Virus record (IMG/VR): IMGVR_UViG_3300046006_001715
Location: 1-40,903 of that record
Length of the DNA: 40,903 nucleotides
Strand: one strand, 5' to 3'
From: a virus
This document shows positions 1 through 40,903 of the stretch, in pieces. Both the position numbers and the translations under genes were made by a program. Under the pieces are notes generated by a model that saw nothing but the letters and a program-made list of their open reading frames with translations, ran no database searches and was not told the origin of the DNA. How positions within the stretch are numbered: position 1 is the stretch's first letter; each line of letters starts with the position of its first letter.

Positions 1-129
1 GAACCAAGAAGGCCCCGCTGTCCGAACTCGCCATGGCAGGCATTACCCGCGAAGCAGCGAAAGCCGGTTGGACGCTGGAAGCCGCTTTGTCGGAGTGCGT
101 CACCCGAGGCTGGACGGCATTCAAGGCCG
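1..129. repeat. terminal direct repeat, left copy
   Basis: Positions 4-129 are identical to 40778-40903; position 3 is A where 40777 is G, and 1-2 match again. A 126-base exact overlap at both ends of a contig is what a circular or terminally redundant molecule gives when assembled, and about 126-127 bases is a common k-mer overlap. I read it as an assembly overlap rather than a biological terminal repeat. The mismatch at position 3 changes one codon (ACC versus GCC) in the split replication gene and may be a population variant. Confidence 0.9.
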
Positions 130-314
130 ATTGGGTGACTGCCAAGCAGACCTTTGCCCAGCAGGCCGCCGACACAGCCCGCACGACCGTACCCGCCAAG
201 CCGGGCCGCGATCCCGCCCTTGTTCGCCTTGAGGAAGACGCAGCCAAGGCCAAGCCCATGTCCCCCGAAATTCGCCAAGCACTGGCGCAAGCCGTTGGAA
301 GGATGACGCAATGA
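1..314 (+). CDS. YdaU/DUF1376-like replication protein, C-terminal part (5' end lies at window end)
   Basis: The reading frame entering the window continues without a stop from the ORF that begins at 40306 and runs off the right edge, so this is the C-terminal half of one gene cut by linearisation. The internal ATG at 33 is not the start. The visible part is helical and Ala/Lys-rich, with 'MAGITREAAKAGWTLE' and 'CVTRGWTAFKADWV', the conserved tail seen in phage YdaU-type proteins (helicase-loader-like role by analogy). It ends in an ATGA overlap with the ParB-like gene, so the two are probably translationally coupled. Joined product is about 302 residues. Confidence 0.8.
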   Translation, partial: TKKAPLSELAMAGITREAAKAGWTLEAALSECVTRGWTAFKADWVTAKQTFAQQAADTARTTVPAKPGRDPALVRLEEDAAKAKPMSPEIRQALAQAVGRMTQ

Positions 315-955
315 CCAAACTAGACAAGATCATTTTTGATGCCAAGGTGTCCGATCGGAAGATTCTCGAAATTCCGATTGAGACGATTACGGCCACACCG
401 TACAACCCAAAGGACCGGACCAAGGACAGCGCCAAGTTGCGCAAGTTGGTGGAGACGGTCAAAAAGTATGGGGTGATTCAACCCATCGTCATCACGGCAG
501 AGCGTGACCTGGTTGATGGAAACCGCCGTTTGGCCGCTGCGAAGCTCGCAGGCTTCACCACCATTGATTGCATCATCCTGCCGCAGCACGTTGACAAGGA
601 TGAGGTGTTTGGCGAACTGAACACCAGCAGCGAAAAGATTGGCGGTAAGGGCTGGGTTGCAGCCTACCGCTATGGCCTGCGCAAGTTGCCCGGCGACGAA
701 CTCGCTAAGTGCCAAGAACTTCACCGGATGCTAGGCAACTATGGGCTGGACAAGCTGATCGCCCACAACATCGGCACCAACATTCTCCCGTTCTGCAAGC
801 TCATCAAGGCTCAGGGTGTGCCCATGCGCCTTGAAGACATGATTTTGGTAGTTGTGGAGCGTCGGTTGGTCAACAAGCTCAACGCCATCGTGCGCGGTGA
901 TTGGCAGCAGCTTGAGAAAGTGCGCCAGCTTCGCGCCGTGCTGGAGCCCGCATGA
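311..955 (+). CDS. ParB/Srx-fold domain protein
   Basis: A 214-residue protein. Residues 18-90 look like the ParB N-terminal (ParB/sulfiredoxin) domain: an 'IPIETI..TPYNPK' strand, then 'GVIQPIVI' (54-61) and 'DGNRR' (69-73), the position of the GERR-type nucleotide-binding box. The C-terminal half is helical without a clear partition helix-turn-helix. Chromosomal ParB proteins bind and hydrolyse CTP; phage relatives often act with replication or modification genes. Here it sits between the replication gene and NinB, coupled by ATGA overlaps on both sides, so a replication or DNA-processing role is more likely than plasmid partition because an integrase is present. Confidence 0.8.
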   Translation: MTKLDKIIFDAKVSDRKILEIPIETITATPYNPKDRTKDSAKLRKLVETVKKYGVIQPIVITAERDLVDGNRRLAAAKLAGFTTIDCIILPQHVDKDEVFGELNTSSEKIGGKGWVAAYRYGLRKLPGDELAKCQELHRMLGNYGLDKLIAHNIGTNILPFCKLIKAQGVPMRLEDMILVVVERRLVNKLNAIVRGDWQQLEKVRQLRAVLEPA

Positions 956-1146
956 CCCCCTTCGTGCAAATCCTGACGCAGATCGAGAAGCGCGGATTCG
1001 TCCGCCGTTCGGAACTCTCCGAACTGATGGGCCGAACAGCAGAGAACGCACTGGCCCAGCTTTGCGAGCGCGGAGACATTCGCCGCATTGCACGCGGTGT
1101 TTATGCGCTGCCTGGTACGCCTAACTTGCCGAAGGTGCGGGCATGA
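952..1146 (+). CDS. small winged-helix DNA-binding protein
   Basis: A 64-residue protein built almost entirely of one winged helix: helices around 'RRSELSELMGRTAENALAQL', then a wing ending in 'RRIARGVYALPGT'. The last motif recalls the N-terminal domain of AbiEi-type antitoxins and other short wHTH proteins, but no toxin partner or catalytic domain is present, so I do not call a toxin-antitoxin system. It overlaps the ParB-like gene by ATGA and the next 47-residue gene by ATGA. Probable early regulator; target unknown. Confidence 0.6.
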   Translation: MTPFVQILTQIEKRGFVRRSELSELMGRTAENALAQLCERGDIRRIARGVYALPGTPNLPKVRA

Positions 1147-1286
1147 GCTGCAAGACCTGCCACCACAGCAACACCAAGAACAACCCAGCAATGGCCCGAG
1201 TTGGTTACTGCAACTGCGTGCTAGGCCCGAAGTGGAAGTTCTACGCACCGACCTTTACCTGTTCAAAGTGGAAAGCAAAGCAATGA
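1143..1286 (+). CDS. 47-residue cysteine-rich protein
   Basis: Starts ATG at 1143 in an ATGA overlap with the wHTH gene and stops at 1286, again in ATGA overlap with the next gene. The product begins MSCKTCHHSN and has Cys at 3, 6, 23, 25 and 40, with His 7 and 8: a CxxC plus CxC pattern that could bind one zinc ion. Small zinc-knuckle proteins like this are common in early phage operons and usually have no assigned function. The overlap on both sides is the main reason to believe it. Confidence 0.6.
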   Translation: MSCKTCHHSNTKNNPAMARVGYCNCVLGPKWKFYAPTFTCSKWKAKQ

Positions 1287-1423
1287 AGCCACGCATGCGC
1301 CTGAAAGACAGCTTCTTTGACGGTGGCTGGATTTACCACTGGTGGGAGTGCTGGTCGCCTGATGGCCGGATCGGTCACGGCTTCTCGCCAAAGTCGGCTT
1401 ATGAGGCTTGGAGCAAGGCATGA
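1283..1423 (+). CDS. 46-residue Trp/Phe-rich hypothetical protein
   Basis: Runs from ATG 1283 to TGA 1423, coupled by ATGA overlaps to the Cys-rich gene before it and NinB after it. The sequence contains 'GGWIYHWWECWSPDGRIGHG' followed by 'SPKSAYEAW', a compact antiparallel-strand pattern rich in Trp and Gly with a final helix. I do not recognise a family with certainty. Position in an unbroken overlap chain supports it as a real gene. Confidence 0.55.
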   Translation: MKPRMRLKDSFFDGGWIYHWWECWSPDGRIGHGFSPKSAYEAWSKA

Positions 1424-1830
1424 GTGAGCGCATCACCCTGCGTCTGTGGGAGCCGGTGCAGGCTCACAAAGCTCTTGCCGGTGTATGGCCCAACGTCAAG
1501 GCCTTGTTGATGGCTGGGCATCGCTTGGTGATTGAGGTCAAGCCCGAAACCCGCAGCACTGAACAGAATGCCCGGCTGTGGGCCATGTTGACCGAAATCA
1601 GCAGACAAGTGGATTGGTACGGCAACCGCCTCACGCCCGATGAGTGGAAAGACGTTTTCAGCGCCGCCATGAAGCGCACGAAGGTTGTGCCCGGTCTGGA
1701 TGGCGGTTTCGTTGTCTGCGGCCAGTCCACCAGCAAGATGACCAAGGGCGAGATGAGCGAGATGCAGACGCTCATGGAGGCTTTCGGTGCTGAGAAGGCC
1801 GTTCGATTCGCCGCACAGGAGGCCGCGTGA
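1420..1830 (+). CDS. ninB: NinB-like recombination protein
   Basis: A 136-residue protein resembling lambda NinB (Orf), a recombination mediator that binds single-stranded DNA and helps load recombinases. Visible signatures are 'VIEVKPETRSTEQNARLWAM', 'VDWYGNRLTPDEWKDVFSAA' and the C-terminal 'GEMSEMQTLMEAFGAEK'. The ATG at 1420 overlaps the previous stop; the in-frame TTG at 1408 is less likely. It sits with NinG two genes downstream, a nin-region arrangement. The end holds an AGGAGG (1817-1822) that serves the following methyltransferase locus. Confidence 0.88.
   Translation: MSERITLRLWEPVQAHKALAGVWPNVKALLMAGHRLVIEVKPETRSTEQNARLWAMLTEISRQVDWYGNRLTPDEWKDVFSAAMKRTKVVPGLDGGFVVCGQSTSKMTKGEMSEMQTLMEAFGAEKAVRFAAQEAA
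1817..1822 (+). promoter_or_regulatory. strong ribosome-binding site shared by two overlapping starts
   Basis: AGGAGG lies 4 nt before the GTG at 1827 (methyltransferase frame, GTGA overlap with ninB) and 8 nt before the ATG at 1831 (+1-frame ORF). The second spacing is near optimal and the first is short, so one site could feed both frames, with re-initiation at the GTGA favouring the methyltransferase. Confidence 0.7.
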
Positions 1831-2612
1831 ATGAGCTACATCTATTCGCTGGGGCAGGAGGTGGAATTCTCGCTGGAGCCTTACTCGGCGACAGGTGCAT
1901 CGGTGCCGTCGAAATCAACCCCTACGCGCAAGCAGTCCTCATCGCCAGACAAGAAGACGGCACGCTCCCGCGCTTCCCAATCTTCAGCGACATCACCAAG
2001 TTCGATGCTCGACCCTTCCGAGGCCGTGCTGATGTCGTTTCTGGAGGATTTCCCTGTCAGGACATCAGCAGCGCAGGCGATCGAGCGGGAATTACCGGCA
2101 AGCGATCAGGACTCTGGCGAGAGTTTGCAAGGGTGGTTTGCGAGGTTGAGCCCATCGAAGTCCGAGTGGAGAACTCCGCAGACCTCACTTCTCGGGGGCT
2201 TGGAGTCGTTCTCGGAGACTTGGCCGCGCTGGGGTTCGATGCACGGTGGGGTGTGTTATCTGCGGCAGACCTTGGCGCACACCATCTGCGTGAGCGCATC
2301 TGGATCGTTGCTACCCACCCTGACCGTAAACGGCAACAACAACCGCCCGTATCCGGGAAAGAAGTCGGGTTACGGCCTGGCCACAGCGGTGGCTCTGCTC
2401 CCGACCTTGACCACTATTGGCCTGAACGGGGGGAGCAACAGCAGGCGAGCCACGGCAAAACGCGGCGAGCCGCCTACCCACATTGGCCCACTGAATCCGG
2501 ATTGGTGCGAATGGTTCATGGGGTTCCCAATCGGCTGGACCGTATTTACTGCCTTGGAAACGCACAAGTTCCAAGAGTGGCAGCAGCAGCATGGCGAACT
2601 CTCAGAGGGTGA
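1827..2612 (+). CDS. dcm: DNA (cytosine-5-)-methyltransferase
   Basis: A 261-residue C5 methyltransferase with its motifs in order: motif I 'HLFAGAGGGILAG' (5-17, AdoMet site), motif II-like 'AVEINPYA', motif IV 'SGGFPCQDISSAG' with catalytic Cys77, motif VI as 'ENS' (116-118, usually ENV), motif VIII-like 'HHLRERIW' (152-159), and motif X 'GNAQVPRVAAAAW' (244-256). The target-recognition stretch between VIII and X is short (about 80 residues), as in phage enzymes. The start is GTG in a GTGA overlap with ninB. It probably protects phage DNA from restriction. A full-length ORF overlaps it in the +1 frame. Confidence 0.9.
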   Translation: MNELHLFAGAGGGILAGALLGDRCIGAVEINPYAQAVLIARQEDGTLPRFPIFSDITKFDARPFRGRADVVSGGFPCQDISSAGDRAGITGKRSGLWREFARVVCEVEPIEVRVENSADLTSRGLGVVLGDLAALGFDARWGVLSAADLGAHHLRERIWIVATHPDRKRQQQPPVSGKEVGLRPGHSGGSAPDLDHYWPERGEQQQASHGKTRRAAYPHWPTESGLVRMVHGVPNRLDRIYCLGNAQVPRVAAAAWRTLRG

Positions 2613-2619
2613 ACGATGA
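1831..2619 (+). CDS. overprinted +1-frame protein across the whole methyltransferase gene
   Basis: A 262-residue ORF starting 4 nt after and stopping 7 nt after the methyltransferase, in the +1 frame. It has an optimally spaced AGGAGG, and its TGA overlaps the ninG ATG (ATGA 2616-2619) exactly as real neighbours do. From about residue 70 it shows motifs I recall from phage proteins often labelled 'DNA methylase': 'FPVRTS', 'WRTPQTSLLGGLESFSETW', 'PRWGSM', 'LLPTLTVNGNNNR', 'LNPDWCEWFMGFPIGWT', 'HKFQEWQQQHG'. The first 65 residues are Ser/Thr/Lys-rich and may be disordered. Function unknown. It is either a true overprinted gene or a frame image kept by conserved methyltransferase DNA; both frames look intact. 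Confidence 0.55.
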   Translation: MSYIYSLGQEVEFSLEPYSATGASVPSKSTPTRKQSSSPDKKTARSRASQSSATSPSSMLDPSEAVLMSFLEDFPVRTSAAQAIERELPASDQDSGESLQGWFARLSPSKSEWRTPQTSLLGGLESFSETWPRWGSMHGGVCYLRQTLAHTICVSASGSLLPTLTVNGNNNRPYPGKKSGYGLATAVALLPTLTTIGLNGGSNSRRATAKRGEPPTHIGPLNPDWCEWFMGFPIGWTVFTALETHKFQEWQQQHGELSEGER

Positions 2620-3158
2620 AGCCCTGCGCCCACTGTTCCACCCCATTCACCCCGCAGCGCATGGGCCAGCGCGTTTGTTCGCCCAGATGTGCGGGTCGAT
2701 ACGTCAAAGAGCAGAAGAAAGCCGAGGCCGCAGACACGAAGGCGCGCAAGGCTGCGATCAAGACCATTCCCCAACTTATCAAGGAAGCCCAACATGCCTT
2801 CAATGCCTACATCAGACAACGTGACGAAGGAAAAGACTGCATTTGCTGTCCAGGCACGCCGCTCGGCGGCCCTGCCGTTGGTGGCGCATTTGACTGCGGG
2901 CATTGGAGAAGCGTTGGCTCCGCTCCGCACCTGCGGTTCGATGAGCGCAACGCTCACGGACAAAACAAGGTCTGCAATAGATGGGGCGCAGGCCGCGCAG
3001 TTGATTACCGGCGTGGGCTGGTTGAGCGTATCGGAATCGACGGAGTGGAGGCTTTGGAGTCCTCAAACGGTGTTCACAAGTGGACCCGAGAAGAACTGAT
3101 CGCCATCCGCGCCACCTACACCCAGAAGCTCAAAGAACTCAAGAAGGAAACAGCATGA
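2616..3158 (+). CDS. ninG: NinG-like recombination protein
   Basis: A 180-residue relative of lambda NinG (Rap), a structure-specific nuclease acting on Holliday and D-loop junctions. An N-terminal zinc finger has CxxC at 4-7 and a second Cys pair near 21-25. A second metal-like cluster follows: 'CICCPG', then 'AFDCGHWRSVGSAPHLRFDE' and 'NKVCNRWGAG', with the HNH-like His and Asn residues expected for this family. GAGGG lies 6 nt before the ATG. It is coupled upstream to the +1-frame ORF and downstream to the next gene by ATGA. Confidence 0.9.
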   Translation: MKPCAHCSTPFTPQRMGQRVCSPRCAGRYVKEQKKAEAADTKARKAAIKTIPQLIKEAQHAFNAYIRQRDEGKDCICCPGTPLGGPAVGGAFDCGHWRSVGSAPHLRFDERNAHGQNKVCNRWGAGRAVDYRRGLVERIGIDGVEALESSNGVHKWTREELIAIRATYTQKLKELKKETA

Positions 3159-3562
3159 CCAACGACCAAGAAACCATCCTCGCCTTTCTCGTCACCTGCT
3201 GGCCTGAAGGCGCATCGTTTACCAAGATTCTCAAAGACTCAGGCATCAAAGGCCGAGCTGCTGAAAACGCAGCCAGTGCGCTTGTCACATCGGGTCGAGT
3301 AACTGTAGCGATGCACTCCTATTACGCCGTGTACCGCCTGACGCACGACGAAGCGGTAAAGCAGGGCATCGACATGACGCCGGTAGTACCGAGCCGATCT
3401 GATGACGTTTACAAGCGGCCTCCGCTGAAGTTCAAGCCAATGCAGCCGGTTCGGCCTGATGCGGAGGATGCCATGCAGATCATGAGCCGAAGGGGTGACA
3501 GCCTGGTGCCGTTTGCGCCGCCTATTCACATGGGCAGCAACATTCCCGGAGGGATGGCGTGA
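3155..3562 (+). CDS. hypothetical protein with winged-helix-like N-terminus
   Basis: A 135-residue protein starting at ATG 3155 (ATGA overlap with ninG); the longer in-frame extension to 3080 lies inside ninG and is unlikely. Residues 1-70 ('ETILAFLVTCWPEGASFTKI', 'GRAAENAASALVTSGRV') read like a winged helix that might bind DNA. The rest is Pro-rich and probably flexible ('VVPSRSD', 'RPPLKFKPMQPVRP'). It is not a family I can name. It overlaps the next gene by GTGA. Confidence 0.6.
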   Translation: MTNDQETILAFLVTCWPEGASFTKILKDSGIKGRAAENAASALVTSGRVTVAMHSYYAVYRLTHDEAVKQGIDMTPVVPSRSDDVYKRPPLKFKPMQPVRPDAEDAMQIMSRRGDSLVPFAPPIHMGSNIPGGMA

Positions 3563-3774
3563 GCGCGGACGGTGGGCCAGCGTTCCCGACCCCTCGATAT
3601 GAGCGCGGAGAAATGTACTCGCTGGGCATGACCCTGCGCGACTACTTTGCAGCGAAGGCTATGCAGGCGCTGATGTCAACGCCGAAGCCGGACTACGGCC
3701 GGATGAGCGCCGACAGTCTTTCAACGATGGCTTACCAGATGGCGGACGCCATGCTGAAGGCCCGTCAATCATGA
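3559..3774 (+). CDS. small conserved phage protein ('GMTLRDYFAAKAM' type)
   Basis: A 71-residue protein starting with GTG in a GTGA overlap. It carries 'GMTLRDYFAAKAMQALM', a motif that recurs in many short proteins of temperate phages, normally followed by a helix ending in 'ADAMLKAR' as here. No catalytic residues are evident and no function is established to my knowledge. The N-terminus has 'GGPAFPTP', also typical of this group. Coupled to the next gene by ATGA. Confidence 0.65.
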   Translation: MSADGGPAFPTPRYERGEMYSLGMTLRDYFAAKAMQALMSTPKPDYGRMSADSLSTMAYQMADAMLKARQS

Positions 3775-3995
3775 GCGTAGAAGCCATCACAGCCTACCTA
3801 GAGGCACACCCTGACGGCGTATCAGAGCGAGTGATAGCCAAAGACCTGCGCCGCCAGCTAGGCCACGTCAAAACCTCCTTGGAGCGTATGCATCGCTATG
3901 TGTATGTGGACCGATGGGACGGTGACGACCGGGTGTGGGCGCTTGTTGAAGTTCCGCCGGAGCCACCAAAGCCGGACAGAAAGGCAAAGGCATGA
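3771..3995 (+). CDS. small winged-helix-like protein
   Basis: A 74-residue protein with two helices and a putative recognition helix ('GVSERVIAKDLRRQLGHVKT', 'LERMHRYVYVD') followed by a short wing and a basic, Pro-rich tail 'PPEPPKPDRKAKA'. The architecture resembles a minimal DNA-binding wHTH with a charged tail. It overlaps its neighbours by ATGA on both sides. Function not recognised. Confidence 0.55.
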   Translation: MSVEAITAYLEAHPDGVSERVIAKDLRRQLGHVKTSLERMHRYVYVDRWDGDDRVWALVEVPPEPPKPDRKAKA

Positions 3996-4129
3996 CGGCC
4001 TTTTTAAGCGATGGCATCAGGGACAGGGTTAGCGCCTGTCAGGAGCCTTTTCACTGCATGAATTGCGGCCCTGCGTCACAACGCTGCTTTATGCGAGCTG
4101 GTGCCATCACTCAAGAAGGAAGCCGATGA
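3992..4129 (+). CDS. 45-residue Cys-containing hypothetical protein
   Basis: ATG 3992 to TGA 4127-4129, with ATGA overlaps at both ends. The product has Cys at 17, 22, 25 and 32 ('CQEPFHCMNCG', 'RCFM'), a spacing compatible with a small zinc ribbon. I do not recognise it. The two exact overlaps with credible genes argue against a chance ORF. Confidence 0.5.
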   Translation: MTAFLSDGIRDRVSACQEPFHCMNCGPASQRCFMRAGAITQEGSR

Positions 4130-4494
4130 CGACAAACCCGGATTTTCATTACGTTCCAGAGTCGCATAAAGCGATCGATGCCAGGTTAGTCAATTGGGAC
4201 CGATGGGTCCAAGTGAGGCCGCAAGCGTGGTGCAGCCCCATTTGGAAGCTGGGACGTTCCGGGGGCAGGCAGTGGCATGAGCCAGAGTTCCGGCCCATGT
4301 GCGACACGCTGGACGGCATGGCAATGGAGAAGGCTGTGGCCGCGTTGCCTGACCTTCATAAATCGGCCCTGCGCTGGTTCTACGTCTACCGCTACGGCGA
4401 AAAGAAGTTCCGCGCCCAATCGGGATTGACGCGGGATGGGCTCGTTCAGGTGCTGAAAGACGCTCGGCAGATGTTGATTAACCGGAGGGTTTGA
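4126..4494 (+). CDS. Q-like antitermination protein (putative)
   Basis: A 122-residue protein starting at ATG 4126 (ATGA overlap). The N-terminal part has conserved Trp-rich segments ('NWDRWVQVRPQAW', 'RQWHEPEF'). The C-terminal half, 'MEKAVAALPDLHKSALRWFY' through 'LTRDGLVQVLKDARQMLINR', has the shape of a sigma region-4-like helix-turn-helix found in phage antiterminators of the Q/RinA kind. It is the last gene before a good promoter at 4510-4538 and lies upstream of the late region, where Q genes sit. The assignment is by shape and position. Confidence 0.55.
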   Translation: MTTNPDFHYVPESHKAIDARLVNWDRWVQVRPQAWCSPIWKLGRSGGRQWHEPEFRPMCDTLDGMAMEKAVAALPDLHKSALRWFYVYRYGEKKFRAQSGLTRDGLVQVLKDARQMLINRRV

Positions 4495-4509
4495 GGCGAT
4501 GAAAGGTAG

Positions 4510-4538
4510 TTGACGTGTGACTAGTCGCGCATCAGAAT
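4510..4538 (+). promoter_or_regulatory. sigma-70-type promoter, candidate late (PR'-like) promoter
   Basis: TTGACG at 4510-4515 and CAGAAT at 4533-4538 are separated by 17 bp. The -35 matches consensus at 5 of 6 positions and the -10 at 4 of 6. It lies in the only gap in the rightward early operon, just after the Q-like gene, and would drive 4572 onward. By lambda analogy it may be the promoter on which Q acts, with the first strong terminator at 5694-5723. Confidence 0.55.
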
Positions 4539-4571
4539 AGACCCATAGCAACCAACCACCCGAGCAACACC

Positions 4572-4748
4572 ATGAACAAACTCACCCGCGAAATTGCTGA
4601 ATGGCTCAACGTCGATCTGGAAACCGCGCTGCGTGTTCAGAATCACATGGCTGTTTTGTGTGGCTCACGGTTCAGCCAAGACAGCACCAGCAAGCTCAAG
4701 AAAGACGCTCGCACTGCTTACGCCAGCTTGCAGGCTGCTGTGAAATGA
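4572..4748 (+). CDS. 58-residue hypothetical protein
   Basis: ATG 4572 to TGA 4748, the first gene after the promoter at 4510-4538, with a start about 27 nt after the probable transcription start. The product (MNKLTREIAEWLNVDLETAL at the N-terminus) is a short, probably all-helical protein ending in a basic helix 'KLKKDARTAYASLQAAVK'. No strong Shine-Dalgarno is seen. It overlaps the methyltransferase-like gene by ATGA. Function unknown; it may be a small regulator. Confidence 0.55.
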   Translation: MNKLTREIAEWLNVDLETALRVQNHMAVLCGSRFSQDSTSKLKKDARTAYASLQAAVK

Positions 4749-5368
4749 GGGTGCTTGTGGCTTGCGAGTATTCCGGTCGGGTGCGTGAGGCTTTCCGGGC
4801 GCTAGGGCATGACGCATGGTCGTGCGATTTGCTGGAGTCGGAAGACAACAGCCGTTACCACCTTCAGTGTGATGCGCTCATAGTTGCCGAGCATGGTTTG
4901 CAGGCCAAGGGCGACTACTTTCCCAAGCCGTGGGACTTGATGATTGCTCACCCGCCTTGTACGCACCTGTCTGTCAGTGGTGCGCGTCACTTTGCGGCCA
5001 AGCGTGCAGACGGTCGCCAGAAAGAAGCTATTGAGTTTTTTCTAGCGCTGGCCCGCGCACCCATCCCACGGATCGCCATTGAGAACCCTGTTTGCATCAT
5101 GTCCAGCGTCTGGCGAAAGCCCGATCAGACATTGCAGCCTTGGCAATACGGCCACGGTGAAACGAAAGCCACCTGTCTTTGGTTGAAAAACCTGCCGCCC
5201 TTGGTGCCTACAAACATTGTCAAAGGACGTGAGGCGCGTATCCACAAAATGCCGCCTGGTCCCAATCGCTGGAAAGAGCGCAGCCGAACCTTTGAGGGCA
5301 TCGCGCAGGCAATGGCACAACAATGGTCTGTGCCGACTCAGTACACCGCCGATCTGCTCGCCGCATGA
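4745..5368 (+). CDS. DNA cytosine methyltransferase-like protein (AdoMet fold, no recognition domain)
   Basis: A 207-residue protein starting at ATG 4745 (ATGA). It has a motif I-like start 'VLVACEYSGRVREAFRALGH', a motif IV-like 'IAHPPCTHLSVSG' with Cys72 in PPC, and a motif VI-like 'AIENPV' (111-116), in the order used by C5 methyltransferases. It lacks a target-recognition region and motif X. The family is widespread in phages ('WQYGHGETKATCLWLKNLPP', 'PGPNRWKERSRTF') and its substrate is not established to my knowledge; it could modify DNA, nucleotides or another molecule. It is distinct from the complete enzyme at 1827. Confidence 0.75.
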   Translation: MRVLVACEYSGRVREAFRALGHDAWSCDLLESEDNSRYHLQCDALIVAEHGLQAKGDYFPKPWDLMIAHPPCTHLSVSGARHFAAKRADGRQKEAIEFFLALARAPIPRIAIENPVCIMSSVWRKPDQTLQPWQYGHGETKATCLWLKNLPPLVPTNIVKGREARIHKMPPGPNRWKERSRTFEGIAQAMAQQWSVPTQYTADLLAA

Positions 5369-5532
5369 AACCTGCACCACAAACCGCTACCACGCGGAAA
5401 GCAGCCGAGAGACTGCGAAAGCGAGAGGCCGGATTGAAGCCGCTGGAGCTATGGGCCAAGCCAGAGCACCACGAAGCCATAAAAGCCTATGCGACCAAAC
5501 TGTACAAAAACCCCTTGCGCGACAAGAAATAG
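5365..5532 (+). CDS. 55-residue ribbon-helix-helix-like protein
   Basis: Starts at ATG 5365 in ATGA overlap with the methyltransferase-like gene; the longer frame from 5323 lies inside that gene. A basic N-terminal helix ('KAAERLRKREAGL') is followed by a beta segment 'KPLELWAKPEHHEAIKAYA' and a helix, a pattern recurring in phage proteins with a ribbon-helix-helix or similar DNA-binding fold. Last gene before the 480-bp non-coding stretch. Likely a regulator; target unknown. Confidence 0.55.
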   Translation: MKPAPQTATTRKAAERLRKREAGLKPLELWAKPEHHEAIKAYATKLYKNPLRDKK

Positions 5533-5585
5533 TGTGGCAAGATATGCGCGCTTGAGCTTATTTGCATAGTGAGCAACATCCGTTT

Positions 5586-5723
5586 GGAGGCATCGACGCC
5601 TTCACTCGGGACAGATTTCGACGGCTTAACTCAAAGCAGAGTCCGTCCACTGGGCGGAGATGTGGGTAAAGACCCTCAGCCGTCCCTAAACACAGCCACC
5701 CTGAGCAATCTCGGTGGCTTTTT
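5586..5723 (+). ncRNA. predicted structured RNA upstream of terminase (novel candidate)
   Basis: In a gene-free stretch: hairpin A, GGAGGC (5586-5591) with GCCTTC (5598-5603); a closing stem P1, GACGGCT (5620-5626) with AGCCGTC (5678-5684), perfect over 7 bp; inside it hairpin B, TCCGTC (5642-5647) with GGCGGA (5653-5658), and hairpin C, GGGT (5664-5667) with ACCC (5672-5675); then a terminator at 5694-5723. GGGAC (5608-5612) could also pair with GTCCC (5682-5686), competing with P1, so two folds are possible. It could be a small RNA, an attenuator at the early/late boundary or part of a packaging signal. Drawn by eye from base pairing; no family recognised. Confidence 0.45.
5694..5723 (+). 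terminator. rho-independent terminator
   Basis: AGCCACC (5694-5700) pairs with GGTGGCT (5713-5719), with an inner GAG/CTC extension, followed by a run of five T. It would end transcripts from the 4510 promoter unless an antiterminator acts, comparable to lambda tR'. Confidence 0.8.
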
Positions 5724-6012
5724 GCATGGGCGAATCGCCTCACTCAACCGCAATGTCCCGCAGCTCGCGTAGCACAGGGTTCAACTAAGCATTGAGCGAT
5801 TCCCCGGCCTTTCCCGCAGTGCAATACGCCAGCAGTTGCCATTCGACCGTCAGGTCACCGGTACAAGGCGCACCACTGGTAGCCGTAAGCGGCGAGTAGG
5901 CGAGAAACAACCGCCGCAACCCCTGATGTAGAACGGCGCACCACTCACACCTTGAGTGGAATGCGGGCAGGCGGGGGCATTTCAACGCGAACAATCCAAA
6001 GGAACTCGCACC
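5724..6012. other. non-coding stretch upstream of terminase; candidate packaging (cos/pac) region
   Basis: No convincing gene on either strand. An 11-bp direct repeat GGCGCACCACT occurs at 5867-5877 and 5935-5945, 68 bp apart, and several short GC hairpins are present. In lambdoid phages the packaging site lies just upstream of, or within, the small terminase gene, so this is the natural place for it. No cohesive end or terminase footprint can be proven from sequence alone. Confidence 0.3.
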
Positions 6013-6225
6013 ATGACAGATCAAAAGATTCGTGACCGCCTGCTAGGTGGCGCTCGCATCTGGTTCGGTGACTACGGCCACCACGAGATTCCAGCCGAAG
6101 TTGCCGCCCTTGTGAGCGACTGGGACGAAGGCGGATGGCCTGCCTTGGGTGATCCGGGCCGCCCTGAGCTTCTGGCATGGGTCAAAGCGCAGGAAGACAA
6201 AGCCCGCGCTGAGATGGGGTTGTGA
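6013..6225 (+). CDS. 70-residue hypothetical protein preceding terminase
   Basis: ATG 6013, preceded by AAAGGA with good spacing; the longer in-frame extension to 5956 has no ribosome site. The product is acidic with Trp-rich turns: 'ARIWFGDYGHHEIPAEVAAL', 'WDEGGWPALGDPGRPELLAW'. I do not recognise a family. It overlaps the small terminase start by GTGA at 6222-6225, so it is likely co-translated with terminase and may belong to the packaging module. Confidence 0.6.
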   Translation: MTDQKIRDRLLGGARIWFGDYGHHEIPAEVAALVSDWDEGGWPALGDPGRPELLAWVKAQEDKARAEMGL

Positions 6226-6491
6226 TGGCGGCTCGTATTCGCAAGCACCACCAGGACGAAGTTAGGCTTCGCATCCAGACCAGTCAGCTCATAAATCGCT
6301 TGACGGATCATGCACTTGGCGACACTGAATTAAGCGCGACTCAGATCCGCGCAATTGAGATTCTGTTGAAGAAGTCCATTCCTGATTTGAGCGCCATTGA
6401 GATTAGCGGCGACGAAGAAAACCCGCTGCAATTGGTGGGCCGCATTGAGTTGGTAGCGCTTGAGCACAGCACAGATAGCCCTCCCGCCTAA
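6222..6491 (+). CDS. terS: terminase small subunit (putative)
   Basis: An 89-residue protein beginning GTG-ATG; either the GTG at 6222 (GTGA overlap) or the ATG at 6225 may be used. The segment 'RIQTSQLINRLTDHALGDTE' then 'LKKSIPDLSAIEISGDEENP' matches the pattern of short phage terminase small subunits or DNA-packaging proteins, in which a helical DNA-binding core is followed by a conserved 'K(S/T)-PDLS-E(I/L)SGD' stretch. It recognises the packaging site and recruits the large subunit. It overlaps terL by 32 nt. Confidence 0.7.
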   Translation: MMAARIRKHHQDEVRLRIQTSQLINRLTDHALGDTELSATQIRAIEILLKKSIPDLSAIEISGDEENPLQLVGRIELVALEHSTDSPPA

Positions 6492-7773
6492 GCTGATCCC
6501 TGTCTTTGCAGGCAGGGCAGACGTAAGGGGCGCATTCGGGGGTCGTGGTAGCGGAAAGACGCGCAGCTTCGCCAAGATGGCCGCTGTTCAGGGTTACATC
6601 CACGGCATGGCGGGTGGCAGCGGGATCATCCTGTGCGCTCGCCAGTTCATGAACAGCCTGGAAGACTCATCGCTTGAAGAGGTGAAGCGAGCGATTGAGG
6701 AAGAGCCTTTCCTCGTTGGCTACTACGAGATTGGCGACAAGTACATCAAGAGCCGCGACGGTCGAATCAACTTCACCTTCGCCGGCTTGGATAGAAACAT
6801 TGCTTCGATCAAATCCAAGGGCCGACTGCTCTTGTGCTGGGTGGACGAAGCAGAGCCGGTGACAGACGAAGCATGGTTGACGCTGATTCCTACCTTGCGA
6901 GAGGAGGGGAGCGATTGGAACGCAGAGTTATGGGTCACATGGAACCCGAAGCGCAAAGCGGCCCCAGTTGAGGGCCGTTTTCGTTTCAGCGCCGACCCAT
7001 TGACGAAGGTTGTCGAACTCAACTGGAAAGACAACCCAAAGTTCCCGGCCAAGCTGGAGCGCGACAGACAGCGCGACCTTGCAGAGCGACCCGATCAGTA
7101 CGGACACATTTGGGAGGGCGAGTATGCGACCGCACTGGCTGGCGCGTACTTCGCTCAGTCTCTGACGCTTGCAAAGGCTCAGAACAGGATTGGCCGCGTT
7201 GCTGCCGATCCGTTGATGACCATTCGCTTGTTCGCTGACATTGGTGGAACAGGTGCGAAGGCTGACAACTTTGTGTTCTGGGCTGCTCAGTTCATCGGGC
7301 GAGAGATTCGCGTGCTGAACCACTACGAGCAGCAAGGCCAGCCGATTGAGGCGCACTTGAACTGGCTCAGGTCTCAGGGCTACACGCCAGACAAAGCGCA
7401 GATTTGGTTGCCGCATGACGGGGCCACGCAGGACAAGGTACACGACGTTTCTTATCAGTCGGCGCTTGAGGCTGCGGGCTACGTGGTGCCGGTCGTTGAG
7501 AACCAGGGCAAAGGCGCAGCAATGTTGCGCGTTGAAGCAGCCCGCAGGTTGTTCCCCGCCATGTGGTTCAACCAAGAGACAACCCAAGCCGGGATTGACG
7601 CGCTGGGTTGGTATCACGAACGCAGAGACGAGGTGCGGGGCATTGGCCTTGGGCCTGAACACGACTGGGCGTCTCACTCAGCAGACGCATTCGGCCTGAT
7701 GTGCGTGGCTTACGAGCTGCCATCGGCCACCGGGCCAAAACCCATTGTTTACAGGAATCGCCGAGTGGCATGA
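6460..7773 (+). CDS. terL: terminase large subunit
   Basis: A 437-residue packaging motor. The ATPase domain has Walker A 'GGRGSGKT' (27-34) and Walker B 'LLLCWVDEAE' (123-132, Asp129/Glu130). The C-terminal RNase H-like nuclease shows Asp260 in 'LFADIGG', Asp320 in 'PHDGA' and Asp402/409 in 'HDWASHSADA'. The start is most likely the TTG at 6460, since the next ATG (codon 40) lies beyond Walker A. It belongs to the phage terminase group 3/PBSX-like family by overall pattern. It works with the small subunit and portal to fill the prohead. Confidence 0.93.
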   Translation: MSTAQIALPPKLIPVFAGRADVRGAFGGRGSGKTRSFAKMAAVQGYIHGMAGGSGIILCARQFMNSLEDSSLEEVKRAIEEEPFLVGYYEIGDKYIKSRDGRINFTFAGLDRNIASIKSKGRLLLCWVDEAEPVTDEAWLTLIPTLREEGSDWNAELWVTWNPKRKAAPVEGRFRFSADPLTKVVELNWKDNPKFPAKLERDRQRDLAERPDQYGHIWEGEYATALAGAYFAQSLTLAKAQNRIGRVAADPLMTIRLFADIGGTGAKADNFVFWAAQFIGREIRVLNHYEQQGQPIEAHLNWLRSQGYTPDKAQIWLPHDGATQDKVHDVSYQSALEAAGYVVPVVENQGKGAAMLRVEAARRLFPAMWFNQETTQAGIDALGWYHERRDEVRGIGLGPEHDWASHSADAFGLMCVAYELPSATGPKPIVYRNRRVA

Positions 7774-7780
7774 AACACAC

Positions 7781-10018
7781 ATGAGCAAAATGACCGAGAG
7801 CGACCTTCTCCGCTTCCTAGATGAAGAGGCCCGACAAGCCTATCACTTCACCGAAGGGGAGATTGCGTCTGATCGCGTCCGCTCGCAGCGTGCTTACATG
7901 CGCGAGCCATACGGCACAGAGCAGGAAGGCCGCTCGGGTGTTGTTGCGTCTGACGTGTTCGACGCGGTTGAAGGCATCTTGCCCGACCTGATTGAAGTAT
8001 TCACCGGCTCAGACAAGGCGGTGGTGTTTGAGCCTGTTGGTCCGGAGGATGAGGAAAGCGCAGAGCAGGTGACGAACGCCTGCAACTACGTGTTTTACAA
8101 GCAGAACAACGGTTTCCTGATCCTGTACAGCGCGATCAAAGACGGCCTCATGCTCAAAACGGGCGGGGTCAAGTGGTACTACGAGAAGAAGCGCACTCCG
8201 AGCTTCACCCGTTATCGCGGTGTGGATGAAATGCAGCTCGCGGTCTTCCTGACCACGAACCCTAAGGCTGAAGTCATTGAGAAGACCGAGGCCGAGCCGA
8301 ACCCCGAAGAAGTAGCGCAGTACCAGGCGATGGCGCAAGAGGCCGCAGCGATGGGCTACGAGGCTCCTGCGATGCCTGTTCGCTATGACGTGAAGATCAA
8401 GACGGTTGAAGAGAAGGGCTGCGTGCGCGTTGTCGCGTTGCCGCCTGACGAACTCCACGTATCACGCCGCCACGATTCGATCCTGCTGGACGAATGCCCA
8501 TACGTTGCGCACATCGTTGAGAAGACGCTGAGCGACGTGAACCAGATGGGCTACAAGGTCACGCCCGAAGAGTTGAAAGCTGCTCAGAACGAAGAGCACA
8601 CCGCTGAACATGAGTACCGCGACAACCAACGCGGTGGCAAGTGGGGTTGGTGGCAGGACGACAACGAGCTTGATCCCTCGATGATTCGCGGCTACTTGCG
8701 CGAAGAGTACGTTCTGGTTGACTTTGATGGTGATGGCATTGCAGAGCGCCGCCGCATCCTTCGTTTGGGTCAGTTGGTGCTTGAGAACAAGGAATGCTCC
8801 CACGTTCCGATTGCTGCTTGGACGCCTTACATCCTCACGCACCAATTCAACGGCCTGTCGGTTGCTGATCTGGTCGAAGACTTCCAGCGCATCCACACCG
8901 AAATCTGGCGTGCTCAGTTGGACAACCTCGACTTGGCGAACAACCAAGAAACGGTCGTTCTCACAGACGCACAGAACAATCCAAAGGCCGACATTGACAG
9001 CCTGTTGAACCGCAGGCCCGGCGGCATTCTGCTTGAGCGTGAAGCAGGCGCGATTCGTCCGCTGGTGCAACGCTGGCAAGGCATCGAAGCCATGCCGATG
9101 CTGGAGATGATGCGGCAGGACAAGGAAGCCCGCACCGGCTATTCACCATCCATCCCCGGCCTTGATGCGAACGCGCTGAACAAGACCGCCATGGAGGTCA
9201 GCAAGACCGCCAACGAGCGCCAGAAGCGATCCAAGCTCATGGCCCGCATCGTGGCTGAAACGCTGGTTGCTCCGCTGTTCAAAGGCATCTTCAAGACCCT
9301 GACCGACTACGGGATGGAGAAGATCAGCTACCGCCTGAACGGCAAGTTTGTGCAGTACGACCCGCAGGAATGGCGCGATCAGTACGACATGAGCATCAAT
9401 GTGGGCATCGGTACTGGCGATGCGATGCAGCAGAGCGTTTTCTTGCAGCAGATGGCGCAGTCTCAGGCGCTTGCGATGCAAAGCCCACTGGCTGGGAAGC
9501 TGGTCACGCCGAAGAACCTCTACAACCTGCAAAAGCGGCTTGTGGAGAACGCTGGCTTCAAGAACGCCGAAGAGTTCTGGACTGATCCGGGCGACCAGCC
9601 GATGGAAATGCCAAAGCCGCCGCCTGATCCGTCGATTCAGCTCAAGCAAATGGAGCTGCAAGCCGATTCGCAGAAGTTCCAAGCGCAATCCATGCTTGAG
9701 AAAGAGCTTGAGAACGTCAAAGCACAAGCCAAGTTGCAAGAAGTTCAGGCCACGCTTGAACTGCAAGCAGCAAACGACATGCGCGACTCAGAGCGTGCAC
9801 AGATGCAGGCTCAGCTTGATGCGCAGCTTGAGCAACTGAAGATCGCCAGCGCCGAGCAGATCGCACAGATGCAGGCCGAGCTTGATCGGTACAAAACCGA
9901 CCGAGACAACGAGACGCGAATCATCGTCGCGCAAATCCAGCAGCAAGGCCGAGCCGAACAGGCCGCCGCATCAGCCGCAGCACGCGCTGAGAACCAACAA
10001 ACCCAACCCGGAGCCTGA
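7781..10018 (+). CDS. portal protein (P22-like)
   Basis: A 745-residue protein; ATG 7781 is chosen (ATG 7790 is possible), since the upstream frame lies in terL. Typical P22-type portal features are 'SDVFDAVEGILPDLIEVFTG' near the N-terminus, 'ALPPDELHVSRRH', 'HVPIAAWTPYILTHQFNGLS', 'IWRAQLDNLDLANNQ', 'GIEAMPMLEMMRQDKEARTG' and 'SKTANERQKRSKLMARI'. The last 130 residues are Gln/Glu/Ala-rich and probably form a long coiled coil, equivalent to the P22 barrel. Forms the dodecameric DNA gateway and nucleates head assembly. Confidence 0.9.
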   Translation: MSKMTESDLLRFLDEEARQAYHFTEGEIASDRVRSQRAYMREPYGTEQEGRSGVVASDVFDAVEGILPDLIEVFTGSDKAVVFEPVGPEDEESAEQVTNACNYVFYKQNNGFLILYSAIKDGLMLKTGGVKWYYEKKRTPSFTRYRGVDEMQLAVFLTTNPKAEVIEKTEAEPNPEEVAQYQAMAQEAAAMGYEAPAMPVRYDVKIKTVEEKGCVRVVALPPDELHVSRRHDSILLDECPYVAHIVEKTLSDVNQMGYKVTPEELKAAQNEEHTAEHEYRDNQRGGKWGWWQDDNELDPSMIRGYLREEYVLVDFDGDGIAERRRILRLGQLVLENKECSHVPIAAWTPYILTHQFNGLSVADLVEDFQRIHTEIWRAQLDNLDLANNQETVVLTDAQNNPKADIDSLLNRRPGGILLEREAGAIRPLVQRWQGIEAMPMLEMMRQDKEARTGYSPSIPGLDANALNKTAMEVSKTANERQKRSKLMARIVAETLVAPLFKGIFKTLTDYGMEKISYRLNGKFVQYDPQEWRDQYDMSINVGIGTGDAMQQSVFLQQMAQSQALAMQSPLAGKLVTPKNLYNLQKRLVENAGFKNAEEFWTDPGDQPMEMPKPPPDPSIQLKQMELQADSQKFQAQSMLEKELENVKAQAKLQEVQATLELQAANDMRDSERAQMQAQLDAQLEQLKIASAEQIAQMQAELDRYKTDRDNETRIIVAQIQQQGRAEQAAASAAARAENQQTQPGA

Positions 10019-10020
10019 AT

Positions 10021-10260
10021 ATGGCAACCATTGCAACCGCCTTGAATACGCCTTTCACGCCCGCTGCGGGTGATTTCATCGTGCAGTGCTCTGCCGGCAT
10101 TGCCGAAGTGCAGCGCAGCAACGATGTGGATGCACCGTGGGTGAGTGTCGGGATCATCACCGGCAACCAGGCTCCGATCATCTCCAATCCTGTCGCTGGT
10201 GCGCGGTATCAGTTCGTGCAAGTCGGCTCGATCACCCCGGTTGTGCAGGCCGATCAGTAA
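10021..10260 (+). CDS. small virion-associated beta protein
   Basis: A 79-residue protein two bases after the portal stop. Short beta segments ('TPAAGDFIVQCSAGIAEVQR', 'APWVSVGIITGNQAPII', 'GARYQFVQVGS') suggest a small beta-sandwich, like decoration or capsomer-associated proteins that often sit beside portal genes. Its stop overlaps the next start (TAATG), so it is co-translated with the large protein downstream. Function not proven. Confidence 0.6.
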   Translation: MATIATALNTPFTPAAGDFIVQCSAGIAEVQRSNDVDAPWVSVGIITGNQAPIISNPVAGARYQFVQVGSITPVVQADQ

Positions 10261-12734
10261 TGGCAACCCCAGTCGCCGACAACTACACGTTCACGTCTGG
10301 AACGACGCTGTACGCTGGGTTGCCGAACCCTTCGGGCGCGTTGATTACGACGCTGAGCCTGGTGAACACGTCCGGCAGCACGCAGGCGGCGAACTTTGTC
10401 AGCCCGATGGTGGGCATGCCGTTCAAGCAGGGCGACGTGCCGTCTGGTGAATACCCACAGTTTCAGTTGACGGACAACACGCCGTGTCCTGCGACGGTGT
10501 ACAGCGATGCAGCGTGGGTGACGGATGGAAGCATGGAAATGTGCGGTGTGTTCTTCCGCACGCCTGTGTCGATTGCAGGTTCTGCAAGCCTGACCATCAA
10601 TGTGAAAAACGGCGGCCCTGCCCCATCAGCCAGCTCGCGCACGTTGAGCGAAGTCACGGCCTCGGACCTGAAGGTCGAGCTGACCGGCGTCACCAACCTG
10701 TCGGGTGTGTGGACCGCCTCGCTCAACACGGCGATCACCGACGCCAGCGAAATCATCGTGATCGGCGATGGCCCCGCCGGCAAGCTCTGGCGTATTCGTG
10801 GCGCTTTTAAGCAGTCGGGCTCGCCGCACGGGCAGCTTGAGTGCTACCACTACCTGCTACTTGCCCAAAACAACGCAGGTGGCCTGTCGCACATCGAGTA
10901 CCTGCCTCGCGTTGCGCAGCCATGGGGCGATGTCTCCACGCCTGCTGCTGCTCGCCGTGTGGTCACTTGTGTGCTGAAGTCTGGCGCGACCACGTTGCTG
11001 ACCATGACCGGGCACGACACGACCGAGACGCCCGGATCAAACATTGCCATCCTGCACTACGGCTCGTTCTACGTGTGCGACACGGATGGCCGCTGGAACT
11101 TCATTCAGGGTGGCGGCACCACTTCAGCCCGCCCAACCGTGCGCGTCACCCGCGACAAAGCAGACTTTGTGGCGACCCGGACGACCAAGGCGCTGGATAC
11201 CAGCCTTTCACCTTCGTCGGTGTCGTCAGTCAACTATGTGGCGAACTGCCTTGGCTCATTCCAGACACGCAATCTTGACAGCACAGGGCCGTCCAACTTC
11301 ATCGGCGTGATTCCTGAGTGGGCCTGTATCCACGCAATCACTCAGGCAGCAGTTGATGAACGCGCAGTGCGGGTTTCTGCGCTGGCTGCTGGCGGCTGGA
11401 AGACGTGCGTGCGCAAGAGCACCACGGGCAAGATTTACCCGGTTGTGGATGTGCAATCCAGCTACACCGGCCTTGGCACTGTGTCCACCTCGATCCAGTA
11501 CGGCGGCTCCAACATTGCAGGCATTCAGAACCCCTCTGGCAATGACGGTCTGTGGTCCGGTGACACCAACACCAGCCATCGTGGGTCGCCGCATTACTAC
11601 GCCTACCTCATCACGGGTGAGCCGCAGTACCTCGACATGCAAACCGAGTTGACCTCGCAGACCATCATGAGTCCGCAGCCTGGCACAACAGTTCGCAGGG
11701 TCGGCGCAAACCGCACCAGCACCACTATTGGTGCTTATTCGGGCTTCAGGGATGCACAGGTCGGCTCGGGCGGCACGATCTACAAAGGCGCTGGAATGAT
11801 CCTGTGGGCCGGTGGTGTTCGCATTGGCGCGTGGGCGCTGCGTGATCTGGCGCAAGGCTTGGCGATCCAGCCTGTTTCTGGATATGACGGCGCTGGCGTG
11901 AAAGCCTATTTCGCTGATGTGTACGCGTCATGCGGCTCTTACATCACCGACTTCAATTCGCAAATGCCCACAAGCTGGCGCGATGGCGGCTTCTGGGAAA
12001 CGACCCAAGGTCTGGGCGACGGCGGTGACACCAAGTTCGAGTCTCCTTGGATGAATCGGTACATGAATATCTCGGTTTGCCAAGCAAGCCAGATCGTGCC
12101 ATCGACCAACATGACCTCGCTGCGACAGCACTTGAGCAAGGGCATTTCAGCGCCCCACGCAACTTTCGACCTCGGGTGCCTTGCCACCTACCGCAATTTG
12201 CAGTTCCGCGAGAACACCGAACTTATCGACACCATTGCGGAGTGCTTGTACCAAGGCGGGTCGCTGACCACCAACACCACGGGCAACACCGTGACGCTCT
12301 CAGGCTATTTGGCTGGAGCCACGCTGACCAACGGCGACAGGGTTGCGTTTGATTCGTCGCTTGGCACAGCAAGCCCTATGACGGGTGGCGCTGACCGAAA
12401 GCAGTACTACGTGGTCAACGCATCGGGCAACTCGGGTCAGTTGTCCTTGACCCCCGGTGGTTCTGTTGTCACGGTCGCATCCAGCGTCACCGCATCGTCG
12501 GTGTTCCTGCAGCTTGCCAGCCTCGGTCCTGTAACCGGGATGGGTACAACAAACGGAATTGTTGGTGATGCCGCAATCATGCTCGGCGCTTACGAAGCTG
12601 CACGGGCGCATGAGGCTTGCGGTGATTCGACCATCAACTCCGCCCGCGTCTATCAGGACAGCATGATTTCCGCCGAAGGTCTCAGCCTGACCTCCAATCC
12701 CCGTTACGCAGTCCTTACGGCATACCCGGTGTAA
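10260..12734 (+). CDS. large putative carbohydrate-active virion protein (RIFT-like N-domain plus alpha/alpha-toroid-like core)
   Basis: An 824-residue protein starting at ATG 10260 (TAATG). Residues about 30-115 ('FVSPMVGMPFKQGDVPSGEY', 'SDAAWVTDGSMEMCGVFFRT', 'SLTINVKNGG') resemble the N-terminal sandwich of PcRGLX/YetA-type polysaccharide-active enzymes. Residues about 430-670 contain helical-toroid-like stretches ('SHRGSPHYYAYLITGEPQYL', 'GVRIGAWALRDLAQGLAI', 'WMNRYMNISVCQASQI') typical of sugar hydrolases or lyases. A beta-rich insert follows. This suggests a depolymerase or host-surface-binding component. The location between portal and scaffold is unusual. The fold call is by eye and no catalytic residues are assigned. 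Confidence 0.5.
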   Translation: MATPVADNYTFTSGTTLYAGLPNPSGALITTLSLVNTSGSTQAANFVSPMVGMPFKQGDVPSGEYPQFQLTDNTPCPATVYSDAAWVTDGSMEMCGVFFRTPVSIAGSASLTINVKNGGPAPSASSRTLSEVTASDLKVELTGVTNLSGVWTASLNTAITDASEIIVIGDGPAGKLWRIRGAFKQSGSPHGQLECYHYLLLAQNNAGGLSHIEYLPRVAQPWGDVSTPAAARRVVTCVLKSGATTLLTMTGHDTTETPGSNIAILHYGSFYVCDTDGRWNFIQGGGTTSARPTVRVTRDKADFVATRTTKALDTSLSPSSVSSVNYVANCLGSFQTRNLDSTGPSNFIGVIPEWACIHAITQAAVDERAVRVSALAAGGWKTCVRKSTTGKIYPVVDVQSSYTGLGTVSTSIQYGGSNIAGIQNPSGNDGLWSGDTNTSHRGSPHYYAYLITGEPQYLDMQTELTSQTIMSPQPGTTVRRVGANRTSTTIGAYSGFRDAQVGSGGTIYKGAGMILWAGGVRIGAWALRDLAQGLAIQPVSGYDGAGVKAYFADVYASCGSYITDFNSQMPTSWRDGGFWETTQGLGDGGDTKFESPWMNRYMNISVCQASQIVPSTNMTSLRQHLSKGISAPHATFDLGCLATYRNLQFRENTELIDTIAECLYQGGSLTTNTTGNTVTLSGYLAGATLTNGDRVAFDSSLGTASPMTGGADRKQYYVVNASGNSGQLSLTPGGSVVTVASSVTASSVFLQLASLGPVTGMGTTNGIVGDAAIMLGAYEAARAHEACGDSTINSARVYQDSMISAEGLSLTSNPRYAVLTAYPV

Positions 12735-12737
12735 GTC

Positions 12738-14969
12738 ATGGCAATTACCGACAACTTCACAGGGACTGCGGGTCAGAAGATCACCGCTCGGTCTGGCTGG
12801 TCCATGCTTGGATCGGGCACAACCGGCGATAACCCGGAAATTAGCGCTGCGGGCAACAGCATGGGTTCTGCTGCCTCGAACAGCGATGCGGGCATGGTGG
12901 GTGAAAACCTTGCCTCCGCAGACCATTACGTTCAGGCCAAGTTGTATTCAGCGTTCGCTTGGAGCGGTACGGGCAACCTCCCACTTCTCGCCGTCAGAAC
13001 CGACAGCCGCAACGAAGCATGGGGTCTGATCTATCGCACGCCGACCAGCTCATGGCAGCTTTACAAGGCTGGTGCAGGCGCTGGCCTTCGTTCGTCCTAC
13101 GCCGCAACCTTTGTTGATGGCGACGTGTGCCGACTTGAGGCGCAAGGCAATGAAATCAGGTTTTACCTCAACGGCACGCTGCGCATCACCGAGTCCGGCA
13201 TTACGGACGGCCTGACAACACCCGGCGTCGGTATTTTGGTCCGCAACGTCACGGCAAGCGCCGTCATTGCAGACGATTGGGAGTCCGGGGTTCTGGCGGG
13301 CGGAGACACCACCGCTCCAGTCCTGACGACCGCAGTAGGCACAGCCACAGGCTCCACTACTGCCACGGTAGGCGCAACGACCGACGAAGCCAACGGCACC
13401 ATGTACGTGGTGGTCACGACCTCCGCGACTCAGCCATCCATTGCACAGATCAAGGCCAGTCAGGATCACACCGGAGCCACTGCGCCCTATGCTGGTTCGC
13501 AGACGATCACCACGACCGGCGCGAAGACGTTCAGTGCAACGGGCCTGACCGCATCGACCACGTACTACGCCCACCTGCTCCACACCGACGCGGCTGCGAA
13601 CGACTCCAACCGGATCACGTCAAGCAGCTTCACAACCACTACGCCTGACGTTACTGCACCTACCTTGAGTTCGGGTGTCGGCACAGTCAAGAGCAATGCC
13701 CTGATCGTTGTCGGAGCCACGACGAACGAGGGTAACGGCACGATGTATGTTGTCGTGACCACCTCGGCCACGCCTCCAAGTGCCGCGCAGGTCAAGCTGG
13801 GGCAGAACAACGGCGGCACGGCTGCTGTATTCGCTGCCAACCAGGCTATCGGCTCGACGGGTGCGAAGACGTTCAACGCCACCGGCTTGACGCAGCTCAC
13901 GGGTTATTACCCGTACATCGTCCACACCGATGCTTCGGGCAATGATTCGTCTGTGCTGTCCATCGGCCTGCGGACCACGTTCCGCAACGGTGCGACGGGT
14001 CAGAGCGTTGTTGACGACACTGCGGCCATCCCCGGTGTGCAGGAACAGGGCTTCCTCTACAACGATGTGACCCTCCCCGCTGATGCGGACAAGTGGTTTT
14101 CGTACACGATTGCCACGCCTGCGGTTGATTCGGCCTCGCTCACGCTGTACGCCAACGGCTCGTTTGTGTGGGCTGGTGGCTCTGACTCGTTCACCTATCA
14201 GCTTGAGGTTGATGGCGCAAACGTAGGCTCTCCAGCGCTGGTGACGTTGACGGCCACTGGTGCCGATGTCACTGCGCCAACGTTGTCCAGCGCCACGGGC
14301 ACGAAGACCGGCACGACGACAGCCACAGGCACCGTCACGACGAACGAAGCGAACGGGACTCTTTACTACCTGACGAACACCAGCGCGAGCGCCTTGAGTG
14401 CTGCTGTGCTGGCCGGATCGACTCAGGCCGTGACGACCTCTGGTGTGCAGAACATCAGCCGGTCTGGGTTGACCGCAGCGACGACCTATTACCACCACTA
14501 CCTGCACAAAGACGCGGCAGGCAATGACTCGGCGGTGCTGTCGTCCAACAGCTTCACGACCGATGCGGCTGCTGATGTCACGCCACCGAACCTGACAAGC
14601 CCTACAGGGGCGACTCTCGGCCCTACAGGTGCGGTTGGCTCTGTCAGCACTAACGAGGCAAACGGCACGCTGTACTGGCTGACCAACACCAGCGCCACAG
14701 CCACCGACGCAGCGATCAAGGCCGCCAACTCGCAGCCTGTCACCGCAACGGGTGTGCAAAACGTCACCTCCAGTGGTCTGACGGCTTCGACGGTTTACTA
14801 CAACCACTTCCTGCACCGTGACGCAGCGGGCAACGACTCAACCCGCAGCACCTCGGCAAGTTTCACCACGGCTGCACCTGGTGGGCCTGTGACTGGAAAC
14901 GACCACGGCGGCGAGGCCATGCGCTCATGCATGCGCTTCGCGATGTATCCCGCAATGAACCAAGGCTGA
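12738..14969 (+). CDS. LamG-like plus Ig/FnIII-like repeat virion protein
   Basis: A 743-residue protein. Residues 1-190 look like a concanavalin/LamG-type jelly roll ('WSMLGSGTTGDNPEISAAG', 'WGLIYRTPTSSWQLYKAG', 'EIRFYLNGTLRITESGI'). Then come repeated units each starting 'D(V/T)TAP-L(T/S)' or 'DVTPPNLT' and ending in '(Y)YHHYLHKDAAGNDS'-like strands, at about 193, 306, 514 and 619, with a different beta domain at about 420-510. The tail is short ('GGEAMRSCMRFAMYP'). Such surface repeats commonly bind carbohydrate on host cells. It likely partners the preceding protein. Confidence 0.65.
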   Translation: MAITDNFTGTAGQKITARSGWSMLGSGTTGDNPEISAAGNSMGSAASNSDAGMVGENLASADHYVQAKLYSAFAWSGTGNLPLLAVRTDSRNEAWGLIYRTPTSSWQLYKAGAGAGLRSSYAATFVDGDVCRLEAQGNEIRFYLNGTLRITESGITDGLTTPGVGILVRNVTASAVIADDWESGVLAGGDTTAPVLTTAVGTATGSTTATVGATTDEANGTMYVVVTTSATQPSIAQIKASQDHTGATAPYAGSQTITTTGAKTFSATGLTASTTYYAHLLHTDAAANDSNRITSSSFTTTTPDVTAPTLSSGVGTVKSNALIVVGATTNEGNGTMYVVVTTSATPPSAAQVKLGQNNGGTAAVFAANQAIGSTGAKTFNATGLTQLTGYYPYIVHTDASGNDSSVLSIGLRTTFRNGATGQSVVDDTAAIPGVQEQGFLYNDVTLPADADKWFSYTIATPAVDSASLTLYANGSFVWAGGSDSFTYQLEVDGANVGSPALVTLTATGADVTAPTLSSATGTKTGTTTATGTVTTNEANGTLYYLTNTSASALSAAVLAGSTQAVTTSGVQNISRSGLTAATTYYHHYLHKDAAGNDSAVLSSNSFTTDAAADVTPPNLTSPTGATLGPTGAVGSVSTNEANGTLYWLTNTSATATDAAIKAANSQPVTATGVQNVTSSGLTASTVYYNHFLHRDAAGNDSTRSTSASFTTAAPGGPVTGNDHGGEAMRSCMRFAMYPAMNQG

Positions 14970-14970
14970 A

Positions 14971-15255
14971 ATGGACCTGCAACAACAAACCGACCGCGGC
15001 GCAGAAGCGGCCATCCTGCTTGAAAACCGCTTGCTGCAAGACGCACTGAACGCCATCGAAAAAGAGGTGTTCGACCAGTGGATGCAATGCCCAGCACGCG
15101 ACAAAGAGGGCAAGGAAGCACTGTGGCAGCTTGCCAAGACCGCGCAGAAGTTTCGCGGTGTGCTGACCGGCTACATCGAGACGGGAAAGCTCGCCACCTC
15201 CCAACTTTCGCAGTTTGAAGAACGAAGAGGCATTCGCAAGCTCTTCGGAACCTGA
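14971..15255 (+). CDS. small helical phage protein
   Basis: A 94-residue protein directly after the repeat protein (1-nt gap). Predominantly helical with conserved-looking 'LENRLLQDALNAIEKEVFDQ' and 'LWQLAKTAQKFRGVLTGYIE', ending 'EERRGIRKLFG'. Proteins of this size and pattern lie beside scaffold or portal genes in many short-tailed and siphovirus-like phages; I know of no established role. Two terminators follow immediately. Confidence 0.65.
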   Translation: MDLQQQTDRGAEAAILLENRLLQDALNAIEKEVFDQWMQCPARDKEGKEALWQLAKTAQKFRGVLTGYIETGKLATSQLSQFEERRGIRKLFGT

Positions 15256-15276
15256 TTCGCTTCACAGCGATACACG

Positions 15277-15298
15277 CCGGCCTAGAGCCGGTTTTTTT
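15277..15298 (+). terminator. rho-independent terminator 1
   Basis: CCGGC (15277-15281), loop CTAGA, GCCGG (15287-15291), then seven T. First of two terminators placed back to back between the portal-side genes and scaffold/capsid. Confidence 0.8.
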
Positions 15299-15300
15299 AC

Positions 15301-15322
15301 GCCCGCACTTCGCGGGCTTTTT
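15301..15322 (+). terminator. rho-independent terminator 2
   Basis: GCCCGC (15301-15306) pairs with GCGGGC (15312-15317), loop ACTTC, then five T. Being in tandem with terminator 1, it should insulate scaffold/capsid transcription or reduce readthrough unless late antitermination is active. Confidence 0.8.
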
Positions 15323-15337
15323 CATTTGAGGACGTGA

Positions 15338-16219
15338 ATGGACACCAACCAAGAAACTGGAGTGTCAGTTGCCGATGTGGCTGGTCTGCTGGATGACGAG
15401 ACTGAACAACCCGTTGAGGAACTGGAGCAAGAAGCAAGCACTGAGGAAGTCGCCGTAAGCGATGAACCCGAGGTGCAGGCTGAGAGCGAAGGTGAAGACG
15501 AAGTTGAAGAGGTCGAGTTTGAGGGCAAGGTTTTCAAGGGGCCTAAAGGCGTCAAGGAAGCACTGCTCCGCCAAGCTGACTACACGAAGAAGACCCAAGA
15601 GGTGGCAGAGCAGCGCAAAGCTGTTGAAGAGCGTGCGCAAGCTCTTGAGCAGCAGCAGCGCGTGATGGCGCAGACGTTCGACAAGGCCGTCGAGTTCCGC
15701 GAAGTTCAGAAGAGGCTCACTGAGTACGAGAACCTCGATTGGGCTGCGTTGGGACAGAACGACCCCGCACAGGCGCTTCAACTGAATCTCGCTTACCAAA
15801 AGCTACAGCGTGACGCACAAGCCAAGTATGGAGAGTGGAAACAGGCCGAGCAGCAGACACAACAACTGACGGAGCAAAACCGCCAGCAAATGCTTGTGAA
15901 GGCAGAGCAGGAACTGAAGACCCGCCTCCCCAACTATGGACCGCAAGTCGCTGAAAAGATCGTCAAGGCCGGAAAAGAGTACGGCATCACCGATCAGGAA
16001 TTGAACTCGCTCATTGATCCGCGTTACGTGCATGTCCTGCATGACGCGATGAAGTGGCGCGCATTGCAGGCTGAAAAGCCCAAGGCAATGCAGAAGGTTG
16101 TGGACGCGCCGCAGGCCATCAAGCCGCAGGCCACGCAACCCAAACCCCGAACCAACCAAGCCGCCCTCGACCGTCTGAAACAGAACGGACGAATCGAGGA
16201 CTTTGCAAAATTTCTTTGA
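15338..16219 (+). CDS. capsid scaffolding protein
   Basis: A 293-residue, highly charged protein directly upstream of the capsid gene. The N-terminus is very acidic ('EEVAVSDEPEVQAESEGEDE'), followed by a conserved strand 'VEFEGKVFKGPKGVKEALL', a long Gln/Glu/Lys coiled coil (about 80-205) and a basic C-terminal hook 'NQAALDRLKQNGRIEDFAKF'. This acidic-coil-basic layout is the usual design of phage scaffolds, which bind coat protein through the C-terminal helix and leave the prohead before packaging. GAGGAC precedes the ATG. Confidence 0.82.
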   Translation: MDTNQETGVSVADVAGLLDDETEQPVEELEQEASTEEVAVSDEPEVQAESEGEDEVEEVEFEGKVFKGPKGVKEALLRQADYTKKTQEVAEQRKAVEERAQALEQQQRVMAQTFDKAVEFREVQKRLTEYENLDWAALGQNDPAQALQLNLAYQKLQRDAQAKYGEWKQAEQQTQQLTEQNRQQMLVKAEQELKTRLPNYGPQVAEKIVKAGKEYGITDQELNSLIDPRYVHVLHDAMKWRALQAEKPKAMQKVVDAPQAIKPQATQPKPRTNQAALDRLKQNGRIEDFAKFL

Positions 16220-16228
16220 AAGACTGAC

Positions 16229-17203
16229 ATGGCACAACCAGCAAACACCTTTGATAGCTATGACGCTATCGGCAACCGTGAAGACTTGCAGGACAAGATC
16301 TACATGGTTTCTCCCGAGAAGACCCCCATCGTCTCGGCCCTGCGTCGTTTCACCGCGACCCAACGCCTGCACGAATGGCAGCGCGACTCGTTGGCAGCTC
16401 CCAACGCTGACAACGCCGTGATTGAAGGCGACGACCGCACTGGCACCGCCCTGACCGCAACCCAGCGCGTGGCAAACACCGTGCAGCTTTTCGACAAAGT
16501 TGCTGTGGTGTCCGGCACGCAGAGCAAAACCAAATCGGCCGGCCGTTCTTCGGAAATGAAGTACCAGGTCAGCAAGATGATGGTGGAGCTGAAGCGCGAC
16601 GTGGAAGCCATGGTGCTTTCCAACAACGTGGCCGTGCAGGGCAACGCAACCACCGCCCGCAAGTCGGCTGGTCTGGGCGCGATGATCTACACGAACATCT
16701 CGCACGGTGGCTCCGGTGCTACCCCGGCCCACACCTCGGGTCTGGCAACTGTGGCACAGACCGCAGGCACGAACCGCACGTTCGCCGAGCCATTGCTGAA
16801 GACCAACCTGCAAAGCATCTTCAGCAACTCCGGTGAGATGCCCACGATCATCAGCCTGACGCCTTCGCACAAAGGCATCTTCTCGACGTTCACCGGCATC
16901 GCCCAGAACCGTCAAGACGTGAAACGTGGCAGCCAGGCCGTGATCGTTGGCGGTGCTGACGTGTACGTGTCCGATTTTGGCGAACTGACCGTGGTCCCGA
17001 ACTACGTGCAGACCACCGCCAACGCCAACACCGCGTTTGTGCTCAACCCTGAGTACGCTGGCATTGCGTACCTTGGCGGTGGCTTCGGCTCTGTCGCACT
17101 CGCTAAGACCGGCCACACCGAGAAAGAGCTGGTTTCTGCTGAAGCCTGCCTGGTGGTGACTTCTGAGACGGCCCACGGCGCGATCAAAAACCTGACCGCT
17201 TAA
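16229..17203 (+). CDS. major capsid protein (DUF5309-like)
   Basis: A 324-residue protein with the DUF5309/SU10-type capsid pattern: 'EDLQDKIYMVSPEKTPIVSA' near the N-terminus, 'HEWQRDSLAAP', 'RVANTVQLFDKVAVVSGTQ', 'EMKYQVSKMMVELKRDVEAM', then 'PTIISLTPSHKGIFSTF' and the late 'VVPNYVQTT'. HK97-fold shell protein; no N-terminal delta domain of its own, consistent with the separate scaffold. It lies 9 nt after the scaffold stop and is followed by a terminator. Confidence 0.88.
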   Translation: MAQPANTFDSYDAIGNREDLQDKIYMVSPEKTPIVSALRRFTATQRLHEWQRDSLAAPNADNAVIEGDDRTGTALTATQRVANTVQLFDKVAVVSGTQSKTKSAGRSSEMKYQVSKMMVELKRDVEAMVLSNNVAVQGNATTARKSAGLGAMIYTNISHGGSGATPAHTSGLATVAQTAGTNRTFAEPLLKTNLQSIFSNSGEMPTIISLTPSHKGIFSTFTGIAQNRQDVKRGSQAVIVGGADVYVSDFGELTVVPNYVQTTANANTAFVLNPEYAGIAYLGGGFGSVALAKTGHTEKELVSAEACLVVTSETAHGAIKNLTA

Positions 17204-17221
17204 TCGGCCTGCAACTAAGGA

Positions 17222-17251
17222 GCCTCCGGGGGAAACCTCGGGGGCTTTTTT
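17222..17251 (+). terminator. terminator hairpin abutting the next start codon
   Basis: GCCTCCG (17222-17228) pairs with CGGGGGC (17239-17245, one G-U), followed by six T. The last T bases directly precede the ATG at 17252, so the ribosome-binding G-run of the next gene is inside the 3' arm of the hairpin. Confidence 0.72.
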
Positions 17252-17554
17252 ATGTCCGCTTTTAAAGATTACGACCCGCAAACCGGCATCACGACCACGG
17301 TTCATTACGTGGACGATGCAAACCGGATGGCGATTCAGAAGACCTACGACGCCGAGCCGTTTCTGAAGCGTGCCGCAGAGATGCGAGCGCAGACCGAGGG
17401 GCAGAGATGGGGTGATCTGCGGTATGTCGGGACGATTCCCGATGCAGAGCTGGCAACGATGCTCCGCCAAGACGGCGGCATTGACAAGAAGCGCCTGAGT
17501 GCGTGGCTCAAACGCAACCCCGACATGGTTGCTTTTTCGAAGTTCCTCAAATGA
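17252..17554 (+). CDS. conserved head-proximal hypothetical protein
   Basis: A 100-residue protein of the kind that follows DUF5309-type capsid genes: it opens 'KDYDPQTGITTTVHYVDD', then 'QKTYDAEPFLKRAAEMRAQ', 'WGDLRYVGTIPDAELATMLR' and a basic, helical C-terminus 'KKRLSAWLKRNPDMVAFSK'. This pattern recurs after capsid genes of several short-tailed phages, without a proven role. The start codon sits at the end of the terminator U-tract. ATGA overlap with the next gene. Confidence 0.7.
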   Translation: MSAFKDYDPQTGITTTVHYVDDANRMAIQKTYDAEPFLKRAAEMRAQTEGQRWGDLRYVGTIPDAELATMLRQDGGIDKKRLSAWLKRNPDMVAFSKFLK

Positions 17555-18114
17555 CATACACCGAGATTCAAGCGCAGATCGCGGCGTGGTCTAACCGCAC
17601 CGATTTGACGGCGGTTATCCCTGACTTCATCGCCTTGACTGAAGAGCGCGTGAATCGGCACCTTCGGGTGCGTCAGATGGAGGTCGCCATGCCGCTGACC
17701 CCCATCGTTGACAACCTCATCACGCCCCCTGCTGGGACGATTGATGTCAAAACACTTTGGCTGGATGGCTATGAGGGCACGCCCCTGCACATCCAGTCGT
17801 TCGAGTCTGCCTTGTCGTGGCAGACCGACGCTCTCACGACCCTGTTTGCATGGAAAGGGTCAGACCTGTACTTCAACGGTGGCGGCGAAGTTCGCGGCGT
17901 TTTGTATTCGCGAATTCCTGCCCTAGCCGACAACACCACCAACTGGCTTTCTGAGGCCGCACCGAGCGTGTACCTGTTCGGTGGCTTGATGGAAATGGCC
18001 TCGTACACGGGCGGAGACCCTTCGCTGTGGCAAGCCCGCTTTGATGCTGCTCTGAACGAGATTTCGGGCAATAACAAGCGTTATTCCGGTCCTTTGGTGG
18101 CTCGCGCACGATGA
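17551..18114 (+). CDS. head-tail adaptor / tail tubular A-like protein
   Basis: A 187-residue protein starting at ATG 17551 (ATGA). 'MTYTEIQAQIAAWSNRTDL', 'FIALTEERVNRHLRVRQME', 'LYSRIPALAD' and 'WLSEAAPSVYLFGGLMEMA' match the short adaptor that docks to the portal in podoviruses (T7 gp11-like or P22 gp4-like position). An aromatic beta segment and a C-terminal helix 'LWQARFDAALNEI' complete it. It links portal and tail hub. Confidence 0.75.
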   Translation: MTYTEIQAQIAAWSNRTDLTAVIPDFIALTEERVNRHLRVRQMEVAMPLTPIVDNLITPPAGTIDVKTLWLDGYEGTPLHIQSFESALSWQTDALTTLFAWKGSDLYFNGGGEVRGVLYSRIPALADNTTNWLSEAAPSVYLFGGLMEMASYTGGDPSLWQARFDAALNEISGNNKRYSGPLVARAR

Positions 18115-19562
18115 CCCCCATCCTCGGTTTCATGCCCGACGCGGAATTGACGACGCCGGGTGTTCTGGCCGACTGCGTGAACTTCGTTCCTACGCTCACG
18201 GGCATGGAAGGCGGCCCGACCGCTGTAACCCCGTCTGGTGTGCCTGCTCTGGCCTCTGCTTGCCAAGGTGCAGCAGTGGTCACAAAGCTGGACAACACGC
18301 GCCGGGTGTTTGCAGGCGCTCAGACGGCTATCTACGAGCTTTCAGCCGGTGCATGGGTGGATCGCACCCGCACGACTGGCGGGGCCTACACGGGCGGCTC
18401 TGAGTCGATCTGGTCAATCACGCAGTTTGGTGACGCAAGCCTGATGGCGAACAAGTCCGACACCATCCAGCGGTCCACCTCGGACGCATTTGCCAACATC
18501 GCCACAGCTCCGAAGGCTGAGATTGTGTTCTCGGTGCGTAACCAGGTGATGGCGCTCAACACCAACGATGGCACGGAAAAGCCGGATGGCTGGCACTGCT
18601 GCGCGGTGTTTGATGACACCCTCTGGACCCCAAGCACCACGACGCAAGCCGCATCGGGTCGCCTTGTCTCCACCCCCGGTCCTTTGACCGCTGGCGCTCG
18701 CTTGGGTGAGTACGCGATTGCCTACAAATCAAAGTCCATCTACCTCGGCCAATACGTTGGCGCTCCGGTGGTGTGGGACTGGACGCAGGTTCAGGGTGGT
18801 AATGCTGGGTGTGTGGGTAAGAACGCGCTCTGCGACGTTGACGGCATCCATTTCTTTGTCGGTGAAGACAACTTCTGGCTGTTTGATGGCTCGCGGCCTG
18901 TCCCGATTGCTGACGGCATCTTGCGCGACTTCTTCACCGCTGATTGCGATCCGGTCGCCAAGTACAAGATCGTCTGCTCATACGACCGACCGACAAACCG
19001 GGTCTTTGTGTTTTACCCCTCGAAGGGTTCGAGTGCTCTGAACTCCTGCCTTGTCTATCACGTCAAGTCCAAGAAGTGGGGCAGGGCAAACCGCTCCATT
19101 CAGTGCGCCCTTGAGTACGTGTCAGGCGGTGCGACGTTCGACACCCTGACCGACTACAGCGCGACGATGGATGGCCTGCCTGATGTGGGCTGGGACTCGC
19201 CTTTTTGGCTGTCTGGTGGCCGCGCCTTCTCGATCTTCAACACGTCCAACCAGTTGCAGAGCTTGACGGGCGTCTCTGACGCATCCAGCTTCGAGACGGG
19301 CGATGTAGGCGACGACGACGCAATGCTGCTGCTGCAAGGCATTCGCCTTCGCTACAAGCTGGCGCCCACCTCTGCAACCGTGCAGACCCGCCACAAGAAG
19401 AACAGCGGTGAGACATACGTGAACGGTCCTTCCGGCGTGCTGGCAGATGGCAAGTTTGACGTGCTCATCACCGACCGTTGGCACCGTGCGCAGGTTTTGT
19501 TTGATGGCCCGGTTCACGTCACGCACATGAAGGCAATGTCGAAAGTGGTTGGTCGGCGATGA
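18111..19562 (+). CDS. tail hub / P22 gp10-like stabilisation protein
   Basis: A 483-residue protein coupled by ATGA to the adaptor. Repeating beta segments ('RRVFAGAQTAIYELSAGAWV', 'IWSITQFGDASLMANKSD', 'AIAYKSKSIYLGQY', 'GIHFFVGEDNFWLFDG', 'RVFVFYPSKGS', 'CLVYHVKSKKWGRAN') fit a propeller-like hub of the type represented by P22 gp10, which plugs the tail after packaging. No enzymatic motif. Position after the adaptor fits. Confidence 0.72.
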   Translation: MTPILGFMPDAELTTPGVLADCVNFVPTLTGMEGGPTAVTPSGVPALASACQGAAVVTKLDNTRRVFAGAQTAIYELSAGAWVDRTRTTGGAYTGGSESIWSITQFGDASLMANKSDTIQRSTSDAFANIATAPKAEIVFSVRNQVMALNTNDGTEKPDGWHCCAVFDDTLWTPSTTTQAASGRLVSTPGPLTAGARLGEYAIAYKSKSIYLGQYVGAPVVWDWTQVQGGNAGCVGKNALCDVDGIHFFVGEDNFWLFDGSRPVPIADGILRDFFTADCDPVAKYKIVCSYDRPTNRVFVFYPSKGSSALNSCLVYHVKSKKWGRANRSIQCALEYVSGGATFDTLTDYSATMDGLPDVGWDSPFWLSGGRAFSIFNTSNQLQSLTGVSDASSFETGDVGDDDAMLLLQGIRLRYKLAPTSATVQTRHKKNSGETYVNGPSGVLADGKFDVLITDRWHRAQVLFDGPVHVTHMKAMSKVVGRR

Positions 19563-19978
19563 AGCTGAACACCACGCCCCGGTTGCAGGGCGACCCCAGC
19601 CTGATCCGAGAGCTGCGTGAGCACGCACAACAGGTCAACGGCTTGGCAGAAGGCCGGATTGCTGCGACTTACAACGCGCTTTCCTCGGTCCCCACGGCTG
19701 GGACGTATGCGCAGGGCGACTTTGTGAAGAACAGCGCCCCGACCGGCTCAAGCCCAACGATTGGATGGGTCTGCACGGTTGGTGGAACGCCCGGCACGTT
19801 TGTGGCTGTGACGGTTGGCGGTGGTGGTAGCGGTGACGTGGACACCTTGAACGATGTGATTGTGGACAACAGCGCAAAGGGCTTGGTGCTCAAGAGTCCG
19901 GACGCTCATTACTGGCGCTTGACTGTGGACAACGCAGGCGCATTGACCACGACTGACCTAGGAACGGTGAAGCCGTAA
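19559..19978 (+). CDS. tail-associated small beta protein
   Basis: A 139-residue protein (ATGA overlap). A helical N-terminus ('LIRELREHAQQVNGLAEGRI') precedes a Gly-rich beta domain with 'PTAGTYAQGDFVKNSAP', 'TIGWVCTVGGTPGTFVAV' and 'YWRLTVDNAGALTT', the kind of segment found in tail fibre or appendage proteins. It is probably a virion appendage component. TAATG overlap with the next gene. Confidence 0.6.
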   Translation: MKLNTTPRLQGDPSLIRELREHAQQVNGLAEGRIAATYNALSSVPTAGTYAQGDFVKNSAPTGSSPTIGWVCTVGGTPGTFVAVTVGGGGSGDVDTLNDVIVDNSAKGLVLKSPDAHYWRLTVDNAGALTTTDLGTVKP

Positions 19979-20319
19979 TGCCCAAGCACGCAACTCTAGA
20001 CACGGGCGGCAAGCTGCTGCTGGCCTACCTCCCAGAAGGTGTCGGCTCCAGTAGCGCATCCGTACTGGCCACCACCATCACAGTGCCATCGCCGGTCACT
20101 TACAGCGAAACAGTGATTGCATCGGCTACTGCAACGGCCAGCAGCAAGGTGCGTGCATCACTCGCAATGCGCACCGACGCAGAGAACGACATTGAACATG
20201 CAGCCGACATCGGCTTGAGCCTGTTCGCCCAGCCCGAAGAGGGGCAAATCCGCTTTGTCCTGACAGCCAACAGCCGCTTTACCGGCCCCTTCCCAGTTAT
20301 TTACGAGATTACCCCATGA
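19978..20319 (+). CDS. virion-associated hypothetical protein
   Basis: A 113-residue protein with a beta-rich core ('TYSETVIASATATASSKVRA', 'IGLSLFAQPEEGQIRFVLTA', 'FPVIYEITP') and no detected enzymatic residues. It is co-translated with its neighbours through TAATG and ATGA overlaps in the tail module. The second half resembles a small beta-sandwich seen in phage tail or decoration proteins. Function not recognised. Confidence 0.55.
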   Translation: MPKHATLDTGGKLLLAYLPEGVGSSSASVLATTITVPSPVTYSETVIASATATASSKVRASLAMRTDAENDIEHAADIGLSLFAQPEEGQIRFVLTANSRFTGPFPVIYEITP

Positions 20320-21104
20320 GCATCTTCCGCAACCTAGCCAATGCGTTCGTTCCTGTCCGTGAGCAACGCGCCACTAGCGGCACACTGAACGCACTGAACG
20401 CAGAGGTCGTGCTTGATGTCAACGGCGATGAGTCGGCCCTTGTCTATATGGCCTCAGCGGCCTTCATCGGTACGCTGGAATTCACAGGCTCGGTTGATGG
20501 AACGAACTTCCTTCCCGTCATGGCCTACCCTTATTCGGTCGGTGCGGTTGGAGGAACCCTGCCACCTTCTGCACAGCCGCTACTGATTCACGCGCTTGTG
20601 GCGGCCAACACCTCTCAGGTGTACGCCGTGCCTTGTGGGCAGCTTCGCAAGGTTCGCGTTAGAGCCTCGGCCTACACATCAGGCAGCGCAGCCATCACCA
20701 TTAACAGCGACCAAGGCGAATCGCTGAGTCCGGTCCTTGACTCGCGCCCATCAACGCTTTGCGTGACGGCTACAGGAGCAGCAAGTGCCGCCGTTACCGC
20801 CACGCTGCCATCGGTCGCAGGCTTGCGCCACGTCATTGACTTTATCCAGGTGACGCGCTCGGCCACTGCCGCGCTCACGGCCTCGGCAACACCTGTTCTG
20901 GTGACAACGACCGGCCTGCCGGGAAACCCGGTGCTGACCTTCGGCTCTGATGTGGCAGGCGTCGGCATTGACAAAGAAGTGAAGCTCGATTTCGGCAGCT
21001 CGGGCATCGCAGCTACAGCCTTGGGCACAAACACCACGGTTGTCTGCCCGGTCTATACGGGCGTGATCTGGCGCGTCAATGTGGCTTACCGGCTCGGCGC
21101 ATGA
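20316..21104 (+). CDS. two-domain beta structural protein
   Basis: A 262-residue protein (ATGA at both ends). The first half ('TLNALNAEVVLDVNGDESAL', 'AFIGTLEFTGSVDGTNFLPV', 'GQLRKVRVRASAYTSGSAAI') and second half ('GLRHVIDFIQVTRSATAALT', 'GVIWRVNVAYRLGA') look like two beta-sandwich domains of the sort found in minor virion proteins. No homologous enzyme suggested. Likely a tail or capsid accessory protein. Confidence 0.6.
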   Translation: MSIFRNLANAFVPVREQRATSGTLNALNAEVVLDVNGDESALVYMASAAFIGTLEFTGSVDGTNFLPVMAYPYSVGAVGGTLPPSAQPLLIHALVAANTSQVYAVPCGQLRKVRVRASAYTSGSAAITINSDQGESLSPVLDSRPSTLCVTATGAASAAVTATLPSVAGLRHVIDFIQVTRSATAALTASATPVLVTTTGLPGNPVLTFGSDVAGVGIDKEVKLDFGSSGIAATALGTNTTVVCPVYTGVIWRVNVAYRLGA

Positions 21105-21511
21105 AGCTTGTACCAGTGCCTGCCACGCACATTGACTATGCGTGGTTTAAGGACGGTGCGTCTTGCTTGGCAGCGGCCTGCGACACGTCTGGCGGGGAAA
21201 TCACGGGCGATCAACTCAAGATGAGCCTTAGCCGAGAAGAGCGGATGTTGCTGCGCATGGAGGTTGATGGTGAGCGTGTTGGCTGGGGAGTCGTCCGCAT
21301 CGACCAACTGCCAAACCTTCGTGTTTTGCATGTGTCCTCGCTTGTTGCGCCCGGAGCGCATTTTGAGAATTTCTTTGGCGAACTTAAGCGGTTCGCAGCG
21401 CTTTCCGGATGCTCTCGCATTCGATGTTCATGCAAACCGGCTCAGTCCCGGCTTTTCCGCATGAAGGTAGGTTTTCAGCCACTGTACGAAACCCTTGAGG
21501 TCACTCTATGA
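21101..21511 (+). CDS. GNAT-like acetyltransferase-fold protein
   Basis: A 136-residue protein whose layout suggests the GNAT fold: strands 'MRMEVDGERVGWGVVRI'-like, a beta-bulge region 'LRVLHVSSLVAPGAHFENFF' and a final 'FRMKVGFQPLYETLEVTL' strand pair. Phages often carry such a protein among tail and ejection genes. The canonical Q/RxxGxG/A acetyl-CoA loop is not clear ('APGAHF' is the best approximation), so it may be structural rather than catalytic. ATGA overlaps on both sides. Confidence 0.55.
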   Translation: MKLVPVPATHIDYAWFKDGASCLAAACDTSGGEITGDQLKMSLSREERMLLRMEVDGERVGWGVVRIDQLPNLRVLHVSSLVAPGAHFENFFGELKRFAALSGCSRIRCSCKPAQSRLFRMKVGFQPLYETLEVTL

Positions 21512-22245
21512 AAATTCTAAGTAAGCACGCCGGTTACGCGGCTGACGGTGTCCGCCTGTTTCGCAAAGGCGACGGCGGTGGCGAGTCCACGACTGTCCAA
21601 AATATCCCAACTGAGTTGAAGCCGCTTGCGTCGAAGTACGCCAGCGATGCGATCAACCTCAGCAACACGGCATACACGCCGTTTCAGGGGCAGCGGTTTG
21701 CCGACCTGAACAGCACGCAGAACGCAGGCATTGGCGCGATCCAAGACCGTGCGCTGAACGGCTCGGCCACGATCAACAACGCCGAGCAGGCCCTGAACCA
21801 GAACATCACAGGCGGGCAAACGAACCCCTACCTTGACCAGATGGTCGGCAAGGCGCAGGACTCGGTTCGTTCGCAGTTCAACACCAGTGCTGTTAATTCA
21901 GGCTCGTTTGGCAATTCTGGATTGCAGGAGCAATTCGCGGGGCAGTTGGGCGACGTTGCATCGCAGATGTACGGCAACGCCTACGAAACCGACAAAGCAC
22001 GACAAATGCAGTCGATTGGCATGGCGCAGCAGTTCGGCAACCAGGCTTACACCGACGCCGGTCAACTGCTCAACGCCGGTCAACTGCAACAAGACCAAGC
22101 GCAGCAGCAAGCCGACTTCGGCTACCAGCAGTTCCAAGACCAGCAGAACGATCCGTACAAGAAGCTGGCAGCAATGTCTGGTGTGTTCGGCTCGTTCCCC
22201 GGCCAGAGTTCGACGACCAGCACCAACCAGCCGGGAGGCAAGTAA
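21508..22245 (+). CDS. ejection / internal virion protein, Gln-Asn-rich
   Basis: A 245-residue protein rich in Gln, Asn and Ala with repeating helices: 'NTAYTPFQGQRFADLNSTQN', 'INNAEQALNQNITGGQTNPY', 'GSFGNSGLQEQFAGQLGDVA', 'QADFGYQQFQDQQNDPYKK'. Such sequences typify the first of several DNA-ejection proteins in short-tailed phages, which leave the particle to form a channel across the envelope. The end carries Pro/Gly/Thr. Co-transcribed with the next three proteins. Confidence 0.65.
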   Translation: MKILSKHAGYAADGVRLFRKGDGGGESTTVQNIPTELKPLASKYASDAINLSNTAYTPFQGQRFADLNSTQNAGIGAIQDRALNGSATINNAEQALNQNITGGQTNPYLDQMVGKAQDSVRSQFNTSAVNSGSFGNSGLQEQFAGQLGDVASQMYGNAYETDKARQMQSIGMAQQFGNQAYTDAGQLLNAGQLQQDQAQQQADFGYQQFQDQQNDPYKKLAAMSGVFGSFPGQSSTTSTNQPGGK

Positions 22246-22698
22246 ATGTTCGACCCAATCACTCTCGGTCTGATCGGCTCGGCAATCGGCGGCCTGACCA
22301 GCAAGAAGCCACTGAAAGGCGCACTGCTCGGCGGTGCGATGGGTGCAGGCGGTGGCTTGCTTGCCGGTGGCATGGGTGGCGCTGGTGTGGCCGGTGACGC
22401 CATGATGCCGGGCCTGCTCGGTGCAAACGCTCCGATGGCTGCATTCAACCCGATGGCACCGCAAGGCATGGCCGGGATGATGTCTCAGGCAAAACCGTTC
22501 ATGGACGCTGCAAGCACGGGTATGCAGGTTGCAGGCTCGATGAACCAGCCCGAACAAGCACCACCACCGCCCCAGCTTCCGCAGCAGATGGGCGCTCAGA
22601 CCCTCCAGCAGCTCGCACAGGGCAATCCACAAGCCAACGTGATGGCAGAGGCTGAGATGCGCAAGAAACGCCGTATGGGCCTTTTGGGAGGTATGTAA
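22246..22698 (+). CDS. Gly/Met-rich internal virion protein
   Basis: A 150-residue protein with long Gly/Ala hydrophobic stretches ('ALLGGAMGAGGGLLAGGMGG'), Met-rich central part and 'PEQAPPPPQLPQQMGAQTLQ' before a basic C-terminus 'EAEMRKKRRMGLLGGM'. The composition is that of a membrane-penetrating ejection protein of podoviruses. It lies between two other ejection-type genes and shares TAATG with the next. No enzymatic motif visible. Confidence 0.6.
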   Translation: MFDPITLGLIGSAIGGLTSKKPLKGALLGGAMGAGGGLLAGGMGGAGVAGDAMMPGLLGANAPMAAFNPMAPQGMAGMMSQAKPFMDAASTGMQVAGSMNQPEQAPPPPQLPQQMGAQTLQQLAQGNPQANVMAEAEMRKKRRMGLLGGM

Positions 22699-23879
22699 TG
22701 GCTGGACTCTTGGACTTTGTGAAAACGCCAGAGGGGCAGGGCCTGTTGTCTGCCGCTTTTGGTGGGCTGGCTGGCGCTCGCCGTGGCGCACCTGTGAACT
22801 CGCTCGGTCGTGCTGGCCTTGCTGGTTTGGCTGGGTATAGCAACGCGCAGGATCGCATTCAGCAGCAGGACGAAGCGGCTGTGCAGAAGCAGTACCGAGA
22901 CGTTCAAATGCAGGGCCTGCAAGCTCAGATGGCAAAGCAGAAGGGCGAACAGGAATGGCGTGCTGGCCTGTCTGGAATGCTCCAGCCTCAGCCGCAAGAA
23001 ATCGACCAGTTCACCGGCACCACGCAGATGGTTCCGCCTGATCCGGCCAAGCTGCAAAACTACCTGATGGACCCACGTTCGCCATTCGCGGATAAGGTAC
23101 TTGAGCAGCGCCTTTTTCCGAAAGCGGATGATTTCAAGGTGGTCGGCAACAGTCTGGTGCAGGCTGGTCCGAATGGTGTCAAGCCGGTTTACACCGCACC
23201 CGACAAGGCCGAGGCGTCGCCATCGTCTGTTCGTGAGTACGAATACGCCAAGGCCAATGACGGCTACAAGGGCACCTATCAGCAGTTCCAGACTGAATTG
23301 AAACGCGCAGGCGCGTCCAATGTCACTGTGCCGATCAACATGGGTCAGAAGGGCTTTGACAACACATTGAAGCTGCGCGGCGACTTTCGCAGCGAGCCGG
23401 TCTACAAGGCCCACCAAGAAATGACTTCGGCTTACGGCCAGATTCAACAGTCTCTGAAGCAGGCCAGCCCAGCCGGTGACTTGGCCGGTGCAACCAAGAT
23501 CATGAAACTGCTGGACCCAGGTTCCGTTGTGCGTGAGTCTGAATTGGGCATGGCAATGGCTGCGACCGGCCTGCTGGATCGTGCGCAGAACTACGCGCAG
23601 ATGGTGGTGAGCGGCCAGAAGCTGACCCCGGCCCAGCGCCAAGACTTCCAGAAACTGGCCGACGCTCTGTATTCCGAAAGCGTGACTCAGTACAACGGCA
23701 AGCGGCAGGAATACCAAGGCATTGCCGAGCGCAATCAGTTGAGCGTGCCTGATGTGCTTGGCGCTGAAAGCAAGGTTCCCACGCCTGCGAAGCCCGCAGC
23801 CGTTGGCCCGTTCACTGACGCAGCCAAAGAGCAGCGATATCAGCAGTGGGTCGAATCTCAGAAACGGGGCGGCAAATGA
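22698..23879 (+). CDS. ejection / internal virion protein
   Basis: A 393-residue protein starting TAATG. It opens with a hydrophobic Gly-rich segment ('GLLSAAFGGLAGARRGAPVN'), continues with coiled coil ('DRIQQQDEAAVQKQYRDVQM'), and has a helical middle including 'SVREYEYAKANDGYKGTYQQ' and 'LLDRAQNYAQMVVSGQKLTP'. The late 'YNGKRQEYQGIAERNQL' segment recurs in phage DNA-transfer proteins. Role inferred from composition and position; overlaps the next gene by ATGA. Confidence 0.65.
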   Translation: MAGLLDFVKTPEGQGLLSAAFGGLAGARRGAPVNSLGRAGLAGLAGYSNAQDRIQQQDEAAVQKQYRDVQMQGLQAQMAKQKGEQEWRAGLSGMLQPQPQEIDQFTGTTQMVPPDPAKLQNYLMDPRSPFADKVLEQRLFPKADDFKVVGNSLVQAGPNGVKPVYTAPDKAEASPSSVREYEYAKANDGYKGTYQQFQTELKRAGASNVTVPINMGQKGFDNTLKLRGDFRSEPVYKAHQEMTSAYGQIQQSLKQASPAGDLAGATKIMKLLDPGSVVRESELGMAMAATGLLDRAQNYAQMVVSGQKLTPAQRQDFQKLADALYSESVTQYNGKRQEYQGIAERNQLSVPDVLGAESKVPTPAKPAAVGPFTDAAKEQRYQQWVESQKRGGK

Positions 23880-25519
23880 CCGAACAAGAAGAGTTTGAAT
23901 TCCGTCTTCGCTTTGAGCAAGAGCAGGGCGCAGCACCTGTTGCGCAGCCCAAGCCCATACAAAGCAAACTCGACATGGCGACAAAAAATCCCTTGCTGGA
24001 GAAGGCGTACAACTACGACCCAACCGATGCACGCGGCGGCCTTGTTCGCGGTGCTGGGTCCATTGGCGCCACGATCCTTGCGCCGGTTGACGCATTGGCC
24101 CGCAAGCTGAACAACGGCAAGCCGGTCAACATTGGTGGTTATGACATCGTTGGTCAAGACCGCCGCGCTGGCATGGATGCTGGCTTGCAGTCGCTTGGCG
24201 TCAACACCGACTCCACGCAGTTCAAGACGAACAAACTTCTTGGCGAAGTGGCTGGAACGGCTGGTACTGGCTCACTGCTTGCAAAGGGTGCTCAAGCTGT
24301 AGGCGCGGCTCCTGCCATCGTCAGTGGGTTGCGCACGGGCGGGCTTGATGTTGCTGGGCGTACCGGTCTGGGCGGCTTGGCTGCTCGCGGTGCCACGGGT
24401 GCCGCCTCGGGCGCGGCTACTGCTGGCCTTGTCAATCCCGAAGATGCAGGCACAGGTGCAATGATTGGCGGCGCCATCCCGATGGCTGCAAAGCTTGGCG
24501 GTAGCGCGTTCCAGGCTGCTGGGTCTGCCCTTCGTGGAGGACCTGTATCGCCAGAGGTCGCAGGACTGGCTGAACGTGCGCAGAAGCTCGGCATTCAAGT
24601 CCCCGCCGACCGCATCGCCAACAGCAAGCCATTGAACGCTGTCGCCGCATCGTTGGACTATGTGCCCTTCAGCGGGCGGGCTGCGACCAACGAAAAAATG
24701 GTGAAGCAGTTCAACACCGCTGTATCACGCACGTTCGGCCAAGAGACGGACAACGTGACGATGGGTCTGCGAAAGGCCGGGGACAAGCTGGGTGGTGAGT
24801 TCGACCGCGTGCTGAAGTCCAACACGGTCGCAGTTGACAAGCAGTTGTTTGACGATCTGGCAGAGCACGCTAACCAGGCATCGAAAGAGCTTGGTGGCGA
24901 TGGCGCTCGCATCATCCAAAACCAGATTGATGAAATCATTGCCAAAGGTCAGAGCGGGCAGATGGACGGGCAAGCCGCCTACAACATCAAGAAGACCCTC
25001 GACCGGATCGGCAAGCGCAACACGCCAGAGGCTTACTACGCCATCGACCTGAAAAAGTCTTTGATGGAAGCACTGAACCGCAGCCTCGGACCTGATGAGG
25101 CCGCCAAGTTCGCAGCGACTCGCCAGCAGTACGGAAACATGCTGAGTTTGGAGAAGATCGCCAAGAACGGCGCGGAGGGTGATATTTCGATTGCTCGCTT
25201 GGCGAACATGAAGAACATCAACAGCCCTGACCTGCAAGAGTTGGCCGACATCTCTGCTCAGTTCCTGACGACGCGTGAAAGCCCGCACGGGGCCTTGCAG
25301 CGGTTGGTGATTGGTGGCACTGGCCTGACGGCTGGCGCAAGCATGGGTGCGCTTCCTGTGGCCGCTGGAACAATGGCCGCTGGGCGCATGGCAAACGGGC
25401 TATTGAACAGCAACGCAGCGCGAAACATGGTTCTCGGTGCGCCTATGCAGATTCCGTCAACGGGTGGCCTGCTGGGCGCGACACGAGCGGCTCCGCTGCT
25501 TCTCAATCCCGGCCAGTGA
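23876..25519 (+). CDS. large DNA-ejection protein
   Basis: A 547-residue protein starting at ATG 23876 (ATGA). After a charged N-terminus it has several Gly/Ala hydrophobic segments ('TAGTGSLLAKGAQAVGAAPA', 'GLGGLAARGATGAASGAATA', 'GGAIPMAAKLGGSAFQAAGS') and a long helical region with 'AYNIKKTLDRIGKRNTPEAY' and 'YAIDLKKSLMEALNRSLGP'. This alternation of membrane-like and helical parts is typical of gp16/gp20-like ejection proteins. Its last 17 bp overlap a small antisense ORF. Last gene of the ejection group. Confidence 0.65.
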   Translation: MTEQEEFEFRLRFEQEQGAAPVAQPKPIQSKLDMATKNPLLEKAYNYDPTDARGGLVRGAGSIGATILAPVDALARKLNNGKPVNIGGYDIVGQDRRAGMDAGLQSLGVNTDSTQFKTNKLLGEVAGTAGTGSLLAKGAQAVGAAPAIVSGLRTGGLDVAGRTGLGGLAARGATGAASGAATAGLVNPEDAGTGAMIGGAIPMAAKLGGSAFQAAGSALRGGPVSPEVAGLAERAQKLGIQVPADRIANSKPLNAVAASLDYVPFSGRAATNEKMVKQFNTAVSRTFGQETDNVTMGLRKAGDKLGGEFDRVLKSNTVAVDKQLFDDLAEHANQASKELGGDGARIIQNQIDEIIAKGQSGQMDGQAAYNIKKTLDRIGKRNTPEAYYAIDLKKSLMEALNRSLGPDEAAKFAATRQQYGNMLSLEKIAKNGAEGDISIARLANMKNINSPDLQELADISAQFLTTRESPHGALQRLVIGGTGLTAGASMGALPVAAGTMAAGRMANGLLNSNAARNMVLGAPMQIPSTGGLLGATRAAPLLLNPGQ

Positions 25520-25598
25520 TGCCTTTCCAGAAGCCGTAAACACAAGCGGCTGCAACGATGGCGATGCCCTTCCAGAGCATCCAGTCGGTGAATTCCAA
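25503..25598 (-). CDS. 31-residue single-span membrane microprotein, antisense
   Basis: On the minus strand, TTG at 25598 opens a short ORF ending at 25503. The product starts MEFTDWMLWKGIAIVAA, has one hydrophobic span and ends 'YGFWKGITGRD', a Trp/aromatic-capped pattern I recall from tiny phage membrane proteins. AAAGGG sits about 6 nt before the start. It is the only minus-strand candidate inside the late region and overlaps the 3' end of the ejection gene by 17 bp. Too short to be sure. Confidence 0.4.
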   Translation of the reverse strand: MEFTDWMLWKGIAIVAAACVYGFWKGITGRD

Positions 25599-25619
25599 GT
25601 AACACCCTTTCAGTTAAAC

Positions 25620-25642
25620 AGCCCGCCCCGTGCGGGCTTTTT
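25620..25642 (+). terminator. rho-independent terminator
   Basis: AGCCCGC (25620-25626) pairs with GCGGGCT (25632-25638), loop CCCGT, followed by T-rich sequence. It separates the head/ejection block from the tail-fibre and lysis genes. Confidence 0.75.
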
Positions 25643-25660
25643 GTTTTTGGAGCATAGCTT

Positions 25661-26488
25661 ATGCCAGTGCCAAGCGCCATAGCCGATCTGTCCACGACTC
25701 CGGGGTCAAACTCGCCCAGCGGTGGGGAATCGCCAGCGTTGTTCGACGACTACGTGCGGACCATTTTCGCGTTCATCAAGACGCTGGACAACACGAAACT
25801 GACCTCTGTTGCCACAGCAAACATTGCCGACGACGCGGTGACGTTTGCCAAGTTGCAGAACATTGCAACCGCTCGATTCTTGGGTCGGACCACTGCGGGT
25901 TCTGGTGATGTCGAAGAGTTGACTGCCTCTGCCTTGTTCGCTGCGGTCAAGCAGGCGGCAAGCGACACGGCAACGGGTGTTGTTGAACTTGCCACCTCGG
26001 CAGAGGTTGCCACTGGCACGGACGCCACCCGCGCCATCACCCCCGCAGCCCTGCGTGGTGGACCTATTCAAAGCATGGTGCGACTGCACACCGCCAACGG
26101 CAACGGCAGCACGAATACTGCAATTCGCCGGTTCTCCACGGTGGTGACGAACGTTGGTTCTGACATCACCTATGCCGACAGCGCAACGCTGGGCGCAACG
26201 TTCACGATCAATAACGCCGGCGTCTATGCCATCAGCTACACCGACAACCTTGGCAACGCCAACGAAATCGGTCTATCGCTCAACTCGTCCCAACTCAGCA
26301 CCAGCATTCTCAGCATCACTGCTGCTGATCGACTCAAGAGCGCGACCACAGGCGGCTTGGCCTTTAGCCAATGTGCGGATTGGACTGGCTACCTGAGTGC
26401 GGGTGCCGTCATCCGAGCGCACGGCGCAGTGTCTCCCGCAGTCGGCACCAACGCTCTCGCCAACTTCACCATTGCGAGGGTCTCATGA
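25661..26488 (+). CDS. tail fibre protein with C-terminal beta domain
   Basis: A 275-residue protein with GGAG upstream of ATG 25661. Residues 103-133 hold 'ATGVVELATSAEVATGTDAT' and 'RAITPAALRGG', the tail-fibre repeat that trimerises shafts in many phages. The N-terminus would attach to the tail and the C-terminal jelly-roll-like domain ('RLHTANGNGS', 'NAGVYAISYTDNLGNANEIG', 'TIARVS') likely binds host receptor. Followed by ATGA. Confidence 0.75.
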   Translation: MPVPSAIADLSTTPGSNSPSGGESPALFDDYVRTIFAFIKTLDNTKLTSVATANIADDAVTFAKLQNIATARFLGRTTAGSGDVEELTASALFAAVKQAASDTATGVVELATSAEVATGTDATRAITPAALRGGPIQSMVRLHTANGNGSTNTAIRRFSTVVTNVGSDITYADSATLGATFTINNAGVYAISYTDNLGNANEIGLSLNSSQLSTSILSITAADRLKSATTGGLAFSQCADWTGYLSAGAVIRAHGAVSPAVGTNALANFTIARVS

Positions 26489-26799
26489 TCCAAGCCTTCA
26501 CCGATGGGAATGGCGGCTACTACCAGTTTGAGGGCGGATCGGTGCCGCCTTGGGCTGCTGGCATGACACCAACTGCTGTGCAGCAGATTGACCAATCACC
26601 GTCCCCTGCATCGCAGATCGAAGCTCTGGAGCGTCAGTACATGCTTCCCCGGCCTGTGCGTGACGTGCTTCTCCCTCTCATGGAATCAAAGGCCGCAGAG
26701 CTGGGCTACACACCCGCACAGCTTCGCCTTGCAAACCCCGGTTATCGCCGCGTCAAAGAGCTTGACGAACAGATTGCCGCACTGAGGGCGTTGCTGTGA
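26485..26799 (+). CDS. fibre-associated hypothetical protein
   Basis: A 104-residue protein, ATG 26485 (ATGA). The N-terminus ('GNGGYYQFEGGSVPPWAAGM') is a short beta segment; the C-terminal half is helical ('ASQIEALERQYMLPRPVRDV', 'GYRRVKELDEQIAALRALL'). The second motif recurs next to phage tail fibre genes, suggesting an assembly or attachment partner. No proof of function. It overlaps the membrane protein gene by GTGA. Confidence 0.55.
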   Translation: MIQAFTDGNGGYYQFEGGSVPPWAAGMTPTAVQQIDQSPSPASQIEALERQYMLPRPVRDVLLPLMESKAAELGYTPAQLRLANPGYRRVKELDEQIAALRALL

Positions 26800-27080
26800 T
26801 CCTGACCGCCATTACTGCGATCACGTTCCCGGTCGCCATTCAATACAAGCAAGGTGGCCTGTTCTGGCTGCTTGCCCCTTTGGCCCTGCTGGTGTGGCTG
26901 GTTGACGTGGTGGCGAACTACACCGAACTGGCCCTGATCTTTGGCTGGCCGGTTGCGGGCGACCACACGATCAGCGCCCGAATTCGCCGGATGCGAACTA
27001 GCTCTTACGACTCACGCCGCGAACTTGCGGCACTCCTACAAACCTACCTTGACGCCTGCGAGCCTGACGGGAAGCACTGA
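26796..27080 (+). CDS. small membrane protein preceding the holin
   Basis: A 94-residue protein beginning GTG in a GTGA overlap. One strong hydrophobic segment ('GLFWLLAPLALLVWLVDVVA') precedes 'NYTELALIFGWPVAGDHTIS', a signature I associate with conserved phage membrane proteins near lysis genes, then a basic cytoplasmic tail. It might be a holin partner (antiholin) or an independent membrane factor; I cannot decide. No signal peptide cleavage site is clear. Confidence 0.6.
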   Translation: MILTAITAITFPVAIQYKQGGLFWLLAPLALLVWLVDVVANYTELALIFGWPVAGDHTISARIRRMRTSSYDSRRELAALLQTYLDACEPDGKH

Positions 27081-27488
27081 ATGAACTACTTCACCGCCGC
27101 AGCCTTTGCTGCATTCAATCTGCTGTTCCCCGTCATGGCCTACGCGCAGGCGCAACTGAAAAGCCCGCTGTCCTACTCGCTCAGAGAGTACGGCGTGATT
27201 CTCGGGATTGCCCTGCTCGGTGGGTTTGCCAGTTGGTTTAGCCGGGTTCGCCGGGGTGAGGCTGACGGCATGAAGTTCTCAGCCCTGATCGGAGAGTTGG
27301 CAATCTCAGCCTTTGCCGGACTTATCGCATTCTGGATATGCGAGTCCTTGGAACTCAGCCCGCTCATCACCGCAGCGGTGGCAGGAATGGCCGGTCACGC
27401 AGGCGGTAACGGCATCACATGGCTGGAAACGCTGGGCAAGCGGTACGCAGAGCACCGCGTCGGTGTGAGCACAAAGGACCAACCATGA
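27081..27488 (+). CDS. holin (LydA / phage_holin_3_3-like)
   Basis: A 135-residue membrane protein, ATG directly after the previous stop. Three hydrophobic segments: an N-terminal signal-like helix (1-22), 'YGVILGIALLGGFASWF' and 'LIGELAISAFAGLIAFWIC', plus 'LITAAVAGMAGHAGGNGIT'. The segment 'LREYGVILGIALLGGFASWF' matches LydA-family holins. Makes the membrane lesion that times lysis. Coupled by ATGA to the endolysin. Confidence 0.8.
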   Translation: MNYFTAAAFAAFNLLFPVMAYAQAQLKSPLSYSLREYGVILGIALLGGFASWFSRVRRGEADGMKFSALIGELAISAFAGLIAFWICESLELSPLITAAVAGMAGHAGGNGITWLETLGKRYAEHRVGVSTKDQP

Positions 27489-27976
27489 TCCCTGATGAAG
27501 TCATCCATGCCGTGAGTAAGGCGCTGTTCATGCTGCCGCCTGCCATGACCAGCCCGCAGGCTCGCGTGATGCTGTACGCCATCGGCTTGCAGGAATCGCG
27601 GTTCACGCATCGTTTTCAGGTTTTGAACGGAAAACCAGGCCAAAAAGGACCCGCTCGCGGCTATTGGCAATTCGAGAAGGGCGGCGGCTGCAAAGGTGTG
27701 GTGAACCATGCCGCGTCCCGCTTCTGGATGGCGAACGTCTGCGCTGCCCGTGATGTGCCGTTTGACGCTGCGTCCATCTGGAACGCCATTGAGACAGACG
27801 ATGTGCTGGCCGCCGCCGCTGCTCGCCTGCTGCTGTTTACTGACCCGGCAAGGCTTCCGGGTGTAGGCGACCACAAAGGTGCATGGGACTTGTATATCCG
27901 CGTGTGGCGACCGGGCAAACCCCATCCGCAGACGTGGCCCGAACTGTACGCAGAAGCCATGAGGCAGCTCGCGTGA
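27485..27976 (+). CDS. endolysin (lysozyme-like muramidase/transglycosylase)
   Basis: A 163-residue enzyme starting at ATG 27485 (ATGA). The lysozyme-like core has catalytic Glu37 in 'YAIGLQESRFTHRFQ', then 'KGPARGYWQFEKGGGCKGVV' and a helical C-terminal half with 'VRVWRPGKPHPQTWPELYAE'-like ending. No signal peptide or SAR sequence is visible, so it should reach the wall through the holin hole. Degrades peptidoglycan. Lies between holin and spanin, the normal order. Confidence 0.8.
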   Translation: MIPDEVIHAVSKALFMLPPAMTSPQARVMLYAIGLQESRFTHRFQVLNGKPGQKGPARGYWQFEKGGGCKGVVNHAASRFWMANVCAARDVPFDAASIWNAIETDDVLAAAAARLLLFTDPARLPGVGDHKGAWDLYIRVWRPGKPHPQTWPELYAEAMRQLA

Positions 27977-28512
27977 AGGCCATTGTTGCACTGTTCGACA
28001 TCGTGCCCGGCTGGGTATGGGCGCTCATCACTGCTGGCGCTCTGGCCGCTGCTGGTGTGTCGCAAACCCGCTTCACGCACGAACGGGCCAACCACGCAGA
28101 AACCCGCGCACAGCACGCCGAGCAAGTCGCACAGGCAGAGCAGGCCAGCCGCATTGCCTCTGAGAAAAACCGCAAGACCGAACAGGAGCTAAACGATGTC
28201 GTCATTCAAGCGCAAGCCCAAGCCGAGGCCCTTCGTATCGACTTGGACGCTGCTCGCGCTGCTGGTCGTGTGGCTTCTGACAGGCTGCGCAACGCCGCTG
28301 CAAACGCTGCCGCCGCAGCCGGTGCAAGGGGTGAGGGTGCCAGCTCTGCCGCCATCAGCGAGGCAGCAGCCAACGCCGCCCGAGTGCTTGCCGACGTGCT
28401 CGCAGAGATTGAATACAGATCGGGAATCCTGGCTGAACAGGCTGACCGAAGCCGCGCTGCCGGGCTTCAGTGCGAAGCCATCCACGACGCCTCAGTAACC
28501 GCTACTCAGTAG
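27973..28512 (+). CDS. Rz: inner-membrane spanin (Rz-like, DUF2514-type)
   Basis: A 179-residue protein starting GTG in a GTGA overlap. One N-terminal membrane span ('GWVWALITAGALAAAGVSQ') is followed by a long Ala/Gln/Glu coiled coil to the C-terminus, with 'CEAIHDAS' near the end. This is the i-spanin layout: it spans the periplasm and pairs with the o-spanin lipoprotein nested inside its own gene in the +1 frame. Confidence 0.8.
   Translation: MKAIVALFDIVPGWVWALITAGALAAAGVSQTRFTHERANHAETRAQHAEQVAQAEQASRIASEKNRKTEQELNDVVIQAQAQAEALRIDLDAARAAGRVASDRLRNAAANAAAAAGARGEGASSAAISEAAANAARVLADVLAEIEYRSGILAEQADRSRAAGLQCEAIHDASVTATQ
28196..28498 (+). CDS. Rz1: outer-membrane spanin (Rz1-like lipoprotein), nested in Rz
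   Basis: A 100-residue ORF lying wholly inside Rz in the +1 frame, with ATG at 28196. The N-terminus is basic then hydrophobic with lipobox 'LLTG|C31', followed by a Pro-rich stretch ('LQTLPPQPVQGVRVPALPP') typical of Rz1. It is lipid-anchored in the outer membrane and pairs with Rz to fuse the membranes at lysis. Nested Rz/Rz1 is a well-established arrangement, so this is a secure overlap. Confidence 0.88.
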   Translation: MSSFKRKPKPRPFVSTWTLLALLVVWLLTGCATPLQTLPPQPVQGVRVPALPPSARQQPTPPECLPTCSQRLNTDRESWLNRLTEAALPGFSAKPSTTPQ

Positions 28513-28568
28513 CACAGCCGATCGGACCCGGCCCCGGTCCGAATCCCCGTTACATCAGGAAAAAAATC

Positions 28569-28868
28569 ATGCGTATAACCGCCGTGATGCTTGCGCTCGT
28601 CGCAACGCAAGCCTATGCAGATATGGCCTTCAAAGCCGAGGGAATCGAGATGCGGCTGAAAGAGGGCAAGTGCACCCATCCCAAGGTGCTTGCTCTGTTG
28701 AAAGACGAGTGGGTGCCGCGCTTCCGTCAGGGCGAATTGATCTACCAAGGCAAGCCGCTTCAGATGTGCTGGACGGTGAGCCGCCCCGGTCACATCGTCA
28801 TTGTTGATGAGGATGGAGACGCGGCAGAAGTTCCGCAGGGTGTGTTCAAGGAAGTGCCCACGGTATGA
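28569..28868 (+). CDS. secreted/periplasmic hypothetical protein
   Basis: A 99-residue protein, ATG 28569 preceded by AGGAAA. A clear signal peptide (MRITAVMLALVATQAYA, cleavage at AYA|DM) is followed by a small charged domain containing two Cys ('KEGKCTHPKVLALL', 'GKPLQMCWTVSRPGHIVI') that could form a disulphide in the periplasm. A GC-rich hairpin lies just upstream (28523-28541). Downstream of the lysis genes and ATGA-coupled to the next protein. Function unknown. Confidence 0.65.
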   Translation: MRITAVMLALVATQAYADMAFKAEGIEMRLKEGKCTHPKVLALLKDEWVPRFRQGELIYQGKPLQMCWTVSRPGHIVIVDEDGDAAEVPQGVFKEVPTV

Positions 28869-29128
28869 AGATACCCAAGACGTTCCAGCTCGCAGGCATT
28901 ACATGGAAAGTCGTGGAGTCAGATTCCATCATTGAGATGGGCCACTACACGCCAGAAACCGCAACGATCTGGCTGCGGGCAAGCCTTCCAAGGCAGGCAA
29001 AGGAAGCGACCTTCTGCCATGAGCTGCAACACGCCATCCGTTACGCGGCTGGGCAGCAAGACCACGACGAGAGGGAAGTTGACGCGCATGGCAACTTTCT
29101 TCATCAATTCCTCACGACTTGGAAATAA
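28865..29128 (+). CDS. minimal zinc metalloprotease-like protein (HELQH)
   Basis: An 87-residue protein containing HELQH (His52, Glu53, His56), an HExxH site, inside a helix 'EATFCHELQHAIRYAAGQ'. Downstream 'DHDEREVDAHGNFLHQF' could supply the third ligand (Glu71 or Asp). Short phage proteins of this kind are common and their substrates unknown; the fold recalls a trimmed gluzincin/ImmA-like core. Coupled by ATGA to the secreted protein; has no signal peptide of its own. Confidence 0.65.
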   Translation: MKIPKTFQLAGITWKVVESDSIIEMGHYTPETATIWLRASLPRQAKEATFCHELQHAIRYAAGQQDHDEREVDAHGNFLHQFLTTWK

Positions 29129-29131
29129 GTA

Positions 29132-30301
29132 ATGGCCCAACCAATCAACGCGAGCGACTTGGACGGACTGGACGAATTTGCAACGGTGAGGCAGTTGGAG
29201 TTTCTGGAAGCCATCAGGTCGTCCAAGTCCATGCGCAAGGCTTCCGAAAAGCTGGGTGTGTCAAAGAGCAGCATCACGAACTCAATCACGGCGCTGAAGG
29301 CGAGAGCTGCAAAGAACGTGCCACAGATGCACGACTACACGACGAAGAACGTCCCGGATGGGTTTGCGATCAGTGGCGTAAGCCAGTACGACACCGTAGA
29401 GAAGAAGTGGATCAAGACCACCCGGGATGAGGCTAGACGCGCTGAGATATTCAAAGAGTTCATCGAGCAGTTGTGCCAAGGCATCAAGGGCATGGCTCCA
29501 ACGATTGCCGCACCAGCAGTGACTGAGGCCAACCTGCTGGCCGTGTACCCGATAGGCGACCATCACCACGGCATGTATTCAGACGCTGAGGAAACCGGCT
29601 CTGACTACGATTGCAAGATTGCCAGCCACTCGCTTGAGACGGCTGTTGATTACCTTGCAACTCTTGCCCCGCCTGCTGAAACCGCGTTGCTCATCAACCT
29701 GGGTGACTACTACCACGCAAACGACAGCACCAACGAAACACCAGGACACGGCAACCGGCTAGACGTTGATACGCGCTACGGGCAAGTCATGTACTCGGGT
29801 GCGATGGCCTTGGTTCGTTGCGTTCTGCGGCTGCTGGAAAAGCATCAGCGTGTGGTGGTCTGGAACATGCGCGGCAATCACGATCCAGATGCGTCTATGT
29901 CGCTGGCAATGGCGATGCGCTTTTACTTCCACAACGAGCCACGGGTGGAAGTGGACATGGGGTCGTCGCTCTACAAGTACCTGCGCTTCGGGAACAACCT
30001 CATTGGCTCACATCACGGCCACGGAGCAAAGGGCGTAGACCTCCCGCTGTTGATGGCGGTTGACCGCAAAGAGGATTGGGGACAGACAGAGCATCGGGTG
30101 TGGCACTGCGGGCACATCCATCACAAAACGCAGAAGGAGTTTCCGGGCGTTGTTGTGGAGACTCACCGGACATTGGCGGGATCAGACGCATGGCACGCTG
30201 GCAAGGGCTACCGCTCCAAGAAAGACATGAACGCCATCGTCTACCACAGCGATTTTGGCGAGATTCAGCGCACCCGGTTTGACATGCAGATGGTCAAGTG
30301 A
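29132..30301 (+). CDS. HTH-metallophosphoesterase fusion
   Basis: A 389-residue protein. Residues 31-58 form a helix-turn-helix ('KSMRKASEKLGVSKSSITNS'). The C-terminal two thirds are a calcineurin-like phosphoesterase with motifs 'IGDHHHG' (141-147), 'GDYYHAND' (191-198), 'GNHDPD' (248-253), 'SHHGHG' (293-298) and 'GHIHH' (327-331), which line up the metal-binding His/Asp set. A DNA- or nucleotide-processing phosphodiesterase is plausible. It ends the late operon beside the candidate attP. Confidence 0.8.
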   Translation: MAQPINASDLDGLDEFATVRQLEFLEAIRSSKSMRKASEKLGVSKSSITNSITALKARAAKNVPQMHDYTTKNVPDGFAISGVSQYDTVEKKWIKTTRDEARRAEIFKEFIEQLCQGIKGMAPTIAAPAVTEANLLAVYPIGDHHHGMYSDAEETGSDYDCKIASHSLETAVDYLATLAPPAETALLINLGDYYHANDSTNETPGHGNRLDVDTRYGQVMYSGAMALVRCVLRLLEKHQRVVVWNMRGNHDPDASMSLAMAMRFYFHNEPRVEVDMGSSLYKYLRFGNNLIGSHHGHGAKGVDLPLLMAVDRKEDWGQTEHRVWHCGHIHHKTQKEFPGVVVETHRTLAGSDAWHAGKGYRSKKDMNAIVYHSDFGEIQRTRFDMQMVK

Positions 30302-30543
30302 AGCGTCGATGAGATGATTTGCGATCTGGACTGAGTAAAAATCAGAGCCGCAAAACGCCTGACGTGCATATAAAAATGCGTTTTTTGTACACCATGAGAA
30401 CAAATATGCTCAACTTGTACAGTTTTTCGTCGAATCTGCTCTTTTGACGACAAAACGGAACAGGTGGCAAACTGCGCCAGTTTGCGTCAAGTGATGTTTG
30501 CCAAGTTACTGCAATTATCAAATCTGGGATAACTTGCGATAAA
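30302..30543. other. AT-rich intergenic region, candidate attP
   Basis: Apart from the terminator there is no gene. It contains TTGTACA at 30385-30391 and 30415-30421 (exactly 30 bp apart) and a perfect inverted repeat, GCAAACTG/CAGTTTGC with loop CGC, at 30467-30485. It is AT-richer than its surroundings and lies where late genes meet the integration region, as attP would. The core and arm sites are not proven. Confidence 0.35.
30352..30386 (+). terminator. candidate late-operon terminator
   Basis: AAAACGC (30352-30358) pairs with GCGTTTT (30378-30384), followed by TT, with a 19-nt loop that can fold further (GCAT/ATGC). The stem is weak but the T-run and location just past the metallophosphoesterase stop fit. 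Confidence 0.4.
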
Positions 30544-30765
30544 TTACCCCCACACCACCCACCCCGCCAGCATAAGCAGGGTAGGCGCAATCCACACGAC
30601 AGCGACGACCATGCACCGCTGACTGGCGCACGGCCCCGGCTTCGGTCCGGGGTGCTTGGTCAGCATGTCTTCCGTGTCATACGGCAGGATTATCAGGATG
30701 GCGGCCATGAGCAGGCAAACGCTCAAGCCTGCGATGATGAGCAGGGCGGTGGGGATCGTGGTCAT
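30544..30765 (-). CDS. two-span membrane protein next to integrase
   Basis: A 73-residue protein read leftward from ATG 30765, with AGGA 5 nt upstream; the longer frame to 30936 lacks a ribosome site. Two hydrophobic segments ('ALLIIAGLSVCLLMAAILII' and 'VVAVVWIAPTLLMLAGWVVW') flank a polar loop 'PYDTEDMLTKHPGPKPGP'. It is divergent from integrase and alone in orientation here. Small proteins of this shape near attP include superinfection-exclusion factors, but I have no direct evidence for that role. Confidence 0.55.
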   Translation of the reverse strand: MTTIPTALLIIAGLSVCLLMAAILIILPYDTEDMLTKHPGPKPGPCASQRCMVVAVVWIAPTLLMLAGWVVWG

Positions 30766-31032
30766 GGTGGTCCTAGAGGGTGTGGGAGAATCGACCGAGG
30801 GGCCGGGCAGCAAAGCCACCCCACGAATTCCCCCCGAATTTCCCCAAGGTCCGCGCCGTTGCTGGCGATAAGACCCCGGTTCGAGGCACAAGCATATGAT
30901 GCGTGGTGAATTCGTACAAGCGTCAAAGCGTTGCAAAACAAGGGTTTCTGACGGGCGGTGAGTCGGTATGATGCAGTGGTCGTTGTAATCCGGCTCACTT
31001 TATCCCCCGAATTCCTCACGGAAAATCCCCCG
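30766..31032. other. divergent intergenic region with C-rich repeats upstream of integrase
   Basis: No gene. Related C-rich boxes occur: CCCCGAATT at 30832-30840 with a further CGAATT at 30824-30829, CCCCCGAATT at 31004-31013, and ATCCCCCGA at 31002-31010 and 31025-31033. These could be integrase arm-type or regulatory sites. A TATGAT box (30967-30972) is present but no convincing -35. Confidence 0.35.
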
Positions 31033-32010
31033 ATGGCAACTCCGAAGAAGACAGAGCAGGGCACTTGGCGCGTGCAGATCGAGGTGCGCGGCGTGCGCGA
31101 ATCCTTCACCGGACCCACAAAGCGCGATGCAGCCGACTGGGCGGCCCGTAGAGCGACGGAAATCCGCGCCATGGCATCAGGCAAGGCTGGGACCGTCAAG
31201 ACGCTCAAACAGGCGCTGGATCGGTACGCCGAAGAGGTCAGCCCGACCAAGCGGGGCGAGTCCAAGGAAATCATTCGGCTTGAGGCGTTTAAGCGGCAGG
31301 CCCTGCCGATCAACCGCAAACTGTCCGAACTGACGACAGCGGACCTTGTGGCGTGGCGAGATTCGCGCCTGGCTGTGAATGCCCGTGGCTCAGTGCTGCG
31401 CGACATGACGCTACTCGGCTCCGTGCTGGAAGTAGCTCGCAGGGAATGGCAGTGGATACCGACCAACCCGATGCGCGACGTGAAGCGCCCGGCCAACCCT
31501 GACCACCGACAGCGGATCATCAGCGGGCTTGAGACGCGAAAAATCCTTCGGGCGCTGGGTTATGGCTTCCCAGTGCGCAGCGTGTCTCAGGCGGTCTCTG
31601 CGTGCTTCCTGATGGCCTTGTCCACCGGCATGAGGGCTGGGGAGTTGTGCGGTCTGCGGTGGGCTGACGTAAAGGGCGATTTCGTGCGCCTGCCCATGAC
31701 GAAGAACGGCACTGCTAGGGATGTGCCACTGTCGCCGGTCGCCCGAAAGCTGATTGAGCGCATGAAAGGATGGGACGCTGAACTTGTGTTCGGCCTGAAG
31801 TCTCAAACGCTGGATGCTCTGTTTCGTCGGGCGAGAACACGGGCGGGCATTGAGGGCGTGCACTTCCATGATTCGCGTCATTCGGCTGCTACGCGGCTTG
31901 CCCAGCGTCTGCATGTGCTGGACCTGTGCCGCGTGTTCGGGTGGAAGCGCACCGACCAAGCGATGGTTTATTACAACGAGAAGGCTTCCAGCATTGCCAA
32001 GCGACTCTAG
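31033..32010 (+). CDS. int: tyrosine recombinase integrase
   Basis: A 325-residue site-specific recombinase. An N-terminal arm-binding-like segment (1-60) and core-binding domain (60-155) lead to the catalytic domain with Arg201 in 'STGMRAGELCGLRW', Lys224 in 'TKNGTARDVPL', the box 'HDSRH' (279-283) with Arg282, Trp304 in 'VFGWKR' and the nucleophile Tyr313 or Tyr314 in 'MVYYNE'. ATG 31033 is chosen; the ORF extends upstream to 30958 without a good start. It shares CTAG with the convergent gene as mutual stop codons. Confidence 0.92.
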   Translation: MATPKKTEQGTWRVQIEVRGVRESFTGPTKRDAADWAARRATEIRAMASGKAGTVKTLKQALDRYAEEVSPTKRGESKEIIRLEAFKRQALPINRKLSELTTADLVAWRDSRLAVNARGSVLRDMTLLGSVLEVARREWQWIPTNPMRDVKRPANPDHRQRIISGLETRKILRALGYGFPVRSVSQAVSACFLMALSTGMRAGELCGLRWADVKGDFVRLPMTKNGTARDVPLSPVARKLIERMKGWDAELVFGLKSQTLDALFRRARTRAGIEGVHFHDSRHSAATRLAQRLHVLDLCRVFGWKRTDQAMVYYNEKASSIAKRL

Positions 32011-32231
32011 TGCTTGCTTTCCCATTCCAGTACCTCGCTGAGTAGCCATTTCCCATCAGCGTTCGGACGTGGCGCGGTGCCGTTCTTCACCCGCCGCATG
32101 AGTGTGCTGATGCTGATGTCCAGCCGCTCAGCCATGCCCTGACGGCTTAGCCTGGTTCCCATGATTCGGTGGAAATCGACCCGGAGGCTTTTCACGTCCT
32201 GCCGGAGTCCTTCAAGTACTGCGTCCGTCAT
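32007..32231 (-). CDS. small HTH protein, candidate excisionase or regulator
   Basis: A 74-residue protein (ATG 32231) with a helix-turn-helix: 'RLSRQGMAERLDISISTLMR', then 'RVKNGTAPRPNADGKWLLSE'. The latter resembles excisionase/AlpA-like winged proteins that recognise att or promoter DNA. It is the last gene of the leftward operon and converges on int, the place of xis in several phages. Xis is plausible but not shown. ATGA coupling with the gene upstream. Confidence 0.55.
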   Translation of the reverse strand: MTDAVLEGLRQDVKSLRVDFHRIMGTRLSRQGMAERLDISISTLMRRVKNGTAPRPNADGKWLLSEVLEWESKH

Positions 32232-32569
32232 AGCTGATCTCCAACGATTGCGGCAGGCTCTCTTCTGCGTCGGCGCTCTTGCCTCATCCAATCAAAGCAC
32301 TCGGCGGGTGCTTGCTTCCCGTAAAGGGTCGCCACCGCACTTACCCACAGTCCGTGCAGTTCGCGTTTTTCCTCAAGCGTTCTGGCATGCACCAACACTG
32401 GCCGCAGCCGCTTGTGCTCGGCTTGCAATGACGTGATTTCTTGCAGTAGCCGATGAGCGCCTTGTTTGTCGTTTCTGGGCAGCGTGTCCCGCTGTTTTGT
32501 CAACGCGTCGATCTGATCTTTCAGATACGCCATGTCTGCCAAAACCTCGTTTACCGTTGGTTCGCTCAT
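32228..32569 (-). CDS. hypothetical coiled-coil protein
   Basis: A 113-residue protein (ATG 32569), helical with a coiled-coil start ('EVLADMAYLKDQIDALTKQR', 'EITSLQAEHKRLRPVLVHA') and a basic C-terminal tail ('DWMRQERRRRREPAAIV'). No recognised family. It overlaps both neighbours by ATGA, so it is translated within the leftward operon. The basic tail suggests nucleic-acid contact, an inference only. Confidence 0.5.
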   Translation of the reverse strand: MSEPTVNEVLADMAYLKDQIDALTKQRDTLPRNDKQGAHRLLQEITSLQAEHKRLRPVLVHARTLEEKRELHGLWVSAVATLYGKQAPAECFDWMRQERRRRREPAAIVGDQL

Positions 32570-32898
32570 GGCTTCCCCTTCATCGCACGGATGGCAGCGG
32601 CGCACTCGGCTGCGTTCATCTGTCGTTCGGCGAATCGCTCGCACAGTGCCGCAGCCTCTTCCAGCGCAAACTCTTTGCCCGCCTTGAAGCCCTTGAGGTA
32701 CTGGCGCTCGTTCTCTTGGGCGATTTCGTTTCGGGTGTGGTCTGCGGCCAGTTGGGCGAAGCGGGCCAAGGCGTCACCCACGGAATACTCTTCAACAGCA
32801 ATGCGGTGGTCAAAGATTTCCGGGTTGAGAAGCTGGCTGTCGGCAAAGACAGTGAAGCCCACAGCCTCAGCCATTTCAATGATCTGCGCTTTGTTCAT
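32566..32898 (-). CDS. hypothetical small helical protein
   Basis: A 110-residue protein (ATG 32898) beginning 'MNKAQIIEMAEAVGFTVFAD', then 'LARFAQLAADHTRNEIAQEN' and 'EEAAALCERFAERQMNAAEC'. Mixed alpha with a conserved-looking C-terminal helix, in the style of the many short accessory proteins in phage early operons. ATGA overlaps on both sides. No function recognised. Confidence 0.5.
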   Translation of the reverse strand: MNKAQIIEMAEAVGFTVFADSQLLNPEIFDHRIAVEEYSVGDALARFAQLAADHTRNEIAQENERQYLKGFKAGKEFALEEAAALCERFAERQMNAAECAAAIRAMKGKP

Positions 32899-33233
32899 TC
32901 CGTGCCTTTCGTGGGTGCAGGGGGGAGGGATGCGCGGGCTTGCCACGCACGCCACATCACGTCTGACTCGTAGCAGCTATACCCGCCATCGTCGATCTGA
33001 CGGCACCACCATTTCCCGCTTGCGCTCTCGGGCTGCGTGTTCATCCACAACTCGAATTCGCAACGCTCATCCCGCTCCCCCGGCTCGGGTGTTGGCTCTG
33101 GCTCAGAGCGCAGGGCGGCGATCACTGCGTTACAACGAATCATGCGCCAGTCGCCGGGGGCCAAGTTCATTTCAGCCACGCCTGCCAGAATTTCCAGCGC
33201 CTCGATAACAGCGGCTTTGGTGGTGGGGGTCAT
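32895..33233 (-). CDS. hypothetical protein with Trp-rich C-terminus
   Basis: A 112-residue protein (ATG 33233). The N-terminal half is helical ('KAAVIEALEILAGVAEMNLA', 'MIRCNAVIAALRSEPEPTPE'); the C-terminal half has 'CEFELWMNTQPESASGKWWC' and 'ESDVMWRAWQARASLPP', a motif repeated in phage mosaic proteins of Burkholderiales-type prophages. No enzyme signature. Coupled by ATGA to neighbours. Confidence 0.5.
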   Translation of the reverse strand: MTPTTKAAVIEALEILAGVAEMNLAPGDWRMIRCNAVIAALRSEPEPTPEPGERDERCEFELWMNTQPESASGKWWCRQIDDGGYSCYESDVMWRAWQARASLPPAPTKGTE

Positions 33234-33508
33234 GGCTGGCCTTTCAATTCGATGGTGCGGTAGCGCGTCGTGGTGTGCTTGCCGCTTTGCTCTCGGTAGG
33301 CTGTGCTCGTTGTCGTGTCGTCGCGCCCGCAGCGCGTGAAGTAATGGGAGCGTCCGTTGTCCTCAAACCGGTACACAGAGCAGCCTTCATGATTGAACAG
33401 CAAGGCCACGGGCACAGCGGGGTTGTCGGAGGCTTCTGTGCTGATTGGCTCCTTGGTGCAAGCGACCAGAAGCAGCGCTACCGGAATTGCAATGAGTAGG
33501 CGGTTCAT
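33230..33508 (-). CDS. predicted lipoprotein in the early leftward operon
   Basis: A 92-residue protein with a lipoprotein signal: 'MNRLLIAIPVALLLVAC17', lipobox LVAC, then a small polar domain with two further Cys ('HEGCSVYRFEDNGRSHYFTR', 'CGRDD'). It would be anchored in the envelope and its expression early in infection suggests host-surface alteration or exclusion of other phages. Function not shown. ATGA overlap at each end. Confidence 0.6.
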   Translation of the reverse strand: MNRLLIAIPVALLLVACTKEPISTEASDNPAVPVALLFNHEGCSVYRFEDNGRSHYFTRCGRDDTTTSTAYREQSGKHTTTRYRTIELKGQP

Positions 33509-34578
33509 TCTGTTGGCTCCTGTGCAGTGATGCCGAAATGCTTCTCAGCGAAGCGCACGCCTTCCTCAAACGCTTGGGCTCGGCTGCCAAGGCTGGCCGT
33601 GCACGTCACTGAATCCTTCCATCCGACAGCAACTTCAATCTCCGTCAGCGGCTGCGGTCGTGGCTGGGTGGGGGAGGCTGCGAGCGCGGCGCGGACATTG
33701 GCGCGAATCTCGGTCAAGACCGCCTGAAACATTTCTTCGTCCAAGTGCAGGATTTCGGCGCTCAACGGGAGAATCTTCCACCCATCACGAGCCACTGGCT
33801 CTGCCTTGTGACTCACAAAGCCCGGTTTTTGATTCACAACCTCCGTAGGTGTGAACGGGTGAGGCTCTGCCTGCTTGGCTGCTGGCTGCGGGGTGGCGTC
33901 ATCTTCACCGACCAGCGACTCAATGGCTTCCTGCGCTTCGTTCCACAAATCCATCGGCACGAGCATGGCAAGCCCATCGTCGCCTTCGACTTCTTCACCG
34001 TTGTGCAGCATCTTGCAAAGCGTGTTCAGCGCATCGGCTCGCGCAACAGGTTCACTCGCTGGCTGCGGGGTGGCGGCATGGCCCCGTGAATGCCAGCCGT
34101 GCATGAAAAACCCACGGTAAGTCGCAGACTCGTCGGTTGCCCACTCTGCCGGATCGCACGACTCTTTCAGCGCCTTCCAAGCCTCAAGCGCATCGCCCAA
34201 AGTGGCACTGCTCGCAACAGGCTCACTCGCTGGCTGCGCGCTCTGCCCAAAGTACGGCGAAATGTCGTAGTCGTCGTGCTCACTCGCTGGCTGCGTGTGG
34301 GTTGCCTCGGTGGGTGCGAGCGGCAGATGGTAGTAGTTGTTTCTCCACACGATCCGGTCGCACTTGTCGGGCACACGCTGCACATACGAGTCGGTCAACG
34401 GCTCGGGCACAGGGGGTGCCACTACCTCGCGCAGTCGGGATTCGATGGCTGCCTTGGCGTAGGCTTGCAGTTGGCCGCGTGTAAACAAATGGGCAACTTG
34501 TCCTGCGTGAACGAAGTTGCAAATGAACGGCTCCGGCAGCGGTGGCAGCGCCATGATCTCTTGTACTTTGTCGGTCAT
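33505..34578 (-). CDS. mosaic hypothetical protein with QPASEPVA repeats
   Basis: A 357-residue protein (ATG 34578). Several different segments are joined by repeated linkers of the type '(T/P)QPASE(P/H)'; at DNA level a 16-bp sequence recurs three times (34052, 34223, 34280). Between them are 'WKALKESCDPAEWATDESAT', 'ALNTLCKMLHNGEEVEGDDG' and 'WKILPLSAEILHLDEEMFQA', which look like domains shared with other phage early proteins. It appears built by repeated recombination at the linker. No catalytic motif recognised. Confidence 0.55.
   Translation of the reverse strand: MTDKVQEIMALPPLPEPFICNFVHAGQVAHLFTRGQLQAYAKAAIESRLREVVAPPVPEPLTDSYVQRVPDKCDRIVWRNNYYHLPLAPTEATHTQPASEHDDYDISPYFGQSAQPASEPVASSATLGDALEAWKALKESCDPAEWATDESATYRGFFMHGWHSRGHAATPQPASEPVARADALNTLCKMLHNGEEVEGDDGLAMLVPMDLWNEAQEAIESLVGEDDATPQPAAKQAEPHPFTPTEVVNQKPGFVSHKAEPVARDGWKILPLSAEILHLDEEMFQAVLTEIRANVRAALAASPTQPRPQPLTEIEVAVGWKDSVTCTASLGSRAQAFEEGVRFAEKHFGITAQEPTE
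34052..34295. repeat. dispersed 16-bp repeat inside the mosaic gene
   Basis: TCACTCGCTGGCTGCG occurs exactly at 34052-34067, 34223-34238 and 34280-34295; the first two copies also share upstream bases (CGCAACAGG). A related GGCTGCGGGGTGGCG is at 34061 and near 33886. They encode the QPASEP linker and could be recombination points. Confidence 0.75.
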
Positions 34579-34841
34579 TGGGTTTCCTTCAGAGCTGCGT
34601 CGATAGCATCACGCAATGAGATTTGCTGGCCGATGGCGTCATACGAAACCAGATCGGGAAGCGTGTACTTCAAGCGCGTGTCCGGGGAAATCTCGCTGAT
34701 GAAATGCGCTGGGCGTAGCGGTACTTCCAAGACATTCGCCGCAAGCCAATCCAACCGCTCCGCATCAGCCCGAAGCGTGGCGTTTTCTTTGAACAGCAGC
34801 GCATACGCCTGCTTCACGTCTTCTATTGGTTCTTCGGTCAT
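34575..34841 (-). CDS. hypothetical helical protein
   Basis: An 88-residue protein (ATG 34841), acidic N-terminus with 'EDVKQAYALLFKENATLRAD' and 'AERLDWLAANVLEVPLRPAH', a motif recurring in phage early proteins ('AERLDWL'), then 'SLRDAIDAALKETQ'. Possibly a small coiled-coil accessory protein. Overlaps the mosaic gene by ATGA; a 12-nt gap separates it from the SSB-like gene. Confidence 0.5.
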   Translation of the reverse strand: MTEEPIEDVKQAYALLFKENATLRADAERLDWLAANVLEVPLRPAHFISEISPDTRLKYTLPDLVSYDAIGQQISLRDAIDAALKETQ

Positions 34842-34853
34842 GGCGCGATCCGA

Positions 34854-35132
34854 TCAAAAAGGCACGTCCGACTCAAAATCGTCGAAGCCACTAGCCGGCG
34901 CTGGAGCAGGTGGGCGGGCTTGTGGTGCGGGTGCTGGCCGGGCCTGCTTCGGCTTGGCTGACAAGCTCATGAACTTCTTGGACGCATCGGACGCCAGCGG
35001 CTTGATCCAGGCGCTGAGTTCGTACACCACGCCACCCACCATCAAATCACCTCGGTAGTCGGGTCGTGCTGGATTGTCGCCCTTGTCGTTCTTGAACAAT
35101 GCGCCGCTGCTGTCTTTGGGTTCGTATGCCAT
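34854..35132 (-). CDS. SSB-like protein with acidic C-terminal tip
   Basis: A 92-residue protein whose core 'SGALFKNDKGDNPARPDYRG' followed by 'LSAWIKPLASDASKKFMSLS' resembles short OB-like phage proteins (DUF736-type), then a Pro/Ala linker and a tail 'FDDFESDVPF'. That tail mimics the DDxxF tip used by bacterial SSB to recruit replication and repair partners. It is next to the nuclease, so a single-strand-binding role in recombination is likely but not proven. Confidence 0.6.
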   Translation of the reverse strand: MAYEPKDSSGALFKNDKGDNPARPDYRGDLMVGGVVYELSAWIKPLASDASKKFMSLSAKPKQARPAPAPQARPPAPAPASGFDDFESDVPF

Positions 35133-35141
35133 GGTGTTTCC

Positions 35142-35771
35142 TTAAACGGTGTGTTCGGCTGCGATCTGCTTGACCATCGCATCCAGGTAAAGGTTTGCAT
35201 CCTCGACGCGCTGCTTGATCTTTTCCTCAAGCTCTTTGTCTCGGGTGTAGTGAACGCGGGTCACTCGCAGTTCGGGGTTGATGTGATCGACGTAGTGCAG
35301 TTCTTCCTGCTCGTAGCCAATCAGTTCGGCGGGGGTGTTGACGAGGCAGTACGCAATCTCGAACTGGTCAACGTCCCACAGCCACATATAGGCGCGGCCC
35401 TGCCATTCGTAGGTCTTGTCCTCGCCCCGCGCCGAAGTGGCCGGAAAGGTTGCCAGCGACCACGGCGACTTGATGTCGATGATCTTGGACGGCGTAGCAA
35501 TGTCGCACTCGCCCGTGATCCAGTCGTTGCTTCGCCGCTCGGTGTTCTTCGCGTAGTTCGTGAAAAACACTTCGTTGTAAAGCGCGATGGACTGGTCTTC
35601 AACGAGGATGCCTTTCTCCATGTACTTGGATGAAATCTCTTCGTCGTAGCCGTACACCAGCTCCTTGGCGATCTTCTCAATCGCCGTCTTCGCTCCGACC
35701 GACAGCACTTCGCTTTTGCTTTTCGGGTCGGTCATGATTTCGGCCAAGCAGGACGCACGCCACTTATGCAT
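35142..35771 (-). CDS. RecB/YqaJ-like exonuclease
   Basis: A 209-residue PD-(D/E)xK nuclease. Glu58 lies in 'GILVEDQSIALYNEVF', Asp90 in 'ITGECDIATP', and the catalytic D-x-K is 'IIDIKS' (Asp99, Lys101), with 'EWQGRAYMWL' (Gln124) after it. This is the YqaJ/lambda-exonuclease fold that chews one strand at double-strand ends for annealing-type recombination. Its start overlaps the partner gene's stop by 8 bp. Confidence 0.75.
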   Translation of the reverse strand: MHKWRASCLAEIMTDPKSKSEVLSVGAKTAIEKIAKELVYGYDEEISSKYMEKGILVEDQSIALYNEVFFTNYAKNTERRSNDWITGECDIATPSKIIDIKSPWSLATFPATSARGEDKTYEWQGRAYMWLWDVDQFEIAYCLVNTPAELIGYEQEELHYVDHINPELRVTRVHYTRDKELEEKIKQRVEDANLYLDAMVKQIAAEHTV

Positions 35772-36249
35772 GTTCAGCCAAAGCCGCTTGCAGCTTCGCC
35801 TCCTGTGCGTCGGTCAGTGCGAAGTTCGCCCGCAGCTTGTCGGTCTTGTACGTGCCTTCAATGATCGACTTGATGGCCGCGTCAAGGCGTGCGTCTGTGA
35901 TCGGCTGGGCTTTGCGCTCGGCAACCTTTGGACGGATGCGCAGGCATTCCACAGTCTCGCCGGCCATCTTCGTGGTGCTGGCGAACAGGGTAATCAGCTT
36001 GCCCTGCCAGTCCTCGATATACGGCCCGTACAGCTTCGCAATGGTCTTGCTGTTCGTACTGTTCAGGATCATGGGCTTCTGGTTGACAAGGTGCATCACG
36101 CTGCCGGTGTCCTTCTTGCCGCCCGTGCCGATGATTTCCTCAACCTGGACGAAATCAATCTTCACGGTCAGGTCTTCGCCTTCCTCAAGCGAGTACGCGC
36201 CGATGTAGTTGGGGTTAATCAGCTTCTTCCAGTGTGTCTTGCTTGTCAT
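35764..36249 (-). CDS. conserved recombination-module partner
   Basis: A 161-residue protein (ATG 36249). Highly characteristic stretches 'WKKLINPNYIGAYSLEEGED', 'LTVKIDFVQVEEIIGTGGKK', 'KTIAKLYGPYIEDWQGKLIT' and 'GETVECLRIRPKVAERK' mark a widespread phage protein that regularly sits beside YqaJ-type nucleases. Its biochemical role is not established to my knowledge; an annealing or DNA-binding partner is the natural guess. Translational overlap of 8 bp with the nuclease. Confidence 0.7.
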   Translation of the reverse strand: MTSKTHWKKLINPNYIGAYSLEEGEDLTVKIDFVQVEEIIGTGGKKDTGSVMHLVNQKPMILNSTNSKTIAKLYGPYIEDWQGKLITLFASTTKMAGETVECLRIRPKVAERKAQPITDARLDAAIKSIIEGTYKTDKLRANFALTDAQEAKLQAALAEHA

Positions 36250-36467
36250 GCGAATCTCCAGATAACAACCGCACCGATGCACATCACCAGCACGATCAGA
36301 AACGCCAGCATTTCCTCCGGCCCGTCTTCGTCAGGCTCATAGCCTGCAAACTCAATCTGTTCACCGGCAACCATCACGGTGCGGTCGTCGGGAAGCAGTG
36401 AGGCATCGATGCGATGGAGTTCGGTAGGCGGCAAAGAGCCAGCGCGGATGTGTGGGTTAGTGGTCAT
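36246..36467 (-). CDS. small protein with C-terminal membrane span
   Basis: A 73-residue protein (ATG 36467). A polar N-terminus ('SLPPTELHRIDASLLPDDRT') and acidic loop ('YEPDEDGPEEM') precede a C-terminal hydrophobic segment 'LAFLIVLVMCIGAVVIW', so it is probably tail-anchored in the inner membrane. It may affect host envelope or other phages, but nothing shows this. ATGA overlap with the recombination partner. Confidence 0.5.
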   Translation of the reverse strand: MTTNPHIRAGSLPPTELHRIDASLLPDDRTVMVAGEQIEFAGYEPDEDGPEEMLAFLIVLVMCIGAVVIWRFA

Positions 36468-36470
36468 GGC

Positions 36471-36659
36471 TTATTCCTCGTCTTCGTCTTCTGCGAAGTC
36501 AGCCAAGATTTCCTCGCGTGACTTGCCATCGTTCAGCATCGTTTTGATGTGCCGAGCGGTGTTAAGGATGTTTCGCATGTCAGAGTCACCGTTTTCGCGG
36601 CACTGCTGGGCGCGATCAGTGAGCAGCTTCAAAACATCGAGTGCAGTAAGTTCGTTCAT
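36471..36659 (-). CDS. 62-residue acidic protein
   Basis: Starts at ATG 36659; the longer ORF to 36716 has no supporting ribosome site. Product 'MNELTALDVLKLLTDRAQQC' then 'NILNTARHIKTMLNDGKSRE' and an acidic tip 'ADFAEDEDEE'. Predominantly helical. No recognised family. Sits 3 nt from the membrane protein gene and one base below the microprotein stop. Confidence 0.5.
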   Translation of the reverse strand: MNELTALDVLKLLTDRAQQCRENGDSDMRNILNTARHIKTMLNDGKSREEILADFAEDEDEE

Positions 36660-36660
36660 A

Positions 36661-36750
36661 TCAACTCCAAAAGTGAGGTGAAGCCATCGCCCCAGCCATA
36701 GCCAAGGCACAAACAAGGTAGGTGAATCGAGAGAATTGGGCGTTGGTCAT
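36661..36750 (-). CDS. 29-residue hydrophobic microprotein
   Basis: ATG 36750 overlaps the HNH gene stop (ATGA) and ends one base before the next start, so it fills the gap exactly. Product MTNAQFSRFTYLVCALAMAG followed by AMASPHFWS: one hydrophobic segment that could be a membrane helix or short signal peptide. Short length keeps confidence modest. Confidence 0.45.
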   Translation of the reverse strand: MTNAQFSRFTYLVCALAMAGAMASPHFWS

Positions 36751-37229
36751 TGCGTGGCCTTTGCAGCTCGGCGCATTTGTTTCATTCGTTCAGATCGGGC
36801 TTGTCGCTCTGTTAAAGAAAGATTCAGCCTGTAGCCTCTTGCATATGTCCGCGAGTTGTTGTGCTCTGTGGCGTGTTGGCCGTGCGTCATAAGCTCAAGG
36901 TTTTCAATGCGGTTGTCGGCTTTGTCGCCGTTGATGTGATGAACATCCTCTTCTGCCAAAAGAGCACGACCAAGATGTGCAGCCATGACGTGACGGTGTT
37001 GCTTCACACAGCGGAGCTCCCCATCAATCAAAACCCGACCTTCAACGTAGCCACGTGAGTTGACCCACCAGGACTCGGCTTTCTTGTTGTGCCCGCCGTT
37101 CTTCACTCGGGCGCAAGGGACAGAGCAATAAGACGATGAAGAGCGCAGAGGTCGAAACACGCCGCCACATTGGGCGCAATGCTTGTCTGCCAACTTCCTG
37201 TTGTTTGTTCGGCCTTTAGAGTCAAGCAT
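36747..37229 (-). CDS. HNH endonuclease with zinc-ribbon N-terminus
   Basis: A 160-residue protein (ATG 37229). Four Cys at 18, 21, 35 and 39 form a zinc site; 'GGHNKKAESWWVNSRGYVEG' follows; the HNH core is 'EEDVHHINGDKADNRIENLE' (His97/98, Asn100) with 'LMTHGQHATEHN'. This is the HNH_3 type of homing or phage nuclease. It may be a selfish homing nuclease inserted in the operon or a phage nuclease for host DNA. ATGA coupling suggests it is integrated into operon translation. Confidence 0.8.
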   Translation of the reverse strand: MLDSKGRTNNRKLADKHCAQCGGVFRPLRSSSSYCSVPCARVKNGGHNKKAESWWVNSRGYVEGRVLIDGELRCVKQHRHVMAAHLGRALLAEEDVHHINGDKADNRIENLELMTHGQHATEHNNSRTYARGYRLNLSLTERQARSERMKQMRRAAKATQ

Positions 37230-37455
37230 TGATGGCTCCCAAAATGGCGGCGGCCTCGGCGTTACCGTCAAGGGCGCACTTCTGCAAGAACGCATACATG
37301 GTTGGAGCCGCTGCCATAAGGCGGGCGTCTTCTGATCTGTCGGCAAGGCCAATCCGGCCCCGCTTCTTTGCGTGAATCGGGTACTGAGCCTTGTCCGAAA
37401 ATGCCGGCCATGTGATGTAGTCAGGCTGAAACCATGGCCCTTTTGTGTGGCTCAT
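37222..37455 (-). CDS. 77-residue 'ARL-AAAP' family small protein
   Basis: A 77-residue protein (ATG 37455). 'SHTKGPWFQPDYITWPAFSD' then 'RSEDARLMAAAPTMYAFLQK' matches a frequent phage early-operon pattern (GPW...ARLIAAAP...L) of unknown function. It overlaps the HNH gene start by 8 bp and the preceding 59-residue gene by ATGA. Confidence 0.6.
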   Translation of the reverse strand: MSHTKGPWFQPDYITWPAFSDKAQYPIHAKKRGRIGLADRSEDARLMAAAPTMYAFLQKCALDGNAEAAAILGAINA

Positions 37456-37631
37456 TTCGCCCCCTGCAATCTCGCCAGCCGAGCAAACTTGCTCCAAGTG
37501 CGTCGAATGTCGGTTTGCTCACTGCGGACGTATTTCAGCCGTGCTGACGATGGGTCGAACAGGCTGCGGGTTGGCTGGACGGTGCGCAGGATGTTCTGAG
37601 CACTTTGCGTGCCCTCGCTGATGTTGTTCAT
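37452..37631 (-). CDS. 59-residue basic hypothetical protein
   Basis: ATG 37631 to TGA 37452, with ATGA overlaps at both ends (outer-membrane-like gene and the ARL-AAAP gene). Product begins MNNISEGTQSAQNILRTVQP and ends with a basic helix 'RRTWSKFARLARLQGAK', so nucleic-acid binding is possible. No family recognised; the exact double overlap is the main evidence. Confidence 0.5.
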   Translation of the reverse strand: MNNISEGTQSAQNILRTVQPTRSLFDPSSARLKYVRSEQTDIRRTWSKFARLARLQGAK

Positions 37632-38236
37632 TTGAAGCTCCAGGAATAACCAACTTGCACCATGCGAACGTCGCGCCGACCAATCGCCCTGTTTTCAATC
37701 GCACCAGGAAGGGCTACGTACTCCAGCCGCAACCCTCCGCGCTGCCAGCCAATGCCGTAGAGCGAATGCGTCTTGGACGTGTGATACCGAGCAGTGCCCA
37801 CGGTTGAGCTGTCGTACAGCCCGTAAGTGAACTGGTCGGCAGTTGTCCGAGCCACACCAGCAAAGACATAGGCATCCCCGGCGTACACGTTGGCCCGCAG
37901 ATAGGCAGACTTCGCACGAACCGAGTCAGTCGCATACGCGGTCCTGATGCCGACATCAACGCCAAGGTATGACTCGTAATCGCTGGTGGACATGACGGCC
38001 TTGTAGCGAGGCAGGCGCATCAGCCCACCTTCAACACCGAACATGCCGAACCTGTGACCGACAAACAGAGTTGCCGATTCACCTCGGGTTTGCTGCTTGA
38101 TCTGGAGGGTAGGCGAGGCGTAACGCTGCTCATCGTTGATGCCGTTCTCGCCGTATCCGACCGAGCCACCGAAGTAGGTCTGTGCATCTGCTGCACCGCA
38201 GGCAATCAATGCCGCAAGGATGAAAGCGGCTTTCAT
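37628..38236 (-). CDS. predicted outer-membrane beta-barrel protein
   Basis: A 202-residue protein with a signal peptide (cleavage after ADA, residue 18; the segment LIAC at 10-13 also allows a lipoprotein reading). The mature part alternates Tyr/Phe/Gly strands: 'TYFGGSVGYGENGI', 'ATLFVGHRFGMFGVEGGLMR', 'AYVFAGVARTTADQFTYGLY', 'SLYGIGWQRGGLRLEYVALP' and the end 'VQVGYSWSFK' with the near-terminal Phe of barrel signals. A phage-encoded barrel may change the host surface or block receptors. Second gene of the leftward operon. Confidence 0.7.
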   Translation of the reverse strand: MKAAFILAALIACGAADAQTYFGGSVGYGENGINDEQRYASPTLQIKQQTRGESATLFVGHRFGMFGVEGGLMRLPRYKAVMSTSDYESYLGVDVGIRTAYATDSVRAKSAYLRANVYAGDAYVFAGVARTTADQFTYGLYDSSTVGTARYHTSKTHSLYGIGWQRGGLRLEYVALPGAIENRAIGRRDVRMVQVGYSWSFK

Positions 38237-38559
38237 GCGACCCCCAGATACACGCCGATCTGGCCTTCAATGTTTTGCTTGGTGAAGTCATCGGCGAGAT
38301 AACGTGCCCGCAGTTCACGAGCGACAGCGCCGAGCATTTCGTCTGACACCGTGGCGTTGAGCAGCAAGCACACCAACTTGGCCGAACTGATCGGGCCAAG
38401 CAGGGCGACAGACTGCGTAAGCAGCGGCTCACGAGCGTTGGACGATGTGTTGCAGAACTCAGCAAAGGTCTGCGTGGTCAGGTCAGGATCACCGCCGCAC
38501 AGTTGGCCGGTGGCCCATTCCTGCGCGTCGTCTTCGTCTGGCTGGAAACGTGCGTTCAT
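38233..38559 (-). CDS. first gene of the leftward operon, hypothetical
   Basis: A 108-residue protein (ATG 38559, preceded by AAGGAG at good spacing). 'NARFQPDEDDAQEWATGQLC' is polar; 'LLTQSVALLGPISSAKLVCL' is hydrophobic and could be a membrane helix or hydrophobic core; then 'DEMLGAVARELRARYLADDF'. No N-protein (Arg-rich) signature is seen, so it is unlikely to be a lambda-type antiterminator. Function unknown. Confidence 0.5.
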   Translation of the reverse strand: MNARFQPDEDDAQEWATGQLCGGDPDLTTQTFAEFCNTSSNAREPLLTQSVALLGPISSAKLVCLLLNATVSDEMLGAVARELRARYLADDFTKQNIEGQIGVYLGVA

Positions 38560-38601
38560 GCTGCTTTCTCCTTGCGCCCCAACAACTGAGGCGATGGAGA
38601 G

Positions 38602-38630
38602 AGTATTCCACAGAGATTATTCAAGCGCAA
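38602..38630 (-). promoter_or_regulatory. candidate leftward operon promoter
   Basis: On the minus strand TTGCGC (38630-38625) and AATACT (38607-38602) are separated by 17 bp, upstream of the 38559 start. The hexamers match weakly (3/6 and 4/6). A promoter must exist here because the terminator at 38662-38684 isolates this operon from cI. Confidence 0.4.
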
Positions 38631-38639
38631 GCGGGAAAG

Positions 38640-38657
38640 ACTATTGTCCGACGAGTG
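38640..38657. promoter_or_regulatory. operator-like site at the left control region
   Basis: Contains TCCGAC (38647-38652) with flanks ACTATTG before it, similar to the ACAATAG flank at 39629-39635. Shared with two sites between cI and cro; a likely OL counterpart. Confidence 0.4.
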
Positions 38658-38661
38658 GACG

Positions 38662-38684
38662 AAAAAAAGCCACCCGAAGGTGGC
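38662..38684 (-). terminator. rho-independent terminator ending the cI-lipoprotein unit
   Basis: Read leftward, GCCACC (38684-38679) and GGTGGC (38674-38669) close a TTCG loop, followed by seven T. Strong stem with a stable tetraloop. It separates the lysogeny operon from the leftward early operon. Confidence 0.85.
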
Positions 38685-38705
38685 GTGCTTTTGTGCTGTT
38701 TAGAG

Positions 38706-38933
38706 CTACCGCTTGGTCGGCACCGCGTACCAGCCCTTGCCCTGCATGCAGCTTGAGTAAACGGCCATCTGCTGTTGAGCGGCGGCAAAGGGCATTGAGA
38801 ACGTGGCCTGCATGCACTGGCCTCGGTCACGATGGAACTCGTCTTGCGTTCCGCCTGCCTTCTCCCACGTGAAATCGTTGCCGGTGGCGCACCCTGCCAG
38901 TGACAACACGGTCAACGCTGCAACAAGCCTCAT
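38706..38933 (-). CDS. lipoprotein co-transcribed with the repressor
   Basis: A 75-residue lipoprotein (lipobox LAGC15 after 'MRLVAALTVLS'), then 'WEKAGGTQDEFHRDRGQCMQ' and 'MAVYSSCMQGKGWYAVPTK' with two further Cys. It overlaps the cI stop by ATGA, has no promoter of its own in sight and is followed by a terminator, so it should be made in the lysogen with CI. Such lysogenic-conversion lipoproteins can block infecting phages or alter the envelope; that role is inference. Confidence 0.7.
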   Translation of the reverse strand: MRLVAALTVLSLAGCATGNDFTWEKAGGTQDEFHRDRGQCMQATFSMPFAAAQQQMAVYSSCMQGKGWYAVPTKR

Positions 38934-39586
38934 AGCTTCCTCCTGATCTGTGATTCAACAACCCGACCGATCACCCGCAGTGCAGGGTCGTCAATCTCAA
39001 TCGTCGGGTACGAAGTGTTCAGCGGCTTGAGATACCACCGGCCCCCATCCTTCACCAGCTTCTTGAACGTGGCCTCTTGCGTGCTCACGTCCTTTGCGAC
39101 CACGTAATCCCCGGCATCACATGCCCGCGATGGGTCCACGATGATGATTGATCCGCTAGGGAATGACACCTCGCCCGGGTAAGGGCTGGTCATGCTGTCC
39201 CCATCCACCCTCAGTGCGAAAGCCTGCTCGCCTGGTTGGGTTTCATACGCGTCTATCCAATGCTCGGCCTCACCGGGCAGGTACATGTCGGTTATCTCCC
39301 CTAGTTTTCCCGCTGCAACCCACGAAATGAGGGGTACACGGCCCCTTGTTGTAACAGCAAGTACGTTTTCCATGTGTGCCTTTTCGCCGATTCCTGACTC
39401 TAGCCAGTAGGGGTTACACCCGAGGGCGCGTGCCAAAGCCAGCACTCCCACGGGTTTGATAGTTGCCCTGCGTTCGATCTTCGAAATATCGGACTGGCTG
39501 ATGCCGGAACGCTCCGCAAGCTGCTCTTGCGTCAGCTTAAGGGCCTGTCTGGTTGCCTTTAGTCGGCTGGCTAGGTCTTCACGCAT
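38930..39586 (-). CDS. cI: CI/LexA-like repressor
   Basis: A 218-residue repressor (ATG 39586 preferred; ATG 39610 and the ORF to 39661 would overlap the operators). The N-terminal HTH 'LTQEQLAERSGISQSDISKI' (18-37) is followed by the autocleavage site Ala92-Gly93 in 'ISWVAAGKLGE', and an S24 peptidase with Ser131 in 'VDGDSMTSP' and Lys175 in 'EATFKKL'. It should bind the cI-cro operators and be inactivated by RecA during SOS. Likely expressed from a PRM-type promoter and, at establishment, from the PRE-like site near 39950. Confidence 0.9.
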   Translation of the reverse strand: MREDLASRLKATRQALKLTQEQLAERSGISQSDISKIERRATIKPVGVLALARALGCNPYWLESGIGEKAHMENVLAVTTRGRVPLISWVAAGKLGEITDMYLPGEAEHWIDAYETQPGEQAFALRVDGDSMTSPYPGEVSFPSGSIIIVDPSRACDAGDYVVAKDVSTQEATFKKLVKDGGRWYLKPLNTSYPTIEIDDPALRVIGRVVESQIRRKL

Positions 39587-39592
39587 GGAAGC

Positions 39593-39651
39593 ATTTAATC
39601 CGACTTGCATAGTCTGGCTGGCTAGGGCACAATAGTCCGACTGGATTAAAT
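39593..39651. promoter_or_regulatory. cI-cro operator region
   Basis: ATTTAATCC (39593-39601) and GGATTAAAT (39643-39651) form a perfect 9-bp inverted repeat 41 bp apart, and TCCGAC occurs at 39599-39604 and 39636-39641. These flank the cro promoter and sit where PRM of cI would start, as expected for OR-type operators. Confidence 0.6.
39605..39633 (+). promoter_or_regulatory. PR-like promoter for cro and the rightward early operon
   Basis: TTGCAT (39605-39610) and CACAAT (39628-39633) are 17 bp apart. Transcription would start near 39640, giving a leader of about 12 nt before the cro ATG at 39652. It lies between the operator repeats and so is open to CI repression. Confidence 0.55.
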
Positions 39652-39870
39652 ATGACACCACTAGACCTCATCACTGCCATTCGCGCTCATGACTTGACCC
39701 AAGTTCAGATCGCAGAGCGTTCGGGCGTCACTCAAAGCACCGTCAGCAAGATCGAGCGCGGCGAGGTGAAGGACGTTCTGTCCGCCAGCTACCTCGCGCT
39801 GCAAGCCTTGTATCAGGAGCTTGAGGACGCGAAGCCTGCAAAGAAGCGCAGAGCCGCAAAGGTTGGATGA
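39652..39870 (+). CDS. cro: Cro-like repressor
   Basis: A 72-residue HTH protein divergent from cI. 'LTQVQIAERSGVTQSTVSKI' is the HTH and resembles the CI recognition region (LTQEQLAERSGISQSDISKI), so the two probably bind the same operators. A short helix and a basic tail ('KPAKKRRAAKVG') complete it. Followed by a terminator before cII, as in lambda. Confidence 0.75.
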   Translation: MTPLDLITAIRAHDLTQVQIAERSGVTQSTVSKIERGEVKDVLSASYLALQALYQELEDAKPAKKRRAAKVG

Positions 39871-39871
39871 G

Positions 39872-39906
39872 GGGCGATTCGTCATGTACGGATCGTCCAT
39901 TTTTTT
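39872..39906 (+). terminator. tR1-like terminator between cro and cII
   Basis: GGGCGATTCG-type arm (39872-39881) pairs with CGGATCGTCC (39889-39898, two G-U), 7-nt loop, followed by seven T. The place and form match lambda tR1, which limits readthrough into cII until antitermination occurs. Confidence 0.75.
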
Positions 39907-39920
39907 CGCCTGAATCCGAA

Positions 39921-39957
39921 GTCAACCGAGGTCAACCATGAGCAACCATTCGCAACG
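39921..39957 (-). promoter_or_regulatory. phased CAAC repeats with CII-type site (candidate PRE)
   Basis: Read on the plus strand, GTCAACC, GTCAACC, AGCAACC and CGCAACG start at 39921, 39931, 39941 and 39951, an exact 10-bp period. On the minus strand the last two give TTGC-N6-TTGC (39955-39942), the lambda CII recognition pattern, overlapping the cII start and pointing toward cI, as in lambda PRE. The -10 element is not clear. Confidence 0.6.
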
Positions 39958-40309
39958 AGAGATTCCCTGCATGAGCGTGATGCGCTCTCCTGCGGAGGTC
40001 AACCCAGCCTTTGTGGCCGCGTGCCGTAACGAGCTGGATTCGCTCAATCTGTGCATGAACTTGTCGGGCCTGTCGGACGAAACGATCCGGGACGCGCTGG
40101 GAATCGACAAGGGCCACTTTTCCCGAATCCGCAAGGGCCGAGGCAACTTCCCACCGAACAAGCGCATTGCCCTCATGGAGTTGTGCGGCAACCGTGCGCC
40201 GGTCCAGTACGAAGCCCTGCGCCTGAATTGCGAAGTGGTTGACCTGAGCAAGGACGCACAGATTCAAGCCCTTGAGCAGCAGCTTCTGACGTTGCGGAGG
40301 GCTGCTTGA
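39938..40309 (+). CDS. cII: CII-like transcriptional activator
   Basis: A 123-residue protein (ATG 39938, preceded by GAGG). The HTH is 'IRDALGIDKGHFSRIRKGRG' with following 'NFPPNKRIALMELCGN', the type found in phage CII-like activators; the C-terminal coil 'DAQIQALEQQLLTLRRAA' could make oligomers. The site TTGC-N6-TTGC inside its first codons supports the identity. It should activate cI establishment and perhaps integrase. GGAGG lies before the next gene's TTG start. Confidence 0.65.
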   Translation: MSNHSQREIPCMSVMRSPAEVNPAFVAACRNELDSLNLCMNLSGLSDETIRDALGIDKGHFSRIRKGRGNFPPNKRIALMELCGNRAPVQYEALRLNCEVVDLSKDAQIQALEQQLLTLRRAA

Positions 40310-40903
40310 ACTACTACCCCTTCCACCTGGGCGACTACGCGGCCCATACGGCCCATCTGGAGCCCATGGAAGACCTCGCGTACCGCCGCCTGCTGGACCT
40401 GTACTACAGGACCGAAAAGGCGCTGCCGGCCCTTGAAGAAACCTGCCGCCTGATCCGCATGAAGGACTTCACCGCCGAGGTTCAAGCGGTTCTGGATGAG
40501 TTCTTTGTATGGGATGAACCGGGCTGGATGCACGCTCGTTGTGAAGCAGAGATTTCCAAGATGCAGGACAAACAAGCGAAGGCTAGGGCATCTGCTCAAG
40601 CATCGGTGAACGCCCGCTCAGCGAACGCTCAACGAACGTTAAACGAACGCTCACCGGACGTTGAGCTACCAACACCAACACCAACACCAACACCAAAAGA
40701 AGAAACGCGCAAGCGCGTTGCACCGCCTGACGGCGTTGATGGTGATGTCTGGAAATCCTTCCTTGCAGTCCGCCGAGCCAAGAAGGCCCCGCTGTCCGAA
40801 CTCGCCATGGCAGGCATTACCCGCGAAGCAGCGAAAGCCGGTTGGACGCTGGAAGCCGCTTTGTCGGAGTGCGTCACCCGAGGCTGGACGGCATTCAAGG
40901 CCG
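40306..40903 (+). CDS. YdaU/DUF1376-like replication protein, N-terminal part (continues at position 1)
   Basis: TTG at 40306 overlaps the cII stop (TTGA) with GGAGG 5 nt upstream. The N-terminus 'NYYPFHLGDYAAHTAHLEPM' then 'EDLAYRRLLDLYYRTEKALP' is the DUF1376 signature; a Pro/Thr linker (PTPTPTPTP) and repeats follow, and the helical C-terminal half runs off the right edge and resumes at the left edge. In the position of lambda O it is likely the replication initiator or helicase-loader, with an origin in its own coding sequence. Confidence 0.85.
   Translation, partial: MNYYPFHLGDYAAHTAHLEPMEDLAYRRLLDLYYRTEKALPALEETCRLIRMKDFTAEVQAVLDEFFVWDEPGWMHARCEAEISKMQDKQAKARASAQASVNARSANAQRTLNERSPDVELPTPTPTPTPKEETRKRVAPPDGVDGDVWKSFLAVRRAKKAPLSELAMAGITREAAKAGWTLEAALSECVTRGWTAFKA
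40622..40660. repeat. iteron-like repeats inside the replication gene, candidate origin
   Basis: CGAACG at 40622-40627, 40633-40638 and 40644-40649, then CGGACG at 40655-40660, each 11 bp apart. In lambda the origin is four iterons inside the O gene; the number, spacing and place are similar here. The repeats encode a low-complexity linker, so coding pressure alone could also cause them. Confidence 0.45.
40669..40695. repeat. CCAACA microsatellite in the replication gene
   Basis: Four and a half copies of CCAACA encode PTPTPTPTP. It forms the linker between the DUF1376 domain and the C-terminal domain and lies beside the iterons. Confidence 0.85.
40775..40903. repeat. terminal direct repeat, right copy
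   Basis: Same as 1-129 with one mismatch (G at 40777 against A at 3). Joining the two ends restores the replication gene in frame and gives a circular map of about 40,774 bp. Confidence 0.9.

Follow-up and report, generated by a model that had tools for sequence, protein, structure and literature searches.

Two overlapping reading frames in a phage nin region: a C5-cytosine methyltransferase probably divided between them

Two long open reading frames on one strand have 782 bases in common in a 40,903-nucleotide stretch of viral DNA (IMG/VR record IMGVR_UViG_3300046006_001715, analysed over its whole length and here called the window), which raises the question whether both are genes and, if so, what the second one encodes. 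The first frame, alpha (frame 0), starts with GTG at position 1827 and encodes 261 residues, and the second, beta (+1 frame), starts with ATG at 1831 and encodes 262 residues. To our knowledge, long same-strand overlaps with selection on both frames are seldom well supported; well over a hundred loci make such selection testable here, and the constrained frame switches at domain borders. We propose that alpha and beta very probably are the two chains of a single C5-cytosine DNA methyltransferase and that beta has its own translation start, the ATG at +4. This would explain the apparent absence of a conserved recognition region in small phage cytosine methyltransferases, as well as a part of the enzyme that is absent from the records. 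It would also represent a natural split methyltransferase, possibly a modular one, and would clearly illustrate how a border between domains can coincide with a switch of reading frame.

The annotated parts of the locus, in window coordinates, are as follows:

1408..1830, + strand: ninB, upstream neighbour (PF05772, E=7.3e-42)
1817..1822, + strand: AGGAGG Shine-Dalgarno sequence common to the alpha and beta starts
1827..2612, + strand: alpha, putative large-domain subunit of a C5-cytosine methyltransferase, with motifs I-VIII and X (PF00145, phrog_363)
1831..2619, + strand: beta, putative +1-frame subunit with recognition modules and motif IX, ATG start at +4 (phrog_1008, phrog_26627)
1845..1865, + strand: alpha motif I, FAGAGGG
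2043..2063, + strand: alpha motif IV, GGFPCQD, with the catalytic Cys
2161..2250, + strand: overprinted core of beta, SEWRTPQTSLLGGLESFSETWPRWGSMHGG, over alpha motifs VI-VIII, both frames constrained
2163..2177, + strand: alpha motif VI, RVENS
2289..2312, + strand: alpha motif VIII, RERIWIVA
2308..2394, + strand: beta recognition (PTP) module 1, LLPTLTVNGNNNRPYPGKKSGYGLATAVA, constrained in +1
2395..2487, + strand: beta recognition (PTP) module 2, LLPTLTTIGLNGGSNSRRATAKRGEPPTHIG, constrained in +1
2491..2541, + strand: beta motif IX, LNPDWCEWFMGFPIGWT (hhalign, +1 constraint), where frame 0 reads ESGLVRMVHGVPNRLDR in alpha
2553..2573, + strand: alpha motif X, LGNAQVP; the tract after motif IX is constrained in frame 0
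2616..3158, + strand: ninG, downstream neighbour (PF05766, E=1.2e-45)

The sequence-only reading had described this geometry accurately: the lengths of 261 and 262 residues, starts 4 nt and stops 7 nt apart, an AGGAGG located 4 nt from the GTG and 8 nt from the ATG, and a beta stop codon (TGA, 2617-2619) that overlaps the ninG start (ATG, 2616) as ATGA. The motifs which it quoted for the second frame are all found there. It had also recognised the ordered C5 methyltransferase motifs of the other frame, and alpha indeed has motifs I, IV (PCQ), VI (EN), VIII and X in order, matches PF00145 over residues 3-170 (E=1.4e-31) and matches phrog_363 with E=6.8e-60. No Pfam match was obtained for beta, which matches phrog_1008 over residues 40-212 (E=4e-20) and phrog_26627 (E=6.7e-13). 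The phage families phrog_363 and phrog_1008 already exist, as separate families described only as DNA methyltransferase, with no mention of two frames at one locus. Since alpha and beta lie between ninB and ninG, the unit is located in a lambda-like nin region. A protein with a ParB N-terminal domain is encoded at 311-955, shortly 5' of ninB.

Relatives of the locus have other arrangements as well. In type-2 loci (L033, L103 and L168) alpha ends after motif VIII, and the +1 frame has the recognition modules together with motifs IX and X. In the single-frame actinophage enzymes RitaG gp71, Tweety gp72 and Lton gp60 all parts are present in one chain. The joined chain of L168 (motifs I-VIII of frame 0 followed by the +1 tract) aligns from end to end with these three proteins, and some split and single-frame loci of actinophages are 93-97% alike on either side of the frame switch.

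The open +1 frame and its start codons

The length of an open reading frame is insufficient evidence by itself, because the window has other long frames that overlap long frames of the opposite strand (e.g. 13620-14816, minus strand). The minus-strand frames at 13620-14816 (398 residues), 15803-17557 and 22596-24095 encode 398-584 residues opposite long frames of the other strand, and these overlaps probably reflect chance. If the alpha protein is held constant and its synonymous codons are drawn anew according to codon usage in the window, the +1 frame of the window gene should contain about 4.0 stops (P(none) = 0.009). The same recoding of alpha codons 1-165 in 151 homologous loci gives about 669 expected stops in the beta frame, compared to 9 observed, all within the first 60 codons; as related loci are not independent, recoding and codon-bias counts of this kind have descriptive value. 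Flanking genes contain a mean of 5.7 stops in +1 per 157 codons, and just 0.5% of 394 such genes are free of them over that length.

The collection of homologues of both frames, which the sequence-only reading had proposed, yielded 180 distinct loci with beta, down to about 30% beta identity. In all 180 beta lies in the +1 frame of a cytosine methyltransferase, and nearly all have both frames open. A second set was drawn by alpha similarity alone, because most loci of the first set had been chosen by beta. In these 49 further loci the +1 frame is open to its natural end, except for a few stops adjoining a misplaced start. The N terminus of beta is broken in L028, L157 and L180. For stops in the +1 frame of relatives with an intact methyltransferase, which had been named as evidence against a second gene, the outcome was the opposite. 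Overprinting at this locus is real, ancient and found widely, and the same arrangement seems to be retained in hundreds of related phages and prophages.

The beginning of the +1 frame is also preserved. Of 154 loci, 136 have a start codon for beta at +4, and wherever codon 2 of alpha encodes Asn it is AAT (122 loci) and never AAC (0), which keeps the beta start codon. A Shine-Dalgarno-like site was found in 109 of 134 loci; its distance is most commonly 4-5 nt from the alpha start and 8-9 nt from the beta start. Stop coupling to the next gene does not separate the frames (alpha 40, beta 37 of the 134 loci). Beta of actinophages seems to have a different start, as the +1 frames there begin with a GTG after motif VI which depends on AGT, a rare codon for an alpha Ser. 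AGT is used for this residue in 46 of 53 cases, compared to a background of 6%, and in 6 a stop directly precedes the GTG. Two lineages with two different conserved starts fit an independent translation of beta.

A single polypeptide could instead be produced by programmed frameshifting, if ribosomes left frame 0 for +1 past motif VIII and, in loci of the window type, returned before motif X. Such a chain would have all parts in order, as in the single-frame relatives; one +1 shift would be enough in the type-2 loci; and the candidates of a published frameshift predictor include methyltransferases (PMC10885494). However, the window type requires two shifts, and frameshifting has no need of a nearly stop-free +1 frame over 160 upstream codons or of a conserved start at +4. 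No raised constraint was found at the junction of motif VIII and the recognition region, where constraint on alpha 141-160 is low and the third-position rate (0.379) is the highest of the segments covering motifs I-VIII. We therefore consider frameshifting unlikely. Separate initiation of beta is favoured by the sequence data, first because the +1 frame is open far upstream of the possible shift sites, secondly because the +4 ATG is conserved with good Shine-Dalgarno spacing, and finally because the junction is no conserved nucleotide stretch.

Constraint along the two frames

Since third positions of beta codons are first positions of alpha codons, the distribution of nucleotide differences over codon positions distinguishes the two frames. 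When the window is compared with close relatives, the first 360 nt differ at alpha third positions and nt 510-690 at alpha first positions. Between the window and L001, the tract from motif VIII to IX has 27, 3 and 0 differences at alpha codon positions 1, 2 and 3, respectively. This was extended to 44 independent pairs of loci, chosen as disjoint pairs rather than from a tree. Frame 0 is the constrained one in 38, 44, 35 and 39 of the 44 pairs for alpha residues 1-60, 61-105, 106-145 and 146 to motif VIII, respectively. Constraint is then found in +1 over the recognition region (36 pairs, compared to 6 for frame 0) and over motif IX (40 compared to 1), and it returns to frame 0 in the tract after motif IX, which includes motif X (38 pairs, compared to 2 for +1). 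In a control of 17 single-frame pairs the tract from IX to X is constrained in frame 0 (17:0), from which it follows that the test reads the frames correctly.

Over the recognition region and motif IX, alpha is an unconstrained passenger. As a monomeric C5 methyltransferase it falls short, since the tract between motifs VIII and X is constrained in +1 and not in alpha. Synonymous constraint in alpha, an analysis which had been suggested from the sequence, is highest at residues 106-145 and at motif IX. The third-position rate is 0.259 in alpha 106-145, compared to 0.358-0.379 in the flanking segments, and these two parts appear to be constrained in both frames. Beta residues 61-105 show little constraint except for being open, and residues 1-105 as a whole appear to be mostly an open passenger that has a conserved start codon.

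These results bear on the possibility that the +1 frame is an untranslated image, with alpha as the complete enzyme and stops absent from +1 through codon bias and DNA conservation. Part of the +1 motifs is indeed dictated by conserved alpha residues (e.g. LADLGYDA..W), and beta residues 61-105 evolve as passengers. The +1 core is also present in single-frame actinophages, where its being kept open is not explained by a role of beta as sole carrier of the small domain. An image would nevertheless leave unexplained why +1 is constrained and alpha a passenger in the recognition region and motif IX, with the reverse in single-frame relatives, why 9 stops are found instead of 669, and why +1 starts are preserved by codon choice; we regard it as very unlikely. 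The sequence-only reading had left the choice open between an overprinted gene and such an image. Stop avoidance, the conserved start codon and the tract constrained in +1 all argue for the overprinted gene.

Beta as the putative small domain

In C5 methyltransferases the large domain comprises motifs I-VIII and X, and the small domain comprises the variable region and motif IX (PMC3404938). The borders at which the constrained frame switches match these domain borders, and for this reason we read beta as the small domain (recognition modules and motif IX) and alpha as the large catalytic domain, an assignment based on sequence comparison. The sequence-only reading had described the +1 product as a second recognisable protein; it is more likely the complementary part of the same enzyme. 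Motif IX of beta (LNPDWCEWFMGFPIGWT) aligns with the in-frame motif of the single-frame family (hhalign, 93.8%). That family's own motif IX lines up with residues 272-290 of M.HhaI, although the alignment of motif IX alone scores below zero, and the family profile can be aligned to M.HhaI 272-308, which comprises motifs IX and X, a match that is weak when taken alone. The predicted structure of the single-frame family resembles M.HhaI and M.HaeIII from end to end. With Pfam, matches of joined chains stop short of motifs IX-X; a PDB search with the beta profile returned nothing relevant, and the AlphaFold2 model of beta by itself is not confident (pLDDT 41).

The recognition region contains 0-5 PTP modules of about 30 residues each in 134 loci, and these modules presumably read DNA. 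Some PTP modules recur between distant loci, as TVNGNNNRPYPGKKSGYGLATAV of the window and SVCGNYNRKGCSKTSGDGLATQV of L168 do, which would be expected for a multi-specific enzyme. An element similar to the overprinted core of beta is found in actinophage beta. A separate function of a translated beta, e.g. as DNA-binding regulator or anti-restriction protein, would agree with a link between the chains that is drawn from sequence and with the absence of a recognisable fold for beta alone, but it is the least likely of the alternatives, because homology connects the C-terminal part of beta to the small domain that single-chain relatives have in frame, and because alpha itself contains no recognition region under constraint.

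We propose the following for the two-subunit enzyme. Alpha would provide the AdoMet-binding catalytic large domain, in which the linker sequence would be a mere shadow of beta. Beta would be initiated at the ATG 4 nt past the alpha GTG, from the same Shine-Dalgarno sequence, and its small domain, i.e. two PTP-type recognition modules and motif IX, would follow about 160 residues overprinted on alpha. The conserved beta residues at about 107-145 may contact alpha. The subunits would assemble as in M.EcoHK31I, and the complex would methylate phage DNA, presumably as protection against host restriction.

The small chain of M.EcoHK31I reportedly is encoded in an alternative frame within the large one, as Lee et al. 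are said to have described in 1995, and the smaller chain of the window would share this property of coming from another frame of the same DNA. M.EcoHK31I (recognition sequence YGGCCR) is a two-polypeptide C5 methyltransferase with motifs I-VIII and X in the larger chain and motif IX in the smaller one (PMC3404938). The same division is found in alpha and beta, a likeness by description rather than by sequence comparison. Its predicted recognition domain is located in the larger chain (PMC3404938), whereas the constrained recognition region of the window is located in the smaller chain. Beta of the window, moreover, begins 4 nt after the alpha start and is overprinted on alpha almost throughout. 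The best reading is that the window enzyme works like M.EcoHK31I, as an analogy rather than as proven membership. M.AquI (two polypeptides, CYCGRG) is split after motif VIII and resembles the type-2 loci L033, L103 and L168 and Anthony gp80/gp79. Its second chain with motifs IX and X is matched by L033, L103 and L168; the window differs from M.AquI in having motif X in alpha and frames that overlap over nearly their full length. RitaG gp71, Tweety gp72 and Lton gp60 resemble the window in motifs I-VIII, PTP modules, a PEWMMGWPAGW-type motif IX and a GNGVVPQQ-type motif X, but are encoded in one frame throughout.

Distribution, history and annotation

A profile search with beta gave at least 532 confirmed matches in viral contigs and 303 matching places in genome contigs, the latter in many bacterial phyla; the best 80 of each were read. 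Only five plasmid records were found. In a tree of alpha (quickly built, midpoint-rooted, and read for split versus single-frame only, as its label merges both split types) the single-frame forms are nested in the actinophage part and the remainder is split. Well-supported branches force at least 4 changes between the split and the single-frame state. The split may be the older state here, in a sample that favours split forms. Tentatively, one could imagine an ancient phage-borne class of enzymes in which the small domain consists of interchangeable +1 PTP modules swapped between phages, split and fused states toggle via small indels, one alpha serves changing specificities, and the core of beta arose as a de novo contact surface inside the catalytic gene.

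In single-frame actinophage loci, including L291, L294, L295 and L301, a +1 frame extends from the AGT-dependent GTG through a SETWPTSGM core, usually with 1-2 PTP modules. Many of these frames end at a TAG in a similar junction (..GTAGACCTGCT.., with VDLLPTP in frame 0), and the next module starts in frame 0.

A literature search for nested cytosine methyltransferases in phages retrieved nothing. The annotated records of the window type that were inspected name one of the two frames, and specificity predictions made from alpha alone would therefore read shadow sequence. Beta alone is called, as a hypothetical protein, in the Pseudomonas phage phPA-G (L276), and alpha alone in Salmonella phage S9-5 (L277) and Microcystis phage Mel-JY01 (L279). 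Two methyltransferase genes are already recorded for Mycobacterium phage Anthony (gp80/gp79) and likewise for Arthrobacter phage Eesa (39/40). The two genes of Mycobacterium phage Llama (gp74/gp75, L371) and of Leperchaun (gp68/gp69, L285) reflect a frame break within alpha, and not the alpha/beta split. In the prophage of E. coli PCP07014 (L369), RefSeq lists a methyltransferase pseudogene with an internal stop; this copy does look dead, because a TGAATAG closes both frames.
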